Assembly: GCF_001282685.1 (NCBI RefSeq)
Contig: NZ_LN875035.1
Span: 509,001-573,000, forward strand
Origin: Niameybacter massiliensis
Lineage (GTDB): Bacteria > Bacillota > Clostridia > Lachnospirales > Cellulosilyticaceae
DNA length: 64,000 nucleotides
Direction: 5' to 3'
In this document: positions 1 to 64,000 of the stretch, one piece after another
Numbering within the stretch: the first letter of the stretch is position 1
How the letters are laid out: every line of letters begins with the position of its first letter
Made by a program: the position numbers and the translations under genes
Notes under the pieces: generated by a model
What the model was told of the DNA's origin: nothing
The model's input: only the letters and a program-made list of their open reading frames with translations
The model's database searches: none

Positions 1-1
1 T

Positions 2-307
2 AAATACAAGCTTAAGCAATGTATGGAAGAAAAAGATATTGGGGATACTTCTGTAATGGAATGGAATGAGTTTCTCTATAATATGTTTTTTGGAATTATG
101 TCTGTTAAAAATATGAATTTGATTGATGTTGCACATGATTTCCAAACTCTATTAAATAAGGACTTAATTAAAGATATTGTATATTCTATCCCAGAAGAAT
201 GGAAAATTGATTGCGATAGTTTAGATATGCTGATAGAATATATAAGTTATCGATTGGTTCACTTAGAGGATATTTGTAATACTATATTTAAGTATAAGGA
301 GGTGTAA
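2..307 (+). CDS. Hypothetical protein, probably 5'-truncated by the window edge
   Basis: The frame is open to the first bases of the window. The first ATG (position 23) has no Shine-Dalgarno sequence before it, so the gene probably starts outside. About 100 residues are visible; they are acidic and mixed charged/hydrophobic, with no signal peptide or membrane segment. I do not recognise a family. The stop codon lies within a strong ribosome site (AAGGAGGT) for the next gene, one base separates the two frames, and they are surely co-transcribed. Being inside the recombinase-bearing element, it is accessory cargo; a role as small partner of the 265-residue protein downstream is a guess. Confidence 0.6.
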   Translation, partial: KYKLKQCMEEKDIGDTSVMEWNEFLYNMFFGIMSVKNMNLIDVAHDFQTLLNKDLIKDIVYSIPEEWKIDCDSLDMLIEYISYRLVHLEDICNTIFKYKEV

Positions 308-308
308 T

Positions 309-1106
309 ATGATGTGTAAAATTAAATACTCTGCATTAACTTATTATCCATCTTTTTTATTAACTGATAATACTACAATCGGTGTTGCATTCCATAACCT
401 ATCTACTAATGAGCGTAGATTTGAAATAACTTCTAATATAACTAGAATTGCTAATACATATGATGAATTAAACCCAGATATTTTAAAAATCATATTGCAC
501 AGTATCAAAGAGTCTATTTGCAAAGATTCATCATATTCATTCAATAATACAGAAACATCATTTGATTTATATGACTTCACAAAATTCTATGTCAACGAAT
601 TTAAATTTACTCCTATTGTTGAAGTTGATGTAGAAAATTTTGATTCATTTATAGATGAAGCCAAAAAGATTTATCTAAGATATGACTACTCAAAAGAACA
701 ACGCCCTTCTGTAGGTGATGAAATCAAATTTTTAAAACATATAATTTCTTCCAAGAAGAATGATTGTTCTTCTAAACCTCTATTTGGTGAATTTAATGAT
801 CAAATTAATTTTGATTATATTATAAATAATGAATATGCAATAAAAATATTTGATTTTAAGAATAGTACCCAAAAGCAATCTATTTCTACCGCAAGAAGTT
901 GGGCTTTAGCTGCTCAAGAAGTTACTCCTATGCATAAAGTAGTATTTATCTATAGCCATGATATGGATATACTAAGCGAAAACGCAAAAAGCAAACTAAA
1001 AACTGCATTAGCTATTTTAAATAAATATAGCTATAAAACATTAGAAATTAGTGAAGGGGCATCTTTTATCTCTTCAATAACTAACAATCAATTGTCGGTT
1101 ATTTAA
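309..1106 (+). CDS. Hypothetical element-encoded protein (265 aa)
   Basis: The start ATG at 309 follows a near-perfect AAGGAGGT site; a second ATG comes directly after and is equally usable. The protein is soluble, with no signal peptide or membrane helix. In the C-terminal half, around residues 175-190, strands carrying acidic residues end in an IFDFK stretch and are followed by a helix rich in Ser/Ala/Arg. This loosely recalls the D...(D/E)xK layout of restriction-type nuclease folds, but the match is only by eye. The gene sits between a small unknown gene and the recombinase, so a mobile-element maintenance or defence role is possible. I do not recognise the family. Confidence 0.6.
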   Translation: MMCKIKYSALTYYPSFLLTDNTTIGVAFHNLSTNERRFEITSNITRIANTYDELNPDILKIILHSIKESICKDSSYSFNNTETSFDLYDFTKFYVNEFKFTPIVEVDVENFDSFIDEAKKIYLRYDYSKEQRPSVGDEIKFLKHIISSKKNDCSSKPLFGEFNDQINFDYIINNEYAIKIFDFKNSTQKQSISTARSWALAAQEVTPMHKVVFIYSHDMDILSENAKSKLKTALAILNKYSYKTLEISEGASFISSITNNQLSVI

Positions 1107-1117
1107 ATTTATATTCA

Positions 1118-1147
1118 AGCTCCACATAGACACATCTATGTGGAGCT
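1118..1147 (+). terminator. Perfect 13-bp stem-loop between cargo genes and recombinase
   Basis: The arms at 1118-1130 and 1135-1147 are exact inverted repeats around a four-base CACA loop. The hairpin starts 12 bases after the stop of the upstream gene and ends 14 bases before the recombinase ribosome site. Only a weak T-rich stretch follows, so it may be a terminator for the cargo genes, a leader hairpin that limits recombinase expression, or a protein-binding palindrome. Confidence 0.45.
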
Positions 1148-1173
1148 CATTGTTTATATATAGGAGGCCTACT

Positions 1174-2796
1174 ATGAAAATAGCAATCTACTCCCGTAAG
1201 TCCAAGACTTCTGACAAAGGGGAATCTATAGATAATCAAATACACATGTGTAAGGAGTATGCCAATGCACATTTTGAGACGCCAGAGTTCTCTACATTTG
1301 TAGATGAAGGTTTCTCAGGTGGCAATACCAATCGTCCTCAATTTAAAATACTTATAGATGAGCTAAAGAAAGGTATGTATGATGTACTTATATGCTATCG
1401 TCTAGATCGTATTTCTAGAAATGTTTCTGACTTTGCATCTACATTAGACATCTTAACCGAGCATGGCATAGGATTCGTATCTATCAAAGAGAATTTTGAT
1501 ACAACCACACCTATGGGGCGTGCCATGATTCACATATCTTCTGTATTTGCTCAACTAGAAAGAGAAACCATTGCAGAGCGTGTTACAGATAACCTATTAG
1601 AGCTTGCAAAGCTGGGCCGTTGGCTAGGCGGTACTTCTCCGTTAGGCTATAAGAGCAAAAAAGTAGCTTATCAATCCAGTGGCAAGACTAAGCATTATTC
1701 TGTTCTTGAACAAGATCCAGATACTGCTTCTATCGTTAAGCTCATTTTTGACAAGTATTTAGAGCTTGGTAGCATTTCTAAAGTAGAAACCTATCTTATG
1801 CAGTCTAATATCAAAACACCTAACAAAGCCTACTTCCGATCCAATGTTATACGTAATATATTAATCAATCCTGTTTATGTTACTGCTGATACATCAATCT
1901 ATGATTACTTTCATAAACTTGAATGTATTCTACCTAAACCTAAAGAAGAATTTAATGGCTCCTATGGACTCATGCCTTATAACCGTAATAAAAAAGGACA
2001 AGGAAACTTACAAAATCCTCATGATAAATGGATTATCTCCATTGGCACCCATGAGCCTATTATCTCTAGCCTAAATTGGATAGCAGTTCAAAAGCAACTT
2101 GCTGCAAATAGCGACTTAGCCTATTCTAATGCAAGCACTTCTCCTGCTCTACTTAGCGGATTGATCTACTGTAAACATTGTGGGGCACCTATGCAAGTTT
2201 CCGGTAAAGGTGTTTTGGCAGATGGTACAGTATGCTATAACTATAGATGTACTACCAAGACTAAGAGTAGAGGTACGTTATGCAATATTAATAATATAAG
2301 TAAAGGCTATGCTCTAGATGCGCTTGTAATCAAACGTATTCGTGCTATGTTAGAAAATGAAACGGACTTAATCAAAGAACTCAAAAAGTCTAAACATGAT
2401 TTAACCTTTAAGGCCGATGCTAATGAAGAAGAAAAAACACGTATCAAAATGGAATTAGATACAAATACGACTACTATTAGTAGCCTTATAAAAAAACTTG
2501 CTCTATTTGATGATCCGACTATGGAACAATATATACAAGACGAGGTTAAGGCACTGCATAGTAAAAATGCTGCTCTTAAAGAGCAACTTGAAGATCTTGA
2601 AAGTTTGGGTATCAATCAAGACTACTCTCTTGCTAATATTGACCTTATTCTTCAATCTCTTAAAGATTTTAATAAACTGATAGACTATGCAACATTGCAT
2701 CAAAAGAAAACGCTTATGCGCAACTTAATTAAGCGTATTGAATGGGATGGTGAAACAGTAGGTATCTTCTTCTACTTCCAACAAAGTCCATTATGA
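1174..2796 (+). CDS. Large serine recombinase (site-specific integrase/excisionase)
   Basis: A 540-residue recombinase. The start is ATG 1174, preceded by AGGAGG at 1162-1167; a longer frame from 1138 would begin inside the upstream hairpin. Domains in order: resolvase catalytic domain (about 1-150) with the nucleophile serine at residue 7 in an YSRK motif and the typical arginine-rich segment LDRISR; a 'recombinase' DNA-binding domain (about 165-280); a zinc ribbon with CKHC near residue 335 and paired cysteines further on; and a C-terminal coiled coil of about 120 residues. Members integrate phages and elements between short attP/attB sites and excise them with a directionality factor. It ends 28 bases before the dpaB fragment, so its likely site is in dpaB. 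It resembles the SpoIVCA type that removes skin elements in the mother cell. Confidence 0.95.
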   Translation: MKIAIYSRKSKTSDKGESIDNQIHMCKEYANAHFETPEFSTFVDEGFSGGNTNRPQFKILIDELKKGMYDVLICYRLDRISRNVSDFASTLDILTEHGIGFVSIKENFDTTTPMGRAMIHISSVFAQLERETIAERVTDNLLELAKLGRWLGGTSPLGYKSKKVAYQSSGKTKHYSVLEQDPDTASIVKLIFDKYLELGSISKVETYLMQSNIKTPNKAYFRSNVIRNILINPVYVTADTSIYDYFHKLECILPKPKEEFNGSYGLMPYNRNKKGQGNLQNPHDKWIISIGTHEPIISSLNWIAVQKQLAANSDLAYSNASTSPALLSGLIYCKHCGAPMQVSGKGVLADGTVCYNYRCTTKTKSRGTLCNINNISKGYALDALVIKRIRAMLENETDLIKELKKSKHDLTFKADANEEEKTRIKMELDTNTTTISSLIKKLALFDDPTMEQYIQDEVKALHSKNAALKEQLEDLESLGINQDYSLANIDLILQSLKDFNKLIDYATLHQKKTLMRNLIKRIEWDGETVGIFFYFQQSPL

Positions 2797-2824
2797 AGGG
2801 AAGAAAAACACCCATATTCATATC

Positions 2825-3076
2825 ATGGTAGCAAAATCTCTTATGCGTAATGGCAAGCCTATCATTCTTGCTATTTCTACTAACGATGGCTTAGGACTCA
2901 ACCTTGAAAACATTGGACATTTAATGCCAAATCAAAATATTTATTTTGTACCTTTCGGCCAAGATAACTACATTGCTAAACCTTACTCACTTGTTGCTGA
3001 TTTATCACTTGTACCTGACACCATTCAACTTGCATTAGAAGGCAAACAAATTCAACCTGTAATTGTTAAATACTAA
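2825..3076 (+). CDS. dpaB: Dipicolinate synthase subunit B, C-terminal part only (split gene)
   Basis: The 83 residues match the end of SpoVFB/DpaB: a LAISTNDGLG stretch, then NIYFVPFGQD and a final QIQPVI, all hallmarks of this flavoprotein-like subunit. Full proteins are about 195-200 residues, so roughly the first 115 are missing. The frame continues upstream into the recombinase 3' end without homology, and no ribosome site precedes the ATG at 2825. The piece is therefore not an independent gene but the distal half of an interrupted one. DpaA/DpaB make dipicolinic acid from a lysine-pathway intermediate in the mother cell. An intact gene would return if the element were excised precisely; otherwise this is a pseudogene. 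The identification is from memory of the family. Confidence 0.85.
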   Translation: MVAKSLMRNGKPIILAISTNDGLGLNLENIGHLMPNQNIYFVPFGQDNYIAKPYSLVADLSLVPDTIQLALEGKQIQPVIVKY

Positions 3077-3083
3077 AAATAAA

Positions 3084-3122
3084 CCCTCATCACTTTTTTA
3101 TAAAAGCGGTGAGGGCTTTTCT
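3084..3122. terminator. Bidirectional terminator between dpaB and the sensor kinase
   Basis: A 14-bp stem (3084-3097 with 3102-3115, one mismatch and one G-U) starts seven bases after the dpaB stop and runs into CTTTTCT. The convergent kinase gene ends at 3153, so it may serve both. The same 32 bases recur at 18648-18679 with a single difference. Confidence 0.8.
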
Positions 3123-3152
3123 ATAATTATCTTGTCTATCTCATAGAAATGG

Positions 3153-4904
3153 CTACTTATTGATTGAAGAACATAGCTCCTCAATACCTACATATACACT
3201 TACTCTTGTTCCCATACCAGGTTTACTTTCAATATCTATTCCAGCTGATGAACCATACTCAAGTTCTAGCCTTTCCCTTACATTCTTGATACCATAACCA
3301 CTTGGCTTCAGTCCTCCTTTATCATCTGGTGGACGTTTAGCATTTATATCAAATCCAACCCCATCATCTTCTATAAAGAAGAAAATTTTATTCTCTATCC
3401 TTTTAATCTTAAGATAGATATTTCCATCTTTTCTTCTACGATTCATGCCATGTTTAATTGCATTTTCTACTATAGGTTGTAAAATTAATTTGACAATCCT
3501 ATATGTCTCTACACCTTCTTCAATCTCATAATGCATGGTAAAACGTTTGGGCGCACGTACTTGTTCAATGGTCACAAAACTCTTTACAATATTAATTTCT
3601 TGTTCAATGGTCACATACTTCTTGCCACTATTTAGACTTAATCTAAAAAACTTGGCTAATTGTATAACCATTTCTTCAATTTCAGGTTGTTTTTGTATTT
3701 TTGCCATCCAACTAATCGTATCTAACGTATTATAAAGAAAATGAGGATTAATCTGAGCCTGCAAAGCTACAAGTTCCATTTTTCTTTGCTGTTCTTTTTC
3801 ATAATTATTTTTTTCAATTAATAAGCGGATTTCTTCTACCATCTTATTAAAGTTTTCTTCTAAAATGTTCACTTCATTTTGAGTCGTATCATAAATGACA
3901 TCATCCATATTGCCTTCACCTAAAACTTTAATCTTTTTAGCCAAAATATGTAAACGTGCACTTAATTTATTGCACATAAAGAAAATACCTATAATAATTC
4001 CTAATGCAATGACTATACTCAAGATAGCTAAACCTTTGTTTACTTGCTTAATAATACTAAAAATTTGTTCATAGTTAAGAGAAGTCACCACATACATATG
4101 TAAGCCCAGATTACGACTTAATGTTTTATTTTCTATCTTAGATAAAATAACCTTTTCTTTCCCTTTGCCACTCATCGCATAAGAAAACTCTTTTTTGTCA
4201 CTATCTGCTCCAATAAATAGAGCAGCATGTCCAATCAAGGCTTCATTTTCATGTGAAAGAATAATATCATTTTCATTTACAATAAAGATCGAACCCATAT
4301 CTTCAAATTTGCTTCTATAGGTCTTGCGAATAGCTTCTTCTTTAATCCATACAATGACATGTCCACCTTTTTGCATCGTATAATAATTATACAAAGGTAC
4401 ACCATATCCTAAATAAGCTTGTCCAGAAGAATCTTTTACAACCTCACTCCACACACCTAATTTACTTCCTTGCACTTGTTGTAAAAAAGTTGAAGGTAGG
4501 GAGTCTATTTTTGCCTCAACCCAACTATAGGTATATGTATTTTGTTCTCTATCAACAATTTCTATCTGTGCAATTTTATTAGTATCTAAATTTAAACTTT
4601 CAATACAAGCTTTAATTTCTTCTTCCTTCTTTAAATAGTCTATGTGTTTATCTGCTAGTATACCATATAATGGATCATAGGTTGTAAGCCTTACCACATT
4701 AATGATGATATCTTCAATCAATTGGCTTACCGCTGAATTAACCTGCTCTTGCCTACTTTCTATATAACCAGAAGTATAATCATCTATAATTTGCTTACTA
4801 AAAATATAAACAACTATACTATTTATCAAAATATAAACGAGAATGCCTATGATTAGATAAAGAGAGATTCGCTTGCTTATTGACAGATTTTTTATTCCCT
4901 TCAT
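3153..4904 (-). CDS. YesM-type sensor histidine kinase
   Basis: 583 residues. Two membrane helices (about 12-34 and 291-313) flank a ~255-residue extracellular Cache-like sensor. A HAMP linker follows (about 314-370), then a His_kinase domain with the phospho-acceptor at H388 in the motif NPHFLYN, and a HATPase domain with N-box VENAIKHG and G-boxes DDGVGF and GYGIKNVRERL. Length and order are standard for the family, which in Firmicutes senses sugars and controls ABC importers and glycosidases. The ribosome site GAGGA overlaps the end of the regulator gene, three bases upstream, so the two are translationally coupled. The ligand is unknown; the flanking glycan genes suggest an oligosaccharide. 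Confidence 0.93.
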   Translation of the reverse strand: MKGIKNLSISKRISLYLIIGILVYILINSIVVYIFSKQIIDDYTSGYIESRQEQVNSAVSQLIEDIIINVVRLTTYDPLYGILADKHIDYLKKEEEIKACIESLNLDTNKIAQIEIVDREQNTYTYSWVEAKIDSLPSTFLQQVQGSKLGVWSEVVKDSSGQAYLGYGVPLYNYYTMQKGGHVIVWIKEEAIRKTYRSKFEDMGSIFIVNENDIILSHENEALIGHAALFIGADSDKKEFSYAMSGKGKEKVILSKIENKTLSRNLGLHMYVVTSLNYEQIFSIIKQVNKGLAILSIVIALGIIIGIFFMCNKLSARLHILAKKIKVLGEGNMDDVIYDTTQNEVNILEENFNKMVEEIRLLIEKNNYEKEQQRKMELVALQAQINPHFLYNTLDTISWMAKIQKQPEIEEMVIQLAKFFRLSLNSGKKYVTIEQEINIVKSFVTIEQVRAPKRFTMHYEIEEGVETYRIVKLILQPIVENAIKHGMNRRRKDGNIYLKIKRIENKIFFFIEDDGVGFDINAKRPPDDKGGLKPSGYGIKNVRERLELEYGSSAGIDIESKPGMGTRVSVYVGIEELCSSINK

Positions 4905-4907
4905 GTA

Positions 4908-6134
4908 CTAATCCTCGTCTTCTAGAAGATAAGATCTTTTAGCATAGGATTTAGGTGTGATGCCAACATGTAGTTTGAATATTTTCCCAAAATACTTTAC
5001 ATCTGTATAACCTACTTGATTTGCCACTTCGTATACTTTATATTTGGGATTAACTAATAATTGTTTAGCTACCTCTATTCTCATATCTACTAAACATTCT
5101 ATCATTGTTTTCCCAAGCTCTTGTTTAAATAAATGCATAAGGTGAGATGCACTCATATATAAGGCACTTGCTATATCTTCTATTGTAATACTTTCATGAA
5201 TATGTTCTCTCATATAGTCTAACGCTAGATGAATTTCTCTACGATTTTCTCCTACTGTTCTCGAAACATCACATAATTTAATTGCCTCTTGATAAGCTTC
5301 ATACATCTGATAGCATTTATTTTGTACACTTGAAATACTTACCCATAAATTTTGTATGCATATTTCTTTCTTAGCTCTTAACATATCCATAAGTTGGTTT
5401 TGAATTACTTTTAGAATATTTCTTTCTTCCTTACCTTGGTCTTCTATTAAAATTCCCCATTCATTCATACCTTTTTCTAAAACAATAAAATCTGGTCCCA
5501 CATACTCGCACTTGTTGCCCATCACTTTAAAGGCTTGCTCTATCTCTTCTATGGAAAAGATATTTAGACCTTCTCCCTTAAATCTTACAGCAACAACCCG
5601 ATACTTAGTAAAATCAAACTTAATATTTAATGCATTTATACTTTCATCTATCTTTTTTATATCTCTTATTTTATTATTTAACACTTCCTTTAAAAAAATT
5701 TCTTGGTAGTATGGACGTTCTTCATTCATATATTGAGCTCTTTTATGTTGCTCTTTTTCTTGTTTAATCTGCTCAGCCAATTGAGTTACTTGTATGATCA
5801 ATTCCTTATTTTCAACTGGCTTAAGCAAGTAAGAACTTACCCCTCTATTTAAAGCTGTCTTTGCATATTCAAATTCGTCATAACCACTCAGTACAATAAA
5901 TTTAGTCTGTATAGCTTGCTCTCGAATATGCTCAATCATCTGCAGGCCATCCATTATGGGCATACGAATATCTGTGATAATGATATCGGGTTTATATTCT
6001 ATAGCCATTTCCAAGCCTTCTTCTCCATCATAGGCAATATCAACAATCTCTATATCATAGTCCTTCCATGCTATAGTTTGTTGAATCCCCATCCCTACAT
6101 GATATTCATCATCTACTACAAGTACTCTAATCAT
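4908..6134 (-). CDS. YesN-type response regulator with AraC DNA-binding domain
   Basis: 408 residues: an N-terminal receiver (1-120) with the acidic pocket D8/D9, phospho-acceptor D55 (in IIITDIRMP) and the conserved lysine in SYLLKPV; a middle region of about 170 residues; and a C-terminal AraC double helix-turn-helix (about 305-403) with the usual end KYFGKIFK...TPKSY. ATG 6134 has a GGGGGA site six bases ahead. It lies first in a two-gene operon with its kinase. By family precedent it would activate neighbouring carbohydrate genes; the DUF1861 gene on the other strand, 191 bases away, and the ABC operon from 17526 are the obvious candidates. Confidence 0.93.
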   Translation of the reverse strand: MIRVLVVDDEYHVGMGIQQTIAWKDYDIEIVDIAYDGEEGLEMAIEYKPDIIITDIRMPIMDGLQMIEHIREQAIQTKFIVLSGYDEFEYAKTALNRGVSSYLLKPVENKELIIQVTQLAEQIKQEKEQHKRAQYMNEERPYYQEIFLKEVLNNKIRDIKKIDESINALNIKFDFTKYRVVAVRFKGEGLNIFSIEEIEQAFKVMGNKCEYVGPDFIVLEKGMNEWGILIEDQGKEERNILKVIQNQLMDMLRAKKEICIQNLWVSISSVQNKCYQMYEAYQEAIKLCDVSRTVGENRREIHLALDYMREHIHESITIEDIASALYMSASHLMHLFKQELGKTMIECLVDMRIEVAKQLLVNPKYKVYEVANQVGYTDVKYFGKIFKLHVGITPKSYAKRSYLLEDED

Positions 6135-6325
6135 TCATCTTCCCCCTTTGTACTTATAATATGAATTATATCAAATTTACATTTATATTTAAAATTTTTT
6201 AGTTGTTTTTTCTTGTATTTTGTAATCTTCACATTTTGATAACCCTTTTAACAGGATATTCACCTATTTTCCAATTTCACTCCATAGGATAATAAACTTA
6301 TATCATTAATCTATGGAGGTATTTT

Positions 6326-7294
6326 ATGAGCGCACCTGTACAATCTGCCAAGATGCTTCGTGAAGCATTTCAAGTATCGAAAAAAATTTATGAATCTCAT
6401 CTCCTCACCTTTAAAGGGGTTGAAGGCTATGACGTTTATAATTGTTCTATTCCTTTTACTTACAATAATAAAACTTATCTATTTGGTCGTGTAGAACGTC
6501 GCCATGAATGGGCAAGGTCTTGGGTCAGACTCTTTGAACAAATTGCCCCTGATACATGGCAACTTGTTCCTGATTCAATGATTTATGCACTAGAGGATCC
6601 TTATATCTCTTTTATACATACTCAAATTATTCTAGGTGGGACCCATGTTCGCTATACTTGTGGCAAACAAGATGTCTATTACGGACATTTCTATAGAGGT
6701 ACTCAATTAGATGATTTATACTATTTCACTACAGGCCCAGACAATATGAAAGATATTCGTATTGTAGAACTTTTAGATGGCCGTATTGGCGTTTTTTCTA
6801 GACCACGAAGCCAGCATATTCAGCAAACCTACGGCAGCGAATCTATTATAGGCTTTACACTGATTAATACTTTAGATGAGCTTTCCCCTGATGTTATCCA
6901 GCAAGCAAAACCTATAAATGGCTTATTTGGACAAAATGAATGGGGTGGCTGTAATCAATGTTACCTTTTAGATACAGGACTCATTGGCGTTATTGCCCAT
7001 AAATGTTATAAATCAATAGATCAAAATGGCATAGAACATCTTGTTTATATGAATAGTTCATTTGTCTTTGATCCTTGTATGCATCATCTACTCGATTCAC
7101 GTATTATTGCCACACGTGATTGCTATCCAGAAGGTCCTGCCAAATTAGATACCCTTGAAGATGTAGCTTTTTCTTCTGGAATTGTCATGCGTAAAGATGG
7201 AAAAGTAGATCTCTATAGTGGACTTGGTGATTGTCTTGAAGGACGTGTAGTCATTGATTATCCTTTTGAAGATTTCGGTAAAATAATTAATTAA
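6326..7294 (+). CDS. DUF1861 family protein (predicted beta-propeller)
   Basis: A 322-residue cytoplasmic protein with no signal peptide, started by ATG 6326 behind GGAGGT. The motifs FGRVERRHEWARSW near residue 55, LGGTHVRY near 112 and NEWGGCNQ near 210 fit the DUF1861 family, whose members resemble five-bladed beta-propeller glycosidases/phosphorylases and often sit in mannoside or other glycan loci. The catalytic activity is not established from the sequence. It is transcribed divergently from the YesN/YesM pair and ends in a strong terminator. A role in intracellular processing of imported oligosaccharides is an inference from context. Confidence 0.75.
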   Translation: MSAPVQSAKMLREAFQVSKKIYESHLLTFKGVEGYDVYNCSIPFTYNNKTYLFGRVERRHEWARSWVRLFEQIAPDTWQLVPDSMIYALEDPYISFIHTQIILGGTHVRYTCGKQDVYYGHFYRGTQLDDLYYFTTGPDNMKDIRIVELLDGRIGVFSRPRSQHIQQTYGSESIIGFTLINTLDELSPDVIQQAKPINGLFGQNEWGGCNQCYLLDTGLIGVIAHKCYKSIDQNGIEHLVYMNSSFVFDPCMHHLLDSRIIATRDCYPEGPAKLDTLEDVAFSSGIVMRKDGKVDLYSGLGDCLEGRVVIDYPFEDFGKIIN

Positions 7295-7333
7295 AAAACA
7301 GGGAGATTCTGATATAAGAATCCCCCTGTTTTT
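7294..7333. terminator. Bidirectional terminator, DUF1861 / DUF4965 genes
   Basis: The arms at 7294-7310 and 7317-7333 pair over 17 positions with one mismatch. An A-run at one end and a T-run at the other suit both convergent genes. Confidence 0.88.
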
Positions 7334-7344
7334 AATTAATCTAT

Positions 7345-9411
7345 CTACTCATATGTTTTTTTACTTATGTATTTTCTCAGGAGCGGCAAAAATAGCCCGC
7401 CTTGTACCGTACGATTTCTAAATAAGTGGTGCACTCCAGTCACTGTTTCATACCAATCTGTAAACGGTACTTTATCTGGTGTTTCATCCAAAAAGCGCGC
7501 TACCGCATCAACCATTTTTTGAGCCTTACTCCTATCTGTCGTCAATGTCGCACACCACACAGACCAATCCGATTTGGTATACGTTACGCGACTATCTAAT
7601 GGTACACCGTAGGGGCCCATCTTACTCATATACCACTCTACCTCTTGTTCTTTCACTTTCTCATCAAAAAGATTAAGTTCTAATAGTTCATCCCATACTA
7701 AGTTATATTTTAGGCTCCAACTTTCTGGCTCTGTAAAGCTTAATGGCGTATGTTTCTTTCCTCTAGCTCTATCCGTCCATTCTTTACTCATCTGCTTGGC
7801 AACTACTTTATACTGATTAGCCTTTTTCTTTTCTCCTGCCTCATCTAACAACACTCCAAAACTTGCAACACCTATAATTGCTTTTAGTGATAAATTTACA
7901 TTATGTGCAAGATGGCCTGCAAAATCATCTGTACAGAGTTGTTCTCCAGGATCAATACCATAGTTTACTAAATAATTTGCCCATTTTTCCAAAACTTCGA
8001 TATAAGGTTTTATAAATTCAGTATGTCCTTCACACTTACAAATTGCTGCACATAGAATCAGCATATTACCACATTCCTCTATGGGCATCTGATAATGTTC
8101 ATCATAAATCATTTTTCCCTTCGGATAATGTGTATAGTTTGGATAAATACCAATGCCACCTTCAATGATTCTCTCTTTACCTTGAATATATTTTCCTTCT
8201 TCACTCAGTCCATATACTTGACCTGTTGCATAGGGGTAGCGTCCTACATCATGAGGTGCATACTCAAAAGGCCATATTGGAAGTGCCTCAAATCTAAAAA
8301 TAGGACGTAGCATCCCCTTCAATAATTCAGTATTATAGAGCAAAAAGAGTGGACTTGAAGGATAGCTTACATCCACTGTCCCAATACATCCATTTGAACA
8401 ACACTCTTTCGATAAAAAAATGACTTCTCCCTTCTCATCTTCTATAAGCTGATGTGCCGCTATAGTTTGTCTATAGGCCAATGTACAAATCACTCTATAG
8501 GATTCACCTAATAGCTTATCTGTCTCATCCTCTAGCTGTTTATCAAAAGTTTTGCATCTACTTAAAACCTCCTCTTTTTCATCTAGGGCTTTTGCAATGA
8601 CATCAATAATTGTTTTACCATCTCTTGCCCAATAAGGTGGCAAAGCACGGTTAAAATACATAATGGCTAACATTTCATCATAAGCAATGAGACTATATAC
8701 TTCTTTTTCCTCACGTACTTTCCCTAAATCTATATGTAATACAATTCCTGCGCCTTGATCCTCTTTGGCTTCACAGTTTAGTATTTTGCTTCTTACTTCA
8801 TTAAGATGCTGAGTACTATCTATCTTTCCTTTTACGTCTTCTTGATTAGGTAAAACCATGTATAAATATCCCCAGTCTATACCTACACCATCTCCACTAT
8901 GTGCTAATAAATTTTGCTGTACTTGACCAAGAAAACCTAATTGATAAGTCTCATAGGTCAGTGTCTCACCAATAACTGGTTTAAGACTTTCCCCATTTTG
9001 CACATGTGATTGATTCATATCTATCACAATCTGAATATCATGTACTTGGTCGTCTTTGCTTGTAACCTTAAAGCATACGTAAGTACAAGGTCTTGAAAGT
9101 AATTCTAAATCATCTAGTAAAAGAGGACTTGTAAACTTAACTTCTAAAGAGATTTGTTCATTTTCAAAATAAAATGAAGTACTTGTAGGTGTTAAATCTA
9201 TGCCTACTTGTTCAATAACGTCTTTACCTCCCTCTACTCCCATAAAACGATAGACTTTACCATCTATTAAAATATGACCATTTATCGAGCGTTTTAACCC
9301 GCACCAATGCTCAATGCATGCTCCATAAAGTTCTTTAGCTGGAAGCCATAACGATAAATAAGGATGGTGTACAATAATAGGTAAACTTGGTACTTGTTGA
9401 TTTAATCTCAT
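7345..9411 (-). CDS. DUF4965 / glutaminase A-like protein
   Basis: 688 residues from ATG 9411, which has GGAGG seven bases upstream; an ATG 24 bases earlier has no ribosome site. The whole length matches the DUF4964-DUF5127-DUF4965-DUF1793 architecture first described for fungal secreted glutaminase GtaA: an N-terminal beta-rich half (about 1-280) and an (alpha/alpha)6-type half ending in the family signature DWYETVTG near residue 660 and RTVQGGLFLP. There is no signal peptide, so it should be cytoplasmic. Bacterial members are commonly in glycan loci, and glutaminase activity is doubtful; a glycosidase-like role is as likely. It follows the large SLH glycosidase gene, from which a terminator at 9442 separates it. 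Confidence 0.75.
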   Translation of the reverse strand: MRLNQQVPSLPIIVHHPYLSLWLPAKELYGACIEHWCGLKRSINGHILIDGKVYRFMGVEGGKDVIEQVGIDLTPTSTSFYFENEQISLEVKFTSPLLLDDLELLSRPCTYVCFKVTSKDDQVHDIQIVIDMNQSHVQNGESLKPVIGETLTYETYQLGFLGQVQQNLLAHSGDGVGIDWGYLYMVLPNQEDVKGKIDSTQHLNEVRSKILNCEAKEDQGAGIVLHIDLGKVREEKEVYSLIAYDEMLAIMYFNRALPPYWARDGKTIIDVIAKALDEKEEVLSRCKTFDKQLEDETDKLLGESYRVICTLAYRQTIAAHQLIEDEKGEVIFLSKECCSNGCIGTVDVSYPSSPLFLLYNTELLKGMLRPIFRFEALPIWPFEYAPHDVGRYPYATGQVYGLSEEGKYIQGKERIIEGGIGIYPNYTHYPKGKMIYDEHYQMPIEECGNMLILCAAICKCEGHTEFIKPYIEVLEKWANYLVNYGIDPGEQLCTDDFAGHLAHNVNLSLKAIIGVASFGVLLDEAGEKKKANQYKVVAKQMSKEWTDRARGKKHTPLSFTEPESWSLKYNLVWDELLELNLFDEKVKEQEVEWYMSKMGPYGVPLDSRVTYTKSDWSVWCATLTTDRSKAQKMVDAVARFLDETPDKVPFTDWYETVTGVHHLFRNRTVQGGLFLPLLRKYISKKTYE

Positions 9412-9441
9412 ACTTCTGCCTCCGGTTCTTTTCATTGATTC

Positions 9442-9476
9442 AAGAAAAGGTAAGCCTTAAAGACCTACCTTTTCTT
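9442..9476 (-). terminator. Terminator after the SLH glycosidase gene
   Basis: An 11-bp perfect stem (9442-9452 with 9466-9476) ends in a TTTTCTT run on the minus strand, 15 bases after the stop codon. Read-through would feed the DUF4965 gene, which starts 31 bases further on. Confidence 0.75.
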
Positions 9477-9490
9477 CATTATCTTAAAAC

Positions 9491-12400
9491 TTATTTACTT
9501 TCTACTAAATGAGCCATTCTATAGAGCATTACAGCACTTTCTGCTCGCGTTACATTTTGCTTCGGATAGATCCATACGCCATCACCTTTTATGATTCCTA
9601 TTTCTATTAAGTGTTTAATACTCTCTAGTGCATACGGTGATATAGTATCTATATCCTTATACATATCCCTATTCAGTTCTTTTGTGAATAGGATAGTTTG
9701 AGTGCTTTGTAATATACGATCAATCAATACCATAGCTTCTTCTCTGGTTAAAAATTGATCTGGTTCAAATTTATTGTTGCCAATTCCTTTTACAATACCA
9801 TAACTTCTTGCTTTATGAACTGCTTCAAAATAAGATGCTTCAGGATCTACGTCACTAAAATATTCTACTGTTTGTTCCGATAGATCTACTGCATCCATCA
9901 GTGCTTCAATAAATTGACCACGTGTTACATGCTCTTTTGGTCTAAAATATGTGCTTCCTTGCTTTATCATAATACCCTTTTTAGATAAGTAATCAATAGC
10001 TTCTAAGGCCCAATCAAAGCCTTCTAAGTCTTCATATATGACTTTTTCTTGTTCAACTTTTTCTTTATCAACTGAATGGGTGCCTTCCGCTCCTTCTGGA
10101 TTAGGGCTTGGATTCGTATCTGGTGTTGGATCTGGATCCGGTGTTGGATCTGGATCCGGTGTTGGATCTGGATCCGGTGTTGGATCTGGATCCGGTGTTG
10201 GATCTGGATCTGGTGTTGGATCTGGATCTGGTATTAGATCTGGTATTTTAAGAAGTATAATATCACCAAATCCATTTGGATCCGGTCCAAATCCAATCCC
10301 TTGTCGATATTCAATCCAACCGGTTCTACCTTCTCCATCATTTTCATTAATAAGCAATGAAAAACCTAAGCATGTCTTTTCACTTATTGTTTCACCCTTT
10401 GGTAAGATTTGATTCCACGGAATAGCAATTTCATAATTTGTTTTATTACCTTCTCGTACAATCTGGCATTTAGCATCTAGTACCTCTCCTGGATTATGAC
10501 CATTATCTGCTGCCCAACGCCATTTTGTAATGGTTTCACCATCAAATCCAAAACCAAATTGATGATGTCCTTCTGGAGATGGTCTATTCAAACGATGTGT
10601 GTCTAATGAAAATTGGATACTATCACCTTTCCAAATACCACCACCAAAATCTTCCTGAGAGTGTGTGTCATCTGTAACTTCCATAGACAAATAGAAATGC
10701 TTCTCATCCCATTTGACATACCCTACTCCACTTAAATCTTCTATGCCTTGCCAATTATTATTTTCCTGTACTTGCTCAGCTTTATTAAGGTAGAATGGCA
10801 TACTATCATTCCATTCCATTTCAGTTATTTTCCCATCAATAATAGGTACATTTTTACTTTGTATAGCTGCAAGAAAACTTATTTTTTGATTAATACCTAT
10901 CGTTTCACCATTTTCAAGCTGTACTTTTCCTTGAAGTTCAATGAGATCATCTTGTAAGTCCTTAGGCACAGAAATAAGAATACTTTGTTTGGTTTGTGGT
11001 TGTATACCCTCAAAATTAAACGTCCCCGCCAGTGCTTGTGGCTTTTCTAACACAATATTTCCATCTAATGTAAGTGTCTTCGATTTATTTTCTAATTGAA
11101 TTTGTACACTCCACTCATCCCATTTGCCAACTTCTGATACCATAGGTAGGACACTCACTTGTAATGCATTTTGTACATCTACCTCAAGTGTAACGGCATC
11201 AAATGACTGTTTTTCTACATGGGGTTGTATATTAAATACATACTTACCTATCTTAGAGGTATGTGGAACTTGAATTTTAAGTGTATCGATAGGCCCCTCT
11301 TTACTAAACTGAGTATCCCCTATAACTTTCCAACCCTCAGGTAATGCAAAGCTATAGTATCCTGTAATACCTTCTAGATTCTTTCCCCGCTTAATTTCTA
11401 TATTCAAGCACTCACCTTTTGTAATTTCTTTAAAAGTTTCTAATAGCTTAAAGGCTACATCATCTGTCACTACTTCCCCAACCTCACCTACAATATAGAT
11501 AGGCTCTTTTGAGATAGAAATACTTACTTTACCTCCTAATGATGGAATCACCCTTTCATTTCCAAATAGATCCATCACGGTTACACTTGACTGTGTTGTC
11601 TCAAAAGCTATTGCCTCACCTTGATCTTTGGTAGACCAAGCAACCACTACATCTTCTCCTGTGGAGCGTTTAAAATAATTAACTCTTATTTTATTATCTA
11701 TCATACTATCATTTATAAATCTTGCCGCTTCTAATGCATCAACCATTTGTGCGTAGGCAACGTAGTCAGCTTTTGCTGAGAGTGGTACCGTTGCCCCTTC
11801 ACCTCTGACAAGTCCAAAATTATCTTCATTATTATAAATGTCAGTTCCATCATTTTGTAAGTCATACCAAAAATACTTGTCAACCATCCCAGAAGCTATA
11901 CTTTTCACATAGCTTCTCACTAAATAACTGCCTGCATCAAGCTCAGAAACACCATATTGATCACGTTGAGTTGGCCATCCTAATTCAGTAATCCAAACTG
12001 GCTTTTCCTTACCATATTTTTTTAGAAGATTAAAAGTTTGTTCAATATTATTTTCAAATTTCCCAACATCAGGTGTCATAGGATAGCAGTATGGATGAAT
12101 TGAAATGGCATCCATATCATCAATTGCACCTGCTCGAAGTATTCTTTCAATCCAGTATAGATCCGTCCCTGCTGTTACTCCCCCTACAACTGTACAGTTA
12201 GGGTCTACTTCTTTTAATGTTGCATAAGTCAATTTGAGCAGTTTAGCATAATCCTCTGGAGGTCTCTTCGTTGGATTAAAAGTTCCATTGTACTCATTCC
12301 AAACTTCAAAGTATTTTACACGTCCTTTAAAATGTTCTGCTATAGTCCTTGCATAGTTGGCAAAAGCATTAAGCCCTTCTTCTGTATAAGGTGCACCACC

Positions 12401-14158
12401 TCCATCATAAAATGGATTACCATAGTCTAAAATAATCAATGGTTCCATTCCTCTAGCGATGGCTTCATCTACATACTCATCCCAATGTGGTAATATTTTC
12501 ACCACACCTTTTTCTGTTTCTGCTCGATCCCAGAACATCTCATCTCGAATAAACTGTGCACCCATTTTTTGTGCAACATCTAGATTTTCCGGAATAACAC
12601 CACGGTCTAAACCAAAATGTGTGCATACACCAAAGAAATCATTTATACGTTCTTTAAGTGCTGTTTCTACTTTAGGGATATAGCTAAAATCTACAGTTTT
12701 TTCAATCATTTCATCTGTAAGTTCTGGATCTACATTTAAATACATTTTATAAACACCAAACGCATCCAGTTGATTAACTAAGACAGGAATCGTTTGTTTT
12801 TCGTTTGGTTGTAGCGTAAGAGAGAACTCTCCTGTTGCTATCTGGTCGTTGCGTACATCATTTTCAATGGTATAAGTGACTCTAACGTCTCTTTTTTCAT
12901 CTGAAAGTAAGTTTTCAAGCTGGATACCTAGCTCAACCACATCTCCCTGCGAGAAAATATTTCCAGTATAAGGTGACTTTACTTGTACTGAAATAGGTTT
13001 TATTGGAGGAAGTTTTTTCACTGTAACACTTCCAAAGGCTACGTCTTCTCTTGTACCTATTCCCGGTGCCCATACACCTATGCGAATATCTCTTTCAAAA
13101 AAGCGGTTAGCAAATTTAGCATCGCCTAGTACAAAAGTGTGTGTTTTCCATTCTTTTGTATCTGTTAATTTAACAATTCCAGCTACTTTTTCAGTCTCAT
13201 AAACCGAATCATATTGCACACCAAATTCCGCTGTTCCTTCATCAAAGTACTCTACTGTAAGTTCTACTGTATTTTCTCCATCATAAATAAATCCATCTTC
13301 AACATCACAATAAATAAATAAGGTATTCGCTTTCTCATCTGTTTTCCATCCCTCTTTGCCTCCATAGTTTACAATTTGAATAGCATCTTGATTATCTCCA
13401 GGATTTGCATAAATACCATTAAACTTTGGAATATTTCCAAAGATAACATCTACCTGCTGTCTTTCAGATAAGTCTACTTTCCTTACTTTAATGCTTCCAA
13501 AGGTTACATCTTCCCTTGTACCTATTCCTGGTGCCCATGCACCTATCCTAAAATCCTTTCCAAAGAAGCGATTAGCAAACTTGGCATCTCCTATTGTAAA
13601 CGTATGGGTTTTCCATTGTTTAGTATCTGTAAGTTTTACAAAACCTGCTACCTTTTCTACTTCACCTGTAGAATCATATTGCAAAGCAAATTCAGCTGTC
13701 CCTTCATCAAAGTATTCTACTTCAATTTCCACTGCATTTGTGCCATCAAATATAAAATCATCTGATACCCCACAATATACAAACAGCATATTTTCTTTTT
13801 CATTCGTTCGCCAGCCTTCTTTTCCATCATGTGTAACAATTTGTAAAGCTTCATGATTATCAGCTGGATTTGCATCAATGCCGTTTGCCTCCACTACTTT
13901 CCCTAACTTAACACTGACTTCATTGGTAATAGTTAAAGCACTCGTCGTTGTTATATACTTTGGTATTTGTTCCTCATTACCTGGTTGAATAACAATATTC
14001 CCTGAAGTCGTAGATTGAACCTCTTGTTGAATACTTACTGGTACATCATATGGATGACTTGCCATAGTTAAGTTGGGAAGCATGGTATTTGCTCCTAGAA
14101 CAACACTTAACCCAAGAGCCATTCGTACCTTATAACCTTTCCCAGATACCTTTCTCAT
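9491..14158 (-). CDS. Secreted, SLH-anchored clan-A glycoside hydrolase with two duplicated N-terminal modules
   Basis: 1555 residues. A signal peptide covers about 1-34. Two tandem copies of a ~155-residue beta-sandwich-like module follow (about 70-380). A TIM-barrel glycosidase domain (about 500-800) has the acid/base glutamate E622 in EVWNEYN and the probable nucleophile E725 in WITELGW, as in GH39/GH5-type clan-A enzymes. Beta-rich spacers come next, then a CBM9-like domain (about 1120-1310), a (DPTPDP)n linker, and three S-layer homology domains (about 1375-1555) that would hold the protein to the cell wall. It is the fourth gene of the operon that starts with a sugar-binding lipoprotein at 17526, 22 bases after the second permease. 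That suggests it releases the sugar the importer takes up. The substrate cannot be read from sequence. Confidence 0.92.
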   Translation of the reverse strand: MRKVSGKGYKVRMALGLSVVLGANTMLPNLTMASHPYDVPVSIQQEVQSTTSGNIVIQPGNEEQIPKYITTTSALTITNEVSVKLGKVVEANGIDANPADNHEALQIVTHDGKEGWRTNEKENMLFVYCGVSDDFIFDGTNAVEIEVEYFDEGTAEFALQYDSTGEVEKVAGFVKLTDTKQWKTHTFTIGDAKFANRFFGKDFRIGAWAPGIGTREDVTFGSIKVRKVDLSERQQVDVIFGNIPKFNGIYANPGDNQDAIQIVNYGGKEGWKTDEKANTLFIYCDVEDGFIYDGENTVELTVEYFDEGTAEFGVQYDSVYETEKVAGIVKLTDTKEWKTHTFVLGDAKFANRFFERDIRIGVWAPGIGTREDVAFGSVTVKKLPPIKPISVQVKSPYTGNIFSQGDVVELGIQLENLLSDEKRDVRVTYTIENDVRNDQIATGEFSLTLQPNEKQTIPVLVNQLDAFGVYKMYLNVDPELTDEMIEKTVDFSYIPKVETALKERINDFFGVCTHFGLDRGVIPENLDVAQKMGAQFIRDEMFWDRAETEKGVVKILPHWDEYVDEAIARGMEPLIILDYGNPFYDGGGAPYTEEGLNAFANYARTIAEHFKGRVKYFEVWNEYNGTFNPTKRPPEDYAKLLKLTYATLKEVDPNCTVVGGVTAGTDLYWIERILRAGAIDDMDAISIHPYCYPMTPDVGKFENNIEQTFNLLKKYGKEKPVWITELGWPTQRDQYGVSELDAGSYLVRSYVKSIASGMVDKYFWYDLQNDGTDIYNNEDNFGLVRGEGATVPLSAKADYVAYAQMVDALEAARFINDSMIDNKIRVNYFKRSTGEDVVVAWSTKDQGEAIAFETTQSSVTVMDLFGNERVIPSLGGKVSISISKEPIYIVGEVGEVVTDDVAFKLLETFKEITKGECLNIEIKRGKNLEGITGYYSFALPEGWKVIGDTQFSKEGPIDTLKIQVPHTSKIGKYVFNIQPHVEKQSFDAVTLEVDVQNALQVSVLPMVSEVGKWDEWSVQIQLENKSKTLTLDGNIVLEKPQALAGTFNFEGIQPQTKQSILISVPKDLQDDLIELQGKVQLENGETIGINQKISFLAAIQSKNVPIIDGKITEMEWNDSMPFYLNKAEQVQENNNWQGIEDLSGVGYVKWDEKHFYLSMEVTDDTHSQEDFGGGIWKGDSIQFSLDTHRLNRPSPEGHHQFGFGFDGETITKWRWAADNGHNPGEVLDAKCQIVREGNKTNYEIAIPWNQILPKGETISEKTCLGFSLLINENDGEGRTGWIEYRQGIGFGPDPNGFGDIILLKIPDLIPDPDPTPDPDPTPDPDPTPDPDPTPDPDPTPDPDPTPDTNPSPNPEGAEGTHSVDKEKVEQEKVIYEDLEGFDWALEAIDYLSKKGIMIKQGSTYFRPKEHVTRGQFIEALMDAVDLSEQTVEYFSDVDPEASYFEAVHKARSYGIVKGIGNNKFEPDQFLTREEAMVLIDRILQSTQTILFTKELNRDMYKDIDTISPYALESIKHLIEIGIIKGDGVWIYPKQNVTRAESAVMLYRMAHLVESK
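10122..10229 (-). repeat. Six tandem 18-bp units coding a DPTPDP linker
   Basis: Six consecutive 18-base copies. The first four (in + coordinates) are identical and the last two differ by one base; a degenerate seventh follows. They encode the proline-rich linker between the CBM9-like domain and the SLH domains of the glycosidase. Near-identity of the units suggests recent slippage or expansion, so copy number may vary between strains. Confidence 0.95.
13020..13949 (-). repeat. Two direct 465-bp copies (155-residue module)
   Basis: Equivalent positions recur at a 465-base spacing (for example the CTTCCAAAGG at 13029 and at 13494). The encoded modules share long identical stretches such as YFDEGTAEF, GDAKFANRFF and WAPGIGTREDV. 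It is a tandem, in-frame duplication inside the glycosidase gene. Confidence 0.9.
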
Positions 14159-14180
14159 CTTATTTCCCCCTTCATTTTAT

Positions 14181-15074
14181 TTATCCTTTAATACCACCTA
14201 AATTAAAACCACTCATTATTTTCTTTTGGAAAATAATGAAGAGGATTGCTGGTGGTATAATGGCAAAAGTTACTGCAATCATACGCATATCAGCTGGATA
14301 ACCTGCTTGACCATTCATTGTGAAAATCTTTACCATTACTGTATATTTATTGGGATCCTTTAATGTAATATAAGGCCACAAAAAATCTGACCATACACTA
14401 TTAATCGTAAAGATGGTTACAACAGTCATAACAGGCTTACTGAGTGGTAGAATAATTCTTGCAAAAATCCCTAAATCTGAACATCCATCTAATCTTGCCG
14501 CTTCTATATAATCTTTGGGTATACTATCGAAAAAGCTCTTAAAAATGATAACATAAAAGGCATTTGCACCTGCCATTAGCCATAGAGGCCAGTACGAGTC
14601 TGTTAAATTAATATGTAAAACAGGTACATCAATAATGTTTTTAAATAATGGAATCATACCTACTGAAGCTGGAAGCATCATGGTCCACATCATAATTTGA
14701 AAAAGAATATGGCTTCCTTTAGGTTTAAGTCTAGAGAGAACATAGCCAGCAAGTCCATTAAAAATAATAGAAAAACCTACTGATCCCATTGCAACAAAAA
14801 TAGTATTCACATAATATTTCATAAAGCTTAGCTTTTTCCAAGTCTCTACTAACTTTTCAGGTTGAAAGGTCTTAGGAATAAAAGTTGGTGGAATTTGGAA
14901 GAACTCTTTAATATCTTTTACACTAGATGTCATAATCCATAAAGGTGGTATAAGACACAACAAGGCAATGACAATCATTATACCTAGAAGAATATAGTAA
15001 AACATCTTTATCTTTGGCTTTTTAAAATCTGTAAAAACAATAACACCTGTTTGTTTATGTTGTAATTTGCTCAT
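14181..15074 (-). CDS. Sugar ABC transporter permease (MalG/MsmG type)
   Basis: 297 residues with six predicted membrane helices. The EAA loop reads YIEAARLDGCSDLGIFARIILPLSKP (about 190-215), which docks the ATPase. It belongs to the CUT1 family of carbohydrate importers. Only 10 bases separate it from the other permease gene, with which it would form a heterodimer, and 22 bases from the downstream glycosidase gene. The start is ATG 15074 with AGGAGA ahead. There is no ATPase gene in this operon. Confidence 0.94.
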   Translation of the reverse strand: MSKLQHKQTGVIVFTDFKKPKIKMFYYILLGIMIVIALLCLIPPLWIMTSSVKDIKEFFQIPPTFIPKTFQPEKLVETWKKLSFMKYYVNTIFVAMGSVGFSIIFNGLAGYVLSRLKPKGSHILFQIMMWTMMLPASVGMIPLFKNIIDVPVLHINLTDSYWPLWLMAGANAFYVIIFKSFFDSIPKDYIEAARLDGCSDLGIFARIILPLSKPVMTVVTIFTINSVWSDFLWPYITLKDPNKYTVMVKIFTMNGQAGYPADMRMIAVTFAIIPPAILFIIFQKKIMSGFNLGGIKG

Positions 15075-15084
15075 ATTTTTTCTC

Positions 15085-15987
15085 CTATTCCTTCTCCACT
15101 TTATTTTTAACTTTAAAATAAAATGCGGTTAATATAATAAGGATTAAGAAGGTAATCGTACTCACTGCCATAGATTTACCCGTTTCAAAATATCTAAACC
15201 CATATAAATAACTTTGTAACATTAAAGACATGGAGGCGTTATTAGGTCCTCCATCCGTCATAGCCAATGGTTCACTCATTACTTGGAATACACCTATTAC
15301 TTGCATAATAAACATTAGACTCAATATACTTGAAATTTGAGGTAAGGTAATATGCTTTATTCTTTCCCATATACCTGCACCATCTGTAATTGCAGCTTCA
15401 TAAAGTTCCTGATTAACGCCTTGCAAACTGGCTAAATATACAATCGCTGTAGCTCCAAAACCTTTCCATGTCATCGTAAGTATAATAATGGGTATGGTCA
15501 GCTTAGGATCTTGTAGAAATTGAGACATAGGTAAGCCTAGCTTCTGCAAAAGACTATTCATAATACCACCAGCTCCTGGCTCTAAAATAAATACCCATAA
15601 TAATGCTGTTGCAATGCCCGGTACTATACTTGGGAAGTATACGGAAAATCGAAGAAATCCACTTATATGGATCATCTCATTAAGAATCAGTGCAACAATA
15701 ACTGGTATTAAGTATCCTAAAAGCAATGACCAAAATAAATATTTAAAGGTGTTTATAAGTGCCATTCTAAAAGCAGGCTCTGAAAAAATCTCTCTATAGT
15801 TTTTAAATCCTGCAAAACTTACTACATCAAACCCTTTGGTTTCATAGAAAGAAAGTACAACACCCTCTATAAGTGGTTGCCACACAAATACTGTAAATAA
15901 TAATAAGCTTGGCAATATCAGAATCCATGCTGTCCAATCTTTTTTTAGGGTCCTAAAAGTTTTTTGTATCAATAGTTGTTGTTTCAT
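15085..15987 (-). CDS. Sugar ABC transporter permease (MalF/MsmF type)
   Basis: 300 residues, six predicted membrane helices. The ATPase-docking EAA loop LYEAAITDGAGIWERI lies near residue 200 and the family ending FQVMSEPLAMTDGGP near 245. It pairs with the MalG-like protein encoded next. The gene follows the binding-protein gene after an 81-base spacer that contains a terminator-like hairpin, so it is probably transcribed at a lower level than the binding protein. Confidence 0.94.
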   Translation of the reverse strand: MKQQLLIQKTFRTLKKDWTAWILILPSLLLFTVFVWQPLIEGVVLSFYETKGFDVVSFAGFKNYREIFSEPAFRMALINTFKYLFWSLLLGYLIPVIVALILNEMIHISGFLRFSVYFPSIVPGIATALLWVFILEPGAGGIMNSLLQKLGLPMSQFLQDPKLTIPIIILTMTWKGFGATAIVYLASLQGVNQELYEAAITDGAGIWERIKHITLPQISSILSLMFIMQVIGVFQVMSEPLAMTDGGPNNASMSLMLQSYLYGFRYFETGKSMAVSTITFLILIILTAFYFKVKNKVEKE

Positions 15988-16013
15988 ACGCTATTCCCCT
16001 TTTAGAAGTTTTT

Positions 16014-16061
16014 ATAGAAAAAGGGTGCCTTGTTAAGAAATATTCTTTTAAGGCAACCCTC
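16014..16061 (-). terminator. Internal (attenuating) hairpin between binding-protein and permease genes
   Basis: Arms at about 16022-16031 and 16051-16061 pair with one bulged base. On the minus strand the stem is followed by CCCTTTTTCT. Such partial terminators after the binding-protein gene are common in ABC operons and let the receptor outnumber the permease. Confidence 0.7.
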
Positions 16062-16068
16062 CATCTTC

Positions 16069-17526
16069 TTATTGTTGTTTATCTAAATAATTCGCTTGAA
16101 ATTCTGCTACTGCTTGATCAAGTAACTTTTGTGGATCTGCCTTTTCATCTGTAAGTACAGTTTGAACAACTGAGTCTAATAACTTATAAAGTTCTTGTGT
16201 CGCAATAGGTTCTTCTGGTCTTAAATCTGTCATTCCATGTGTTAAATAATTTTCAAATTGACTCATATCCACATTGGCATTTTCAGTTAAGATTTTAATT
16301 TCTGCCTCTCGTCTTGGGCCACTTCCCCATGGAGATAGACCATATGGCCCTACAATTTTATCAATGGCTAAATCAGCTTGAACTGTTTCTTGTAAAGTTT
16401 TTTCTACTTCTGGGTCTGCATTTGGTGTATAACCTGTTATTTCTAGATACTTGAATACGGCATCAATCTCTTCTGGTGTTGCATTTGGTGAGAACATACG
16501 CACGGTTCCTCCCATTAATACCCCACGACCTTCTTCACCTGCTGGACCTACTGGTAAACCAAACATTCCTACTAAATCTTTATCCATTTTGTAATCTACA
16601 ACTGGACTATTAAGCCAATCTAATGTAGAAAATGCCATTGCTACTTGACCTGTTCCAAAGTATTTAAAGAAATCACCATAATCTACAAGGAGATTATCTG
16701 GTAATACATCATATTTCCATCTTAAATCTTTAATATACTGAAGTGCCTGCACTGCTTCTGGTGAATTAAATACAGCTTTCCACTTACCATCTTCAAAAGT
16801 CTCAAACTCAGCTCCAAAATTCCATGCAAGGGTTGTAAACATCCATCCTCCTTGATTTGACTTTGTTGGGAAGAAGAATCCTGGCACTCCAGTCTTTTCT
16901 GTAATAGTCTGAGCAAACTGAGCCATTTCCTCAAAGTTTTGTGGTATTAAAGCATTTCCTCCATCATCTACAAGGCCAGCTTGTTTGAATAGGTCTGTAT
17001 TGTACATAACGCCTACACTATAACCGCCAATAGGCAAACCATAAATTCTACCATCTTTTGAAAGTACTTCTAACATATTAGGATCTAAATATTTGTCATA
17101 TCCCCATTCCTTAACAATATCTGTAATATCTGCTGCATAGCCTGCATCTACAATTTTATTAACCTCTGTAAACCATGTACCATACATAGTGGGAAGTTGA
17201 CCACTTGCTGCTTTAGGTAAAAATGAGTTAATATCATAAGCCCAATCTGTAGGTTCAAGCGTAATGTTAGGGTATTTTGCATGGTACTCATCAAGTTGTT
17301 TTTTAGCTAGTGCATAACGCTCAGGATCTGTTTCTTTCGGAAAATCTGTTACACTTACTTTGATTTCTTGTTCTTCTTTTATATCTTCTTTTTGTGTCGT
17401 ATCTTGTGTCTGTTCTACTTTAAGCTCTTCTTTCTCTGGCTGTACTGAGGTAGTTTGGTTACATCCGGTTAATTGGCTTGCTAATAAGAATAGTCCACAA
17501 AATAAAGCGATATTTCTCTTTTTCAT
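16069..17526 (-). CDS. Sugar-binding lipoprotein of a CUT1 ABC importer
   Basis: 485 residues. The signal peptide ends in a lipobox LLASQLTGC with the lipid-bearing cysteine at residue 22, then an acidic/Gln-rich tether to about residue 55. The rest is a type-1 extracellular solute-binding fold (GMYGTWFTEV..., MYNTDLFKQAGL near 180, and an aromatic-rich binding half). It is the first gene of the operon binding protein-permease-permease-glycosidase. The promoter must lie in the 167-base divergent spacer shared with the sensor fragment at 17694. The start ATG 17526 follows AGGGGGA. Confidence 0.93.
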   Translation of the reverse strand: MKKRNIALFCGLFLLASQLTGCNQTTSVQPEKEELKVEQTQDTTQKEDIKEEQEIKVSVTDFPKETDPERYALAKKQLDEYHAKYPNITLEPTDWAYDINSFLPKAASGQLPTMYGTWFTEVNKIVDAGYAADITDIVKEWGYDKYLDPNMLEVLSKDGRIYGLPIGGYSVGVMYNTDLFKQAGLVDDGGNALIPQNFEEMAQFAQTITEKTGVPGFFFPTKSNQGGWMFTTLAWNFGAEFETFEDGKWKAVFNSPEAVQALQYIKDLRWKYDVLPDNLLVDYGDFFKYFGTGQVAMAFSTLDWLNSPVVDYKMDKDLVGMFGLPVGPAGEEGRGVLMGGTVRMFSPNATPEEIDAVFKYLEITGYTPNADPEVEKTLQETVQADLAIDKIVGPYGLSPWGSGPRREAEIKILTENANVDMSQFENYLTHGMTDLRPEEPIATQELYKLLDSVVQTVLTDEKADPQKLLDQAVAEFQANYLDKQQ

Positions 17527-17693
17527 AATCTTCCCCCTTAAAGCATTTTATTGTTTTATGACTTCCATGTATTTATATTAGCATACAATTTATACAGTTT
17601 TTAGGTGGCTTTTCTGCTAAAAAGGTTGCATTTTTACTAACCACTATCTATAATAAGTTTAAATTATACTCTAATATTAAAAAGGAGTCTATT

Positions 17694-18632
17694 ATGTTTA
17701 CTGGATTTAAAACGCGTATTACACTTACTTGTCTTGGGGTTATTACACTTTGCTATCTTATTATTAATGTTTTTTGTATTCGCTTGATTTTCTCAAATGT
17801 CGTTTCAAATTATAATACTCTGCTTCAAACTCATTTAAGCAGCCTCTGTACAGAAATCCAGACACAAATAGACCTTGTGGAACAAACTACATTACTCGCT
17901 GCCCAAAATCCTACGGTTATAGAAGCACTCTCTACTGAAAAATTTAATCCCACCATTAATGATTACCTTAATGGATTACAAGCTTCTATGCCTACTATTC
18001 AAGGTATTTCTATTTATAGTGCACACTCTAATTATTGTCTCTATACAACTTTATCTGTTTCTAATGCACCGCCTTTAGAATTTCTAGAACAACGCTATAA
18101 CCTTTATACTCATGAAACAAAGCCCTTAAGCTGGATTGTTAGGTATCAAGATCTTTTTCCCTACTATGATGACTTTCGTTATGAGCGTACTAAAGGTGTA
18201 CTTACTTACATAAGTCCTATTTATTCTATCCCAAATCAGACTCTAGGCTATTTAATCATTGATCTAGGCTTGCCAAAGCTCCTTCAGCCATTGCAAGTAG
18301 ATAGTAATTTATTTTTGTCAGATCTTTATGTCACCATCAACCTTATTGATGAAAATATCAGTATTCCTTCTTCAGCTTTAGGTTTTAGCCCTCTGTCTTT
18401 TGAGAATGAATATATCTATATTTATTCTCTTACCTCTAATGCTCAGTTAGAAGTACATGCTTCTCTTGATCACGTCTATGCTCAGTTTAATAACTTAAAA
18501 AAGATCATATTTATTATCTTTATAGGGATCCTTGTCTTCTTCTTACTCCTTTCTCAAGTCATTATTAGACAAGTTGTTGTACCTATTCAGAAACTTGCTT
18601 CAAAACTCAATAGATTTATAGATACTTTATAA
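17694..18632 (+). CDS. Truncated sensor kinase: membrane sensor ending after the HAMP entry
   Basis: 312 residues with helices at about 10-32 and 270-292 around a Cache-like extracellular region; it stops about 20 residues into a HAMP domain (VVPIQKLASKLNRF). The His-kinase and ATPase halves expected of a YesM-type protein (about 580 residues) are absent. A terminator begins 16 bases after the stop, so no decayed kinase sequence remains downstream. It is divergent from the sugar-binding protein gene, the usual place for a YesM/YesN pair. It could be a deletion remnant, or a genuine kinase-less receptor. No visible frameshift explains the end. Confidence 0.75.
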   Translation: MFTGFKTRITLTCLGVITLCYLIINVFCIRLIFSNVVSNYNTLLQTHLSSLCTEIQTQIDLVEQTTLLAAQNPTVIEALSTEKFNPTINDYLNGLQASMPTIQGISIYSAHSNYCLYTTLSVSNAPPLEFLEQRYNLYTHETKPLSWIVRYQDLFPYYDDFRYERTKGVLTYISPIYSIPNQTLGYLIIDLGLPKLLQPLQVDSNLFLSDLYVTINLIDENISIPSSALGFSPLSFENEYIYIYSLTSNAQLEVHASLDHVYAQFNNLKKIIFIIFIGILVFFLLLSQVIIRQVVVPIQKLASKLNRFIDTL

Positions 18633-18647
18633 ATAAAAATAACAAAG

Positions 18648-18685
18648 CCCTCATCACTTTTATATAAAAGCGGTGAGGGTTTTGT
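18648..18685. terminator. Bidirectional terminator, near-copy of the one at 3084
   Basis: A 14-bp stem with one mismatch followed by TTTTGTT, between the sensor fragment and the convergent phosphodiesterase gene. 31 of 32 bases equal the hairpin at 3084-3115. Confidence 0.85.
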
Positions 18686-18694
18686 TATTTTTAT

Positions 18695-19942
18695 TTAAAG
18701 GAGTGTTTTTCCATCTAATCCTTCTGGAATCTCTAACTCTAATAATTGCATTAAAGTCGGAAACTCATCCACTAATCTAGCAGATTCTATAACTCTTGAT
18801 GGTAATTTTGAATTATAAATAATAAATGGTGGTTGATCACCTTTTGTTGGTAGGTGACCATGTGTAGCCTTTGAATATTTATAGTCTTTTGTATCTATTT
18901 CTTTTACAATCTCACTATCTACTTCATTTGAGATTGCCGTAAGCATACTGCTTTCTACAACATATTCAAAAGCACCTATAAGCCCATGTTTCTTCGCATC
19001 TTCTTTATCGAAGATATGGTCAATGTAACCTAATTCTTTTGCTTCATCTAACACTTCTAACGCCTTTACCCCCGCTGCTTCATTCGCAATATATAAGTGG
19101 CCTGAAATACCTGCTGATTGCATATAAGCTTCGTAACTTAATACTTTTCCTTTTCCATCTGTTTGAATAAGGCCTGCACGTTTAAGCATCTCATTAATAC
19201 TTACAACTCTTTGAATATCCAATTGACCATGATCACCTAAAACAACAAAGGTGGTTTCTTCAAAGATGCCTTTGCGTTTGTAAAGATCTAATATATTTTC
19301 AATCCAATGCCCATGTTTTTTTCTTGCTTCGCTTACCAGTTCATGCTCTGTGCCAGCCACATGTCTTGCATGATCAAGGCTTGCTTGATGTAGGAATAAT
19401 ACATCTGGTGTATAACGATCTACAATTTCTAGTAAACAAGCTTCACCAAAGCTATCAAAATCAGGGTTCTTCTTCCAATTAAGAAGATGCTTATGATGAT
19501 AATAAATTTCTTCTGTCAGTGCTGAGGCTGTTTCTAAAATCGCTCGATTTGCCACATCATATTCAGGTGCCCATATTTCTGGAATGAGGTAATCTATAGG
19601 ACCATTGGCAGTCACTGGCCATAAAACGGCAGCTGTCGAAAGCCCCTTCTCTTTGGCATAGTCAAAAATTGTTTTTGTTTGTAAATCATTATAATACCAG
19701 TACCAATCTTCATTGTTATGCTCTGGTTCTAAGACTTCATTATGATGAATCCCATGGGTTGCAGGATAGTATCCTGTCATGATGGTTGCATGACAAGGAT
19801 ACGTAAGTGTTGGATAGACACATTCTATATTTTTTACAATAATACTGTCTTCTAATACTTCTTTAAAGCCTGGAAGATCCTTTACAATTTCCAAATCACT
19901 GGTAAATAAAGAATCTACACTAATGACAACTAATTTTCTCAT
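18695..19942 (-). CDS. Alkaline phosphatase-superfamily phosphodiesterase (NPP type)
   Basis: 415 residues without signal peptide. It fits the type I phosphodiesterase/nucleotide pyrophosphatase family: metal ligand D10 in ISVDSL, the nucleophile threonine in YPTLTYPCHATIMTG (about 43-57), the TGYYPATHGI motif, LGDHGQ near 240, and a late THGHLP that supplies a histidine ligand. It is the last gene of the second ABC operon, 12 bases after the binding-protein gene, with a GAGGAGG site. Context suggests it hydrolyses an imported phosphoester, for example a glycerophosphodiester or nucleotide sugar; this is inference. Confidence 0.85.
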   Translation of the reverse strand: MRKLVVISVDSLFTSDLEIVKDLPGFKEVLEDSIIVKNIECVYPTLTYPCHATIMTGYYPATHGIHHNEVLEPEHNNEDWYWYYNDLQTKTIFDYAKEKGLSTAAVLWPVTANGPIDYLIPEIWAPEYDVANRAILETASALTEEIYYHHKHLLNWKKNPDFDSFGEACLLEIVDRYTPDVLFLHQASLDHARHVAGTEHELVSEARKKHGHWIENILDLYKRKGIFEETTFVVLGDHGQLDIQRVVSINEMLKRAGLIQTDGKGKVLSYEAYMQSAGISGHLYIANEAAGVKALEVLDEAKELGYIDHIFDKEDAKKHGLIGAFEYVVESSMLTAISNEVDSEIVKEIDTKDYKYSKATHGHLPTKGDQPPFIIYNSKLPSRVIESARLVDEFPTLMQLLELEIPEGLDGKTLL

Positions 19943-19954
19943 ATAAAACCTCCT

Positions 19955-21298
19955 CTATTTACCTTCTTGTAAAAGTTTAGTAGATTCTGCTGCCGCTTTA
20001 TCAAGAGTTGCTTGAACGTCTACATCCGTTGTAAAGATTTGATCAAGTGCTGTTGTATATACTTTAATGGCTTCACCATAAGCTTTATTCATTGGACGAC
20101 CATGACCATATTGTAATTGATCCACTGCAACTTTAAATTGAGGTGTTGATTCATATAATGCTTCGATTTCTGGATTTGTTGTTGAGCTAATGGTTGTTGG
20201 AAGGTATCCTGTCTTTTTATGTGAGTAAACCACTTGTTCTTCATCTGTCATAAAGTTAATAAAAAGTGCTGCTGCTTCTTTTTCCTTATCTGTAAGCTTA
20301 GATGTCATAACAAGGTTACATCCACCTGTTGGTACGCTGTATGCTGTTCCACATGGAATAAATGCTGTACCTACTTCATAACCATTTTGAGAAGCAATAT
20401 CTAAAGTATTATTAAGGGATCCTGTAGAATTCACCCACATTGCAACTTTTTGATTCATAATTTCTGTTGTACGTGTATCACTTGCATTGTTCCCACTGTA
20501 ATATTTAAAGTTATTGTTTGCAATACCTTCTTTTAAGAATGCTACAGCTTCTACAGCTGGTGCTTCGTTATAGATGGCTACTGTTTCGTCTGCATTCACG
20601 GTATTGCCACCATTTCCTTGTGTATAAGCTTCAAAATGCCAGTTATCATTAAGGAATCCAAAGCCTTTTACCCCGATGGTCTCTAACTGTTTAGATGCAC
20701 TTGCAAGTTCTTCCCAATTGGTAGGTGCTTGTGTAATGCCTGCTTGATCAAAGAGTGTTTTATTGTAATAGAAAATAGGTGTACTTCTTAAGTAAGGCAC
20801 GCCATATAACTTGCTATCTACATAAGAGTTATCCATAAGCCCTGGTAAGAAGTTGTTTTCTTTTTCATCACTAATGATCTCATCAAGGCACTCAATCATT
20901 CCTGCATCTGCAAAGCTTTCAATACTTGCAATCTCCATAACAGAGATGGCTGGTTGTTCATTGGCAATAAATGCACTCTTTAGTTTTGTATGTAAATCAT
21001 CATAAGTTCCTTGATACTCTGCTGTAATCACAATATTATTTTCTTTACCAATGGTTTCATTGAACTTTGCTGTAAGCTCTTTGTTATTTTCAGCTACTTT
21101 ATCTTGCCAAGAATACCAAAACTCTAACTCAATGATTTCTTCTTGGGTATCTTGTGTTTCTTGTTTTGCTTCTTGGCTTGTGCCTTCTTGATTAGGTTGA
21201 GCTTTCACTGATGCCGTTGTAGAACACCCCATTACAGCTACCGATGTTGTAGCCATTAAAGATAAACCTAGAAGTTTTTTAAGTACAGTTTTATTCAT
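19955..21298 (-). CDS. Substrate-binding lipoprotein of the second CUT1/Ugp-type ABC importer
   Basis: 447 residues from ATG 21298, seven bases after AAGGAG; the upstream ATGs are too close to that site. The signal peptide ends in a lipobox VAVMGC with the cysteine near residue 25, then a Gln/Glu-rich tether and a type-1 solute-binding fold (WYSWQDK near 62, VPYLRSTPIFYYNKTLFDQAG near 165). The order ATPase-permease-permease-binding protein-phosphodiesterase resembles sn-glycerol-3-phosphate (Ugp) operons, but the ligand residues cannot be assigned by eye, so the substrate is left open. Confidence 0.92.
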   Translation of the reverse strand: MNKTVLKKLLGLSLMATTSVAVMGCSTTASVKAQPNQEGTSQEAKQETQDTQEEIIELEFWYSWQDKVAENNKELTAKFNETIGKENNIVITAEYQGTYDDLHTKLKSAFIANEQPAISVMEIASIESFADAGMIECLDEIISDEKENNFLPGLMDNSYVDSKLYGVPYLRSTPIFYYNKTLFDQAGITQAPTNWEELASASKQLETIGVKGFGFLNDNWHFEAYTQGNGGNTVNADETVAIYNEAPAVEAVAFLKEGIANNNFKYYSGNNASDTRTTEIMNQKVAMWVNSTGSLNNTLDIASQNGYEVGTAFIPCGTAYSVPTGGCNLVMTSKLTDKEKEAAALFINFMTDEEQVVYSHKKTGYLPTTISSTTNPEIEALYESTPQFKVAVDQLQYGHGRPMNKAYGEAIKVYTTALDQIFTTDVDVQATLDKAAAESTKLLQEGK

Positions 21299-21336
21299 AA
21301 TCATTCTCCTTTTAATCAATCATTTGATTTTATCTA

Positions 21337-22155
21337 TTATTTATCACCCATATAGGTGAATGCTTTAATTATTTGTTTTTGTGCAAAAATAAACGCGATT
21401 AAAATAGGTACAATAAGCATGACATTCCCAGCCATCAAAATATGATAGTTTACACCACTTTCAATTTGCCTTAAAGAAGCAATGCCGACAGGTAATGTTC
21501 TTACACGATCATTGGTTGTAAGGGTTAATGGCCAAAAATAATCATTCCATGTGCTAATAAAAGTAAGTAATGCGAGTGTAGTCAATGTAGGTCTAGCAAG
21601 TGGTAACATAATCTTGGTGATTACTTTAAACTCACTTGCTTTATCTAACTTCGCTGCTTCAATAAGCTCTTTTGGAACTTGCTTAAAGGTCTGTCTCAGC
21701 ATAAAGATTCCAAAAGCACTTGAGGCAAAGGGTAAAATAAGACTTGGTAATTTGTTAATTAAATTAAGATTTGAGAACATAACGAATAAAGGTAGGAAAA
21801 CCAGTTGTCCTGGTATCATCATGGTGACCATGATTAGACCAAAAATAAGTTTATCCCCTTTAAATTCATATCTTGCAAAAGCATAGGCTGCAGGAATAAT
21901 GGTTAACATTTGTAAAACAAGAACACTCACTGTAATGATCACACTATTTTTTAAGTAGTGCATAAAAGGTATGGCACAAAAGGCTTGCTTAAAGTTTTGC
22001 CATTGAAAGACCTCTGGCCACATACTTGGTGGGAATATTACAGTCTCTCCTAAAGTTTTAACTGAAGTGATAAACATCCAGTAAAACGGAAAGAAGAAAA
22101 TAAGAAATAATATAATCGTCACAACGGCTCTTGGAAGTTGTTTAATAGACTTCAT
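21337..22155 (-). CDS. ABC transporter permease, MalG/UgpE type
   Basis: 272 residues with six predicted helices. The EAA loop LIEAAKLDKASEFKVITKIMLP is at about 160-180 and the family motif STWNDYFWPL at about 203. ATG 22155 has TAGGAGGG ahead. It lies nine bases after the other permease gene. Confidence 0.94.
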   Translation of the reverse strand: MKSIKQLPRAVVTIILFLIFFFPFYWMFITSVKTLGETVIFPPSMWPEVFQWQNFKQAFCAIPFMHYLKNSVIITVSVLVLQMLTIIPAAYAFARYEFKGDKLIFGLIMVTMMIPGQLVFLPLFVMFSNLNLINKLPSLILPFASSAFGIFMLRQTFKQVPKELIEAAKLDKASEFKVITKIMLPLARPTLTTLALLTFISTWNDYFWPLTLTTNDRVRTLPVGIASLRQIESGVNYHILMAGNVMLIVPILIAFIFAQKQIIKAFTYMGDK

Positions 22156-22164
22156 AACGCCCTC

Positions 22165-23040
22165 CTATTGGTAATGGACTTTCTTAGAAAGTAATTTAAA
22201 GTACATAACTGTAAAGATTGAAATAATCACAAGTAAAATCACACCAATAGCTGATGCATAACCAATTTTGTAGAATTGGAATCCATATTCATAGATGGAA
22301 TACACAAGGGTATTGGTACTGTTTTGTGGGCCTCCACTGGTAATGATCTGAATGGTTTCAAACACTTTAAAGGATGCAATCACATTGACAATGGTTAAGA
22401 AAAAGAGTGTAGGTGAAATCATAGGAAGGGTAATCTTAAGAAAAGTTTGTTTCCTAGATGATTTGTCTAGTGCGGCTGCTTCATATAAATGTTTAGGGAT
22501 GCTTTGTAGTGCTGACAATATGATAAGGGTGTTATAACCTAGTGTTTTCCACACTGATATAATAACCAATGAGATTAAGGCAACTTTGGGATTTCCCAAC
22601 CAGTCTATAGGCGGAATACCTACTAATGATAAAATATAATTAAGAAGCCCAAAGTCATTATTCATCAGCCACATCCATAAGAAAGAAATAGATGCAAGAG
22701 ATACAATGTAGGGTGTAAAGATTAAGTTTTGCATAAACTTATTAATACGTGTATCTTTTCTAAGAAATAGGGCTAAGGCAATGGCCAAAATCACCCCTAA
22801 ACCTACGGTTAATACCATATACACAAAAGTATTGGATAAGGTTTGATAAAACTTTACGTCTTTAAATAAGGTATGGTAATTTTTAAGCCCTACAAATTGT
22901 TTTGTAGGTGAGATCAGATCCCATTCATGGAAGCTTAGATAAATCGTATTTAAGATTGGGTAAATAGAAAAAGCTAAAAAGATGATGAGGGCTGGTGCTA
23001 CAAAAAGATAGGGTTTAAGGGTTTGAATCACTTTTTTCAT
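22165..23040 (-). CDS. ABC transporter permease, MalF/UgpA type
   Basis: 291 residues with six predicted helices. The EAA loop LYEAAALDKSSRKQTFLKITLP is near 195 and the ending QIITSGGPQNSTNTLVY near 235. Its ATG overlaps the TGA of the ATPase gene by four bases (ATGA), a sign of translational coupling and fixed stoichiometry. Confidence 0.94.
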   Translation of the reverse strand: MKKVIQTLKPYLFVAPALIIFLAFSIYPILNTIYLSFHEWDLISPTKQFVGLKNYHTLFKDVKFYQTLSNTFVYMVLTVGLGVILAIALALFLRKDTRINKFMQNLIFTPYIVSLASISFLWMWLMNNDFGLLNYILSLVGIPPIDWLGNPKVALISLVIISVWKTLGYNTLIILSALQSIPKHLYEAAALDKSSRKQTFLKITLPMISPTLFFLTIVNVIASFKVFETIQIITSGGPQNSTNTLVYSIYEYGFQFYKIGYASAIGVILLVIISIFTVMYFKLLSKKVHYQ

Positions 23041-24083
23041 GATGCACTTCCTTTGATTCTATCTTTACTTTTGTCAAATCCGTACATATGTTTATAAGAA
23101 AGAGAGAGTTTCACCTGGTCATCTAACTCCAGTTCTACATCATTAAATACTTTAACCGCTACAACCCCCATCTGTGTCTGAACACGATAAATTACTTCTG
23201 AACCAAGCATTTCTCTTGTCAGTATATAGCCTTCAAATACAAATTTATCTTCCTGCTCATCCCCTTCTTTATAAAGCTTTACTTTCGAAGGTCTAAAGCC
23301 TATATAAGCTACTTCATGATCTAAGTCTATATACTTTTCAACTTTCTCACGGGTTAGCACATTCATTTCTGGTGTTCCAATAAACTGTGCAGTAAAAACA
23401 TTCTGTGGCTCCACATAAATTTCATGGGGTGTACTATGTTGTCTAATCACACCTTTTTCCATAAGCACAATGTCTGTTGCCATAGATAAGGCTTCTACTT
23501 GGTCATGGGTTACATAAACAAATGTTGCACCCAGTTTATGATGAAGCTCAATAAGTTCTGAACGCATTTGGTTACGGAGTTTTGCATCTAAGTTACTCAA
23601 AGGTTCATCCATTAAGAATACTTTTGGTTTTTTAACCATAGCTCTTGCTAAGGCTACACGTTGCCTTTGACCACCTGATAGCTGCGAGGGTTTTTTATGA
23701 AGATGATCTCTTAAATCTACAATATCTACAATCTCATCGATTAAGCGTTCACGCTCTTGTTTAGGTATTTTTGCATTGATTAATCCAAATTCAATGTTTC
23801 CTTTTACACTCATAGTAGGATAGAGGGCATAATTTTGAAAGACCATCGCAATATCACGATCTCCTGGCTGTATATCATTCATACATTTGCCATCAATATA
23901 AATTTCACCGCCTGTTATATCCTCTAATCCAGCAATCATTCTAAGTGTGGTCGACTTACCACAACCTGAAGGTCCTACCAATACAGTGAAGCTTCCTGAC
24001 TCAATTGTTAAATCTAAATTTTCTATAACGGTTGTTCCATTATCATAAGTCTTTCTTATATTTTTCAACAAAATCTCTGACAT
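23037..24083 (-). CDS. CUT1-type ABC transporter ATPase (MsmX/UgpC family)
   Basis: 348 residues. Walker A GPSGCGKST (36-44), Q-loop, signature LSGGQRQRVALARA (about 135), Walker B FLMDEPLSNLDA (about 156), switch histidine in VTHDQ, and a C-terminal TOBE/OB regulatory region typical of MalK/MsmX. It is the first gene of the second importer operon. Because the first importer (14181-17526) has no ATPase gene and MsmX-type ATPases serve several importers in Firmicutes, this protein may power both. ATG 24083 follows AAGGAGG. Confidence 0.94.
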   Translation of the reverse strand: MSEILLKNIRKTYDNGTTVIENLDLTIESGSFTVLVGPSGCGKSTTLRMIAGLEDITGGEIYIDGKCMNDIQPGDRDIAMVFQNYALYPTMSVKGNIEFGLINAKIPKQERERLIDEIVDIVDLRDHLHKKPSQLSGGQRQRVALARAMVKKPKVFLMDEPLSNLDAKLRNQMRSELIELHHKLGATFVYVTHDQVEALSMATDIVLMEKGVIRQHSTPHEIYVEPQNVFTAQFIGTPEMNVLTREKVEKYIDLDHEVAYIGFRPSKVKLYKEGDEQEDKFVFEGYILTREMLGSEVIYRVQTQMGVVAVKVFNDVELELDDQVKLSLSYKHMYGFDKSKDRIKGSAS

Positions 24084-24240
24084 AAATCCTCCTTACTCTT
24101 TCCTAGAGTTTATTGTCCTGTGTTTCTGACAAGTCTTATTCTATAGTCTTTTTATTAAATCAAAAACAAGAGTAAGTTAAAAGATTAATTTTTATATTAA
24201 ATTTACGATAAATATAAAATAATTTATATTTTAAAAACAA

Positions 24241-24269
24241 AAAAACACACTTAAATGCTGTGTGTTTTT
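24241..24269 (-). terminator. Terminator after the HAD phosphatase gene
   Basis: A 10-bp inverted repeat (24241-24250 with 24260-24269) followed on the minus strand by a long T-rich run (24233-24245). It ends the gene whose stop is at 24340 and insulates the ABC operon beyond. Confidence 0.8.
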
Positions 24270-24339
24270 AGAGATTCTATTCACTAAAGTACTAGAGTCT
24301 CCCCTTTAACGGGTAGTATTTTCTCTGTTATGTTTGCCA

Positions 24340-25176
24340 TTAAGCAATCCTGCCCTCTCTATTCTTACAATGTGTGAGCACTTCTTCTAATTGTCCTTTT
24401 AAAGCTTCTAATGTATGAACACGTACTGACCAATCCATATGATCTTGAATTTGATAAGGTGAAGTCAATATAGTCTTACCCCCTAAAACTTTTACTGGAT
24501 ATAAGTCATTATAGCCATGATCTCCAATAGCTAATATTTCATGCCCATCAATTTGATGCGTGTTTAAAATGTCCGGTAAGACATTCATAAGGCCAAAAGG
24601 TTTATCTGCACCATATTTGATCACATCAAACTTATCTTCTAATCCTATATACTTCGCAAACTCTATTGCTTCTGGTTCATTGGTATTAGTAAGCATATAC
24701 ATGCCTTCTGTATACTTTGCAAGTTCTCCTAGTACTTTTACAAGTTGCTCACTGACCTCTATGGCATATTCTGGCATAAGCATTTCCTCCCTTACTTTAA
24801 CAAACCCCGCATCTACCACATCACTAGCTATGCCTAATTGATTAGCCAGCATAAAGACAACACTCCATGCATCAGCCATAAAGCCATACTTTCTATCTAA
24901 ATAACTTTCAAAGTGGGCTTCAGTATTTACAATACCCTTAATGTTTAATCGTTCTTCTAGAGATTTTCCTGTTAAATCACTGGTTCTATCATAAAATTGT
25001 CCTAATGTAAAGGGATCCTTGCCGAGTAAGATTGCTTCTGCTTTTTGTTGAATGATTGCCTCATCTGCTTCAAATACACTACCTTTTAGGATGTGAGAAA
25101 TAAATCTTTGATAAAATTTTTCATCTCTATATAAGGTTCCATCTAAATCACAAATAATTACTTTAATATGCTCCAT
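24340..25176 (-). CDS. HAD-superfamily hydrolase/phosphatase
   Basis: 278 residues, soluble. HAD motif I is DLDGTL (nucleophile D10, acid D12), motif II the threonine in MLTNTN (about 160), motif III a lysine near 195, and motif IV GDHGYND (about 218). The long insertion between motifs I and II is a C1-type cap. The substrate is unknown; HAD phosphatases near sugar loci often act on sugar phosphates. It is a single-gene unit with GAGGTG ahead of ATG 25176 and a terminator at 24241. Confidence 0.85.
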   Translation of the reverse strand: MEHIKVIICDLDGTLYRDEKFYQRFISHILKGSVFEADEAIIQQKAEAILLGKDPFTLGQFYDRTSDLTGKSLEERLNIKGIVNTEAHFESYLDRKYGFMADAWSVVFMLANQLGIASDVVDAGFVKVREEMLMPEYAIEVSEQLVKVLGELAKYTEGMYMLTNTNEPEAIEFAKYIGLEDKFDVIKYGADKPFGLMNVLPDILNTHQIDGHEILAIGDHGYNDLYPVKVLGGKTILTSPYQIQDHMDWSVRVHTLEALKGQLEEVLTHCKNREGRIA

Positions 25177-25310
25177 TTTTACACCTCTTTACTATTTAAA
25201 ATTGTTATAGGTTCAGTTATATACTTACGCTCTAAAAATATATGATTATTATTTATAATTCAATCTATTTAAACTACTTTTAACTTTATCTATCTATTTT
25301 TAACAAAGAA

Positions 25311-25337
25311 ATAAGCCTCTCATTTTACTGAGAGGCT
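25311..25337 (-). terminator. Terminator overlapping the end of the AI-2E-family gene
   Basis: A 9-bp stem (25314-25322 with 25329-25337). The stop codon of the transporter lies in the loop side, and a TTATTTCTTTG stretch follows on the minus strand. Confidence 0.8.
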
Positions 25338-26476
25338 CTATTTTTCTTATATTCATAAATACGATCAATATAAATTTTAATCAGTGCAGCAACGGGTGCT
25401 GATAAAATCATTCCCATACCGCCATAATAACTGCCACCTATGATCACTACAATTAAAATCCACACAGGTGGTAAACCAATTTTATCTCCTACTACTTTAG
25501 GCTCAATAAAATTCCCATCAATTTGTTGATAAAGTAGTAATAAAATACATCCTGTTACCCCCAAGGATACACTGTCTAATAATCCCAGAATTAAAGCAAG
25601 CACTGCACCTACTAGTGGTCCTACATAGGGAATCATATTGGTAATCCCTGCCACTGTTCCAATAAGTACAGCAAAAGGATGACCGATCATGAGCATGAGT
25701 GCCGTTGAAATCACACCTACGATTATTCCCGCTAATAGGGTTCCAACAATAAAACCACCTATAATTTCATCTATATCCCCAAGTACGACTTGTACATATT
25801 TTTTTATTTTAGGTGAAAAGATAACATCTCCAAAACGATCCATTGCCTTAAATAAACGTTCTTTATCTTTTAAGAAATAGAAGGTTAGGATTAATGTGGC
25901 AACAAAGTCAATGACTGCCCCACCTAAGTTTCCTATAACTTTACCTACATAGCCTGCTAATGTTAGAATAAAGTCTTTCGACTGAATCAACACATTGAAA
26001 TCACTTTTAGCATTTTCTAAAGTATGGTTAAGTTCTAATAATGCTGCTTTAAAAGGTTCTCCCAGTTGTAGATTACTTCTAAGAAGCTTTTGTACATTCT
26101 CTACAATTGGTGGCACTAGAAAATGGATAAGAAGCATAAGTGATGCGCCTACTATTACAAAGACAATCACAATACTTAAAAGTCTTACGCCCAGCTCTAT
26201 CCCTTTAAATGACTTATTTTTACAACACTTATTTATAAGCGTTGTTAATTTTCCTTCAATAAATTTCATCGGACGATACAATATATATGCTAAGGCAAAA
26301 GCATATATAATTGGTGATATAACATCTAAAAATCTCCCCGTTCCACTGGTTACAACCTGTGTAATTATCTTCCCATTTTTAAACAACGTATAAATCCCAA
26401 ATACAAGTACTATCATAATGAGCAAAAATATACCTTGTTCTACGTACTTTTTATACTTTGCTAGCCATTCTTTCAT
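25325..26476 (-). CDS. AI-2E family transporter (YtvI/TqsA-like membrane protein)
   Basis: 383 residues with about eight membrane helices in the AI-2E (PF01594) pattern: two N-terminal helices, one near 95-120, a soluble segment, then a C-terminal cluster with the conserved GMIPYVGPLVGA-like stretch (here NMIPYVGPLVGA near 280) and a LYQQIDGNFIEPKVVG motif near 315. Some family members export autoinducer-2; others are Na+/H+ antiporters or of unknown function, so the substrate is open. Monocistronic, with its own terminator. Confidence 0.88.
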   Translation of the reverse strand: MKEWLAKYKKYVEQGIFLLIMIVLVFGIYTLFKNGKIITQVVTSGTGRFLDVISPIIYAFALAYILYRPMKFIEGKLTTLINKCCKNKSFKGIELGVRLLSIVIVFVIVGASLMLLIHFLVPPIVENVQKLLRSNLQLGEPFKAALLELNHTLENAKSDFNVLIQSKDFILTLAGYVGKVIGNLGGAVIDFVATLILTFYFLKDKERLFKAMDRFGDVIFSPKIKKYVQVVLGDIDEIIGGFIVGTLLAGIIVGVISTALMLMIGHPFAVLIGTVAGITNMIPYVGPLVGAVLALILGLLDSVSLGVTGCILLLLYQQIDGNFIEPKVVGDKIGLPPVWILIVVIIGGSYYGGMGMILSAPVAALIKIYIDRIYEYKKNRASQ

Positions 26477-26596
26477 GTCCTTTTATGTCCTTTCCTCATG
26501 AATACTTATACATTATATACTATAAAGTATAATTAACCTATTCTTTTTTAAAGTGAGCATATGAAACAAAGCATGAGAAATAGGCTTCTACAAAAT

Positions 26597-26628
26597 GAAA
26601 AAGATCCTCCCATTTTTATAGGAGGACC
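26597..26628 (-). terminator. Terminator of the araABD operon
   Basis: An 8-bp stem (26603-26610 with 26621-26628, one G-U) followed by TTTTTC on the minus strand, 19 bases past the araD stop. Confidence 0.8.
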
Positions 26629-26646
26629 TGCATATCTTTTTATTGA

Positions 26647-27345
26647 TTAGCTGATTTGTTTTTGACCATAATAAGCATTTTTTCCATGCTTTCTTAAGAA
26701 ATGTTTATCTAGTAATGCTTGTTGCATATTGGCCATATCTTGAGCTAGTAAAGCTGTATGGAAAGCCATTTTACTTACTTCTTCAAGTACAACTGAATGA
26801 TACACTGCATCAGCAGGTGTTTTTCCCCAAGTAAAAGGACCATGTTCTCTTACAAGTACAGCTGGCACTTCTAAGGCAGGAATATCTTTGAAGGTTTCCA
26901 CAATCACCTTACCTGTTTCTTTTTCATATTCTCCTGCAATTTCTTCAGGTGTCATAGCACGTGTACATGGTACAGCACCATAGAAATAGTCTGCATGTGT
27001 AGTACCCATAGCAGGTAAGGATCTACCTGCTTGTGCAAAGCTTACTGCCATAGAAGAATGTGTATGCACAACTCCTCCAACTTCAGGGAATGCTTTATAG
27101 ATTTCAAGATGTGTTGGTGTATCTGAGGAAGGATTTAATGTTCCTTCTACCACATTGCCTTCTAAATCTACAACAACCATATCCTCTACTTTAAGGTGGT
27201 CGTATTCTACACCACTTGGTTTGATGACTACAAGTCCTGTCGCTCTATCAATCCCACTCACATTACCCCAAGTATAAACAACAAGACCTTGTTTAGGAAG
27301 GTCTAAGTTAGCTTCCCATACTTCTTGTTTGAGCTTTTCTAACAT
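26647..27345 (-). CDS. araD: L-ribulose-5-phosphate 4-epimerase
   Basis: 232 residues, the usual AraD length, class II aldolase fold. The zinc-binding HTH motif is at about 96-98 and the third histidine in REHGPFTW (about 168). The substrate-phosphate-binding N-terminal segment [10 protein letters not shown] is present. It converts L-ribulose-5-phosphate to D-xylulose-5-phosphate, the last step of arabinose catabolism. Two bases separate it from araB, with GGGAG ahead of the start. It is the last gene of the operon and is followed by a terminator. Confidence 0.96.
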
Positions 27346-27347
27346 TT

Positions 27348-28985
27348 TTACATGCTCCCTTCAATGAACGTTCCAACTTCTAGATACTTTTCATAAAGTT
27401 TATTATAAACTTCTACCATTTCAGGTTGTGGCAAATAAACTTTTTCTGTTGGGCTCGCCATATGACGTTGTGCTTCTTCCACATTGCCATAAATGCCTCC
27501 AACAACAGATGCAAAGATAGATGCACCTAAGGCTACTGCTTGTTCCGACTCGCATACATTGATTGGCATACCTAATACATTAGCTACAATTTGCATATTG
27601 AGTGCTGATTTCTTTGCTACACCACCAATAGCAATGACTTCATTAATGACTACACCACATGCTCTAAAGCGTTCAACAATGGCACGTGCACCATATGCGG
27701 TTGCTTCAATAAGCGCACGATAGATATGAGGTGCTTCTGTGCCTAAATGAATGCCTAAAATAGCGCCTTTTAAATTCTGATTGGCATAAGGTGTACGTCT
27801 TCCATTCATCCAGTCAATGGCCATCACACCACTTTCTAATGGATTTACCTCGTTTGCTGCTTTTTCAAGTTCTACAAGTAACTTACTTTCAATTTCTTCA
27901 CGTTTTTCTGGTTCTACAGCTTGAAGAGGCCATGCTAAAAGACGTTTATACCACGCATACACATCACCAAAAGCGGATTGCCCTGCTTCCATTCCAAGCA
28001 TGCCACGAATAACAGAGCCATCTACTTGACCACAGATCCCTTCAACTAATGTATCTTTCATCACATCCATATTCTCAATTAAGATATCACAAGTAGAAGT
28101 TCCCATTACTTTAACAAGGGCATTAGGGCGAATATTTCCTCCTACAGCCCCCATATGGCAATCAAATGCACCGCATCCTACTTTTACGCCTTGTGGTAAA
28201 CCTAATGTCTCAGCCCATTCAGGTGCGATCACACCTGCTACTTCATCTGCTGTATATGTATCTTCAAACAATCTTCCACGAAGACCAGCTAAAAGTGGAT
28301 CAATCCCTGCAAAGAATGTTTCACTTGGAAGACCATTATACGCTTGATGCCACATGGCTTTATGACCTGCAGCACAACGACTACGTTTAATCTGAGCGGC
28401 ATCTTTAACACCTGTTAAGAGTGCTGGTATCCAATCACAATGTTCAACCCAGCTATAAGCTTCTTCTTTTACCGCTTGATCTTCCCTAAGGGTTTTTAAA
28501 ATTTTTGCCCAAAACCATTCTGAAGAGTAAACACTTCCTATATATTGTGTATAGTCAATTCCGCCCCATGTTTTTGCATAGTGGTTAATCTCACTTGCTT
28601 CTTTAGTCGCTGTATGATCTTTCCATAAGATAAACATAGCATGTGGATTTTCGCTAAACTCAGGAAGAAGTGCTAAAGGTGTTCCTTCTTTGTTTACTGC
28701 ACATGGTGTAGAACCTGTTGTATCTACACTAAGGCCTACAATATTTTGTGCAACTTCAGGACCTACTACTTTTACAGTTTCCTTGATTACTGTTTTAAGC
28801 CCTTCTACATAGTCTAATGGATGTTGTCTAAACTGTGCTTTTGCAGGATTACAATATAATCCTTGCTTCCATCTTGGATAGTAGAAAACATGACTTGCTA
28901 ATTCTTTACCACTCATTGGATCTACAATAACACCTCTACATGAGTCACTGCCGTAATCAATACCGATAACATATTTTTTATCCAT
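27348..28985 (-). CDS. araB: L-ribulokinase
   Basis: 545 residues from ATG 28985, eight bases after AAGGAG; a GTG nine bases earlier abuts that site and is unlikely. FGGY-family sugar kinase: the N-terminal DYGSDSCRG phosphate-binding loop, a catalytic [12 protein letters not shown] (about 275), the FGGY signature region [20 protein letters not shown] (about 447), and a trailing ALGAS. It phosphorylates L-ribulose. Four bases separate it from araA upstream. Confidence 0.96.
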
Positions 28986-28997
28986 ATTCTCCACTCC

Positions 28998-30479
28998 TTA
29001 TCTTAGTTTCCAGAGTAATTCATTGGTTTTTAATGCTTGTTTGAAAGAAAGTATATCTGTTTTATCATTAATGACTACATACTCAATATCCATCATTTCT
29101 GCCCAATCTACTAAATCTTCAGCTGTTACTTCATATGAGAATACTGTATGGTGAGCGCCACCTGCCAAAATCCAAGCTGTAGCCCCTACTTCCATAGAAG
29201 GTTTAAGTTTCCACAATGTACGTGCAACAGGTAACTTAGGCATATCTTTTTCAACTGCCACCCCTTCTACTTCTGCTATAATCAATCTAAATCTGCCTCC
29301 CATATCAATAAGGCATGCACATACAGCTTCCCCTTTTCCACCATTAAAGACTAAACGTGCTGGTGGCTCTTTATCTCCAATACTAAGTGGATGTACTTCA
29401 ATTTGTGGTTTTGTACTAGATATGGTTGGACATACTTCAAGCATGTGGGCACCAAGTACCATCTCTTCACCATTTACTAGGTTATAAGTATAGTCTTCCA
29501 TAAACGATGTCCCTTTGTTATCTGCAATTACTTTCATAACACGTGTTAAGGCTGCTACTTTCCAGTCCCCTTCTCCACCATAGCCATAACCTTTTTCCAT
29601 AAGTCTTTGTGTTGCAAGCCCTGGCAATTGTTTCATACCATGTAAGTCTTGGAATGTGTTTGTAAAGGCACTGCACTCATTTGCCTCTAAGAAACGTTCC
29701 ATAGCAATCTCCATTTTTGCTTGCTCTTTTACATTTTCAAAAAGTGGTGTACCTTCTTGACAGTCTGCAGCAAAAGTATAGTTTGCTTTGTATACTTCAA
29801 TGAGTTTAGCAAGGTCTTCTTCTGTTACTTTATTCATTTCTTCTACTAAATCACCTACGCCATAACCATTAATAGACCATCCGAATTTTACTTGTGCTTC
29901 TACTTTGTCACCTTCTGTAACAGCTACTTCTCTCATGTTATCACCAAATCTTGCGACTTTAAGAAGGTGTCCTAAACTTGCTGCTTTTGCAACACGTGCC
30001 CATTTTCCAATTTGTTGTTGTACACGTTCTTCTTCAAAGTAACCGACAACCACTTTGCGGTTAATGCCCATACGTGTATAGATAAATCCATGTTCGCGGT
30101 CCCCATGAGCTGATTGATTTAAATTCATAAAATCCATATCAATGCTTTCCCATGGAATCGCTTGATTTCGTTGTGTATGTAAATGTAATACAGGTTTTGT
30201 AAGCAACTTTAATCCGTTAATCCACATTTTTGATGGTGAAAATGTATGCATCCAAGTAATAACCCCTACACAACTTTCATGATTGCTTGCTGCCATACAT
30301 GTATCTCTAATTTGTTCTGGTGTTGTCACTGTAGGTTTCCATACAATCTCTAATGAAATATGTGAAGATTGATTCAGTGACTCTACAATATATTTTGCAT
30401 CTTCTGCAACTTGTTTTAAACATTCTTCACCATAAAGATGTTGACTTCCTGTAATAAACCATATTTTTTGTTTACTCAT
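28998..30479 (-). CDS. araA: L-arabinose isomerase
   Basis: 493 residues, normal for AraA. Visible catalytic/metal motifs correspond to the E. coli residues E306 (GEGDWK), E333 (MEDYTY), H350 (GAHMLEVCP) and H450 (AGGAHHTVF). It isomerises L-arabinose to L-ribulose in the cytoplasm. It is the first gene of the operon araA-araB-araD, preceded by AAGGAG. A candidate promoter overlapped by a palindrome lies at 30535-30565, about 55-85 bases upstream. Confidence 0.97.
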   Translation of the reverse strand: MSKQKIWFITGSQHLYGEECLKQVAEDAKYIVESLNQSSHISLEIVWKPTVTTPEQIRDTCMAASNHESCVGVITWMHTFSPSKMWINGLKLLTKPVLHLHTQRNQAIPWESIDMDFMNLNQSAHGDREHGFIYTRMGINRKVVVGYFEEERVQQQIGKWARVAKAASLGHLLKVARFGDNMREVAVTEGDKVEAQVKFGWSINGYGVGDLVEEMNKVTEEDLAKLIEVYKANYTFAADCQEGTPLFENVKEQAKMEIAMERFLEANECSAFTNTFQDLHGMKQLPGLATQRLMEKGYGYGGEGDWKVAALTRVMKVIADNKGTSFMEDYTYNLVNGEEMVLGAHMLEVCPTISSTKPQIEVHPLSIGDKEPPARLVFNGGKGEAVCACLIDMGGRFRLIIAEVEGVAVEKDMPKLPVARTLWKLKPSMEVGATAWILAGGAHHTVFSYEVTAEDLVDWAEMMDIEYVVINDKTDILSFKQALKTNELLWKLR

Positions 30480-30534
30480 TTTATCGCTCCTTATTCATTT
30501 TCATTCTTGTTGTTTACCTCTTGTTTACTAATTT

Positions 30535-30593
30535 ATCATATCTATTTGTAATATTCAATACAAATTTCATAAATTTTTATATTTATTTGTACG
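30535..30593 (-). promoter_or_regulatory. Candidate araA promoter with overlapping operator palindrome
   Basis: On the minus strand a -35 TTGTAT (30558-30563), a 17-base spacer and a -10 TATGAT (30535-30540) lie 56 bases before the start codon. The inverted repeat ATTTGTA...TACAAAT (30544-30550 / 30559-30565) covers the spacer and the -35 box. A half site ATTTGTACG at 30585-30593 equals one arm of the AraR box known in Bacillus subtilis. In the rest of the 321-base divergent spacer (30480-30800) I see AT-rich sequence, four GTTTAC motifs and the LacI-gene promoter, but no gene. Confidence 0.5.
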
Positions 30594-30733
30594 ATTATAC
30601 TTAAACGTTGATTTATATAGTTACATTTCTCTTTTTATCATGCTAAATTTATTTTTCAAGTTTTAAACCCTTTATTTTCAACCTTTTTGTTTAGTTCACA
30701 CATTATCTATCTCTATTTTTCCATTATTCTTTA

Positions 30734-30776
30734 TTGACTTTAATATATTTTTTGTTTACCATTTAGTTTATCAAAC
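30734..30776 (+). promoter_or_regulatory. Candidate promoter and operator of the LacI-family gene
   Basis: TTGACT (30734-30739), a 17-base spacer and a weak -10 TACCAT (30757-30762). The short palindrome GTTTATCAAAC at 30766-30776 sits where transcription would begin, consistent with autorepression by a LacI-type protein. This rests on base patterns only. Confidence 0.35.
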
Positions 30777-30800
30777 AGTTTACTACGAAAGGAGTACATT

Positions 30801-31817
30801 ATGGCTACCATACGAGAACTCGCAAAAATGTGTGGTGTCTCCCCTGCTACTGTATCTCGTGTTCTTAATCATGATGAAACGATTAGCGTTTCTAAAGAGA
30901 CACGTAAACGCATCTTTGAAACAGCGGAACTTGTCTCTTATCAAAAACCTTCTCGTTCTAAAAAAGATGACCAATCCTCTTATACTGTGGGCTTGGTCCA
31001 TTGGTTCGACGAGCTACAAGAGCTTAATGACCCTTACTTTATTTCTATTCGTATGGGAATTGAAGAACTTTGTAACACCCATGCTATTCAACTGATTAAA
31101 ATCTTTAATTCTGACACTTTAGAAGCTAACTTCCCACAAGTGTCGTTAGATGGACTTATTGTTTTAGGGAAATTTCCTGACGAACACATTGAGCAATTTA
31201 AAAAATACGCACCCCATATTGTGTTTATTCATTCCAATGAACAACATTTTGATTATGACTGCGTAAAAGCTGATTTTACGAATATTACCCTTCATGTCTT
31301 ACAACATATTGTAGACAAAGGTCATACTAGGATTGGTTTTATTGGAGGACATGAAATACTGCCCTTTTCTAATACACCACTAGAAGATGAAAGAGAACAA
31401 ACCTTTAAGGATTATTTAACTAAAATAGGACTTTATAATCCTGACTATGTTCTTATTGGCTCTTTCGACTTTCATAGTGGTTATACCCTTATGGGACAAT
31501 TATTAAAGTCTTGTAAGGATCATTTACCAACTTGTATATTTGCTGCTAGTGACACCCTTGCTATTGGTGCCTTACGTGCCATTAATGAAGCGGGTCTATC
31601 TGTACCTAAAGATATAAAAATCATTGGTTGTAACGATATTCCAACTTCTCAGTACACTTCGCCTACGCTTTCTACTATAAAAATCTATACTGAACTTATG
31701 GGGCAAATAGGTATCAAACTTTTACTAGAACGTATTTCCGGTGAACGTACAGAATCTTTAAAAGTGACTGTACCGCACAAAATTATTCTTAGAGAAAGCT
31801 TTAACTCATTTAATTAA
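30801..31817 (+). CDS. LacI/GalR-family transcriptional regulator, probably of pentose genes
   Basis: 338 residues. A LacI helix-turn-helix occupies the N-terminus ([23 protein letters not shown], residues 3-25), then the hinge and a periplasmic-binding-protein-like effector domain from about residue 60 ([10 protein letters not shown]...) with the typical [18 protein letters not shown] near 285. It is divergent from araA and 22 bases ahead of transaldolase, so it likely controls both arms. Arabinose control in B. subtilis uses AraR, which has a GntR-type DNA-binding domain; here the binding domain is clearly LacI-type. The inducer (arabinose, xylose or a phosphate ester) is not known. Confidence 0.92.
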
Positions 31818-31839
31818 TCAAATTTTAGGAGGTTTTATT

Positions 31840-32502
31840 ATGAAGTTATTTATTGATACTGCGAATACAAAAGATATTGCTATGGCCAATGAATTAGGTG
31901 TTATCTGTGGGGTAACAACGAATCCTTCACTTATTGCAAAAGAAGGTCTTGTTTTTGAAGAAGTGATTAAAGAGATTACAACTATTGTAGATGGTCCTAT
32001 TAGTGCAGAAGTTTTATCACTTGAAGCACCTGGTATGATAGAAGAAGCACTTAAACTTGCTAGCATTCATCCAAATATCGTTATCAAACTCCCAATGACT
32101 TTAGAAGGTCTAAAAGCAACCAAAATCCTTTCTAGCAAAAATATCAAAACAAACGTTACCCTTGTCTTTTCTGCAAACCAAGCCCTTCTTGCTGCACGTG
32201 CAGGTGCTACATATGTAAGTCCATTTGTTGGACGCCTTGATGACATTGGTTTTGATGGAAATGTTCTTATTAAGGATATTGCTGAAATCTTTGAAACACA
32301 TAAAATAAAGACTGAAATTATTGCAGCAAGTGTACGTAACCCTATTCATGTATTAGAATCGGCTAAAGCTGGTGCACATATTGCAACTGTTCCTTATAGT
32401 GTTATTAAACAAATGGTGAATCACCCACTTACTACAGCAGGGATCGAAAGATTTATGGCTGACTGGGCTGGTCTTACGGAGGTACTTAACAATGAGAAAT
32501 AA
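31840..32502 (+). CDS. tal: Transaldolase, short (TalC/FSA-like) type
   Basis: 220 residues, the length of the small decameric transaldolase/fructose-6-phosphate aldolase group. The N-terminus [10 protein letters not shown] and [11 protein letters not shown] (about 28-38), the Schiff-base lysine in NIVIKLPMT (about 84), and [11 protein letters not shown] (about 130) are all characteristic. It exchanges C3 units in the non-oxidative pentose phosphate pathway. The gene lies between the LacI regulator and transketolase, whose start codon lies inside its last codons (11-base overlap), so the two are coupled. AGGAGG precedes ATG 31840. FSA activity cannot be excluded. Confidence 0.94.
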
Positions 32503-34471
32503 TCAAGCAATTAACACCCTTCGTGCCCTTGCTGCTGATGCTGTTCAAGCAGCAAACTCTGGACACCCTGGCTTACCACTGGGTGCTGCACCTATTGTGT
32601 ATACTTTATGGCAAGAACACATGAACCATAATCCTCACAATCCTAAATGGCCTAACCGTGACCGCTTTATCTTATCAGCAGGACATGGTTCTGCCCTTCT
32701 TTATGCTGCCTTACATCTTTTTGACTACGGGCTTACAACTGAGGATCTTAAAAACTTCCGTCAAGAAAACTCTCTTACACCAGGTCACCCTGAATATGCC
32801 CATACAAAAGGGGTAGAAATGACTACTGGCCCTCTTGGTCAAGGCGTTGCATCTGCTGTTGGTTTTGCTATGGCCGAGGCACATATGGCAGCTCACTTTA
32901 ACCGTCCTAACTTCCCTATTGTTGATCATTATACTTATGCACTTGTCGGTGACGGCTGCCTTATGGAAGGGATTTCTTATGAAGCCCTTTCTCTTGCAGG
33001 TACACTTAAACTTGATAAATTAATCGTTTTATACGATTCAAATAATATTACGATTGAAGGCTCTACTTCTCTTGCCTTTACTGAAAACGTACGTAGTCGC
33101 ATGGAAGCGCAAGGCTTCCACACTCAACTTGTAGAAGATGGTAACGATACAGCTGCTATTTCTTCAGCCATCGCCCAGGCAAAAGCTACAAAAGACAAAC
33201 CAAGTTTTATTGAAATTAAAACACAAATTGGATATGGTTGTGCACAAAAGGTAGGTAAGGCAAGTGCACACGGTGAACCTCTTGGCAAAGATAATATTGC
33301 CCAAATGAAAATTGACTTAGGACTTCCGGTCCAAGACTTCTACGTGAGTGACGAACTTCGTAAGGATATGGATGCCTTTTGTCAAACTGCCTACGAAAAA
33401 GAAGCTAATTGGAACTGGAATTTTGAAGCTTATAAAGCCGAATATCCTGAACTCGCTAAAGAATGGGAAGACTGGCACACCCCTACTTCTTATAGCTTAG
33501 AAGATCTTTATGCCAACTATAGTGATCCTTCAAAATCTCTTGCTACACGTCAAGCCTCTTATGAAGTAATCAATGAGCTTGCTAAACGTGTTCCTAACTT
33601 TATTGGGGGTTCTGCTGACCTTGCACCTTCAACGAAGACATATATGGCTAATAAAGGAGACTTTAGTGCTGGGGATTACACAGGGCATAACCTCCACTTT
33701 GGTATTCGTGAACATGCCATGGCCGCTATTGCTAATGGTATGGCCTTATACGGTGGTTTAAAAGTTTTCTGCTCCACTTTCTTTGTCTTTAGTGATTACA
33801 TGAAAAATGCGATGCGTCTTTCTGCACTCATGCATTTACCTGTTACCTATGTCCTGACTCATGATAGTATTGGGGTTGGCGAAGACGGACCAACACATCA
33901 ACCGATTGAACACCTTGCAATGTTACGTAGTATGCCTAATATGATTACTTTCCGTCCTGCTGATGCAAAAGAAACCATTGCAGCTTGGGAGTATGCCATG
34001 AATAGCCAAGATGCACCTGTTAGTATTGTCCTTTCAAGACAAAACCTACCTTACCTTGCGAATAGTGGTGAAGAAGCTAAAAAGGGTGCTTATGTTATTG
34101 GTTCATATACAGCTGATGAAGCAGATATCCTCTTAATGGCTACTGGTTCAGAAGTACAACTCATTGAAAAAGCTGCCACACTTCTTGACGAAGCACATAT
34201 TAAAGCTTGTGTCATCAGTATACCTTCTATGGATTTATTCGAGCAACAACCATTAAGTTATAAGCAAAGCATTTTACCAACATCTAATCGTAAACGTCTG
34301 GCTGTAGAAGCCCTTACTTCCTTTGGCTGGGACCGCTATACAGGTTTAGATGGTCGTATTATTTCTCTTGATACTTTTGGTGAATCTGCACCTGCTGATT
34401 TAATTTTCAAGAAACATGGTTTCTGCGTAGAAAATATCGTTGAACAAGTTAAAGCTTACTTACAAGCTTAA
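32492..34471 (+). CDS. tkt: Transketolase
   Basis: 659 residues, full length. The N-terminal thiamine-diphosphate domain has the GDGCLMEG...N motif (about 154-185), then the pyrimidine-binding domain with [16 protein letters not shown] (about 410) and [14 protein letters not shown] (about 460), and a C-terminal domain from about 530. It moves C2 units between pentose and triose phosphates, taking up the xylulose-5-phosphate made by AraD. It overlaps the transaldolase gene by 11 bases and is followed by a strong terminator. The start ATG 32492 follows GGAGG inside tal. Confidence 0.97.
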
Positions 34472-34486
34472 CGGTAAAATAAATAA

Positions 34487-34535
34487 AGAGCTCTCTAATG
34501 CTAAATTAAAATTCTAGCACTAGAGAGCTCTTTTC
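34487..34535. terminator. Terminator between transketolase and sialidase genes
   Basis: The 11-bp arms 34487-34497 and 34521-34531 pair perfectly, with a further five pairs inside, and TTTT follows. The A-rich left flank makes it usable by both convergent genes. Confidence 0.9.
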
Positions 34536-34537
34536 AT

Positions 34538-35575
34538 TTAAGACTCATAACAATTCATTTCTACTTTATAAAGTTCAATATTACCTCGTCTTTCAACGGC
34601 AATAAAAAGTAGATGATCTAAATGGCAAATACACGTATAACCATCTGTTTCCTCCTCTACCAATATGACATGCTCTTGCCAGTTGATCGTATCCTTAGAA
34701 ACTTTTAGAGTAATTTTTTCCCTTTTCTCCTTAGAGTTTGGATTGACAAATACATAAAGGGGTTGTCCATCAACAGTTATCTTATCAAAACTTCCTTGGC
34801 AAGCATAAGGCTCTACAAGAACACGGCTATCCGTTTCATGAGGTACCCATGTTTTCCCTTTATCGTAGCTTAAATAAACTCTTCTGTAGCTGGCATAACT
34901 TCTACAATTAAGCATTAATATACCTGAATCTAACTCTACAACCTGGCATTCTGAAGAAAACGCCTCTACTCTTCCTCCTGGGAACGCCCATGTATTACCT
35001 CCATCTTCTGAAATCATAATGCAAGATTGAATAGAGGGCACCTCCTGCTCGTTGGTTTTAATTTGACAAGGTACAACTAACGTTCCATCTTCCATTTGTA
35101 TGCCTTTACCTGGAGCTGGGAAAAAGCTTACCATTGTCTCATCCTTTAAGTGTGCCAGACTTCTTTTCGGAGCCCATGTTGCACCATCATCATCTGAATA
35201 GGTATATACCATATAAGCTTCTATTGCACTAGGTTCCTTTGTATGTTCCCATAATGCATTACTATCTACGTTATGTCCAAAGATAAAGACACGATTTGTT
35301 TGTCTATCCACTAAAATACAAGCATCTAATATTCTGGATTTTTCTACGCTACGATGATTACATAGTACTTTCTGTTCTTCTAAAAAAGTATTACCTAAAT
35401 CTAAACTTCTACGTATTCCAATATCAATATTGTCTACATCACTAGAACCATTATAACGAATATCACCCCCAGCGATTAAAACATTATGATTGGTTACTTC
35501 ACAAAATGGTATTCTAAAATACTTCGAATCAAAATTTTCATTAGCTGTCAAATAAGTGGTACATTCTACCTTCAT
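34538..35575 (-). CDS. Sialidase-like (BNR/Asp-box) beta-propeller protein
   Basis: 345 residues. An FRIP motif (FRIPF, about 20-24) provides the first arginine of the sialidase triad, and four Asp boxes (SLDLGNTF, SDDDGATW, SEDGGNTW, SYDKGKTW) mark propeller blades. The fold is thus that of GH33 exo-sialidases or related propellers. There is no signal peptide or anchor, unlike most bacterial sialidases, so it would act inside the cell or on an imported glycan. No sialic-acid catabolic genes (nanA, nanE, nanK) are nearby, so the true substrate is uncertain. Single gene, convergent with tkt. Confidence 0.8.
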   Translation of the reverse strand: MKVECTTYLTANENFDSKYFRIPFCEVTNHNVLIAGGDIRYNGSSDVDNIDIGIRRSLDLGNTFLEEQKVLCNHRSVEKSRILDACILVDRQTNRVFIFGHNVDSNALWEHTKEPSAIEAYMVYTYSDDDGATWAPKRSLAHLKDETMVSFFPAPGKGIQMEDGTLVVPCQIKTNEQEVPSIQSCIMISEDGGNTWAFPGGRVEAFSSECQVVELDSGILMLNCRSYASYRRVYLSYDKGKTWVPHETDSRVLVEPYACQGSFDKITVDGQPLYVFVNPNSKEKREKITLKVSKDTINWQEHVILVEEETDGYTCICHLDHLLFIAVERRGNIELYKVEMNCYES

Positions 35576-35681
35576 CTCAAATTTCCCTTCGTATGAGTTT
35601 TATTATAATTTTTGTACTGCTATTTAAATAGTAACACTAAAATTTTACTTTTTCCACTCTATTTTTTTACTTGTTAATCAC

Positions 35682-35728
35682 AAAAAAAAGAGTTCTAAAA
35701 CGCTATCTTACTTTAGTTTTAGAACTCT
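35682..35728 (-). terminator. Terminator of the sulfotransferase operon
   Basis: 13-bp arms (35689-35701 with 35716-35728) pair perfectly and are followed on the minus strand by seven T residues; the stop of the sulfotransferase gene is 55 bases upstream. Confidence 0.9.
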
Positions 35729-35783
35729 TCTATTCATTTAAGTTAATAGCTATTTATTATATATGACTTGCCTTACTCATTTT

Positions 35784-37652
35784 TTAGAAAGTTACAGTTA
35801 AACCTGTTTGGAATTTTTCATCATCAATCACGACTGCAATATTAAATTCTCCTTTTACGCCCTCTTTCATTACATTCATTTGAATAGCACGTTTAAGGTC
35901 TGTTTGGAAGCTTGCTACACAGATTGCTGTGAATGTTTTTTCTGTTGTTGGCACATAGTATTGATAAGTTTTGTCTGCACCTTCTAAAAGAAGCATCACT
36001 AATTGACCTTTTGCAAATTCTGCATTAAATACGATACGGTCTATTTCTTCTGCAAAGTGTGCTTTGTACTTTTCTGGTACACTATTGCCTTCATCTTTAA
36101 GATCAGGAATTTCTGTTAAGAATTCTTCTGATGTCCCTAATGTACCAAGAATTTTACCTTTTCCAAGCTCTAAATTTGCACCATTGTGGTAAAGTGGCAT
36201 TTTTTCTGCACGGTAGTAGTTACTTGGTACTTGCATTTCAAACATGACTTCATCATTTAGAATTTCAACTGTAATAGCATTACGTGTTACATTATTTTCT
36301 GTTGACACTGCACTTTTCATAAGACTTTCAGTTGGCTTACCGTCTTCCATTACAATACCACCTGAGTGAACAAGGTAATGCCCATCTGCATAATATTCTA
36401 CGTTACAAATATAAGGTGAGAAGAACTCTGACCCACGCTCTTTTCCGTATTGCCATACTTGTTCAATTGTCATCTTGTCTGTATCAATTTTGTAGCGTAC
36501 ACCTCTTGAGAAGTTATCACCATTTTTAATATAGTCTTCTTTACGTTTTGCACGGTATTGACCGTTATCAAAGCACATCACATCCCCTTCTGGTGTAATA
36601 AGGCATGCATGTTGCTCATATTGCCAATCAAAGTTTTCACCAACTGGTGTGAAGAAATATTTTTCTACCATTTCTTGTGGCCATCCATCTGGATTACCAA
36701 GAATCCAATTAAGCTTACAGGTATCGTAATCCACATTAATAATCGCATCTTGGTGTCTACCTGAGAAAGATAAACTATTTGTTTTCTTATCATACCATAC
36801 TGCATTATTGTGGAACCAGTCGTGTGGTGTCCAGCTTCCTGATTTACCTGCTTCTTGTGGCAATACACTTTGGATATCCCATTTTTTAATAATTTCTCCT
36901 GTGTTACGATCTACAAGTACACAAAGATCTTCAATGGTTCCTCTTTCAAAGTCTTGAGTAAGGATCATAATATTACCATCTTCCATCTCAAGTTGGTCAT
37001 GATGGTAACCTCCTGGCAAACGGAATTCTTTATACATTTTCCCTACCATATCCATCTCAACAACACCTGTTGTTGTATAAGGTTTTTCTAAGAAACGTTC
37101 TGAACCAATTAAAAAGTGTCCATTTTTAATGCGTTTAATATCAAATACAAAGGTATCTGCTAAGTACCAACGGCATTCACCTTGGTAATCATAAGCTGCA
37201 CAATAAGCTTTACCTGTTGGACTGATAAACATTAAATTATCTTTCATATAAGCACTTGTTGTTTCAATTTTAGTTGGTTTTAATGCCATTGCATGAAGAG
37301 GTTCTGTTTGAAGATTGAAACAATGAACTTCTCCTGTTGCAAGTGTGATTTCAACCGTATTGTTATAGTCTGCATAGAGTCCAAGTACAGGTAGAACATG
37401 AGTTGTTGCTGCTTCATAGGTATGACTGATTGTACCTGCTTCTTCTTTACCTTTTACTGCAACTGTTACAGCTACTGGTTCCTCTGTCTTAAAAGCTACT
37501 ACTGCTGCTAAAGGCACAATATGATAAGGATTTAACTTCACATAAGGCTGGTCATAAGTATAATGACCTTGTTCAAATTCAGCAAGCATTGCTTGTTCAC
37601 TTTCATATTGACTATGAATAAGATGTTCTCTTTTTATCATTTCTACTGCCAT
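35784..37652 (-). CDS. Aryl-sulfate sulfotransferase (ASST family), no signal peptide
   Basis: 622 residues from ATG 37652, eight bases after AAAGGAG; an earlier ATG has no ribosome site. The N-terminal beta-sandwich (about 30-120) and the six-bladed propeller fit PF05935. Conserved histidine-bearing motifs include GGYHHDQLEMEDGN (about 215), WTPHDWFHNNAVWYD (about 265), FSGRHQDAIINVD and EQHACLITPEGD (about 345). Family members move sulfate from one aryl sulfate ester to another phenol through a sulfo-histidine, without PAPS. Enterobacterial ones are periplasmic; here no signal peptide is seen, so a cytoplasmic role is implied. It is co-transcribed with an SLC13-type anion transporter 46 bases upstream, which may bring in the substrate. 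Confidence 0.88.
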   Translation of the reverse strand: MAVEMIKREHLIHSQYESEQAMLAEFEQGHYTYDQPYVKLNPYHIVPLAAVVAFKTEEPVAVTVAVKGKEEAGTISHTYEAATTHVLPVLGLYADYNNTVEITLATGEVHCFNLQTEPLHAMALKPTKIETTSAYMKDNLMFISPTGKAYCAAYDYQGECRWYLADTFVFDIKRIKNGHFLIGSERFLEKPYTTTGVVEMDMVGKMYKEFRLPGGYHHDQLEMEDGNIMILTQDFERGTIEDLCVLVDRNTGEIIKKWDIQSVLPQEAGKSGSWTPHDWFHNNAVWYDKKTNSLSFSGRHQDAIINVDYDTCKLNWILGNPDGWPQEMVEKYFFTPVGENFDWQYEQHACLITPEGDVMCFDNGQYRAKRKEDYIKNGDNFSRGVRYKIDTDKMTIEQVWQYGKERGSEFFSPYICNVEYYADGHYLVHSGGIVMEDGKPTESLMKSAVSTENNVTRNAITVEILNDEVMFEMQVPSNYYRAEKMPLYHNGANLELGKGKILGTLGTSEEFLTEIPDLKDEGNSVPEKYKAHFAEEIDRIVFNAEFAKGQLVMLLLEGADKTYQYYVPTTEKTFTAICVASFQTDLKRAIQMNVMKEGVKGEFNIAVVIDDEKFQTGLTVTF

Positions 37653-37698
37653 TTTTATCGCTCCTTTTTTCATAACCCTTTTAAAATTTATTTCATTT

Positions 37699-39192
37699 CT
37701 AACCTATAACTAAATTAGCAAGTGGCACACCTAAAACGAGTAATACAAGTAATACATAGGCTGACATTGCGATAGTGTATTTATAAACTTCATTAGTTTT
37801 TACCCATTCTTTATTGGAATGTAAAATAGCTGCATAAGGACATGCTGCAGGTGTTACACTTGCAATGTGTACAGTAAAGATAATGAGCATAGCTACAGGA
37901 ATTGGATTAAAGCCCATTGTTGTTGCAAGAGATGATGAAATTGTAAGTAAGATAACTCCAATAACATAATTATTACTAAAGTTTGTTGCAATCAGTGCAA
38001 TAATTACGAAGATCACCATAATCATAATAGGACTTTTACCTGCTACAATACCTGAGAAAACATTGGTTAAAAAGTCTCGAATTCCTGTTTCTGGACTTGT
38101 TAAAGCAGAACCAATAACCAGTGCTGTTCCAATAATACATACCATTGGCCAGTTCATGACTCTATTCATAATCTGAGCAAATGGTAATAAAGGTTTTCCC
38201 TCTATACGAATAAGTGCTAAACAGGCTACAAGAAGTGTTACAAAACCTGCAGGCCCTAATGTATTTAAGATGTTTTTAATCCATAACCCTTCTGGTAAAA
38301 GGTTAGGTAGGAACATCCCTGCCATAAAGATAATAAGTGCACCGACTAACATCTTTTGTCTTAAATTCATAGGCGGAAGTTTTTCTTTTTCAAATAACTC
38401 TGTACGGACGGATTTTAATAAAGTAATATCCGGACGGAAAATATATTTAAACACAAGTACAAGACCTACAATAAGTACCAACCCTAATATAAGAGAGATG
38501 GTTAAGTATGAAAGTTGATTAATGGCAATACCTGATAACGCTTCAAAGTTTGTAAGCATTAAAAGTACAATCCCTCTAAATGGCATTGCCGCAAATCCAA
38601 AGAGTCCGACCATAACAACACCAACAATCATTAAGGTTGCATATTGATCACCTGGTTTATATCCAATATCTTTAAAAAGTCCATAAAGTATTGGCCAGAA
38701 TAAGAAAATGGCTGTATCTGTAGAAGTTAATATGGTTAAAATATATACACCCATAAAAATCATAAACGTAAATACCCATGGTCTACCATTGATAACTTTA
38801 CGTGTTACAAACCATCTACCTATGTATTTACAAATATCATTTGCATTAATTGCACCTACAAGTGCCAAGATCCCTACAACTAAAATAATTTGGTTACTCC
38901 CAAAAGATTCAGCAAATGCTTTATTCATCGGCATAAATCCTGTTAGTGCAATGGCTACGAGCCCTAATAAACTTGGCCATACAGTATCTACTGTTGTCCA
39001 TAAATAAATAAGTCCTAAGAAAATCCCTAATATTTTCATTCCCATTGGTGTAATCGGATCGATAGGTGATAAATACCCAAAGCCAAACATGAATAATAAA
39101 CCTATAGAACAATGACATAAGTACATCACATCTACTTTACTTTTTGTTTCGACTGCTACACCCTTTACCTCTAGAACAGCTTCCTTCGACAT
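37699..39192 (-). CDS. SLC13/DASS-family anion transporter
   Basis: 497 residues with about 11-12 membrane helices and little soluble sequence. Features of the divalent anion:Na+ symporter family are visible: a helix-breaking SGNQ-like SFGSNQIIL segment near residue 93, ILTSTDTAIFLFWP near 155, and a second repeat with ATNFSNNYVIGVI near 405 that resembles the paired SNT motifs. Typical substrates are dicarboxylates, tricarboxylates or sulfate. It is first in the operon with the aryl-sulfate sulfotransferase and divergent from a Crp/Fnr regulator, so an organic anion or sulfate ester is a reasonable guess. The start ATG 39192 follows AAAGGAGG. Confidence 0.88.
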   Translation of the reverse strand: MSKEAVLEVKGVAVETKSKVDVMYLCHCSIGLLFMFGFGYLSPIDPITPMGMKILGIFLGLIYLWTTVDTVWPSLLGLVAIALTGFMPMNKAFAESFGSNQIILVVGILALVGAINANDICKYIGRWFVTRKVINGRPWVFTFMIFMGVYILTILTSTDTAIFLFWPILYGLFKDIGYKPGDQYATLMIVGVVMVGLFGFAAMPFRGIVLLMLTNFEALSGIAINQLSYLTISLILGLVLIVGLVLVFKYIFRPDITLLKSVRTELFEKEKLPPMNLRQKMLVGALIIFMAGMFLPNLLPEGLWIKNILNTLGPAGFVTLLVACLALIRIEGKPLLPFAQIMNRVMNWPMVCIIGTALVIGSALTSPETGIRDFLTNVFSGIVAGKSPIMIMVIFVIIALIATNFSNNYVIGVILLTISSSLATTMGFNPIPVAMLIIFTVHIASVTPAACPYAAILHSNKEWVKTNEVYKYTIAMSAYVLLVLLVLGVPLANLVIG

Positions 39193-39208
39193 ATTTGCTC
39201 CCTCCTTT

Positions 39209-39315
39209 ATTTGTTAAAATAATATCATATAGTTTTGTTTTTACGATTAGTCCACGCTAATATTTTATATTTTTTTAACAAAAATATATTTTTATATAGC
39301 TATTTACGTTATAAT
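39209..39315. promoter_or_regulatory. Divergent control region, transporter / Crp-type regulator
   Basis: Inverted TTTGTTAA (39210-39217) and TTAACAAA (39275-39282) occur 57 bases apart between the two divergent genes, and a TATAAT (39310-39315) could be the -10 box of the regulator gene, which begins at 39436. No classical TGTGA-N6-TCACA site is visible. Suggestive only. Confidence 0.35.
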
Positions 39316-39435
39316 AAAGATAGTTTTAAAATTTTATTTGTGCATTGTATGCAACCTATTTATTCAAAACAAAACGTATGCTATATTTTTATTTTGTTAA
39401 TTTATTTTCAACATCTTTACCTCAGGAGGTATGCT

Positions 39436-40113
39436 ATGAAACAACTTGACCATGAACATTTTCAAATTCTCTGTAATGCAGGTACGCTTCAAAAACTCCC
39501 CAAAGGCCATATCTTTTATGATGGTTACGATAATCTTGATGCCATCTACTGCCTAACTGATGGCCTTTGCGCCTTGATGAGCCTTAAAGATTCTGGCAAA
39601 GAACATATTTATCATTATCTCAAACCAGGTTCTATCATTGGTTTTACTCCAGCCTTTTTAGAATATACTCATGAACAAGATACAACTTCTGAAGCTTACT
39701 TTCTTCTTAAAGCCAAAAGTAACTGCACGGTATATCGTCTTGAAAAAGAGCGTATTTTTGAACTCATGCAAACTTATCCACAAATCTTAAAATTTATTAT
39801 GCTTTCCATGGCTAATACTTCTAGAAATTTGCTTAAACATTTCTATACCGCTCAAGAAAGTAATGCGGCTTCAAAAATTGCCTTTACCTTGCTCTCTCTT
39901 GCAGAAGAAGTAAATGGTGATTTTATATTACATAAAGAATTTAACTATCCTGAGCTTTCTAAGTACTTAGGCATTCATCATATTACCGTAGCTAGAATTA
40001 TTGGTAGTTTTAAAGATGAGGGTATTATAAAAAAATTAGGCCACTCCATCAAAATTCTTGATCAAGAGGCCCTTATGGATTATGCTCAAAATAAAAAAAT
40101 CCTTCAATATTAA
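39436..40113 (+). CDS. Crp/Fnr-family transcriptional regulator
   Basis: 225 residues from ATG 39436, which has AGGAGG directly before it; the reading frame stays open for 67 codons upstream but that part has no ribosome site. An N-terminal cyclic-nucleotide-binding-like beta-roll (about 10-120), a dimerisation helix, and a C-terminal winged helix with the recognition segment YLGIHHITVARIIGSFKDEGII (about 175-197). No cluster of cysteines for an iron-sulfur centre is visible. It is divergent from the anion transporter/sulfotransferase operon, which it most likely controls; the effector is unknown. Confidence 0.88.
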   Translation: MKQLDHEHFQILCNAGTLQKLPKGHIFYDGYDNLDAIYCLTDGLCALMSLKDSGKEHIYHYLKPGSIIGFTPAFLEYTHEQDTTSEAYFLLKAKSNCTVYRLEKERIFELMQTYPQILKFIMLSMANTSRNLLKHFYTAQESNAASKIAFTLLSLAEEVNGDFILHKEFNYPELSKYLGIHHITVARIIGSFKDEGIIKKLGHSIKILDQEALMDYAQNKKILQY

Positions 40114-40150
40114 AAAAGTCCTCAAAGCTTAACAGCTTAAGGACTTTTTT
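40112..40150. terminator. Terminator shared by the Crp-type gene and a small membrane protein gene
   Basis: A long stem (40112-40129 with 40134-40150, one bulge) with A-run and T-run at the ends lies just after the regulator stop codon. The end of the convergent gene (40129) is inside it. Confidence 0.88.
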
Positions 40151-40512
40151 AATTGTATGTAGTCTGCTCCTGCAAAGAGAACTATTGCTATAATGGTTAC
40201 CAGTATATCATATCCATCAAATGGACTATTTAAAAACAGATCATGAACAATTTCAGATCCTAATGCCCCTATAAAAATACATCCAAGAGTTATCATCATA
40301 GATTTTAACGTAAATGCTTTTTTATAATAGGTTTCATACACTTGACAAACACAACTAGCAAAGAACCATACTGCTGCAAAGTTTGGCATCACACCTAGTA
40401 TAAAACCCACTCCACTTATTGCGCTTACACTCGTCTCTCTTAAAAAAATGGTCACCGCCCATAAGAGTATCCCTATAATCCCTAACACTTGTGTTAACTT
40501 TATATCCTTCAT
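40129..40512 (-). CDS. Small four-helix membrane protein, unknown function
   Basis: 127 residues with about four hydrophobic helices (roughly 8-25, 33-58, 70-88 and 100-118), short loops and a C-terminal lysine pair. AGGGGAG precedes ATG 40512. No family is recognised with confidence. Its last codons form one arm of the terminator at 40112-40150. It is an isolated gene between the Crp-type regulator and ribokinase; no function is proposed. Confidence 0.65.
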   Translation of the reverse strand: MKDIKLTQVLGIIGILLWAVTIFLRETSVSAISGVGFILGVMPNFAAVWFFASCVCQVYETYYKKAFTLKSMMITLGCIFIGALGSEIVHDLFLNSPFDGYDILVTIIAIVLFAGADYIQLKKSLSC

Positions 40513-40739
40513 TTAATCTCCCCTTCTACATTCTTTTTTGGTTTTTTATAAGTTCTAAAGCTTTGCCCCTTACTTTGTATCCCTCTATACAACGCTATAA
40601 ATCCAATGCATTCGTTTATATCTAAGTCTTACCTATGCTTTTTAGATGTCACAATATTTTTATATACTTTTATAAAATATCATATTTAATTAGATATTTC
40701 AATTTTATATTTTGGCCTTTTTGTGAGGTATCTTTTTAC

Positions 40740-41624
40740 TTATTTTACATTGTTTCTATAAGCTTTTATTTGTTCTAAAGTTGGCATACCACCTTGTGCA
40801 CTTAATTGGGTTACAGACAGGCCCGCTGCCAAGTTTGCAAAATCAATAGCCTCCCTTAATCCTGTTCCCTGTGCTAATTGATATGCAAGTGCACCATTAA
40901 AGGTATCTCCTGCACCTGTTGTATCTACTACTTCCATCTTATAAGCAGGTACATTAACCACTTCTTTCCCATCATAAAAGCTTACCCCTTGTGCACCCTG
41001 GGTAACAATTAATTTATTGGGATACTTTTTAAGACATGCTTCAAGAGATTCTTCTTCTCCAAATAATATTTTGCATTCATGCTCATTAGGTGTTAAGTAC
41101 GTACATTGTTCAATAAGTGCTTTGGGTAAGACCTGTGCTGGTGCTGGATTTAGAATAAGTGGAATGCCTTTTTTAGACGTCATTTCTCCTAAATAGCATA
41201 CAGCCTCTAACGGAATCTCTAACTGGGTAACAACTAAATCAGCTGCTTCTATTATCTTACGATTGGCTTCTATATAGTCTACTGTTACCGATTGATTGGC
41301 TCCTGGTACAACAATGATACTATTATCTTGTTCACTGAGTGTAATAACAGCTACACCATTTGGTCCCTCTACTTGCTTAAGATACGCAAGTTCTAAGCCC
41401 TCTTTTTGAAGCACCTCATACATTAACTTACCATTCGTATCCTCTCCAATACATCCAAGCATTGCACATGTTTCGCCTAACCTTCCAATAGCTACTGCTT
41501 GATTGGCACCTTTTCCTCCAGGGAATGTATGAAAATCACGTCCTGATAAGGTTTCACCTTTTTCCGGTCTTCTCTCTACTTCCACAACTAAATCTATATT
41601 TAAACTACCTACCACTACAATCAT
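40740..41624 (-). CDS. rbsK: Ribokinase
   Basis: 294 residues from ATG 41624, behind AAAGGAGA; an open frame of 22 codons upstream lacks a ribosome site. PfkB family: MIVVVGSLNIDLV start, GGKGANQAVA substrate motif (about 39), the NPAPA segment (about 175), and the C-terminal anion-hole signature DTTGAGDTFNGA (about 240) with the catalytic aspartate. It phosphorylates ribose at C5. The nucleoside hydrolase gene just upstream on the same strand would supply ribose; a terminator at 41741 lies between them, so co-transcription would need read-through. Confidence 0.94.
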   Translation of the reverse strand: MIVVVGSLNIDLVVEVERRPEKGETLSGRDFHTFPGGKGANQAVAIGRLGETCAMLGCIGEDTNGKLMYEVLQKEGLELAYLKQVEGPNGVAVITLSEQDNSIIVVPGANQSVTVDYIEANRKIIEAADLVVTQLEIPLEAVCYLGEMTSKKGIPLILNPAPAQVLPKALIEQCTYLTPNEHECKILFGEEESLEACLKKYPNKLIVTQGAQGVSFYDGKEVVNVPAYKMEVVDTTGAGDTFNGALAYQLAQGTGLREAIDFANLAAGLSVTQLSAQGGMPTLEQIKAYRNNVK

Positions 41625-41740
41625 GTTTAATCTCCTTTTGCATTTCATCTGCTTTATTTTTGTCCTTTTACGTGATTTATATTTTATCATACTTCATCAC
41701 TCTTCATTTAAAGTCTATTGGGATTTAATAAAGTTCATAA

Positions 41741-41772
41741 GAAAAAGCTGATAACCTTCAACGTCTATCAGC
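41741..41772 (-). terminator. Terminator after the nucleoside hydrolase gene
   Basis: A 7-bp stem (41747-41753 with 41766-41772) followed by TTTTTC on the minus strand, 13 bases past the stop codon. Confidence 0.75.
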
Positions 41773-41784
41773 CCTTCTTTATAT

Positions 41785-42708
41785 TTAATACTTTAACATT
41801 TCTTCAAGTAAATGAATAAATCTAGGGGTATCAACCGCTATAGCTACCTCTACATTAGGCTGCTTCCTGGTTACATGTTCTAAGTCTATACGTGTTTGTC
41901 CTCTGTACTTTTCATCGTGTATCTCTACCTCACCATAACAGGCTGTATACGTTAATAATGGGGGACAAATCACGCTAGCTACAGCTAATGCATCATGAAG
42001 CATAACTGTATCCTTTCCCATTTGCTTACTGAGTTGTTGTAAAAAATGTAGTAACTGCTTCACAACCTCTTTATAAGGATGTTCATATTCGAATAACTTA
42101 TTCATGTTGGTTTCATTTAAAACACCTTTTGTTGTTACATCTAATCCTACCATTTTGAGAGGAATTCCTGACTCGAATACGATCTGAGCAGCTAGTGGAT
42201 CTGCCCATATATTAAATTCTGCAAAAGGTGTACGATTTCCTCTTCCAGTGGAGCCACCCATAAATGTAATTGTCTTAACATGTTGAAATAAATCAGGATA
42301 CTTTTTTAGCGCCTTGGCAAGATTAGTTAACGGCCCTAGTGCAATAATTTCTAATTCACCCTTTAAACTTACTGCTTTTTCATAGATAAAGTCCCATGCG
42401 TACTGCTCAATACATTTCTGATTAGATTGTGGTAATTTAACACCACCTAACCCACCTTCTCCATGAAAAGCTTCTGCACTTTCAAGTGAATGTCCTAAAG
42501 GTGATCGTGCACCGCGTATAACAGGTGCTTCTAATTCTAGGAATTCAACAATATTTAAAGCATTTTGTGTAACCTTATCACTTCCTAAATTTCCTGCTAC
42601 GGTTGTAATCCCTTCTATCTTTAATTGTGGATTTTGTTTTGCTAGCATAAGTGCTACAAAATCATCTACTCCTGGATCGGTATCTATGATCACTGATAGG
42701 ACCTTCAT
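41785..42708 (-). CDS. Inosine-uridine-type nucleoside hydrolase
   Basis: 307 residues. The N-terminal calcium-binding cluster DTDPGVDD (9-16) is the hallmark of the family. Further along are GPLTNLAKAL (about 122), MGGS, FNIWADPLAA (about 165) and MLHDALAVA (about 240) with the conserved aspartate. It cleaves ribonucleosides to base plus ribose in the cytoplasm. With ribokinase downstream and an NCS2 purine permease a few kilobases away, it fits nucleoside salvage. Which base is preferred cannot be said. Confidence 0.94.
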   Translation of the reverse strand: MKVLSVIIDTDPGVDDFVALMLAKQNPQLKIEGITTVAGNLGSDKVTQNALNIVEFLELEAPVIRGARSPLGHSLESAEAFHGEGGLGGVKLPQSNQKCIEQYAWDFIYEKAVSLKGELEIIALGPLTNLAKALKKYPDLFQHVKTITFMGGSTGRGNRTPFAEFNIWADPLAAQIVFESGIPLKMVGLDVTTKGVLNETNMNKLFEYEHPYKEVVKQLLHFLQQLSKQMGKDTVMLHDALAVASVICPPLLTYTACYGEVEIHDEKYRGQTRIDLEHVTRKQPNVEVAIAVDTPRFIHLLEEMLKY

Positions 42709-42800
42709 TATCTTTTCCTCTTTCTTATCTTAATTGAATTTATCTTTAAGCACTTCATTCTTTTCATTGTATCTTTTTATTCTCTATTCTATCACTTTTT

Positions 42801-42977
42801 TTATACATTCGTCCAATCATTTCCCTGTGCTAAAACGCCCATATAAGCATACCACATTTGATTGGCTTCTTCTTTTGAAATATTCTTTTTACACGCTAAA
42901 TAATCTCTTAGCTTATAGGCTTTTAACATAGAATGAATATAATAGGTCACAAATTCTTTTAATCTACACTTAATCAT
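42801..42977 (-). CDS. Small hypothetical protein (58 aa)
   Basis: ATG 42977 is preceded at eight bases by GAGGAG. The product is 58 residues, basic at the N-terminus and aromatic-rich, with no membrane helix. An upstream ATG (43001) would precede that ribosome site. The good ribosome site and unbroken frame in otherwise empty sequence argue for a real gene, but no family is recognised. Confidence 0.5.
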   Translation of the reverse strand: MIKCRLKEFVTYYIHSMLKAYKLRDYLACKKNISKEEANQMWYAYMGVLAQGNDWTNV

Positions 42978-43086
42978 GATCCCATCTCCTCTATTTTCCA
43001 TATTAATAGCTATTACATGATTTCTTGTTCTAGACCAAAAATCTTCTTGTCTCCATTAAATTTTCTAATTTCTAACTCATAGAATA

Positions 43087-43122
43087 AGGACTTAAGTAAA
43101 TGATCTCACTTACTTAAGTCCT
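43087..43122 (-). terminator. Terminator-like 13-bp inverted repeat
   Basis: Arms 43087-43099 and 43110-43122 pair perfectly just beyond the stop of the 194-residue protein. The following T-tract is weak (CTTATTCT). Confidence 0.65.
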
Positions 43123-43126
43123 CATC

Positions 43127-43711
43127 TTATCCTATACTTTCAACTAAATCCATCATTTCTTGTTCATTTAATGCCTCTTGGCTCCTTATGGAGTAAGTAT
43201 AAGTACCGTCTGTCCATACTGCTAAATAAATACCACTAGAATCACCTTTTAATGTAACCTCATCCCATTTACTATCCACATCTTCTTCTAGTGGATAATC
43301 CGTATAATCTCCACTGATGTCCTGTGTACCTTCAGCCATACGATAAGTGATTTCATTGGTAGAACTTGCATATACCACTTGTGCTATATGCCCATCTATA
43401 GTTGAAAAACTACTCCTCATATAGTCACTCGGAATAATAGGTAACTTTAATGTGAAAGGTAATGCAGCCTCAAGTTCTTCTAACGTTGCGTATTCTATAA
43501 TAGGATTTGGCATACTTATAGGCATTTCTACTACTCTTTCAACAGGTTCTTCATCTACTACTACATCTATACTTTCTGATTGCTCATTCTCTACTACTTC
43601 ACTTTCTTCTTTTTGTGAAGCTTGTGTCATACTTCTGAAAACAAGACCAGCTATCAAAATACTTCCTAATCCTAGTCCAGATTGCATTGATTGTTGACTA
43701 TGACGTTGCAT
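43127..43711 (-). CDS. Hypothetical membrane-anchored protein with DUF4367-like C-terminal domain
   Basis: 194 residues. A hydrophobic segment at about 11-27 (a weak signal anchor) is followed by a very acidic linker (30-65) and then a compact domain of about 110 residues ending in a YTYSIRSQEALNEQEMMDLVESIG stretch. That ending resembles the DUF4367 domain often found at the outer end of anti-sigma or sensor-like membrane proteins in Clostridia; the match is by eye. GGAGGT precedes the start. No partner gene is adjacent, so the role is unknown. Confidence 0.6.
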   Translation of the reverse strand: MQRHSQQSMQSGLGLGSILIAGLVFRSMTQASQKEESEVVENEQSESIDVVVDEEPVERVVEMPISMPNPIIEYATLEELEAALPFTLKLPIIPSDYMRSSFSTIDGHIAQVVYASSTNEITYRMAEGTQDISGDYTDYPLEEDVDSKWDEVTLKGDSSGIYLAVWTDGTYTYSIRSQEALNEQEMMDLVESIG

Positions 43712-43779
43712 TTTGAGACCTCCATGATGTTTGATACCATCAATATATGCTGTCTTTTTCCAATTTGCTCCTAAAAATT

Positions 43780-45165
43780 CTATTTCTTATAAATAGATGT
43801 TCTTACTGGTAGCATCTCTTCTACCCATTCATTGGTTTCTCTGTCATAGAACTTCGTATCTGAATTCACTGCAAAAGGTATGCCTGCCTCTATTAATTGT
43901 TCACTCATATATGTTGCAAAGACTACTTGTTCATGAATCGTATAATCATTTCCATCATTATAGTTACCTGGCATCCAAGCACCTACCCATGTTGGTATAC
44001 CTGTTGATTGTTGCCATTCAAGTGCTAAATCAATCTTTTCATTGATAAGTGCTTTTTCTTCTTCTGTTCCTATGGCCCATAGCTTACGCTCATTGGTCTT
44101 ACTCGGTCCTGAAGCATAAAAATGCCATTGGGCCATTAAGTAGCCATTATAATCTGTTGGTATGTTAAGTTCACTTAGATACGCCGCATCCGAACGCAAT
44201 CGTGGTGAAATCATAATAATCCTTGTTGGATTTGTTTGACGAATCGCTGTTACAATACGTTCATAAATTTTATTTAATTTCTCTGGTTGCTTATTCAGTG
44301 TATCTGTTGCTTCAATAAGTAAATCAAAGGAAAGAAGATGAGAAACATCTTTATAACGTTCGGCAACTGTTTCCCACCACTTTACCACCTTTTTAATATT
44401 CTTCTCACTCGGTTCATTTTTAAATTCATCTGCTTGATATGCAATGATAGGTATTAAACCTACTTCAAGACAATCTTCTATCTGTTGATCTAAGCTTTTA
44501 AAGAGTTCTTCATCTGCTTCATCTTTTACTCTAATGCGTACATGGCTAACACCTGCAGCTTTAAAGTCTTGTGCAGCTTGTTTATTATAAGACTTACGTC
44601 CTTGTTCCGTTTTAGACCAGTCTACATCCATCCCTTTTCCTAATAACCCTTGATAACGCCATGGATCAATTGGACCTTCTGCTTCTTGTTTATTTGTAAT
44701 ATAAGTAATCCCATTTTCAAAGTTCACTTCACAACCTAGATTTTCTGTTACAAATCGTAAAGGTACATAAGTTCTATCATTTCTTAAACTTGCTGTCGTG
44801 GAATATACAGGCACCCCCTCTCTCTCATCAATATATACTTGTTTGCCATTGATGGTTGCCTCTGGGCTTCCTATTTGTAGAGATATATGGTTATTACCAT
44901 CCTCTACTGTTACTCTTCCTGCTAAAGCATCCCATCCTGTTTTATACCCTAACCTTTCTGCCATAAGACGTAGCGGTACATGTGTACGTCCCTCTATGGT
45001 TATAGGTACACCTGTTGTAGCATCAAACTCTACTTTGACACCCTCTACAACAATATCCCCTGGCAAAGGTTGTCCATAAACCCTATACTGCTGATTTAAA
45101 AGTATTGTAGCACCAAGTAACCCACAGGCTACCTTCTTATGTATAAGCATTCTATTTCCTCGCAC
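43780..45165 (-). CDS. Secreted protein: copper-amine-oxidase-type stalk domain plus GH5-like barrel lacking the nucleophile
   Basis: 461 residues. A signal peptide (to about residue 31) is followed by a PF07833-type domain (about 33-155, motifs TIEGRTHVPLRLMAERLGY and NDRTYVPLRFVTENLG) that usually tethers or spaces surface proteins. From about 165 a GH5-like TIM barrel follows. E285 in DLLIEATD takes the place of the acid/base NEP glutamate, and WHFY is the conserved histidine strand, but the strand that should carry the nucleophile reads IPTWVGAWMPG with A396 where a glutamate is expected. The protein may thus be a glycan-binding pseudo-enzyme. The start chosen is GTG 45165, five bases from AGGAGG; ATG 45150 is an alternative. 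Monocistronic by appearance. Confidence 0.82.
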   Translation of the reverse strand: MRGNRMLIHKKVACGLLGATILLNQQYRVYGQPLPGDIVVEGVKVEFDATTGVPITIEGRTHVPLRLMAERLGYKTGWDALAGRVTVEDGNNHISLQIGSPEATINGKQVYIDEREGVPVYSTTASLRNDRTYVPLRFVTENLGCEVNFENGITYITNKQEAEGPIDPWRYQGLLGKGMDVDWSKTEQGRKSYNKQAAQDFKAAGVSHVRIRVKDEADEELFKSLDQQIEDCLEVGLIPIIAYQADEFKNEPSEKNIKKVVKWWETVAERYKDVSHLLSFDLLIEATDTLNKQPEKLNKIYERIVTAIRQTNPTRIIMISPRLRSDAAYLSELNIPTDYNGYLMAQWHFYASGPSKTNERKLWAIGTEEEKALINEKIDLALEWQQSTGIPTWVGAWMPGNYNDGNDYTIHEQVVFATYMSEQLIEAGIPFAVNSDTKFYDRETNEWVEEMLPVRTSIYKK

Positions 45166-45316
45166 TATTGCCTCCTAAAATTTGCTGTTTACCTTTTTAT
45201 TTGAAACTTTTTTCGAACTTAATTTTATATCTATCTTTATATTATTTCTTGTATTTACTCTCACTAATTTATTTATCTTTATATCTTATTTGCATTTACT
45301 CACTCCTTTTTATGCT

Positions 45317-45748
45317 CTAAGCTATACCTAACCTTCTTTTTACAAACTGATTAATAATCTTAAAAGCTTCTTGTTCAACACCTACTTGCTCAAGTGCCGC
45401 TTCCATCGGACATTGACCATCTTTTGTACGATTTAAAATATAAGGTACAACTTCATCATAATGTACTGTCATTGCATAACGGCTCAATACTTCTAGTGCT
45501 GTCTTGCTAATGACTTTGGTATAAACATTGCTTACACCTAAGTAAATCAGTAAATAAGCTACTGCGCGTCCTACCATTTTATCAGCTACTTCTAATGTTC
45601 CTTCTGGAAGGCTTTCACACTCTGTTATATAACGCCATAAAGGCAAAACACCCTTTTCATAAGAGTTCATAATCATTTGTCCATTTTCAAAAAGTATACA
45701 ACTTGCTTCTTGTTCATTCAATAATGTCTTAAGTGCTTCACGTGTCAT
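45317..45748 (-). CDS. DUF1893 domain protein
   Basis: 143 residues, cytoplasmic. The sequence runs in the DUF1893 (PF08973) pattern: an N-terminal strand pair with SCILFENG (about 16-23), the helix ADKMVGRAVAYLLIYLGV near 57, and C-terminal CPMEAAL near 113. The family has a cytidine-deaminase-like fold by reports, but its activity is unknown. AAGGAGA precedes ATG 45748. It stands alone between the GH5-like gene and the purine permease. Confidence 0.75.
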   Translation of the reverse strand: MTREALKTLLNEQEASCILFENGQMIMNSYEKGVLPLWRYITECESLPEGTLEVADKMVGRAVAYLLIYLGVSNVYTKVISKTALEVLSRYAMTVHYDEVVPYILNRTKDGQCPMEAALEQVGVEQEAFKIINQFVKRRLGIA

Positions 45749-45924
45749 CCTTATCTCCTTATTCTATAGCTATGCTCTTGCATCTATATTTTTTTCTTAT
45801 ACTATATACTCTACTCTAATCTTTTAATGTTTTCTATACTCTTTTTATAAATAAATCTGATTTACTGCAACACCACTCCTTTAACAATCCTATCCTCTAA
45901 AAGATTGATTCTACTCAATGCATA

Positions 45925-45960
45925 AAGCCCCTACAGCAGATCTATTTGCTCTAGGGGCTT
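45925..45960 (-). terminator. Terminator of the NCS2 permease gene
   Basis: A 9-bp outer stem (45925-45933 with 45952-45960) plus an inner stem, 95 bases past the permease stop. The rest of the 306-base spacer 45749-46054 is AT-rich and holds nothing else that I recognise. Confidence 0.7.
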
Positions 45961-46054
45961 ACTCATACTCTATTTTACAAGTTAATAAATACTTATTTCA
46001 TGTAGTTTAATCTATGATTTTTAATTATTATATCGTTAATCTATTCATCTATTT

Positions 46055-47446
46055 TTACATAAATGCTTGAATCACCATATTTAAGATAAACAACAGGGTT
46101 ACAATATACATAATAGGATGTATTTTTTTAGCTTTACCTTTAACTACCATACAAATACAATAGCAAATAAATCCTATTGCGATACCATTAGTAATACTAC
46201 CTGTAAATGCCATAAAAATGAATGTAAAGAAAGCTGGTGCTGCAACCTCAAATTCATGCCATGCTATTTTTGCTAAAGATTCACTCATCATAATACCCAC
46301 TACAATAAGGGCTGGTGCTGTAGCCGCTGCAGGCACAATGCCTACTATCGGACTAATAAAGATAGAAAGTAAAAATAAACAAGCTACCACAACAGAAGTT
46401 AATCCCGTCTTACCACCTACACTAATACCTGCCGCACTTTCTACATAGGTAGTTGTATTACTTGTTCCTAAAAGTGCACCAATAGAAGTTGCTGTTGCAT
46501 CCGCAAAAAGCGCTCTTTCAAGTTTAGAAGAAAAACTATGACCTTTTTTAAAGACCTCTTCATCTTTTTCATCAAAAATACCAGCTTTACGTCCTGTTCC
46601 TAAAAATGTACCTATCGTATCAAATGTATCAGATAAAGACAAAGCAAAAATTGTTGAAAAAACTAAAAAGAATTTACCAGGTTCACTAAATAATCCTGCA
46701 AAATCTAGTTTTAAGAAAGTTGGTGCTATACTTGGTATTTCAAAACTCATACCACTTAAATTTCCTACTTGTGTTACACCCATAAATATACCTATAATCG
46801 TTGTACCTAAAATGCCCCATAAGATTGCCCCATTAACCTTAAGGAGTAATAAAATAATCGTTAATACAAGACCAATTAATGCAAGCAACGCAATAGGATC
46901 GGTGAAGTTTGTTAATCCATGTTGTACATTAATATAAATACTAGAATCTCCGCTCGTTATGCAATCTGATGCACTGGCAGAAAAGGTAATAAAATGTGCT
47001 TGCTTAAGCCCAATATAAGTAATAAAAAGTCCAATTCCCGCAGAAATAGCATATTGTAAAGAGGTTGGAATCGCATTGATAATCATTTTTCGTACTTTTG
47101 TCACCGTAATGACAATATTAATAAGCCCACATATAAAGACCATTGCTAATGCCTGTTGCCAAGTGAATCCTAAACCAAACACAATTGTAAAGGTAAACAT
47201 TGCATTAAGTCCCATCCCTGGTGCTTGCGCAAAAGGTACATTAGCAACTAATCCCATTACTAAGGTTCCTATAACCGCTGCCAAAATGGTGGCCATAAAG
47301 ACAGCTTTTTGATCCATACCCGTTTGAGATAAAATCATAGGGTTAACAAATAGAATATAAGCCATAGTCAAATAAGTGGTTATTCCTGCAAAAATCTCTG
47401 TCTTTACTGTTGTACCATTTTCTTTAAGCTTAAAAAACCTCTCCAT
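46055..47446 (-). CDS. NCS2-family purine (adenine/guanine/hypoxanthine) permease
   Basis: 463 residues from ATG 47446 with GGAGGG five bases ahead. 12-14 membrane helices; the N-terminus TEIFAGITTYLTMAYILFVNP is diagnostic of the AzgA/PbuG branch, as are GMGLNAMF (about 79), SDTFDTIGTFLGTG (about 275) and TSIGALLGTSNTTTYVESAAGI (about 320). It imports purine bases with protons. No purine riboswitch was found ahead of it, only a short hairpin near 47495. Its transcript ends at the hairpin 45925-45960. Confidence 0.93.
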   Translation of the reverse strand: MERFFKLKENGTTVKTEIFAGITTYLTMAYILFVNPMILSQTGMDQKAVFMATILAAVIGTLVMGLVANVPFAQAPGMGLNAMFTFTIVFGLGFTWQQALAMVFICGLINIVITVTKVRKMIINAIPTSLQYAISAGIGLFITYIGLKQAHFITFSASASDCITSGDSSIYINVQHGLTNFTDPIALLALIGLVLTIILLLLKVNGAILWGILGTTIIGIFMGVTQVGNLSGMSFEIPSIAPTFLKLDFAGLFSEPGKFFLVFSTIFALSLSDTFDTIGTFLGTGRKAGIFDEKDEEVFKKGHSFSSKLERALFADATATSIGALLGTSNTTTYVESAAGISVGGKTGLTSVVVACLFLLSIFISPIVGIVPAAATAPALIVVGIMMSESLAKIAWHEFEVAAPAFFTFIFMAFTGSITNGIAIGFICYCICMVVKGKAKKIHPIMYIVTLLFILNMVIQAFM

Positions 47447-47546
47447 AATATCCCTCCAATCTCTATTCACTTCATATATATTGAAAGTGTTATCGGTTTA
47501 GACCGTAAGGACAACTTGTTAAACTAAATTTTTTACAAATTTACAA

Positions 47547-47579
47547 AATAAAAAAGGCCGCTGCTTATCTGCAACAACC
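47547..47579 (-). terminator. Terminator of the azlC-azlD-GNAT operon
   Basis: Arms 47556-47564 and 47571-47579 form a nine-pair stem with three G-U pairs, followed by TTTTTTATTTT on the minus strand, directly after the acetyltransferase stop. Confidence 0.85.
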
Positions 47580-47581
47580 TT

Positions 47582-48205
47582 CTACTTTCGTATCATACAA
47601 TATTGTACCATATTTTCATAACTAATCTCTTTTACTGTTTCAAACTCAAAATGTCTATATAAATTAATATTCTTTGCATTTTGTGTCTCTAATGTAAGTG
47701 GCAAGTTTCTAAGCTTGGCTTCTTGTATTGCATAATCCACAAGTGCCTTTGCTTTTCCAAGTCCACGATATTCTCTTTGAACAGCTAATAAGTCCAAATG
47801 TATGTAGTTCCCTTCTACATTATGATGAATCCATTCGGACGATAAGTGATGAACTGTTTTTAACATACGATAAACATCACGTACTTTAACATATCGTAAA
47901 AAATCTGTTAACCTTAATGAAGCCAAAAATAAATCTTTGTAATAAAGTGATTTACTTTTGAAGCGTTCTTCATAATAAATATAGGCTACAGCTGTCATAT
48001 CTTCTGAATTTGTCACTAACTCACCATATTTACCTAATACATCTAAATACATCTTAAAGAAAACTTCTAAAGCCTCTAACCTTGTTTTATCATCGGGAAA
48101 GATATAAACATAAAGAGGATCATCATAAAACGCATCCGCAAATAAATGTGCCATACGTTTTCTAGTTAAGTTGTTTTGTTTAATCCTAATTAAAATAACA
48201 TTCAC
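47582..48205 (-). CDS. GNAT-family N-acetyltransferase
   Basis: 207 residues. The acetyl-CoA-binding motif A is LAVQREYRGLGKAKALVDYA (about 143-162; R/Q-x-x-G-x-G/A form), followed by a typical C-terminal half with NLYRHFEFE. The substrate is unknown. The start is uncertain: GTG 48205 lies almost on the AGAAGG sequence and no in-frame ATG occurs until residue 18. Translation may be coupled to azlD, whose stop is three bases ahead. Confidence 0.85.
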   Translation of the reverse strand: MNVILIRIKQNNLTRKRMAHLFADAFYDDPLYVYIFPDDKTRLEALEVFFKMYLDVLGKYGELVTNSEDMTAVAYIYYEERFKSKSLYYKDLFLASLRLTDFLRYVKVRDVYRMLKTVHHLSSEWIHHNVEGNYIHLDLLAVQREYRGLGKAKALVDYAIQEAKLRNLPLTLETQNAKNINLYRHFEFETVKEISYENMVQYCMIRK

Positions 48206-48208
48206 CTT

Positions 48209-48505
48209 CTAAAATAGATTCATAATATAGACTGCAATAACAGCCACAATAGACACTTGAAGTAAACTTCCACCCAAATACGCAAGGCCTATGCTTATCC
48301 CTGCACCTACTATACCACTTAATAAGCTTCCTGTCGAATTAAAAATAGCTGGAAAAGTCATTGCAGCTAAAACAGTATAGGGCACATAGTATAAAAAGGA
48401 TTGCACAAATTTGGACTGTATTTTCTTTTTCATTAAGATTAGGGGAATAACTCTTGGTAAATAGGTTACAAGAGCCATCACTCCAATCGCTAATAATATG
48501 TACAT
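48209..48505 (-). CDS. azlD: Branched-chain amino acid exporter subunit AzlD
   Basis: 98 residues with about three to four hydrophobic helices; MALVTYLPRVIPL near the N-terminus is typical of AzlD/YgaH. Its start codon and the azlC stop share a base (TAATG arrangement), so the two are coupled. AzlC and AzlD form the small and large parts of a branched-chain amino acid (or analogue) exporter. Confidence 0.9.
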   Translation of the reverse strand: MYILLAIGVMALVTYLPRVIPLILMKKKIQSKFVQSFLYYVPYTVLAAMTFPAIFNSTGSLLSGIVGAGISIGLAYLGGSLLQVSIVAVIAVYIMNLF

Positions 48506-49212
48506 TATGTAAAATCCTCCTCATTAATTGGAAATAACCATGCCCCTATACCACTTCCTATAATGGTAATAAAGATAATCTTCCAACCATTCGTTAATTG
48601 CCTAATAAAAGGCATAAAATGGAATAATAAACTCAACCCGATTGTCAAAAGCACGACATAGCATACTGCCTTAGCTTTCTTCATACCTGGTATAATAAGG
48701 GCGATAAACATAGCATATAAAGCGATTCCCATAGCTTGTTGAATACTCATTGGTAGTAAAGATGATGCATAGGCACCACAAAACGTACCTAATGCCCATC
48801 CTATATAAGGTCCTACAATAATCCCTAACATATGTAAAAAAGGTATTTCTTTTTTCTCAAGTGACGCAAGTGCAAACGTTTCATCTGTAATTCCAAAAGC
48901 TAAAATTAATTTTTTTCCTAGTCTCATAGGAGCAAGTTTCTGGCTAATGGCAAGGGACATCAGCATATAGCGAATGTTAATCACAAATGTAGTTACAGCA
49001 ATCTCTAAAAGAGGCCCACTTATAAGCATTAATTGAGTACCTGCAAATTGTCCTGCTGATGTAAAGTTTGTCATGGAAATGAGGACAGCCATAAGAGGAC
49101 TTAATCCCCCTGAGGCTGCCATAATTCCAAATGTAAATGATACTGGAAAATAGCCTAATGCTATTGGCATAGCCTTTCTAAGTCCCGAAGTAAAGCGTTC
49201 TTTATTATCCAT
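48505..49212 (-). CDS. azlC: Branched-chain amino acid exporter subunit AzlC
   Basis: 235 residues from ATG 49212, seven bases after GGGGAG. About seven membrane helices; the ALGYFPVSFTFGIMA start and TNFTSAGQFAG (about 52) are hallmarks of the AzlC/YgaZ family, which exports branched-chain amino acids with AzlD. It is the first gene of azlC-azlD-GNAT. The 150 bases upstream hold an inverted repeat but no T-box that I can recognise. Confidence 0.92.
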   Translation of the reverse strand: MDNKERFTSGLRKAMPIALGYFPVSFTFGIMAASGGLSPLMAVLISMTNFTSAGQFAGTQLMLISGPLLEIAVTTFVINIRYMLMSLAISQKLAPMRLGKKLILAFGITDETFALASLEKKEIPFLHMLGIIVGPYIGWALGTFCGAYASSLLPMSIQQAMGIALYAMFIALIIPGMKKAKAVCYVVLLTIGLSLLFHFMPFIRQLTNGWKIIFITIIGSGIGAWLFPINEEDFT

Positions 49213-49269
49213 TTTTCTACTCCCCAAAGTAAATATGGCCTTTTCATTAGTTTATTTTAAGACAGAATA

Positions 49270-49320
49270 GAGGGCTGTCGCAAGCTCACTACATCAAGTG
49301 AACTTTTTACAACAGCCCTA
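49270..49320 (-). terminator. Nested inverted repeat after pnp
   Basis: An 8-bp outer stem (49271-49278 with 49312-49319) encloses a 5-bp stem (49286-49290 with 49297-49301). It lies 46 bases past the pnp stop, with no strong T-tract. It may act as an mRNA 3' end or as a weak terminator. Confidence 0.5.
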
Positions 49321-49366
49321 TATTGTACAACTATCCTACTCTATGCTAAAGTTTAATACTTTATGC

Positions 49367-51499
49367 CTATTTTTCTTCTGTAACAGTTTCTTCACGTTTA
49401 GGTTTTTCAAGTAAAACTTTTCTTGAAAGATTGATACGACCTTGTTTGTCAATTTCAATAACTTTAACTTGAATCATATCACCTACAGCTACCACATCTT
49501 CAACTTTTTCTACACGTTCATGTGCAAGCTGAGAAATGTGTACAAGGCCTTCTTTACCTGGTAAAAGTTCTACAAAAGCACCAAAGTTCATAAGTCTTAC
49601 AACTTTACCGTTGTATACTTCTCCTGCTTCGATATCTTTTGCGATCCCTTGAATGATTTCAATTGCACGAGCAGTTTTATCTGCATCTGTACCACAGATA
49701 AATACGCGTCCATCATCTTCAATATCAATTTTAACGCCTGTTTCATCAATGATTTTATTAATCATTTTACCTTTTGGTCCGATTACTTCACTAATCTTTT
49801 CTGGGTTAATTGTGATTTGAATAATTTGTGGTGCATACTCAGAAAGTTCTGTACGTGGTGCAGCAATAGCAGGTGTCATAATCTCATCTAAGATATATAA
49901 ACGGCCTTTTCTTGTTTGTTCAAATGCTTGACGAATAATTTCTGGTGTTAACCCTTGGATTTTCATATCCATTTGAATAGCTGTAATCCCTTTATGTGTT
50001 CCACCTACTTTAAAGTCCATATCTCCAAAGAAGTCTTCTAACCCTTGGATATCTGTAAGCATTACGAAATCTTCATCTGACTCACCTGTTACAAGACCTA
50101 CTGAAATACCTGCAACTGCTGATTTAAGTGGTACACCTGCTGCCATAAGAGAAAGTGATGAACCACAAATACTTGCTTGAGAAGTAGAACCATTTGAGCT
50201 TAATACTTCTGATACAGTACGAATTGCATATGGGAATTCATGTTCTGATGGTAATACTGGTAAAAGTGCACGTTCTGCAAGGGCACCATGACCTACTTCA
50301 CGACGGCCTGGTGCACGTGGTGAACGGGCTTCACCTACTGAGTAAGGTGGGAAGTTATAGTGGTGCATATAACGTTTAGATACTTCTAATTCATCTAAAC
50401 CATCTAACGTTTGTGTATCTGCTAAAGGTCCAAGTGTTGTAAGTGTTAATACTTGTGTTTGCCCTCTAGTAAACATACCTGATCCGTGTACACGTGGAAT
50501 TAAATCGATATCAGCTGCAAGTGGACGAATTTCGTCTAATGCACGACCATCTGGACGTTTATGTTCTTTTAAGATCATACGACGTACTGTTTTCTTTTCG
50601 AAGTTGTAGAACACTTCACCAAGCTGAGCTAAATGTTCTTCTTTACCTTCTGCTGTTAATTTTTCAATGATTTCATCTTTAATTGCTTTAAGTTGTGTTT
50701 CACGAACTTGTTTATCATCTGTAAATACAGCAGTTTCCATACGTTCATCACCAATCATTGCAATGATTTCGTTTTGAATATCTGCTGGTACTGTACATGT
50801 TGTATAATTCTCTTTTTTAGCTTTACCACAGTCAGCTTTAATCTCGTTAATAAATTGAACGATTTCTTGGTTTACTGCATGTGCTTTCATAATTGCATCA
50901 AACATAAGATCTTCTGCTACTTCATTTGCTCCAGCTTCAATCATCATAACTTTTGTACTACTTGATGAAACAGTTAAAGCAAGGTCACTTACTTCTCTTT
51001 GAGCTGAAGTTGGGTTGATGATGAGTTCTCCATCTACTAAACCAACTTGTACAGAACCTACTGGACCTGCAAATGGAATATCTGAAATATCTACAACAAG
51101 TGAAGCTGCAATCATAGCTGTTACTTCTGGACTACAATCTTGGTCTACAGACATAACAGTTGTTGTAATAACAACATCATTACGGTAATCTTTTGGGAAA
51201 AGTGGACGCATTGGACGGTCAATAACACGTGATGTAAGAATCGCACGTTCTGATGGACGTCCCTCACGTTTAATGTATCCTCCTGGAATTCTTCCTACTG
51301 CATAGAACTTTTCTTCATAGTTTACACTAAGAGGGAAAAAGTCAATCCCTTCTTTTGGTTCATCACTTGCTACTACTGTAGCTAAAATAGTTGTTTCACC
51401 ATAACTTACTAATGCACTACCATTTGCAAGACCAGCCATTTTGCCGATTTCCACTTTAAGTGGTCTACCTGCTAATGTAGTTGAATAATTTTTTACCAT
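49367..51499 (-). CDS. pnp: Polyribonucleotide nucleotidyltransferase (PNPase)
   Basis: 710 residues from ATG 51499, which has AAGGGG seven bases ahead; earlier in-frame starts lie in the structured leader. Two RNase PH domains (about 5-220 and 310-540) flank an all-helical linker; FTRGQTQVLTLTTLG and GRREVGHGALAERAL are phosphate/RNA-site motifs. KH (about 550-610; IGPKGKMINKI) and S1 (about 620-690) follow. It degrades mRNA 3'-to-5' by phosphorolysis. It follows rpsO, with rpsO's terminator and a long hairpin leader between them. Confidence 0.97.
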   Translation of the reverse strand: MVKNYSTTLAGRPLKVEIGKMAGLANGSALVSYGETTILATVVASDEPKEGIDFFPLSVNYEEKFYAVGRIPGGYIKREGRPSERAILTSRVIDRPMRPLFPKDYRNDVVITTTVMSVDQDCSPEVTAMIAASLVVDISDIPFAGPVGSVQVGLVDGELIINPTSAQREVSDLALTVSSSSTKVMMIEAGANEVAEDLMFDAIMKAHAVNQEIVQFINEIKADCGKAKKENYTTCTVPADIQNEIIAMIGDERMETAVFTDDKQVRETQLKAIKDEIIEKLTAEGKEEHLAQLGEVFYNFEKKTVRRMILKEHKRPDGRALDEIRPLAADIDLIPRVHGSGMFTRGQTQVLTLTTLGPLADTQTLDGLDELEVSKRYMHHYNFPPYSVGEARSPRAPGRREVGHGALAERALLPVLPSEHEFPYAIRTVSEVLSSNGSTSQASICGSSLSLMAAGVPLKSAVAGISVGLVTGESDEDFVMLTDIQGLEDFFGDMDFKVGGTHKGITAIQMDMKIQGLTPEIIRQAFEQTRKGRLYILDEIMTPAIAAPRTELSEYAPQIIQITINPEKISEVIGPKGKMINKIIDETGVKIDIEDDGRVFICGTDADKTARAIEIIQGIAKDIEAGEVYNGKVVRLMNFGAFVELLPGKEGLVHISQLAHERVEKVEDVVAVGDMIQVKVIEIDKQGRINLSRKVLLEKPKREETVTEEK

Positions 51500-51540
51500 A
51501 ACAATACCCCTTTCGATTATCTTGAGGCATCTCACATCGC

Positions 51541-51591
51541 TTGCGCAATCTTATAAATCTTTAAGCACTTAAAGATTTGTAACATTGCACA
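51541..51591 (-). promoter_or_regulatory. Long stem-loop in the pnp leader
   Basis: A perfect 10-bp stem (51555-51564 with 51569-51578, loop GCAC) is extended by a second, 7-of-8 pairing (51542-51549 with 51584-51591). It lies 42-92 bases ahead of the pnp start codon. In E. coli a leader hairpin upstream of pnp is the target of autoregulation by RNase III and PNPase; a comparable role here is an inference. Confidence 0.6.
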
Positions 51592-51621
51592 ATAAGTATG
51601 CGTCTGCCTCATTAGTATTAC

Positions 51622-51645
51622 AAAAAAGGGCGGAAACCTCCGCCC
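51622..51645 (-). terminator. Terminator of rpsO
   Basis: A GC-only 6-bp stem (51628-51633 with 51640-51645) followed by six T residues on the minus strand, 16 bases after the rpsO stop; a classic intrinsic terminator. Confidence 0.93.
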
Positions 51646-51661
51646 TGTCCTGTCAAAGTTA

Positions 51662-51925
51662 TTATTTTCTGATTCCTAATTCTTTGATGATTGCACGGTA
51701 TCTTTCGATGTCTGTTCTGATTAAGTAATCTAAAAGACCTCTTCTTTTACCGATCATTAAGAATAAACCACGACGTGAATGGTGGTCTTTTTTGTGTGTA
51801 CGTAAGTGATCTGTTAAGTGGTTGATTCTTTCTGTAAGAAGTGCGATTTGTACTTCTGGAGAACCAGTATCGTTAGCAGTTCTTGCGTATTTTTGCATAA
51901 GTTCTTGTTTGAATTCTTTAGTCAT
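51662..51925 (-). CDS. rpsO: 30S ribosomal protein S15
   Basis: 87 residues, about the standard length. The motifs [15 protein letters not shown] (about 21-35), [23 protein letters not shown] (about 42-64) and LLDYL...Y are diagnostic. It binds the central domain of 16S rRNA early in 30S assembly. It has its own promoter (52016-52044), an ~85-base leader, and a terminator before pnp. AGGAGG precedes ATG 51925. S15 commonly represses its own translation through the leader. Confidence 0.98.
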
Positions 51926-52015
51926 TGTGACTTCCTCCTAAGTTTGTAAGTGTTCCATTTACTAAGATAAAGGTCGGAGTGTCCAAAATCTGAGTAATGG
52001 TCTAAATCCTTAAAT

Positions 52016-52044
52016 AGTATAGCATACAGGGTGTAGCTTGTAAA
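52016..52044 (-). promoter_or_regulatory. Promoter of rpsO
   Basis: On the minus strand: TTTACA (52039-52044), a 17-base spacer, TATACT (52016-52021). Both boxes are one base from the sigma-A consensus. The -35 box abuts the ribF stop codon. It gives a leader of about 80-85 bases, long enough for an S15 autoregulatory structure. Confidence 0.8.
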
Positions 52045-52974
52045 CTACTTCCTCATTTTCGCTAAAAAATTTCTCACTACTTTTGTATCTGCAGCTATTT
52101 GATTTGAAAGTTCTTCAATTCCAGCAAATTTCTTTTCAGGTCGGATAAAGCAATGGAAGGAAACTTCTATCTCCACACCATATAAATCTCCTTCAAAATC
52201 CATAAGATGTGTCTCTATCATCTTCACATTGCCACCTACTGTTGGATTATATCCTACATTAGTTATTCCCATATATACATGATTATATACCTTCACTGTT
52301 GTAGCATATACACCATTTGGTGGATGAATACGATCTGGGTCTGCAATAATGTTTAAAGTCGGAAATCCAATTGTACGTCCTAACTTCTTACCATGTACAA
52401 CAGTTCCAATGATTGTATAGGGGTGTCCCAATAAGTCCTCAGCTTCTTCCATCTTACCTTCACTAATAAGACTTCGAATATGTGTACTTGATATAACTTC
52501 CCCTTCTATTTTAACGGTATCTACTACAATAATTTCCACATCGTACTTCTCACCAAGACCACGCATACAAGTTACATTACCAGCTTTACCTTTACCAAAG
52601 AAATAATTACTTCCTATAACAATAGCACGTGCATGTAACTTATCAACAAGTACCTCTTTAAAAAATTCCTCTGGACTAATTGATGCAAAAGATTTAGTAA
52701 ATGGATATTCAATAAAAACATCCATTCCTTCCTCTTTAATCTTATGTTTGCGATCTTGTCTTGACATAACAAGAGGCTTTGGTTGATTTCCAAGCACCCA
52801 TGTAGGATGTGGATAAAAGGAAAGTGCAACTGCTAAAAGATTCTTGGCTTTTGCTAAGTCTTTAGCTACTTGCAAAAGTTTTTGATGTCCTTTATGTACA
52901 CCATCAAAATTTCCTAAAACAACTACACTTTCACTTCCAAGTTCTAGTGTTGTTTCCCCACACTTATATTGCAC
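52045..52974 (-). CDS. ribF: Bifunctional riboflavin kinase / FAD synthetase
   Basis: 309 residues from GTG 52974, which has AAGGAGGT six bases ahead; the ATGs at 53001 and 52998 lie before that site and are rejected. The N-terminal FMN adenylyltransferase domain has NFDGVHKGHQ (about 22-31) and ISSTHIRSLI (about 155); the C-terminal riboflavin kinase domain has GRTIGFPTLNI (about 190-200) and a GVYATTV segment. It makes FMN and then FAD. It is last in the operon ending rbfA-nrnA-truB-ribF. Confidence 0.96.
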   Translation of the reverse strand: MQYKCGETTLELGSESVVVLGNFDGVHKGHQKLLQVAKDLAKAKNLLAVALSFYPHPTWVLGNQPKPLVMSRQDRKHKIKEEGMDVFIEYPFTKSFASISPEEFFKEVLVDKLHARAIVIGSNYFFGKGKAGNVTCMRGLGEKYDVEIIVVDTVKIEGEVISSTHIRSLISEGKMEEAEDLLGHPYTIIGTVVHGKKLGRTIGFPTLNIIADPDRIHPPNGVYATTVKVYNHVYMGITNVGYNPTVGGNVKMIETHLMDFEGDLYGVEIEVSFHCFIRPEKKFAGIEELSNQIAADTKVVRNFLAKMRK

Positions 52975-53017
52975 AGTCCCACCTCCTTTTGGTACCATCA
53001 TGTACCTTTAAAATGAA

Positions 53018-53908
53018 CTACATAAAGTTTCTTTCCATTGTTAATTGTTGTTTACCCTCATTGATCGTATAAAGACCTATAAATTTCCCCTCATTATCAT
53101 AAACACGCATGAAGTCTACTGGTTCTTTTGGTAACGCAACAGCTGCTTTAAAGCTTAGTGGATTACCATTATACAATATTTTATTATAGTCTTCTTTAAT
53201 CGTTACTTCAGGATATTTTTTAAATAACGCTTCTATTGTATGCATATAAGGTGTAATTTCTTCTTTATAGGTCTCAAGTTGTTTAAGAGTAATGCTATCT
53301 TCAAGCATATACTGTCCTACCCTGGTTCTTAGAAGGGTCTCCATATAGGCACCGCACCCTAATTTTTTACCTATATCTGTACAAAGTGTGCGAATATACG
53401 TACCTTTAGAACAATCTACGCGAATTTTAAAAGCTGTTTCATCTATCCATTCTATGACATCACATTGTATAATAGTCACTTCACGACTAGGGCGATCTAT
53501 AACTATTCCTTTACGCGCCAATTCATAAAGGCGTACTCCATTTACTTTAATTGCTGAGTACATGGGTGGAGTTTGAGTATATGATCCTTCAAAACTTTTA
53601 ACAACTTCTAGGATTTGTTCCTTTGTTACTTGAACAGGAAAGGTTTCTAAAATTTCACCTGACGCATCTTCTGTTGTTGTGTATGCACCTAAACGTACAG
53701 TTGCTTCGTAGCATTTATCTGCATCTGTTAAATAGGGAACAACTTTGGTTGCTTTGCCAATACAAATTGGAAGTACACCTTCTGCATCAGGATCTAGTGT
53801 ACCAGTATGTCCAATCTTACGTTCACGCAAAATGCCACGTGCTTTAGCTACAACGTCATGAGAAGTGAATCCCTTTTCTTTGTAAATATTAATGATACCA
53901 CTTTGCAT
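53018..53908 (-). CDS. truB: tRNA pseudouridine-55 synthase
   Basis: 296 residues from ATG 53908, six bases after GAGG; an ATG two codons earlier touches that site. The catalytic region GHTGTLDPDAEGVLPI (about 34-49) holds the nucleophile aspartate; KATKVVPYL, YSAIKVNGVRLYELAR (about 117) and YIRTLCTDIG are family motifs. It makes pseudouridine 55 in the T-loop of tRNAs. It lies between nrnA and ribF, 13 bases downstream of the former. Confidence 0.96.
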   Translation of the reverse strand: MQSGIINIYKEKGFTSHDVVAKARGILRERKIGHTGTLDPDAEGVLPICIGKATKVVPYLTDADKCYEATVRLGAYTTTEDASGEILETFPVQVTKEQILEVVKSFEGSYTQTPPMYSAIKVNGVRLYELARKGIVIDRPSREVTIIQCDVIEWIDETAFKIRVDCSKGTYIRTLCTDIGKKLGCGAYMETLLRTRVGQYMLEDSITLKQLETYKEEITPYMHTIEALFKKYPEVTIKEDYNKILYNGNPLSFKAAVALPKEPVDFMRVYDNEGKFIGLYTINEGKQQLTMERNFM

Positions 53909-53921
53909 AAACATCCTCTTT

Positions 53922-54872
53922 CTAGCTATTCATCATTTCTTTTAATTTATCTTTTACAAGGTGGGCTGCTCCTTCTAAAGTACCATCAATTGTGGCACCA
54001 GCAGCTAAGATGTGACCACCTCCACCAAACTGAGCACAAAAGCTAGCTACATCATAAGGTGGATTTGCACGCATGCTTAACTTATAACTGCTTTCACCTT
54101 TTGGGTAAATAAAGGCCATAACCTCTATTCCCTCAATATTTTTAAGATAGCTTACTACACCATCTACATCTTCTTTAGTAGCTCCACTTTTTACAAGTTC
54201 ATCTTGTGATAATGTTGCAAGATAAATACCCTTTTCATCTAAGCATTCTAAATGACTCACTGCCATGCCTTGTAACTTAACTGTTGCAAGGGACTTCTCA
54301 TGAATAAGTTTACGATATATTGCTGGTGCATCAAAATCTAATTCAATGAGTTTAGCTGCTGCTAAATGGGTACTAGGTGCTGTACAATTATGCATAAAAC
54401 CACCAGTATCTGTTACAAGCCCTGTATAAAGTGCTTGTCCAAGAGGTACATTTATTTCTAAACCTAATGCACAAACTAATTGATAAACGACTTCACATGT
54501 TGAAGAAGCCTCTTTTTCTACTATATTATATGCACCATAAAATGTGTTTGTCATATGATGATCAATATTAATGGTTGTATGTGCGTCCTTAAAATAAGCT
54601 TTGTAACCTACTAACCTATCAACATCTCCACAATCTAGTGCAATAAATGTATCTACTGATTGTTCTAAGCTGGTTGCCCAATTACAAGTTTCTATTAAGT
54701 AACTTAACTTCTTAATAGGTTCTTCTAATAAAATAGTATAAGGTTTATCCATTAAAGCACAAATTTGTCCCATAGCCACCATAGCCCCGATGGCATCACC
54801 ATCGGGGTTAGTATGTGCACTTATTGTTAGATGCTTTGCTGCTTTAATGGTTTCAATAACTTGACTAAACAT
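53922..54872 (-). CDS. nrnA: DHH-family oligoribonuclease / pAp phosphatase
   Basis: 316 residues. DHH domain with NPDGDAIGA (about 23), ALDCGD (about 91), the IDHH motif (about 120) and DTGG; then the DHHA1 RNA-binding domain with GGGGHILAAGA (about 280). NrnA degrades short oligonucleotides and dephosphorylates pAp. The rbfA-nrnA-truB order is common in Firmicutes. Four bases separate it from rbfA, and its own ribosome site is weak, suggesting coupling. Confidence 0.93.
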   Translation of the reverse strand: MFSQVIETIKAAKHLTISAHTNPDGDAIGAMVAMGQICALMDKPYTILLEEPIKKLSYLIETCNWATSLEQSVDTFIALDCGDVDRLVGYKAYFKDAHTTINIDHHMTNTFYGAYNIVEKEASSTCEVVYQLVCALGLEINVPLGQALYTGLVTDTGGFMHNCTAPSTHLAAAKLIELDFDAPAIYRKLIHEKSLATVKLQGMAVSHLECLDEKGIYLATLSQDELVKSGATKEDVDGVVSYLKNIEGIEVMAFIYPKGESSYKLSMRANPPYDVASFCAQFGGGGHILAAGATIDGTLEGAAHLVKDKLKEMMNS

Positions 54873-54876
54873 AGTC

Positions 54877-55230
54877 TTAGTTATGACCTTTTATTGCATC
54901 ATCAATCATCTTAGACATTTTCATACCATAAGCGATTGTTTCATCTAATTTGAAAATAAGTTGTGGTGTATTACGTAAATTAATGCGTCTTGCAATTTCT
55001 TTGCGTAAGAAGCCACCTGCTGCATTGAGTCCAGCAATTGCTTCTTCTTTTTTGTCTTCTTGTAAAACACTAATAAAGACTTTAGCAAATTTTAAATCAT
55101 TTGTTGTTTCTACGTCCATAACAGAAACCATAGCACCTGATACACGAGGGTCTTTAATTTCTGAACGAACAATTTCTGAAAGTTCTTTGCGAATTTCTTC
55201 GTTTATCTTAATGATACGTTGACTAGCCAT
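54877..55230 (-). CDS. rbfA: Ribosome-binding factor A
   Basis: 117 residues, single KH-like domain. RIIKINEEIRKELSEIV at the start, DPRVSGAMVSVMDVETTNDLKFAKVFISV (about 27-55) and LRNTPQLIFKLDE (about 84) are all typical. It helps 16S 5'-end maturation of the 30S subunit. It lies 15 bases after infB. Confidence 0.96.
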   Translation of the reverse strand: MASQRIIKINEEIRKELSEIVRSEIKDPRVSGAMVSVMDVETTNDLKFAKVFISVLQEDKKEEAIAGLNAAGGFLRKEIARRINLRNTPQLIFKLDETIAYGMKMSKMIDDAIKGHN

Positions 55231-55245
55231 TTAATTCTCCACTTC

Positions 55246-57453
55246 CTATCTTGGAACTTCTTCCATAATGAAGGCTTCTGCAATGTCGCCTTCTTTAATG
55301 TCATTGAAACGTTCAAACATAAGACCACATTCGTATCCAGTATTAACTTCTTTAACGTCATCTTTAAAACGTTTTAATGATGCAAGCTTACCTTCATAAA
55401 CTACGATACCGTCACGGACAATACGTACACCACTATGACGTCCTACTTTACCATCTAATACGTATCCACCTGCAACTGTACCTACACCAGATACTTTGAA
55501 TGTTTGACGTACTTCAATATGTCCTGTTACTTTTTCTACGAATTCAGGATCAAGCATACCTTTCATCGCTGATTTAATATCTTCAATCGCATTGTAGATA
55601 ACACGGTAAAGACGAATATCAACTTCTTCACGGTCTGCAATTGCTTTTGTTGCAGTATCAGGTCTTACGTTGAAACCAATGATGATCGCACCTGATGCAG
55701 ATGCAAGCATTAAGTCAGATTCTGTGATTGCCCCAACAGCACCGTGGATAATACGAATACGTACTTCTTCATTTGAAAGACGTTCTAAACTTTGTTTTAC
55801 TGCTTCAACAGAACCTTGTACGTCTGCTTTAACAATAAGATTAAGTTCTTTCATTTGTCCTTCTTGGATTTGGTTATAAAGGTCATCTAAAGATACTTTT
55901 TGTTGTGATTGTCCAAGGATTTGAAGTCTACCTTGAGCTTTTACTTTATCAGCTGCTTGACGTGCTTGTTTATCGCTATTTGCTACATAGAACATATCAC
56001 CAGCTACTGGCACCTCAGATAAACCTAAGATTTCTACTGGTGTAGAAGGACCTGCTTTTTTCACTTGACGACCTTTGTCATCTACCATCGCACGAATACG
56101 ACCATATGCACATCCAGCTACAATAGGATCTCCTACTTTAAGCGTACCGCGTTGTACAAGTACAGTTGCAACTGGTCCACGACCTTTATCAAGCTGTGCT
56201 TCAACAATTGTACCACGTGCTTTACAGTTAGGATTTGCTTTATAGTTGTTCATTTCTGCAACTAAAAGTACCATTTCAAGAAGGTTATCAAGACCTTCTC
56301 CTTTAACAGCTGATACTGGTACACAGATTGTGTCACCGCCCCAGTCTTCTACTAAAAGTCCTTGATCAGCAAGTTCTTGTTTAACACGGTCAGGGTTTGC
56401 ACCTTGTTTATCCATTTTGTTGATTGCAACAATAATTTCAACACCTGCTGCACGTGCATGGTTAATCGCTTCAATTGTTTGAGGCATAACACCATCATCT
56501 GCAGCAACAACTAAGATTGCAATATCTGTTACTTGAGCACCACGCATACGCATTGCTGTGAAAGCCTCATGCCCTGGTGTATCAAGGAAAGTGATTTTCT
56601 TACCATTTAATGTAACTGTTGAAGCACCAATATGTTGTGTAATACCACCTGCTTCTCTTGTTGTTACGTGTGTTGAACGAATTGCATCAAGAAGAGATGT
56701 TTTACCATGGTCAACGTGTCCCATTACTACTACTACTGGAGGTCTTGCTTCTAAATCTTCTTCTTTATCTTCAACTTCTTTAAAGATTTCTTCTAGTAAA
56801 TCTTTTTCTTCTTCTAATTCTACAATAATATCAAATTCTTCTGCTACTTGTGCTGCAAGTTCAAAGTCGATTTCTTGATTAATTGTAGCCATTTTACCTT
56901 TTTTCATAAGGTTTTTAATAAGTTCAATTGCTGCCATATTCATTTTGTCAGCTAAATCACGAATACTAATATTCGCAGGGATTTCGATTACTTTAATATC
57001 TTCGTTTAAGTTTTTGTTTTCATTATCAAAATTTTGTTGTCCCATATTTCCTGCCTTTTCTAACTTTTTATTTTTATTTTTCTTTTTATTCTTACCTTTA
57101 GTAGATTTAACTTGATGCGTTAAATCTGGCCTGGTGCGTTCCTTAGTAGTTCGCGGATCGGCTATTTGTGTTGATTGTTGTAATGGCTCTTCTTGCTTTT
57201 TCAAAGTTTCTTTAGCCTTTTCAAGTTCAGATAATGTAGGTGTGGGTGGCTTAATGACTTCTTCAGATTCAACTTTTTTTTCATTAGTAGGTTCTTCTTG
57301 TGCATAGTATTCCATGATTAGATTCACTTCATCCTCTTGCAATGAACTCATATGGCTATGTACTTCAAAACCATATTCTTTTAATTTATCAAGTATCTCT
57401 TTTGTACTTATATCAAGTTGTTTCGCGATTTCATATACTCTCACTTTTGACAT
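55246..57453 (-). CDS. infB: Translation initiation factor IF-2
   Basis: 735 residues. A short N-terminal IF2N domain (about 1-55), a charged Lys/Asn/Glu-rich linker (about 60-150), a second IF2N domain, then the GTPase: [12 protein letters not shown] (G1, about 247), [11 protein letters not shown] (G3), [11 protein letters not shown] (G4) and [12 protein letters not shown] (G5), followed by domains II-IV ending in a [17 protein letters not shown] stretch. It brings fMet-tRNA to the 30S subunit. It is an essential gene in the nusA operon and starts at ATG 57453 after GGAGGTGG. Confidence 0.97.
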
Positions 57454-57480
57454 GAATCCACCTCCATAAACTTTTACATG

Positions 57481-57792
57481 TTATCCATCACTTTTAATCA
57501 TCTCAGTTATCTTCTCCGCTAGTTTTTCATCTTTTATTCCAATAACAACTCGGGTTTCTTTACCTAACATACGTCCAAGTTCATTGCGATCGCCCCATAC
57601 AAAAAATGGAATCTGACGATAGCTACATTTATCAGTAAATAATTTTAAAGTATTTTTTGAAGCATCTTCTGTCACTATAACAAGTTTTACCTGTTCACTC
57701 AGTACTGCTTGTTTAACAGCAAATTCACCTGAAATCAGATGTCTTGCTTTTTGACAAAGACCAATAAGTTGATAGATTCTAGGATTATTCAT
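57481..57792 (-). CDS. L7Ae-family RNA-binding protein (YlxQ)
   Basis: 103 residues from ATG 57792; a TTG three codons earlier is a weaker option. The L7Ae/L30e fold is shown by LIGLCQKARHLISGEFAVKQAV near the N-terminus and VKLVIVTEDASKNTLKLFTDKC (about 32-53). Its first eight bases (ATGAATAA) contain the stop codon of ylxR, so translation is coupled. YlxQ binds RNA kink-turns in some species; its cellular role is not settled. Confidence 0.9.
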   Translation of the reverse strand: MNNPRIYQLIGLCQKARHLISGEFAVKQAVLSEQVKLVIVTEDASKNTLKLFTDKCSYRQIPFFVWGDRNELGRMLGKETRVVIGIKDEKLAEKITEMIKSDG

Positions 57793-58057
57793 TTGCTTCA
57801 AACTCTTTTCTAAGTTGGTTATAAATTTCTTTGTCTACACTTGTTTTATATGAGCGTTCTAGCCCCTTATTTTTTTCAGCTTGGGTGAGACAATCGATGT
57901 TTTTACAGATATAAGCCCCTCTTCCAGCTTTTTTACCTGTAAAATCAAGTGAAAAGTTTCCTTCACTGTCTCTGACAATACGTATCATTTCACGTTTATC
58001 TTTCATTTCACCGCAACCTGTGCATTTACGTAAAGGAATTTTTTTCGCTTTCATCAT
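57785..58057 (-). CDS. YlxR family protein (RNA-binding / nucleoid-associated)
   Basis: 90 residues. RKCTGCGEMKDKREMIRIV (about 9-27) and GRGAYICKN (about 46-54) are the DUF448/YlxR signatures; the cysteines suggest a structural site. It sits between nusA and ylxQ as in most Firmicutes. Its start codon overlaps the nusA stop (TAATG), with no clear ribosome site of its own. Reported to bind RNA or act as regulator in some species. Confidence 0.92.
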   Translation of the reverse strand: MMKAKKIPLRKCTGCGEMKDKREMIRIVRDSEGNFSLDFTGKKAGRGAYICKNIDCLTQAEKNKGLERSYKTSVDKEIYNQLRKEFEANE

Positions 58058-59196
58058 TAGAATTCTTCACCCTCACTTGGTTCTGGTTGACTTTTAATAT
58101 CTATTTTCCATCCTGTTAATTTAGCAGCAAGACGAACATTTTGACCGCCTTTACCGATTGCTAAAGTTAAAATGTTTTCTGGAACAATAACTTTTGCACT
58201 TCTTTCTGTTCCACGCTCTGTTTCAATTTCTTCTAAAGCAACTTCTAAAACTTTTGCTGGGCTAAGTGCTGCTTCAATAAACTCTTTTGGTTCTTCACTC
58301 CAACGTACAACGTCGATTTTCTCTCCGTTAAGCTCTTCTACTACTAAGCTAATACGTTTACCTTTTTCACCTACACATGCACCTACTGGATCTACATTAG
58401 GATCATTTGAGTGTACAGCAATTTTTGTACGTGAACCAGCTTCTCTTGCGATACTCTTAATCACAACTGTACCTTCTTTAATCTCTACAACTTCTTGCTC
58501 AAAAAGACGTTTTACAAGGTCTGGATGTGTACGAGATACAATAACTTGTGCCCCACCTTTTTGTTTACCATCTGGACGTTGCTCATTTTTATTAAAGTCT
58601 TTTACGTTAAGTAAGTAGAATGCTTTTTGTGGAAGGCCTTCTTGTTCTCCCATTATATCTTCAAATGTTTCATTTGGAATAGATTCTGTTAATGGTAATG
58701 AAGCTTCAGTGTGGTCAAGTTGGATAATAAATCCATTTTTATCTTTTCTTAATACTTGACCTTTAACAAGGTCATTAAGTCTAACACTATATTCATTATA
58801 GACCATTTCACGTTCAGCTTCTTTGATTTTTTGAATAACAACTTGTTTTGCATTTTGTGCAGCAATACGTCCAAAGTTTCTTGGTGTAATTTCAACATCT
58901 ACAACGTCATCTACATCAATAATTGGGTTGATTTTTTTAGCATCTGATACACTAATTTCTGCAATGTCAACAAGTACATCTTCATCTTCTACTACACGTT
59001 TAACAGAGTAAACTTTTACGTCACCTGTTTGCTCATTAATGTCCACACGGATTACTGGTTTAACAGGTCCTACGTTACCAAAATGCTTTTTACAAGCAGC
59101 TTCAATAGATTGACGAATCGCATCAAATAATTTATCTCTATTAATTCCTTTTGACTTAGCAATCTGATCAATTGCTAACATAAAATCTTGATTCAT
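58057..59196 (-). CDS. nusA: Transcription termination/antitermination factor NusA
   Basis: 379 residues, as in other Firmicutes without the C-terminal acidic repeats. N-terminal RNA-polymerase-binding domain (1-130), S1 domain (about 135-200), two KH domains with the NusA motif VDPVGACVGEKGKRI (about 270-285) and the second AIGKGGQNVRLAAKLTGW. It controls pausing, termination and rRNA antitermination. ATG 59196 follows AGGAGG; rimP ends 24 bases before it. A leader hairpin upstream of rimP may be a site of autoregulation. Confidence 0.97.
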   Translation of the reverse strand: MNQDFMLAIDQIAKSKGINRDKLFDAIRQSIEAACKKHFGNVGPVKPVIRVDINEQTGDVKVYSVKRVVEDEDVLVDIAEISVSDAKKINPIIDVDDVVDVEITPRNFGRIAAQNAKQVVIQKIKEAEREMVYNEYSVRLNDLVKGQVLRKDKNGFIIQLDHTEASLPLTESIPNETFEDIMGEQEGLPQKAFYLLNVKDFNKNEQRPDGKQKGGAQVIVSRTHPDLVKRLFEQEVVEIKEGTVVIKSIAREAGSRTKIAVHSNDPNVDPVGACVGEKGKRISLVVEELNGEKIDVVRWSEEPKEFIEAALSPAKVLEVALEEIETERGTERSAKVIVPENILTLAIGKGGQNVRLAAKLTGWKIDIKSQPEPSEGEEF

Positions 59197-59220
59197 TATA
59201 ATCCTCCTATAATAAGCTAT

Positions 59221-59685
59221 TTAGAATAAAATAGCCAATCTTACTACAACTACATTTTTCATTGGAATTTCAATTGTTTCCCCTTCTTCATCGCAAATAG
59301 TTAAAAGCTCATCTGTTTTGCTTATAAGTTCACCTTGAAGAGTTTTTTGTTTATTAATAGGGGTGTAGAGTTTAACATCTACTACTTCACCATTAAAGCG
59401 TTCAAAATCTTTGTCTTTTTTAATTACACGATCAAGGCCAGGAGAACTTACTTCTAACATATAAGCTGGCTCAATAATATCTTTTTCATCTAAGACTGGT
59501 TCAATCGCACGGCTAGTTACTTTACAATCTTCAATTGTTATGCCGCCTTCTTTATCAATATAGATACGAAGATAGAAGGTTGGTCCTTCTTTTACAAACT
59601 CCACATCTACAAGCTCATAATTGAATTCTGCAAGTATAGGCTCAAGATATTTAGTTACTTCATCGACTATTTGTTTTTTGTTCAT
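59221..59685 (-). CDS. rimP: Ribosome maturation factor RimP
   Basis: 154 residues from ATG 59685, eight bases after GAGAGG; the two earlier in-frame starts lie before or against that site. Typical elements: YELVDVEFVKEGPTFYLRIYIDKEGGI (about 24-50), SRAIEPVLDEKD (about 60) and LEVSSPGLDR (about 77). It assists 30S assembly. It is the first gene of the rimP-nusA-ylxR-ylxQ-infB-rbfA-nrnA-truB-ribF run. Confidence 0.95.
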   Translation of the reverse strand: MNKKQIVDEVTKYLEPILAEFNYELVDVEFVKEGPTFYLRIYIDKEGGITIEDCKVTSRAIEPVLDEKDIIEPAYMLEVSSPGLDRVIKKDKDFERFNGEVVDVKLYTPINKQKTLQGELISKTDELLTICDEEGETIEIPMKNVVVVRLAILF

Positions 59686-59768
59686 ACCAATCATCCTCTC
59701 ATACAAATAGTTTGACTTATTCTTAATGAACTATTCATTTTGTTAAGAAAAGTTCACCTAAGCATATA

Positions 59769-59797
59769 GAAAGAGTGGGCGATTAACCCACTCTTTC
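59769..59797 (-). promoter_or_regulatory. Leader hairpin of the rimP-nusA-infB operon
   Basis: 11-bp perfect arms (59769-59779 with 59787-59797), seven-base loop, 84 bases ahead of the rimP start. After it on the minus strand comes TATATGCTT, not a T-run, so it is not a full terminator. It could be an attenuator, a NusA-responsive pause site or an mRNA stabiliser. Confidence 0.55.
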
Positions 59798-59841
59798 ACG
59801 TCACAATAATATATACTACAAAAAGTATATACCTTTTTTAT

Positions 59842-59876
59842 GTAAAAATCAAGACTCTATTCAAAATAAAGTCTTG
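59842..59876 (-). terminator. Terminator of the cdsA-dxr-rseP-ispG operon
   Basis: A twelve-pair stem (59850-59861 with 59865-59876, one G-U) with a three-base loop, followed by ATTTTTAC on the minus strand, 180 bases past the ispG stop. Confidence 0.82.
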
Positions 59877-59941
59877 TATGAAAACATGCTGAACCCCTGT
59901 ATCTTCTTAAGAAATTCACTCATCATCCTCATTTAGATGCC

Positions 59942-59984
59942 AAAGAGGTAGGTCAATGTATGGTTCACATCTTCCTACCTCTTT
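59942..59984. repeat. 11-bp inverted repeat in the ispG-rimP spacer
   Basis: Arms 59942-59952 and 59974-59984 pair perfectly around a 21-base loop. On the plus strand a T-rich stretch follows; on the minus strand it does not. It lies in the 371-base spacer 59686-60056, which has no coding sequence that I can support but three strong hairpins in all; this one is not explained by a gene end. Confidence 0.6.
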
Positions 59985-60056
59985 AATCTTTTCTTTCTCA
60001 ATCTATACTCTAAATTTATACTCTAGACTTCTCTTTAAAGTCCTAAAATCTAAATA

Positions 60057-61112
60057 CTAAAGTAATTCTTCTAATTCTTGCATAAAGTTTTCGATTAGGC
60101 TTTCCTCTGAAACTTTACGGATTATTTCACCTTTTTTAAAGATTAGGCCCTCACCTTTTCCACCTGCTATACCAATATCTGCTTCTTTAGCTTCACCTGG
60201 TCCATTAACTACACAGCCCATTACAGCAATACGAAGTGGTTTCTTAATATGTGCTGTACGTCTTTCAACTTCTGTTGCAAGTCCTATAAGATCTACATTG
60301 GTTCTTCCACAAGTTGGGCAAGAAATAATTTCAACCCCAAAATGGCGAAGTTCTAATGATTGAAGTACAGTCTTTGCACATCTAATTTCTTCTACTGGAT
60401 CATCTGAAAGAGATACACGAATCGTATCACCTATTCCACGAGAAAGTATAGCACCAAGTCCTGCTGAAGATTTAACAGTACCTTTATAAAGCGTACCTGA
60501 TTCAGTAATACCTACATGGAGTGGGTAAGCGTATTTTTCAGCAAAAAGTGTATAAGCTTCTATGGCTAAAGGTACTGTAGAGGCTTTCAAAGATACGACA
60601 ATATCCTGGAAGTTCATTTCTTCTAAAATATCAATATGTTTTTTTGCACTTTCTACCATAGCCTCTGCACATACTTTACCATATTTCTCAAGCAATCCTT
60701 TTTCTACTGATCCTGAGTTTACGCCAATACGAATAGGAATCTGATGTGCCTTTGCACTTTCTACAACTTTACGTACTTTATCTTCATCACCTATATTCCC
60801 TGGATTAATACGTAATTTATTAATACCGTTTTCAATAGCCATAAGCGCTAAACGATAATCAAAGTGAATATCTGCAACCAATGGAATATGAATACGTTTA
60901 ACAACCTGCTCAATACTTTTAGCTGCTGCTTCATCTGGAACAGCAACACGTACGATTTCACAGCCTGCTTCTTCTAGTTTAAGAATTTGTGCAACTGTAG
61001 CATCTATATCATGTGTTTTTGTATTAGTCATAGATTGGATGGCAATAGGTGCACCTCCACCAACTTTAACTTGACCAATTTGAATTTGTCTTGTTTGTTC
61101 TCTTGTATACAT
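60057..61112 (-). CDS. ispG: 4-hydroxy-3-methylbut-2-en-1-yl diphosphate synthase
   Basis: 351 residues, standard for the two-domain bacterial type. N-terminal barrel with [14 protein letters not shown] (about 22-35) and [11 protein letters not shown]-terminal iron-sulfur domain with [13 protein letters not shown] (about 262) and [20 protein letters not shown] (about 300), which carry the cluster cysteines. It makes HMBPP in the MEP pathway. Its start codon overlaps the rseP stop by one base. Confidence 0.97.
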
Positions 61113-62140
61113 TATCCAAACACCCTTCTTAAATCATTAAAGAGTACGAAAACCATAAGTACCATTAGAAGAATAAATCCAATAGTATGTACCATCCCCT
61201 CTTTTTCAGGATCTACTGGTTTACGTCTAATCATTTCAATAATTGTAAAGACAATACGTCCTCCATCTAAGGCTGGTAAAGGCAATAGATTAAAGACTGC
61301 TAAGTTAGCTGAAAGTAAACCTGCTAAATTGACAATGGTCATAATAGCGGTCATCATCCCTTGTTTCATACCCTCATTCCACATATCAGAACTAATCTGC
61401 ACAACACCTACAATACCTGCTAATTCTTGAACGGGTACTTCACCTGTAATGAGCATAATAAAAGTCTGGAATATTTGAACCACAACCATTACACTATCTC
61501 TTAATCCGCCCCAAACAATATCTACAAATGAAGCTGCTGCTTTACCTGGTCTAAACCCATACATATAACGTCCATCTTCTACTTGTTTAGGTTCAATGGT
61601 TAAAGTTTTTTCTGCTTTATTACTTTCAATAACTTGGAAAGTATGAGCGTCTGCTGATGTGCCTAATTGCTCTTTAATGGCAACAAAATCTTTTGTTTTA
61701 TTGCCGTTAATAGCAACAATCATATCCCCTTCTTTAAGTCCTGCTTCATACGCTGGAGAGTTAGGTTCAACAAAAGATACTGTATTACTTGCAGTGCCTG
61801 TATAACCAATAATGGATGCAAAAATCACCCATGCAAGTAAAAAGTTCATGACTGCACCTGCAATAAAGATAATAAATTTTTGCCAAGGCTTCTTACTCAT
61901 CATAGAATCTTCTTCGTAAGAATCTCCGCCTTCACCTTCTATAGCACAAAATCCTCCTAGAGGAAGTGCACGTATAGAATAAAGTGTATCTCCTTTTTGG
62001 ATACCAAATAATTTTGGCCCCATTCCGATGGCAAACTCGTTTACACGCACTTTAAAAAAGCGTGCCGCTAAAAAATGTCCTAATTCATGGATTAAAACAA
62101 TAAGGGCAAACATTAACACAATCATAATGATCTTACTCAT
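61112..62140 (-). CDS. rseP: RIP metalloprotease RseP (site-2 protease)
   Basis: 342 residues. The zinc site HELGHF (about 18-23) is in the first helix, a PDZ domain (about 115-190) contains [22 protein letters not shown], and the second zinc-ligand motif [11 protein letters not shown] (about 285) is near the C-terminal helices. It cleaves membrane-bound regulators and remnant signal peptides within the membrane. Its ATG overlaps the TGA of dxr (ATGA). Confidence 0.95.
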
Positions 62141-63300
62141 TGTTTTTGTACCTCCTGTCTACTCATTACTCTCGCCCATTCATCTATCCCTATGATTTCA
62201 TCAAGGCTTGGTCTATTTATACATATGTGACGAGCCATGACTTCATGAATAATTTGCGGAATTTGTAAGAAGGTAATCTGTTTTTTTAAGAAGGCATCTA
62301 CTGCTACTTCATTGGCTGCATTAAGTACAGCTGGCATGGTTCCCCCAACCATTAAAGCATCATATGCCAGTTGCAAACATGGGAATAAATCTTTTTTAGG
62401 TGGATCAAACGTAAGCTTACTTACTTTTGTAAAATCTAATGGATGAACACAAGATGTAGGTTTGCGTTCTGGGTAATATAAAGCATAAGCAATCGGATGC
62501 ATCATATTAGGTAGTCCAAGCTGTGCCATTGTCGACCCATCTTTGTATTCTACCATAGAATGAATGATACTTTCACGATGAACAATCACATCAATTTGTT
62601 CTGGTGTAACATCAAAAAGATGTTTTGCTTCTATTACTTCTAGGCCTTTATTCATCAAACTTGCAGAATCAATAGTAATTTTGCTACCCATGCTCCAGTT
62701 TGGATGTTTCAAAGCTGCTTCTACAGTAACATCTTGGAGCATTTCTTTTGTATAGTCTCTAAATGGCCCACCAGATGCAGTCAAAATCAATTTAGAAATA
62801 GATTGATGCTCATTTCCTCTTAGACATTGAAAAATAGCACTATGCTCACTATCTACGGGTAAAATAGAAACTTGATGTGCCTTTGCAGCTCCCATTACCA
62901 ACTCACCCGCTGTAACAAGTGTTTCTTTATTCGCAAGTGCAATGACTTTACCTTTCTTTATTGCTTCAATAGTTGGCAATAGCCCTATCATGCCTACTAC
63001 AGCTGTCAGCACAGTGTCTGCTTCCTCCATAGTGGCTACCGCAATAAGTCCTTCCATTCCAGCTAGAACTTCTACCTTAATACCTTGTGCTCTAACACGT
63101 TCTTGAAGCTCTAATGCTTTTTTTTCATCCATAACACATACTAAACGTGGATGAAACATTTTAATTTGCTCTTCAAGTAAATCAATATTATGATGTACAG
63201 TCAGGCCTACTACCTCTAAAGAGGGGTCATTGGCTACTACCTCTAGTGTCTGCGTTCCAATTGAACCTGTGGAACCTAAAAGCGCAATTTTCTTTGTCAT
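62137..63300 (-). CDS. dxr: 1-deoxy-D-xylulose 5-phosphate reductoisomerase
   Basis: 387 residues from ATG 63300, matching the usual length of about 380-400; the frame extends 14 codons upstream through a GAGGAG ribosome-like site. The NADPH motif LLGSTGSIGTQTL (about 6-18), ALANKETLV (about 120), PVDSEHSAIFQCL (about 145) and the substrate/metal segments SGGPFRD and NHPNWSMG-like KHPNWSMGSKITIDSASLMNK are all present. It is the committed step of the MEP pathway. The gene lies 34 bases after cdsA. Confidence 0.97.
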   Translation of the reverse strand: MTKKIALLGSTGSIGTQTLEVVANDPSLEVVGLTVHHNIDLLEEQIKMFHPRLVCVMDEKKALELQERVRAQGIKVEVLAGMEGLIAVATMEEADTVLTAVVGMIGLLPTIEAIKKGKVIALANKETLVTAGELVMGAAKAHQVSILPVDSEHSAIFQCLRGNEHQSISKLILTASGGPFRDYTKEMLQDVTVEAALKHPNWSMGSKITIDSASLMNKGLEVIEAKHLFDVTPEQIDVIVHRESIIHSMVEYKDGSTMAQLGLPNMMHPIAYALYYPERKPTSCVHPLDFTKVSKLTFDPPKKDLFPCLQLAYDALMVGGTMPAVLNAANEVAVDAFLKKQITFLQIPQIIHEVMARHICINRPSLDEIIGIDEWARVMSRQEVQKQ

Positions 63301-63334
63301 CTCTTGGTTAACTCCTCTTCTTCTAATATTGCTT

Positions 63335-64000
63335 TTAAGCAATCATTTTAAGCCCTGCTACAAATTCTAATGTAATTGCTATAAATGGGGCTACAAACAA
63401 AATACTATCAAAACGATCTAATACCCCACCATGCCCTGGAAAAATATATCCAAAATCTTTTACATCTAATGTACGCTTAATAGCTGATGCTGCTAGATCA
63501 CCAAATTGAGAAAGTATAGCACTTACAAATACAATGCCCATGATAAAAATCATTTTTTCTTCCATCATTGGATATGCAAATTGGGTATACATCCATGTGT
63601 AAATCCATGCAATAACTGCAGCACCAATAGCACCTCCAACAGCACCTTCAACGGTCTTCTTAGGGCTTAATACAGGTGCCAACTTATGCTTGCCACATAA
63701 CATCCCTGTAAAGTATGCACATGTATCACTTCCCCATGCACTAATAAAGACAAGCCATACTAGAAAATCTCCATATTCTGCCCCACGAATCATAATAATA
63801 AAGCTAATAAGAAGTCCTACATATAATGGTGCAAATAAGGTAAGTGCAATATCTACAATATTGTGTTTTGGATACGTTACAACCATAGCAATGAGCAATA
63901 TCATTAATGTGCCACTTATAAATATACCAAAGTGTCTCATTATCCACTCATAAGCAACAAAAAATACAATCAGTACAATATAGCCTATCCACGTTATAGG
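63335..64000 (-). CDS. cdsA: Phosphatidate cytidylyltransferase, C-terminal part (runs off the window)
   Basis: The frame stays open to the last base of the window, so the N-terminus is outside; 221 residues are visible of a usual 260-280. Several membrane helices, then the family motifs WGSDTCAYFTGMLCGKHKLAP and SPKKTVEG, and the CDP-alcohol signature PGHGGVLDRFDS near the end. It makes CDP-diacylglycerol for phospholipids. An ATG at 63940 has no good ribosome site and is internal. First visible gene of the cdsA-dxr-rseP-ispG operon. Confidence 0.95.
   Translation of the reverse strand, partial: PITWIGYIVLIVFFVAYEWIMRHFGIFISGTLMILLIAMVVTYPKHNIVDIALTLFAPLYVGLLISFIIMIRGAEYGDFLVWLVFISAWGSDTCAYFTGMLCGKHKLAPVLSPKKTVEGAVGGAIGAAVIAWIYTWMYTQFAYPMMEEKMIFIMGIVFVSAILSQFGDLAASAIKRTLDVKDFGYIFPGHGGVLDRFDSILFVAPFIAITLEFVAGLKMIA

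Follow-up and report, generated by a model that had tools for sequence, protein, structure and literature searches.

The canonical double displacement of GH5 enzymes, as of clan GH-A, requires both glutamates, the nucleophile and the acid/base. GH5 enzymes also conserve an asparagine preceding the acid/base, a pair of histidines on beta3 and a tryptophan on beta8 – residues that line subsite -1. Glycosynthases need activated donors.

Several described proteins depart from this scheme. The 2012 GH5 classification of Aspeborg et al. (PMC3526467) names a number of catalytically dead GH5 groups. It describes GH5_30, a fungal subfamily of 5 sequences in which all members lack the catalytic residues, and Rsi24C of Clostridium thermocellum, a cellulose-binding anti-sigma factor with a GH5 module that lacks the acid/base. 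Glycosynthases are engineered retaining glycosidases without a nucleophile, which is, for example, changed to alanine (PMC10591481). Some GH relatives without catalytic activity simply bind glycans (PMC7828330). The C-terminal domain of PgaB, a periplasmic GH-like barrel without the catalytic motifs of related GHs, was at first regarded as inactive but turned out to be a glycoside hydrolase (PMC5933820). PgaB thus counsels caution against calling a family dead from motifs alone, and the pseudoglycosidases and Rsi24C counsel caution in the opposite direction.

We analyzed a gene within a 64-kb stretch of the Niameybacter massiliensis genome (contig NZ_LN875035.1), referred to below as the window, to which all coordinates belong unless another locus is named. 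The features of the gene are as follows.

43780..45165, minus strand: whole gene, for a likely secreted or surface GH5-fold protein of 461 aa with a GTG start (ORF, Pfam; export judged by eye)
45171..45176, minus strand: AGGAGG, likely ribosome-binding site, 5 bases ahead of the GTG (sequence)
44710..45048, minus strand: Cu_amine_oxidN1 domain PF07833, residues 40-152 (Pfam E=4.5e-26)
43783..44688, minus strand: GH5-fold barrel domain as modelled, residues 160-461 (AF2 pLDDT 94.1; CtCel5E Z 33.1)
44620..44622, minus strand: D182, end of beta1, a new carboxylate, Asp in 80/80 aligned rows, with L085 not homologous there (alignment)
44530..44538, minus strand: R210, the canonical GH5 arginine, and R212, new, on beta2, each in 79/79 rows (alignment)
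44428..44436, minus strand: Q244-A245-D246, of which Q244-A245 replace the beta3 His-His of GH5 (alignment to CtCel5E)
44311..44313, minus strand: E285, acid/base position, Glu in 80/81 rows, Asp in L124 (alignment)
44122..44130, minus strand: Q346 (Glu in 74/81 rows, Gln in 7/81) and H348 (81/81), on beta6 (alignment)
43978..43980, minus strand: A396, nucleophile position, Gly in 55/80 and Ala in 25/80 rows (alignments)
43858..43866, minus strand: N434, replacing the beta8 tryptophan (80/80), and D436 (78/80) (alignment)

The reading frame is open throughout. Codon-by-codon numbering placed E285 on GAA (44313-44311), H348 on CAT and A396 on GCT (43980-43978), and confirmed W347-H348-F349-Y350 within the protein. 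An initial annotation, made from the sequence alone, had described a GH5-like barrel with an acid/base-like E285 and an alanine, A396, in the nucleophile position, fused to a copper-amine-oxidase-type domain. Both domains were borne out. The Pfam Cellulase/GH5 family PF00150 matches residues 178-423 (E=3.4e-21; 76.4 bits against a cut-off of 23.5), and Cu_amine_oxidN1 precedes it; each match clears its cut-off by a wide margin. A DUF807 match falls below its cut-off, and Pfam searched up to E=10 returned no anti-sigma domain on the chain.

Consistent with the PF00150 match, an AF2 model of residues 160-461, built with 41 aligned sequences, forms a full barrel. Its best VIA match, among many tied rows, is CtCel5E (5byw; Z 33.1, rmsd 2.3, 280 residues). 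We also modelled a relative from Salmonella enterica subsp. diarizonae, which was predicted to adopt the same fold (pLDDT 85.8, with residues 307-336 under 50) and matched 5byw with Z 32.3 and rmsd 2.4 over 279 residues. As modelled, both proteins are thus (beta/alpha)8 barrels of GH5 type. The best 50 matches of each fold search (VIA and Foldseek) were GH5-type enzymes, judged by title, and no metal-site family was among them.

The closest described structures are those of CtCel5E from C. thermocellum (deposited as Endoglucanase H; 4u3a, 4u5i, 5byw) and Cel5A from Thermotoga maritima, which share the same GH5 barrel (Z 31-33) at 21-27% identity to the window protein among the structural alignments listed. 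In phmmer and profile alignments to solved structures, FDLLIEATD, which contains E285, aligned with FEIMNEPFG of CtCel5E, and WVGAW aligned with YFGEF of the wild-type enzyme (4u3a). A396 falls opposite E314, which we take to be the CtCel5E nucleophile, and opposite an alanine in 4u5i, whose title reads CtCel5E E314A. The acid/base glutamate, the beta2 arginine and the beta6 histidine of both enzymes are in register with the family, whereas E314 of CtCel5E is replaced by Ala or Gly, its His-His by Gln-Ala, the Asn of its NEP motif by Tyr or Ile, and its beta8 Trp by Asn.

To follow the nucleophile position across relatives, we aligned 91 loci with the window protein, giving 92 rows, of which 82 are distinct when the window is counted. 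Of these, 68 came solely from a scan seeded with the short patterns GMDVD and IPIIAYQA, neither of which overlaps the nucleophile column, and 14 came from BLAST-type searches. Two rows (L135, L136) end at contig edges ahead of the column. The remaining 80 rows hold glycine (55) or alanine (25) and never glutamate. We placed distant GH5 sequences on the same family alignment as a control: 21 loci gave 19 rows (L058 and L060 gave none), of which 18 have glutamate in this column; the exception, a lysine in L046, lies in a row that is poorly aligned over the last strands. The acid/base column is glutamate in all 19. A second control set has glutamate in 16 of the 16 rows reaching the column, two of which duplicate places already counted, and two further rows end short of it. 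Set against these controls, the absence of glutamate from all 80 family rows argues that Ala or Gly at position 396 is not due to chance.

The initial annotation had pointed to two ways in which its reading of A396 could fail, namely orthologues with glutamate or a different glutamate in the nucleophile place. The family rows contain no orthologue of the first kind. Nor does any column between residues 386 and 413, the same strand and loop, hold an acid family-wide, so we rejected a replacement acid there; the best candidate, column 401, is Glu or Asp in 54 of 80 rows and Asn in 22, including the window. We likewise rejected E346 as a new nucleophile: the position is glutamine in 7 of 81 rows, the window among them, and a glutamate is therefore not required. 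Since double displacement needs both glutamates and the nucleophile is Ala or Gly in every row, the canonical two-glutamate route would be unavailable, and we consider a canonical retaining mechanism very unlikely on the strength of these alignments.

The loss of the nucleophile is not the only change. E285, at the end of beta4, is kept almost throughout, as the initial annotation had supposed for the window protein. The other residues of the conserved GH5 set are gone: the asparagine preceding the acid/base is Tyr (54/81) or Ile (26/81), the beta3 histidines are Gln (78/80) and Ala (79/80), and asparagine stands in place of the beta8 tryptophan in every row. The beta6 tyrosine is Phe in 56 of 81 rows and stays Tyr in 24. 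Further acids are close to invariant (D180 in 78/80, D281 in 79/81, E370 in 80/80), with R322 (76/82), R324 (77/82) and D246 (73/80) somewhat less so. The two exceptions at D436 are a glycine in a Bacteroidales member (L084) and an asparagine in one Citrobacter member (L114). The apparent invariance of D180, D182, Q244 and A245 is partly built in by the seeding that supplied 68 of the 82 rows, and the L085 frame is non-homologous around D180 and D182, where its letters carry no meaning. Fifteen rows lack the first seed, and the 13 of these that reach column 182 all have Asp (L085 among them); 34 lack the second, and 30 of the 32 that reach column 244 have Gln. The 13 BLAST-type rows that reach all of these columns agree at every one, except for Ala or Gly at 396.

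Residues 284, 350 and 396 read Ile/Tyr/Ala in 24 non-enterobacterial rows (Ile/Cys/Ala in L083) and Tyr/Phe/Gly in 53 enterobacterial rows (Asp/Phe/Gly in L110), with three rows incomplete. This swap divides the Enterobacteriaceae from all other members and could reflect a single event, and is thus not evidence of co-evolution. Because the beta8 tryptophan, the histidine pair and the asparagine are replaced along with the nucleophile, the pocket appears to have been rebuilt rather than merely disarmed, and we read the alignment as that of a pocket rebuilt and later retuned, not one that is decaying.

Consistent with this reading, dN/dS was 0.064-0.224 in nine of ten close pairs of relatives (the window is in no pair, and the tenth was saturated). 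On the hand-assigned C-terminal face of the barrel (DSSP of the AF2 model), which holds the pocket, the mean frequency of the top residue was 0.74 among 31 representatives, against 0.58 for helices and 0.64 for the N-terminal face, a difference that none of 20,000 permutations reached. The representatives exclude rows shorter than 240 letters or more than 85% alike. In a midpoint-rooted tree of the same 31 with six canonical GH5 rows, the Ala/Gly rows lie on one side of a 100/100 branch, although branches within the group are often unresolved and a long-branch warning applies. These sequences form one group of GH5-fold proteins under purifying selection, in which Ala or Gly replaces the beta7-end glutamate in every row reaching the column.

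The family is widely spread. Among 392 genomes of the same order, strong matches were found in 10 – the window's own and nine from one other family (f17) – and another 35 genomes had only weak matches (E 1e-11 or worse). The window's own genome gave the sole strong match among 398 genomes sampled from its phylum, and a Thiothrix genome the sole strong match among 369 genomes sampled from its class. A scan of one genome per species, seeded by the two short patterns and so restricted to members carrying either, returned 77 loci in Oscillospiraceae, other Clostridia and many Enterobacteriaceae, with single members in Anaerolineae, Bacteroidales, Sulfurospirillum, Thiothrix and Atribacteria. All ten relatives scanned passed the PF00150 cut-off. 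At the DNA level E. coli lacks the gene: in none of 5,426 genomes did a match span 80% of the Enterobacter sequence, and the E. coli matches listed align only with its 3' end, annotated emrD. In one f17 genome a copy of the family gene is broken, split across frames with several stops (L040/L086), and in Enterobacter sp. EA-1 (L138) the matching open frame holds the second half only.

Records in plasmid and phage collections added members in Enterobacter hormaechei, in Salmonella (STM3799 by record notes) and on a faecal contig labelled 'Bacteriophage sp.'; the Enterobacter record labels its member 'cellulase family glycosylhydrolase'. The faecal contig (L064; MT838645.1) is 5.7 kb long and encodes a member with 65% identity over 99% of the query. 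By eye, its upstream frame resembles the end of a transposase, and the contig may be bacterial DNA. The phage-collection records that carry the gene are AGRM01000003, AFYI01000003, OR851026 and OR845850. Of these, AGRM01000003 and AFYI01000003 are >500-kb contigs from Salmonella genomes, so this collection includes bacterial sequence. Among 31 stretches of viral contigs, none encoded a relative.

We examined architecture and genomic context for clues to function. Three of the four f17 members scanned also carry Cu_amine_oxidN1, but all six full frames scanned from other Bacillota, Anaerolineae and Sulfurospirillum lack it; its fusion to the barrel is not general in the family. SLH domains occur in two Oscillibacter relatives (Pfam SLH matches in L078 and L085), an fn3 match in L081 falls below the Pfam cut-off, and the enterobacterial frames hold little besides the barrel and little ahead of it. 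Judged by eye, the N-termini of 14 of 17 members appear to direct export (L068, L082 and L085 could not be judged), and six look like lipoproteins (L066, L067, L071, L079, L083, L087). The window protein probably displays its barrel and Cu-amine-oxidase-type domain on the cell surface, and its relatives seem to be anchored as lipoproteins, attached through SLH domains or exported to the periplasm.

No shared gene neighborhood pointed to a substrate, either among the ten scanned neighbors in the window or, by eye, around 11 relatives. The ten window neighbors include a nucleoside hydrolase, a PfkB kinase, a purine-type permease, a DUF1893 protein and PNPase, and no carbohydrate-polymer genes. 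Directly downstream of the GH5-fold gene, a 194-aa ORF (43127-43711, minus strand) begins with a hydrophobic N-terminal stretch and matches no Pfam family. Elsewhere in the window, 9491-14158 (minus strand) encodes a second glycan-related surface protein, of 1555 aa, in which a Glyco_hydro_cc core at residues 604-788 is combined with a CBM9-like domain and three SLH stretches. D-serine genes flank the family gene in the Enterobacter record and in one of the two Salmonella records, not in the second. The family gene runs convergently into an MFS transporter gene in one Enterobacter record (L061 11944-13017), where the transporter is emrD, and in two Salmonella records (L062 and L063 7914-8999); the overlaps at its 3' end measure 83 and 74 bases. 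In the diarizonae model, confidence is low over the final 30 residues.

How does the family relate to the GH5 groups and mutants described above? GH5_30 is likewise a GH5 group whose members all lack intact catalytic machinery, but it is fungal, whereas the window comes from a prokaryote genome and the family as surveyed here is bacterial, spans several phyla and keeps its acid/base; by description, the two differ. Rsi24C, as described in PMC3526467, is also a surface GH5 module minus one catalytic glutamate, yet it has lost the acid/base, and here the nucleophile is lost, the acid/base is kept and the window protein carries no anti-sigma domain. Glycosynthases as described in PMC10591481 are altered in a like manner at the equivalent functional position, but they are laboratory mutants, whereas the change in this family is natural and old and sits in an otherwise different pocket. 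PgaB resembles the family by its description as a GH-like barrel with missing motifs. None of the dead groups considered from Aspeborg et al. (PMC3526467) fits this family, and the main text contains no mention of 'Salmonella'; a CAZy subfamily number may exist. Searches of the open-access literature on non-catalytic GH5, pseudoglycosidases, the annotation name, GH5 with Salmonella or emrD, and clan GH-A without a nucleophile found no description of the family among the titles and abstracts listed, and STM3799 was in no paper there. Catalytically dead GH5 groups as such are already known.

What, then, might these proteins do? The initial annotation had proposed a sugar-binding pseudo-enzyme or an unusual mechanism. 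The premise, a lost nucleophile, held; simple loss of catalysis became only one option once the beta8 tryptophan, histidine pair and asparagine were found to be replaced too. A local mutation, a sequencing error or a decaying duplicate of an active GH5 enzyme would fit a GH5 match alone, and broken copies do exist in other genomes, but the orthologue survey rules out mutation or error (Ala or Gly in 80/80 rows). Decay is at odds with dN/dS well below 1 in nine pairs of relatives, none including the window, and PF00150 matches nothing else in the window's genome, which leaves no active GH5 enzyme there of which the gene could be a surplus copy. We give this explanation a negligible probability. 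Another alternative is that the pocket serves no carbohydrate at all and binds a protein or a small charged ligand, or holds a metal at D180/D182, E285, H348 and D436. Charged Asp and Arg residues in place of the aromatic and His residues of GH5 would suit this, as would the lack of carbohydrate-polymer genes among the ten window neighbors and of shared neighbors around the 11 relatives. It would leave the retained GH5 catalytic arginine, glutamate and histidine unexplained, and we think it improbable.

A stronger contender is that the barrel binds a glycan or other ligand at the surface or in the periplasm – in adhesion, sensing or capture – and performs no chemistry. The family-wide loss of a residue essential to catalysis in the parent family, the surface-type modules (Cu_amine_oxidN1, SLH and the sub-cut-off fn3) and the precedents of GH5 modules with lost catalytic residues, including Rsi24C (PMC3526467), and of pseudoglycosidase lectins (PMC7828330), as far as these sources describe them, all speak for it. 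However, the acid/base glutamate, beta2 arginine and beta6 histidine are nearly always kept and the subsite -1 residues replaced, the opposite of the pattern expected if catalysis were lost and sugar binding retained, and the enterobacterial frames hold little besides the barrel. We regard pure binding as a serious possibility that falls somewhat short of probable. Our slight preference is for an enzyme whose mechanism has been rebuilt. The family keeps its acid/base in nearly every row but not the residues of subsite -1; its retention in 80 of 81 rows despite the lost nucleophile is not obviously needed by a pure binder; and D182 and E285 stand out as the two carboxylates with hardly any variation in the putative pocket. 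Against an enzyme, loss of the beta8 tryptophan and both beta3 histidines removes much of the known -1 subsite, D246 and E346 vary, D436 is not invariant, and E285 is Asp in L124.

In the favored reading, these proteins would be carbohydrate-active enzymes in which the nucleophile or base role has been taken over elsewhere, a proposal to which we assign just under an even chance. E285 would act as general acid on a glycan held in a rebuilt, strongly charged pocket formed by D180, D182, R210, R212, D246, H348, N434 and D436. Another conserved carboxylate would supply the nucleophile or base, with D182 on beta1 the best candidate and D436 next; alternatively, water or the substrate itself could act in the space freed by Ala or Gly. 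Were D182 to serve as a base on the opposite side of the pocket from E285, the reaction could be inverting. A bolder proposal, which we consider rather unlikely, is that the family is a natural, old branch of clan GH-A without the usual nucleophile, in which E285 protonates or deprotonates and the attack comes from a water held by D182, from another anion or from the substrate. If true, an inverting or natural glycosynthase- or transglycosylase-like enzyme would exist inside a clan known for retention, in a branch spanning gut Clostridia, Enterobacteriaceae including Salmonella, and several other phyla.

If these proteins are enzymes, they would represent a departure from the shared mechanism of clan GH-A and a natural counterpart of the engineered glycosynthases. 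If they are binders, they would constitute a recognition protein that is conserved widely among gut bacteria and relatives of Salmonella. Either way, and notwithstanding the 'cellulase family' annotation, the textbook cellulase reaction would be unavailable to every member examined.
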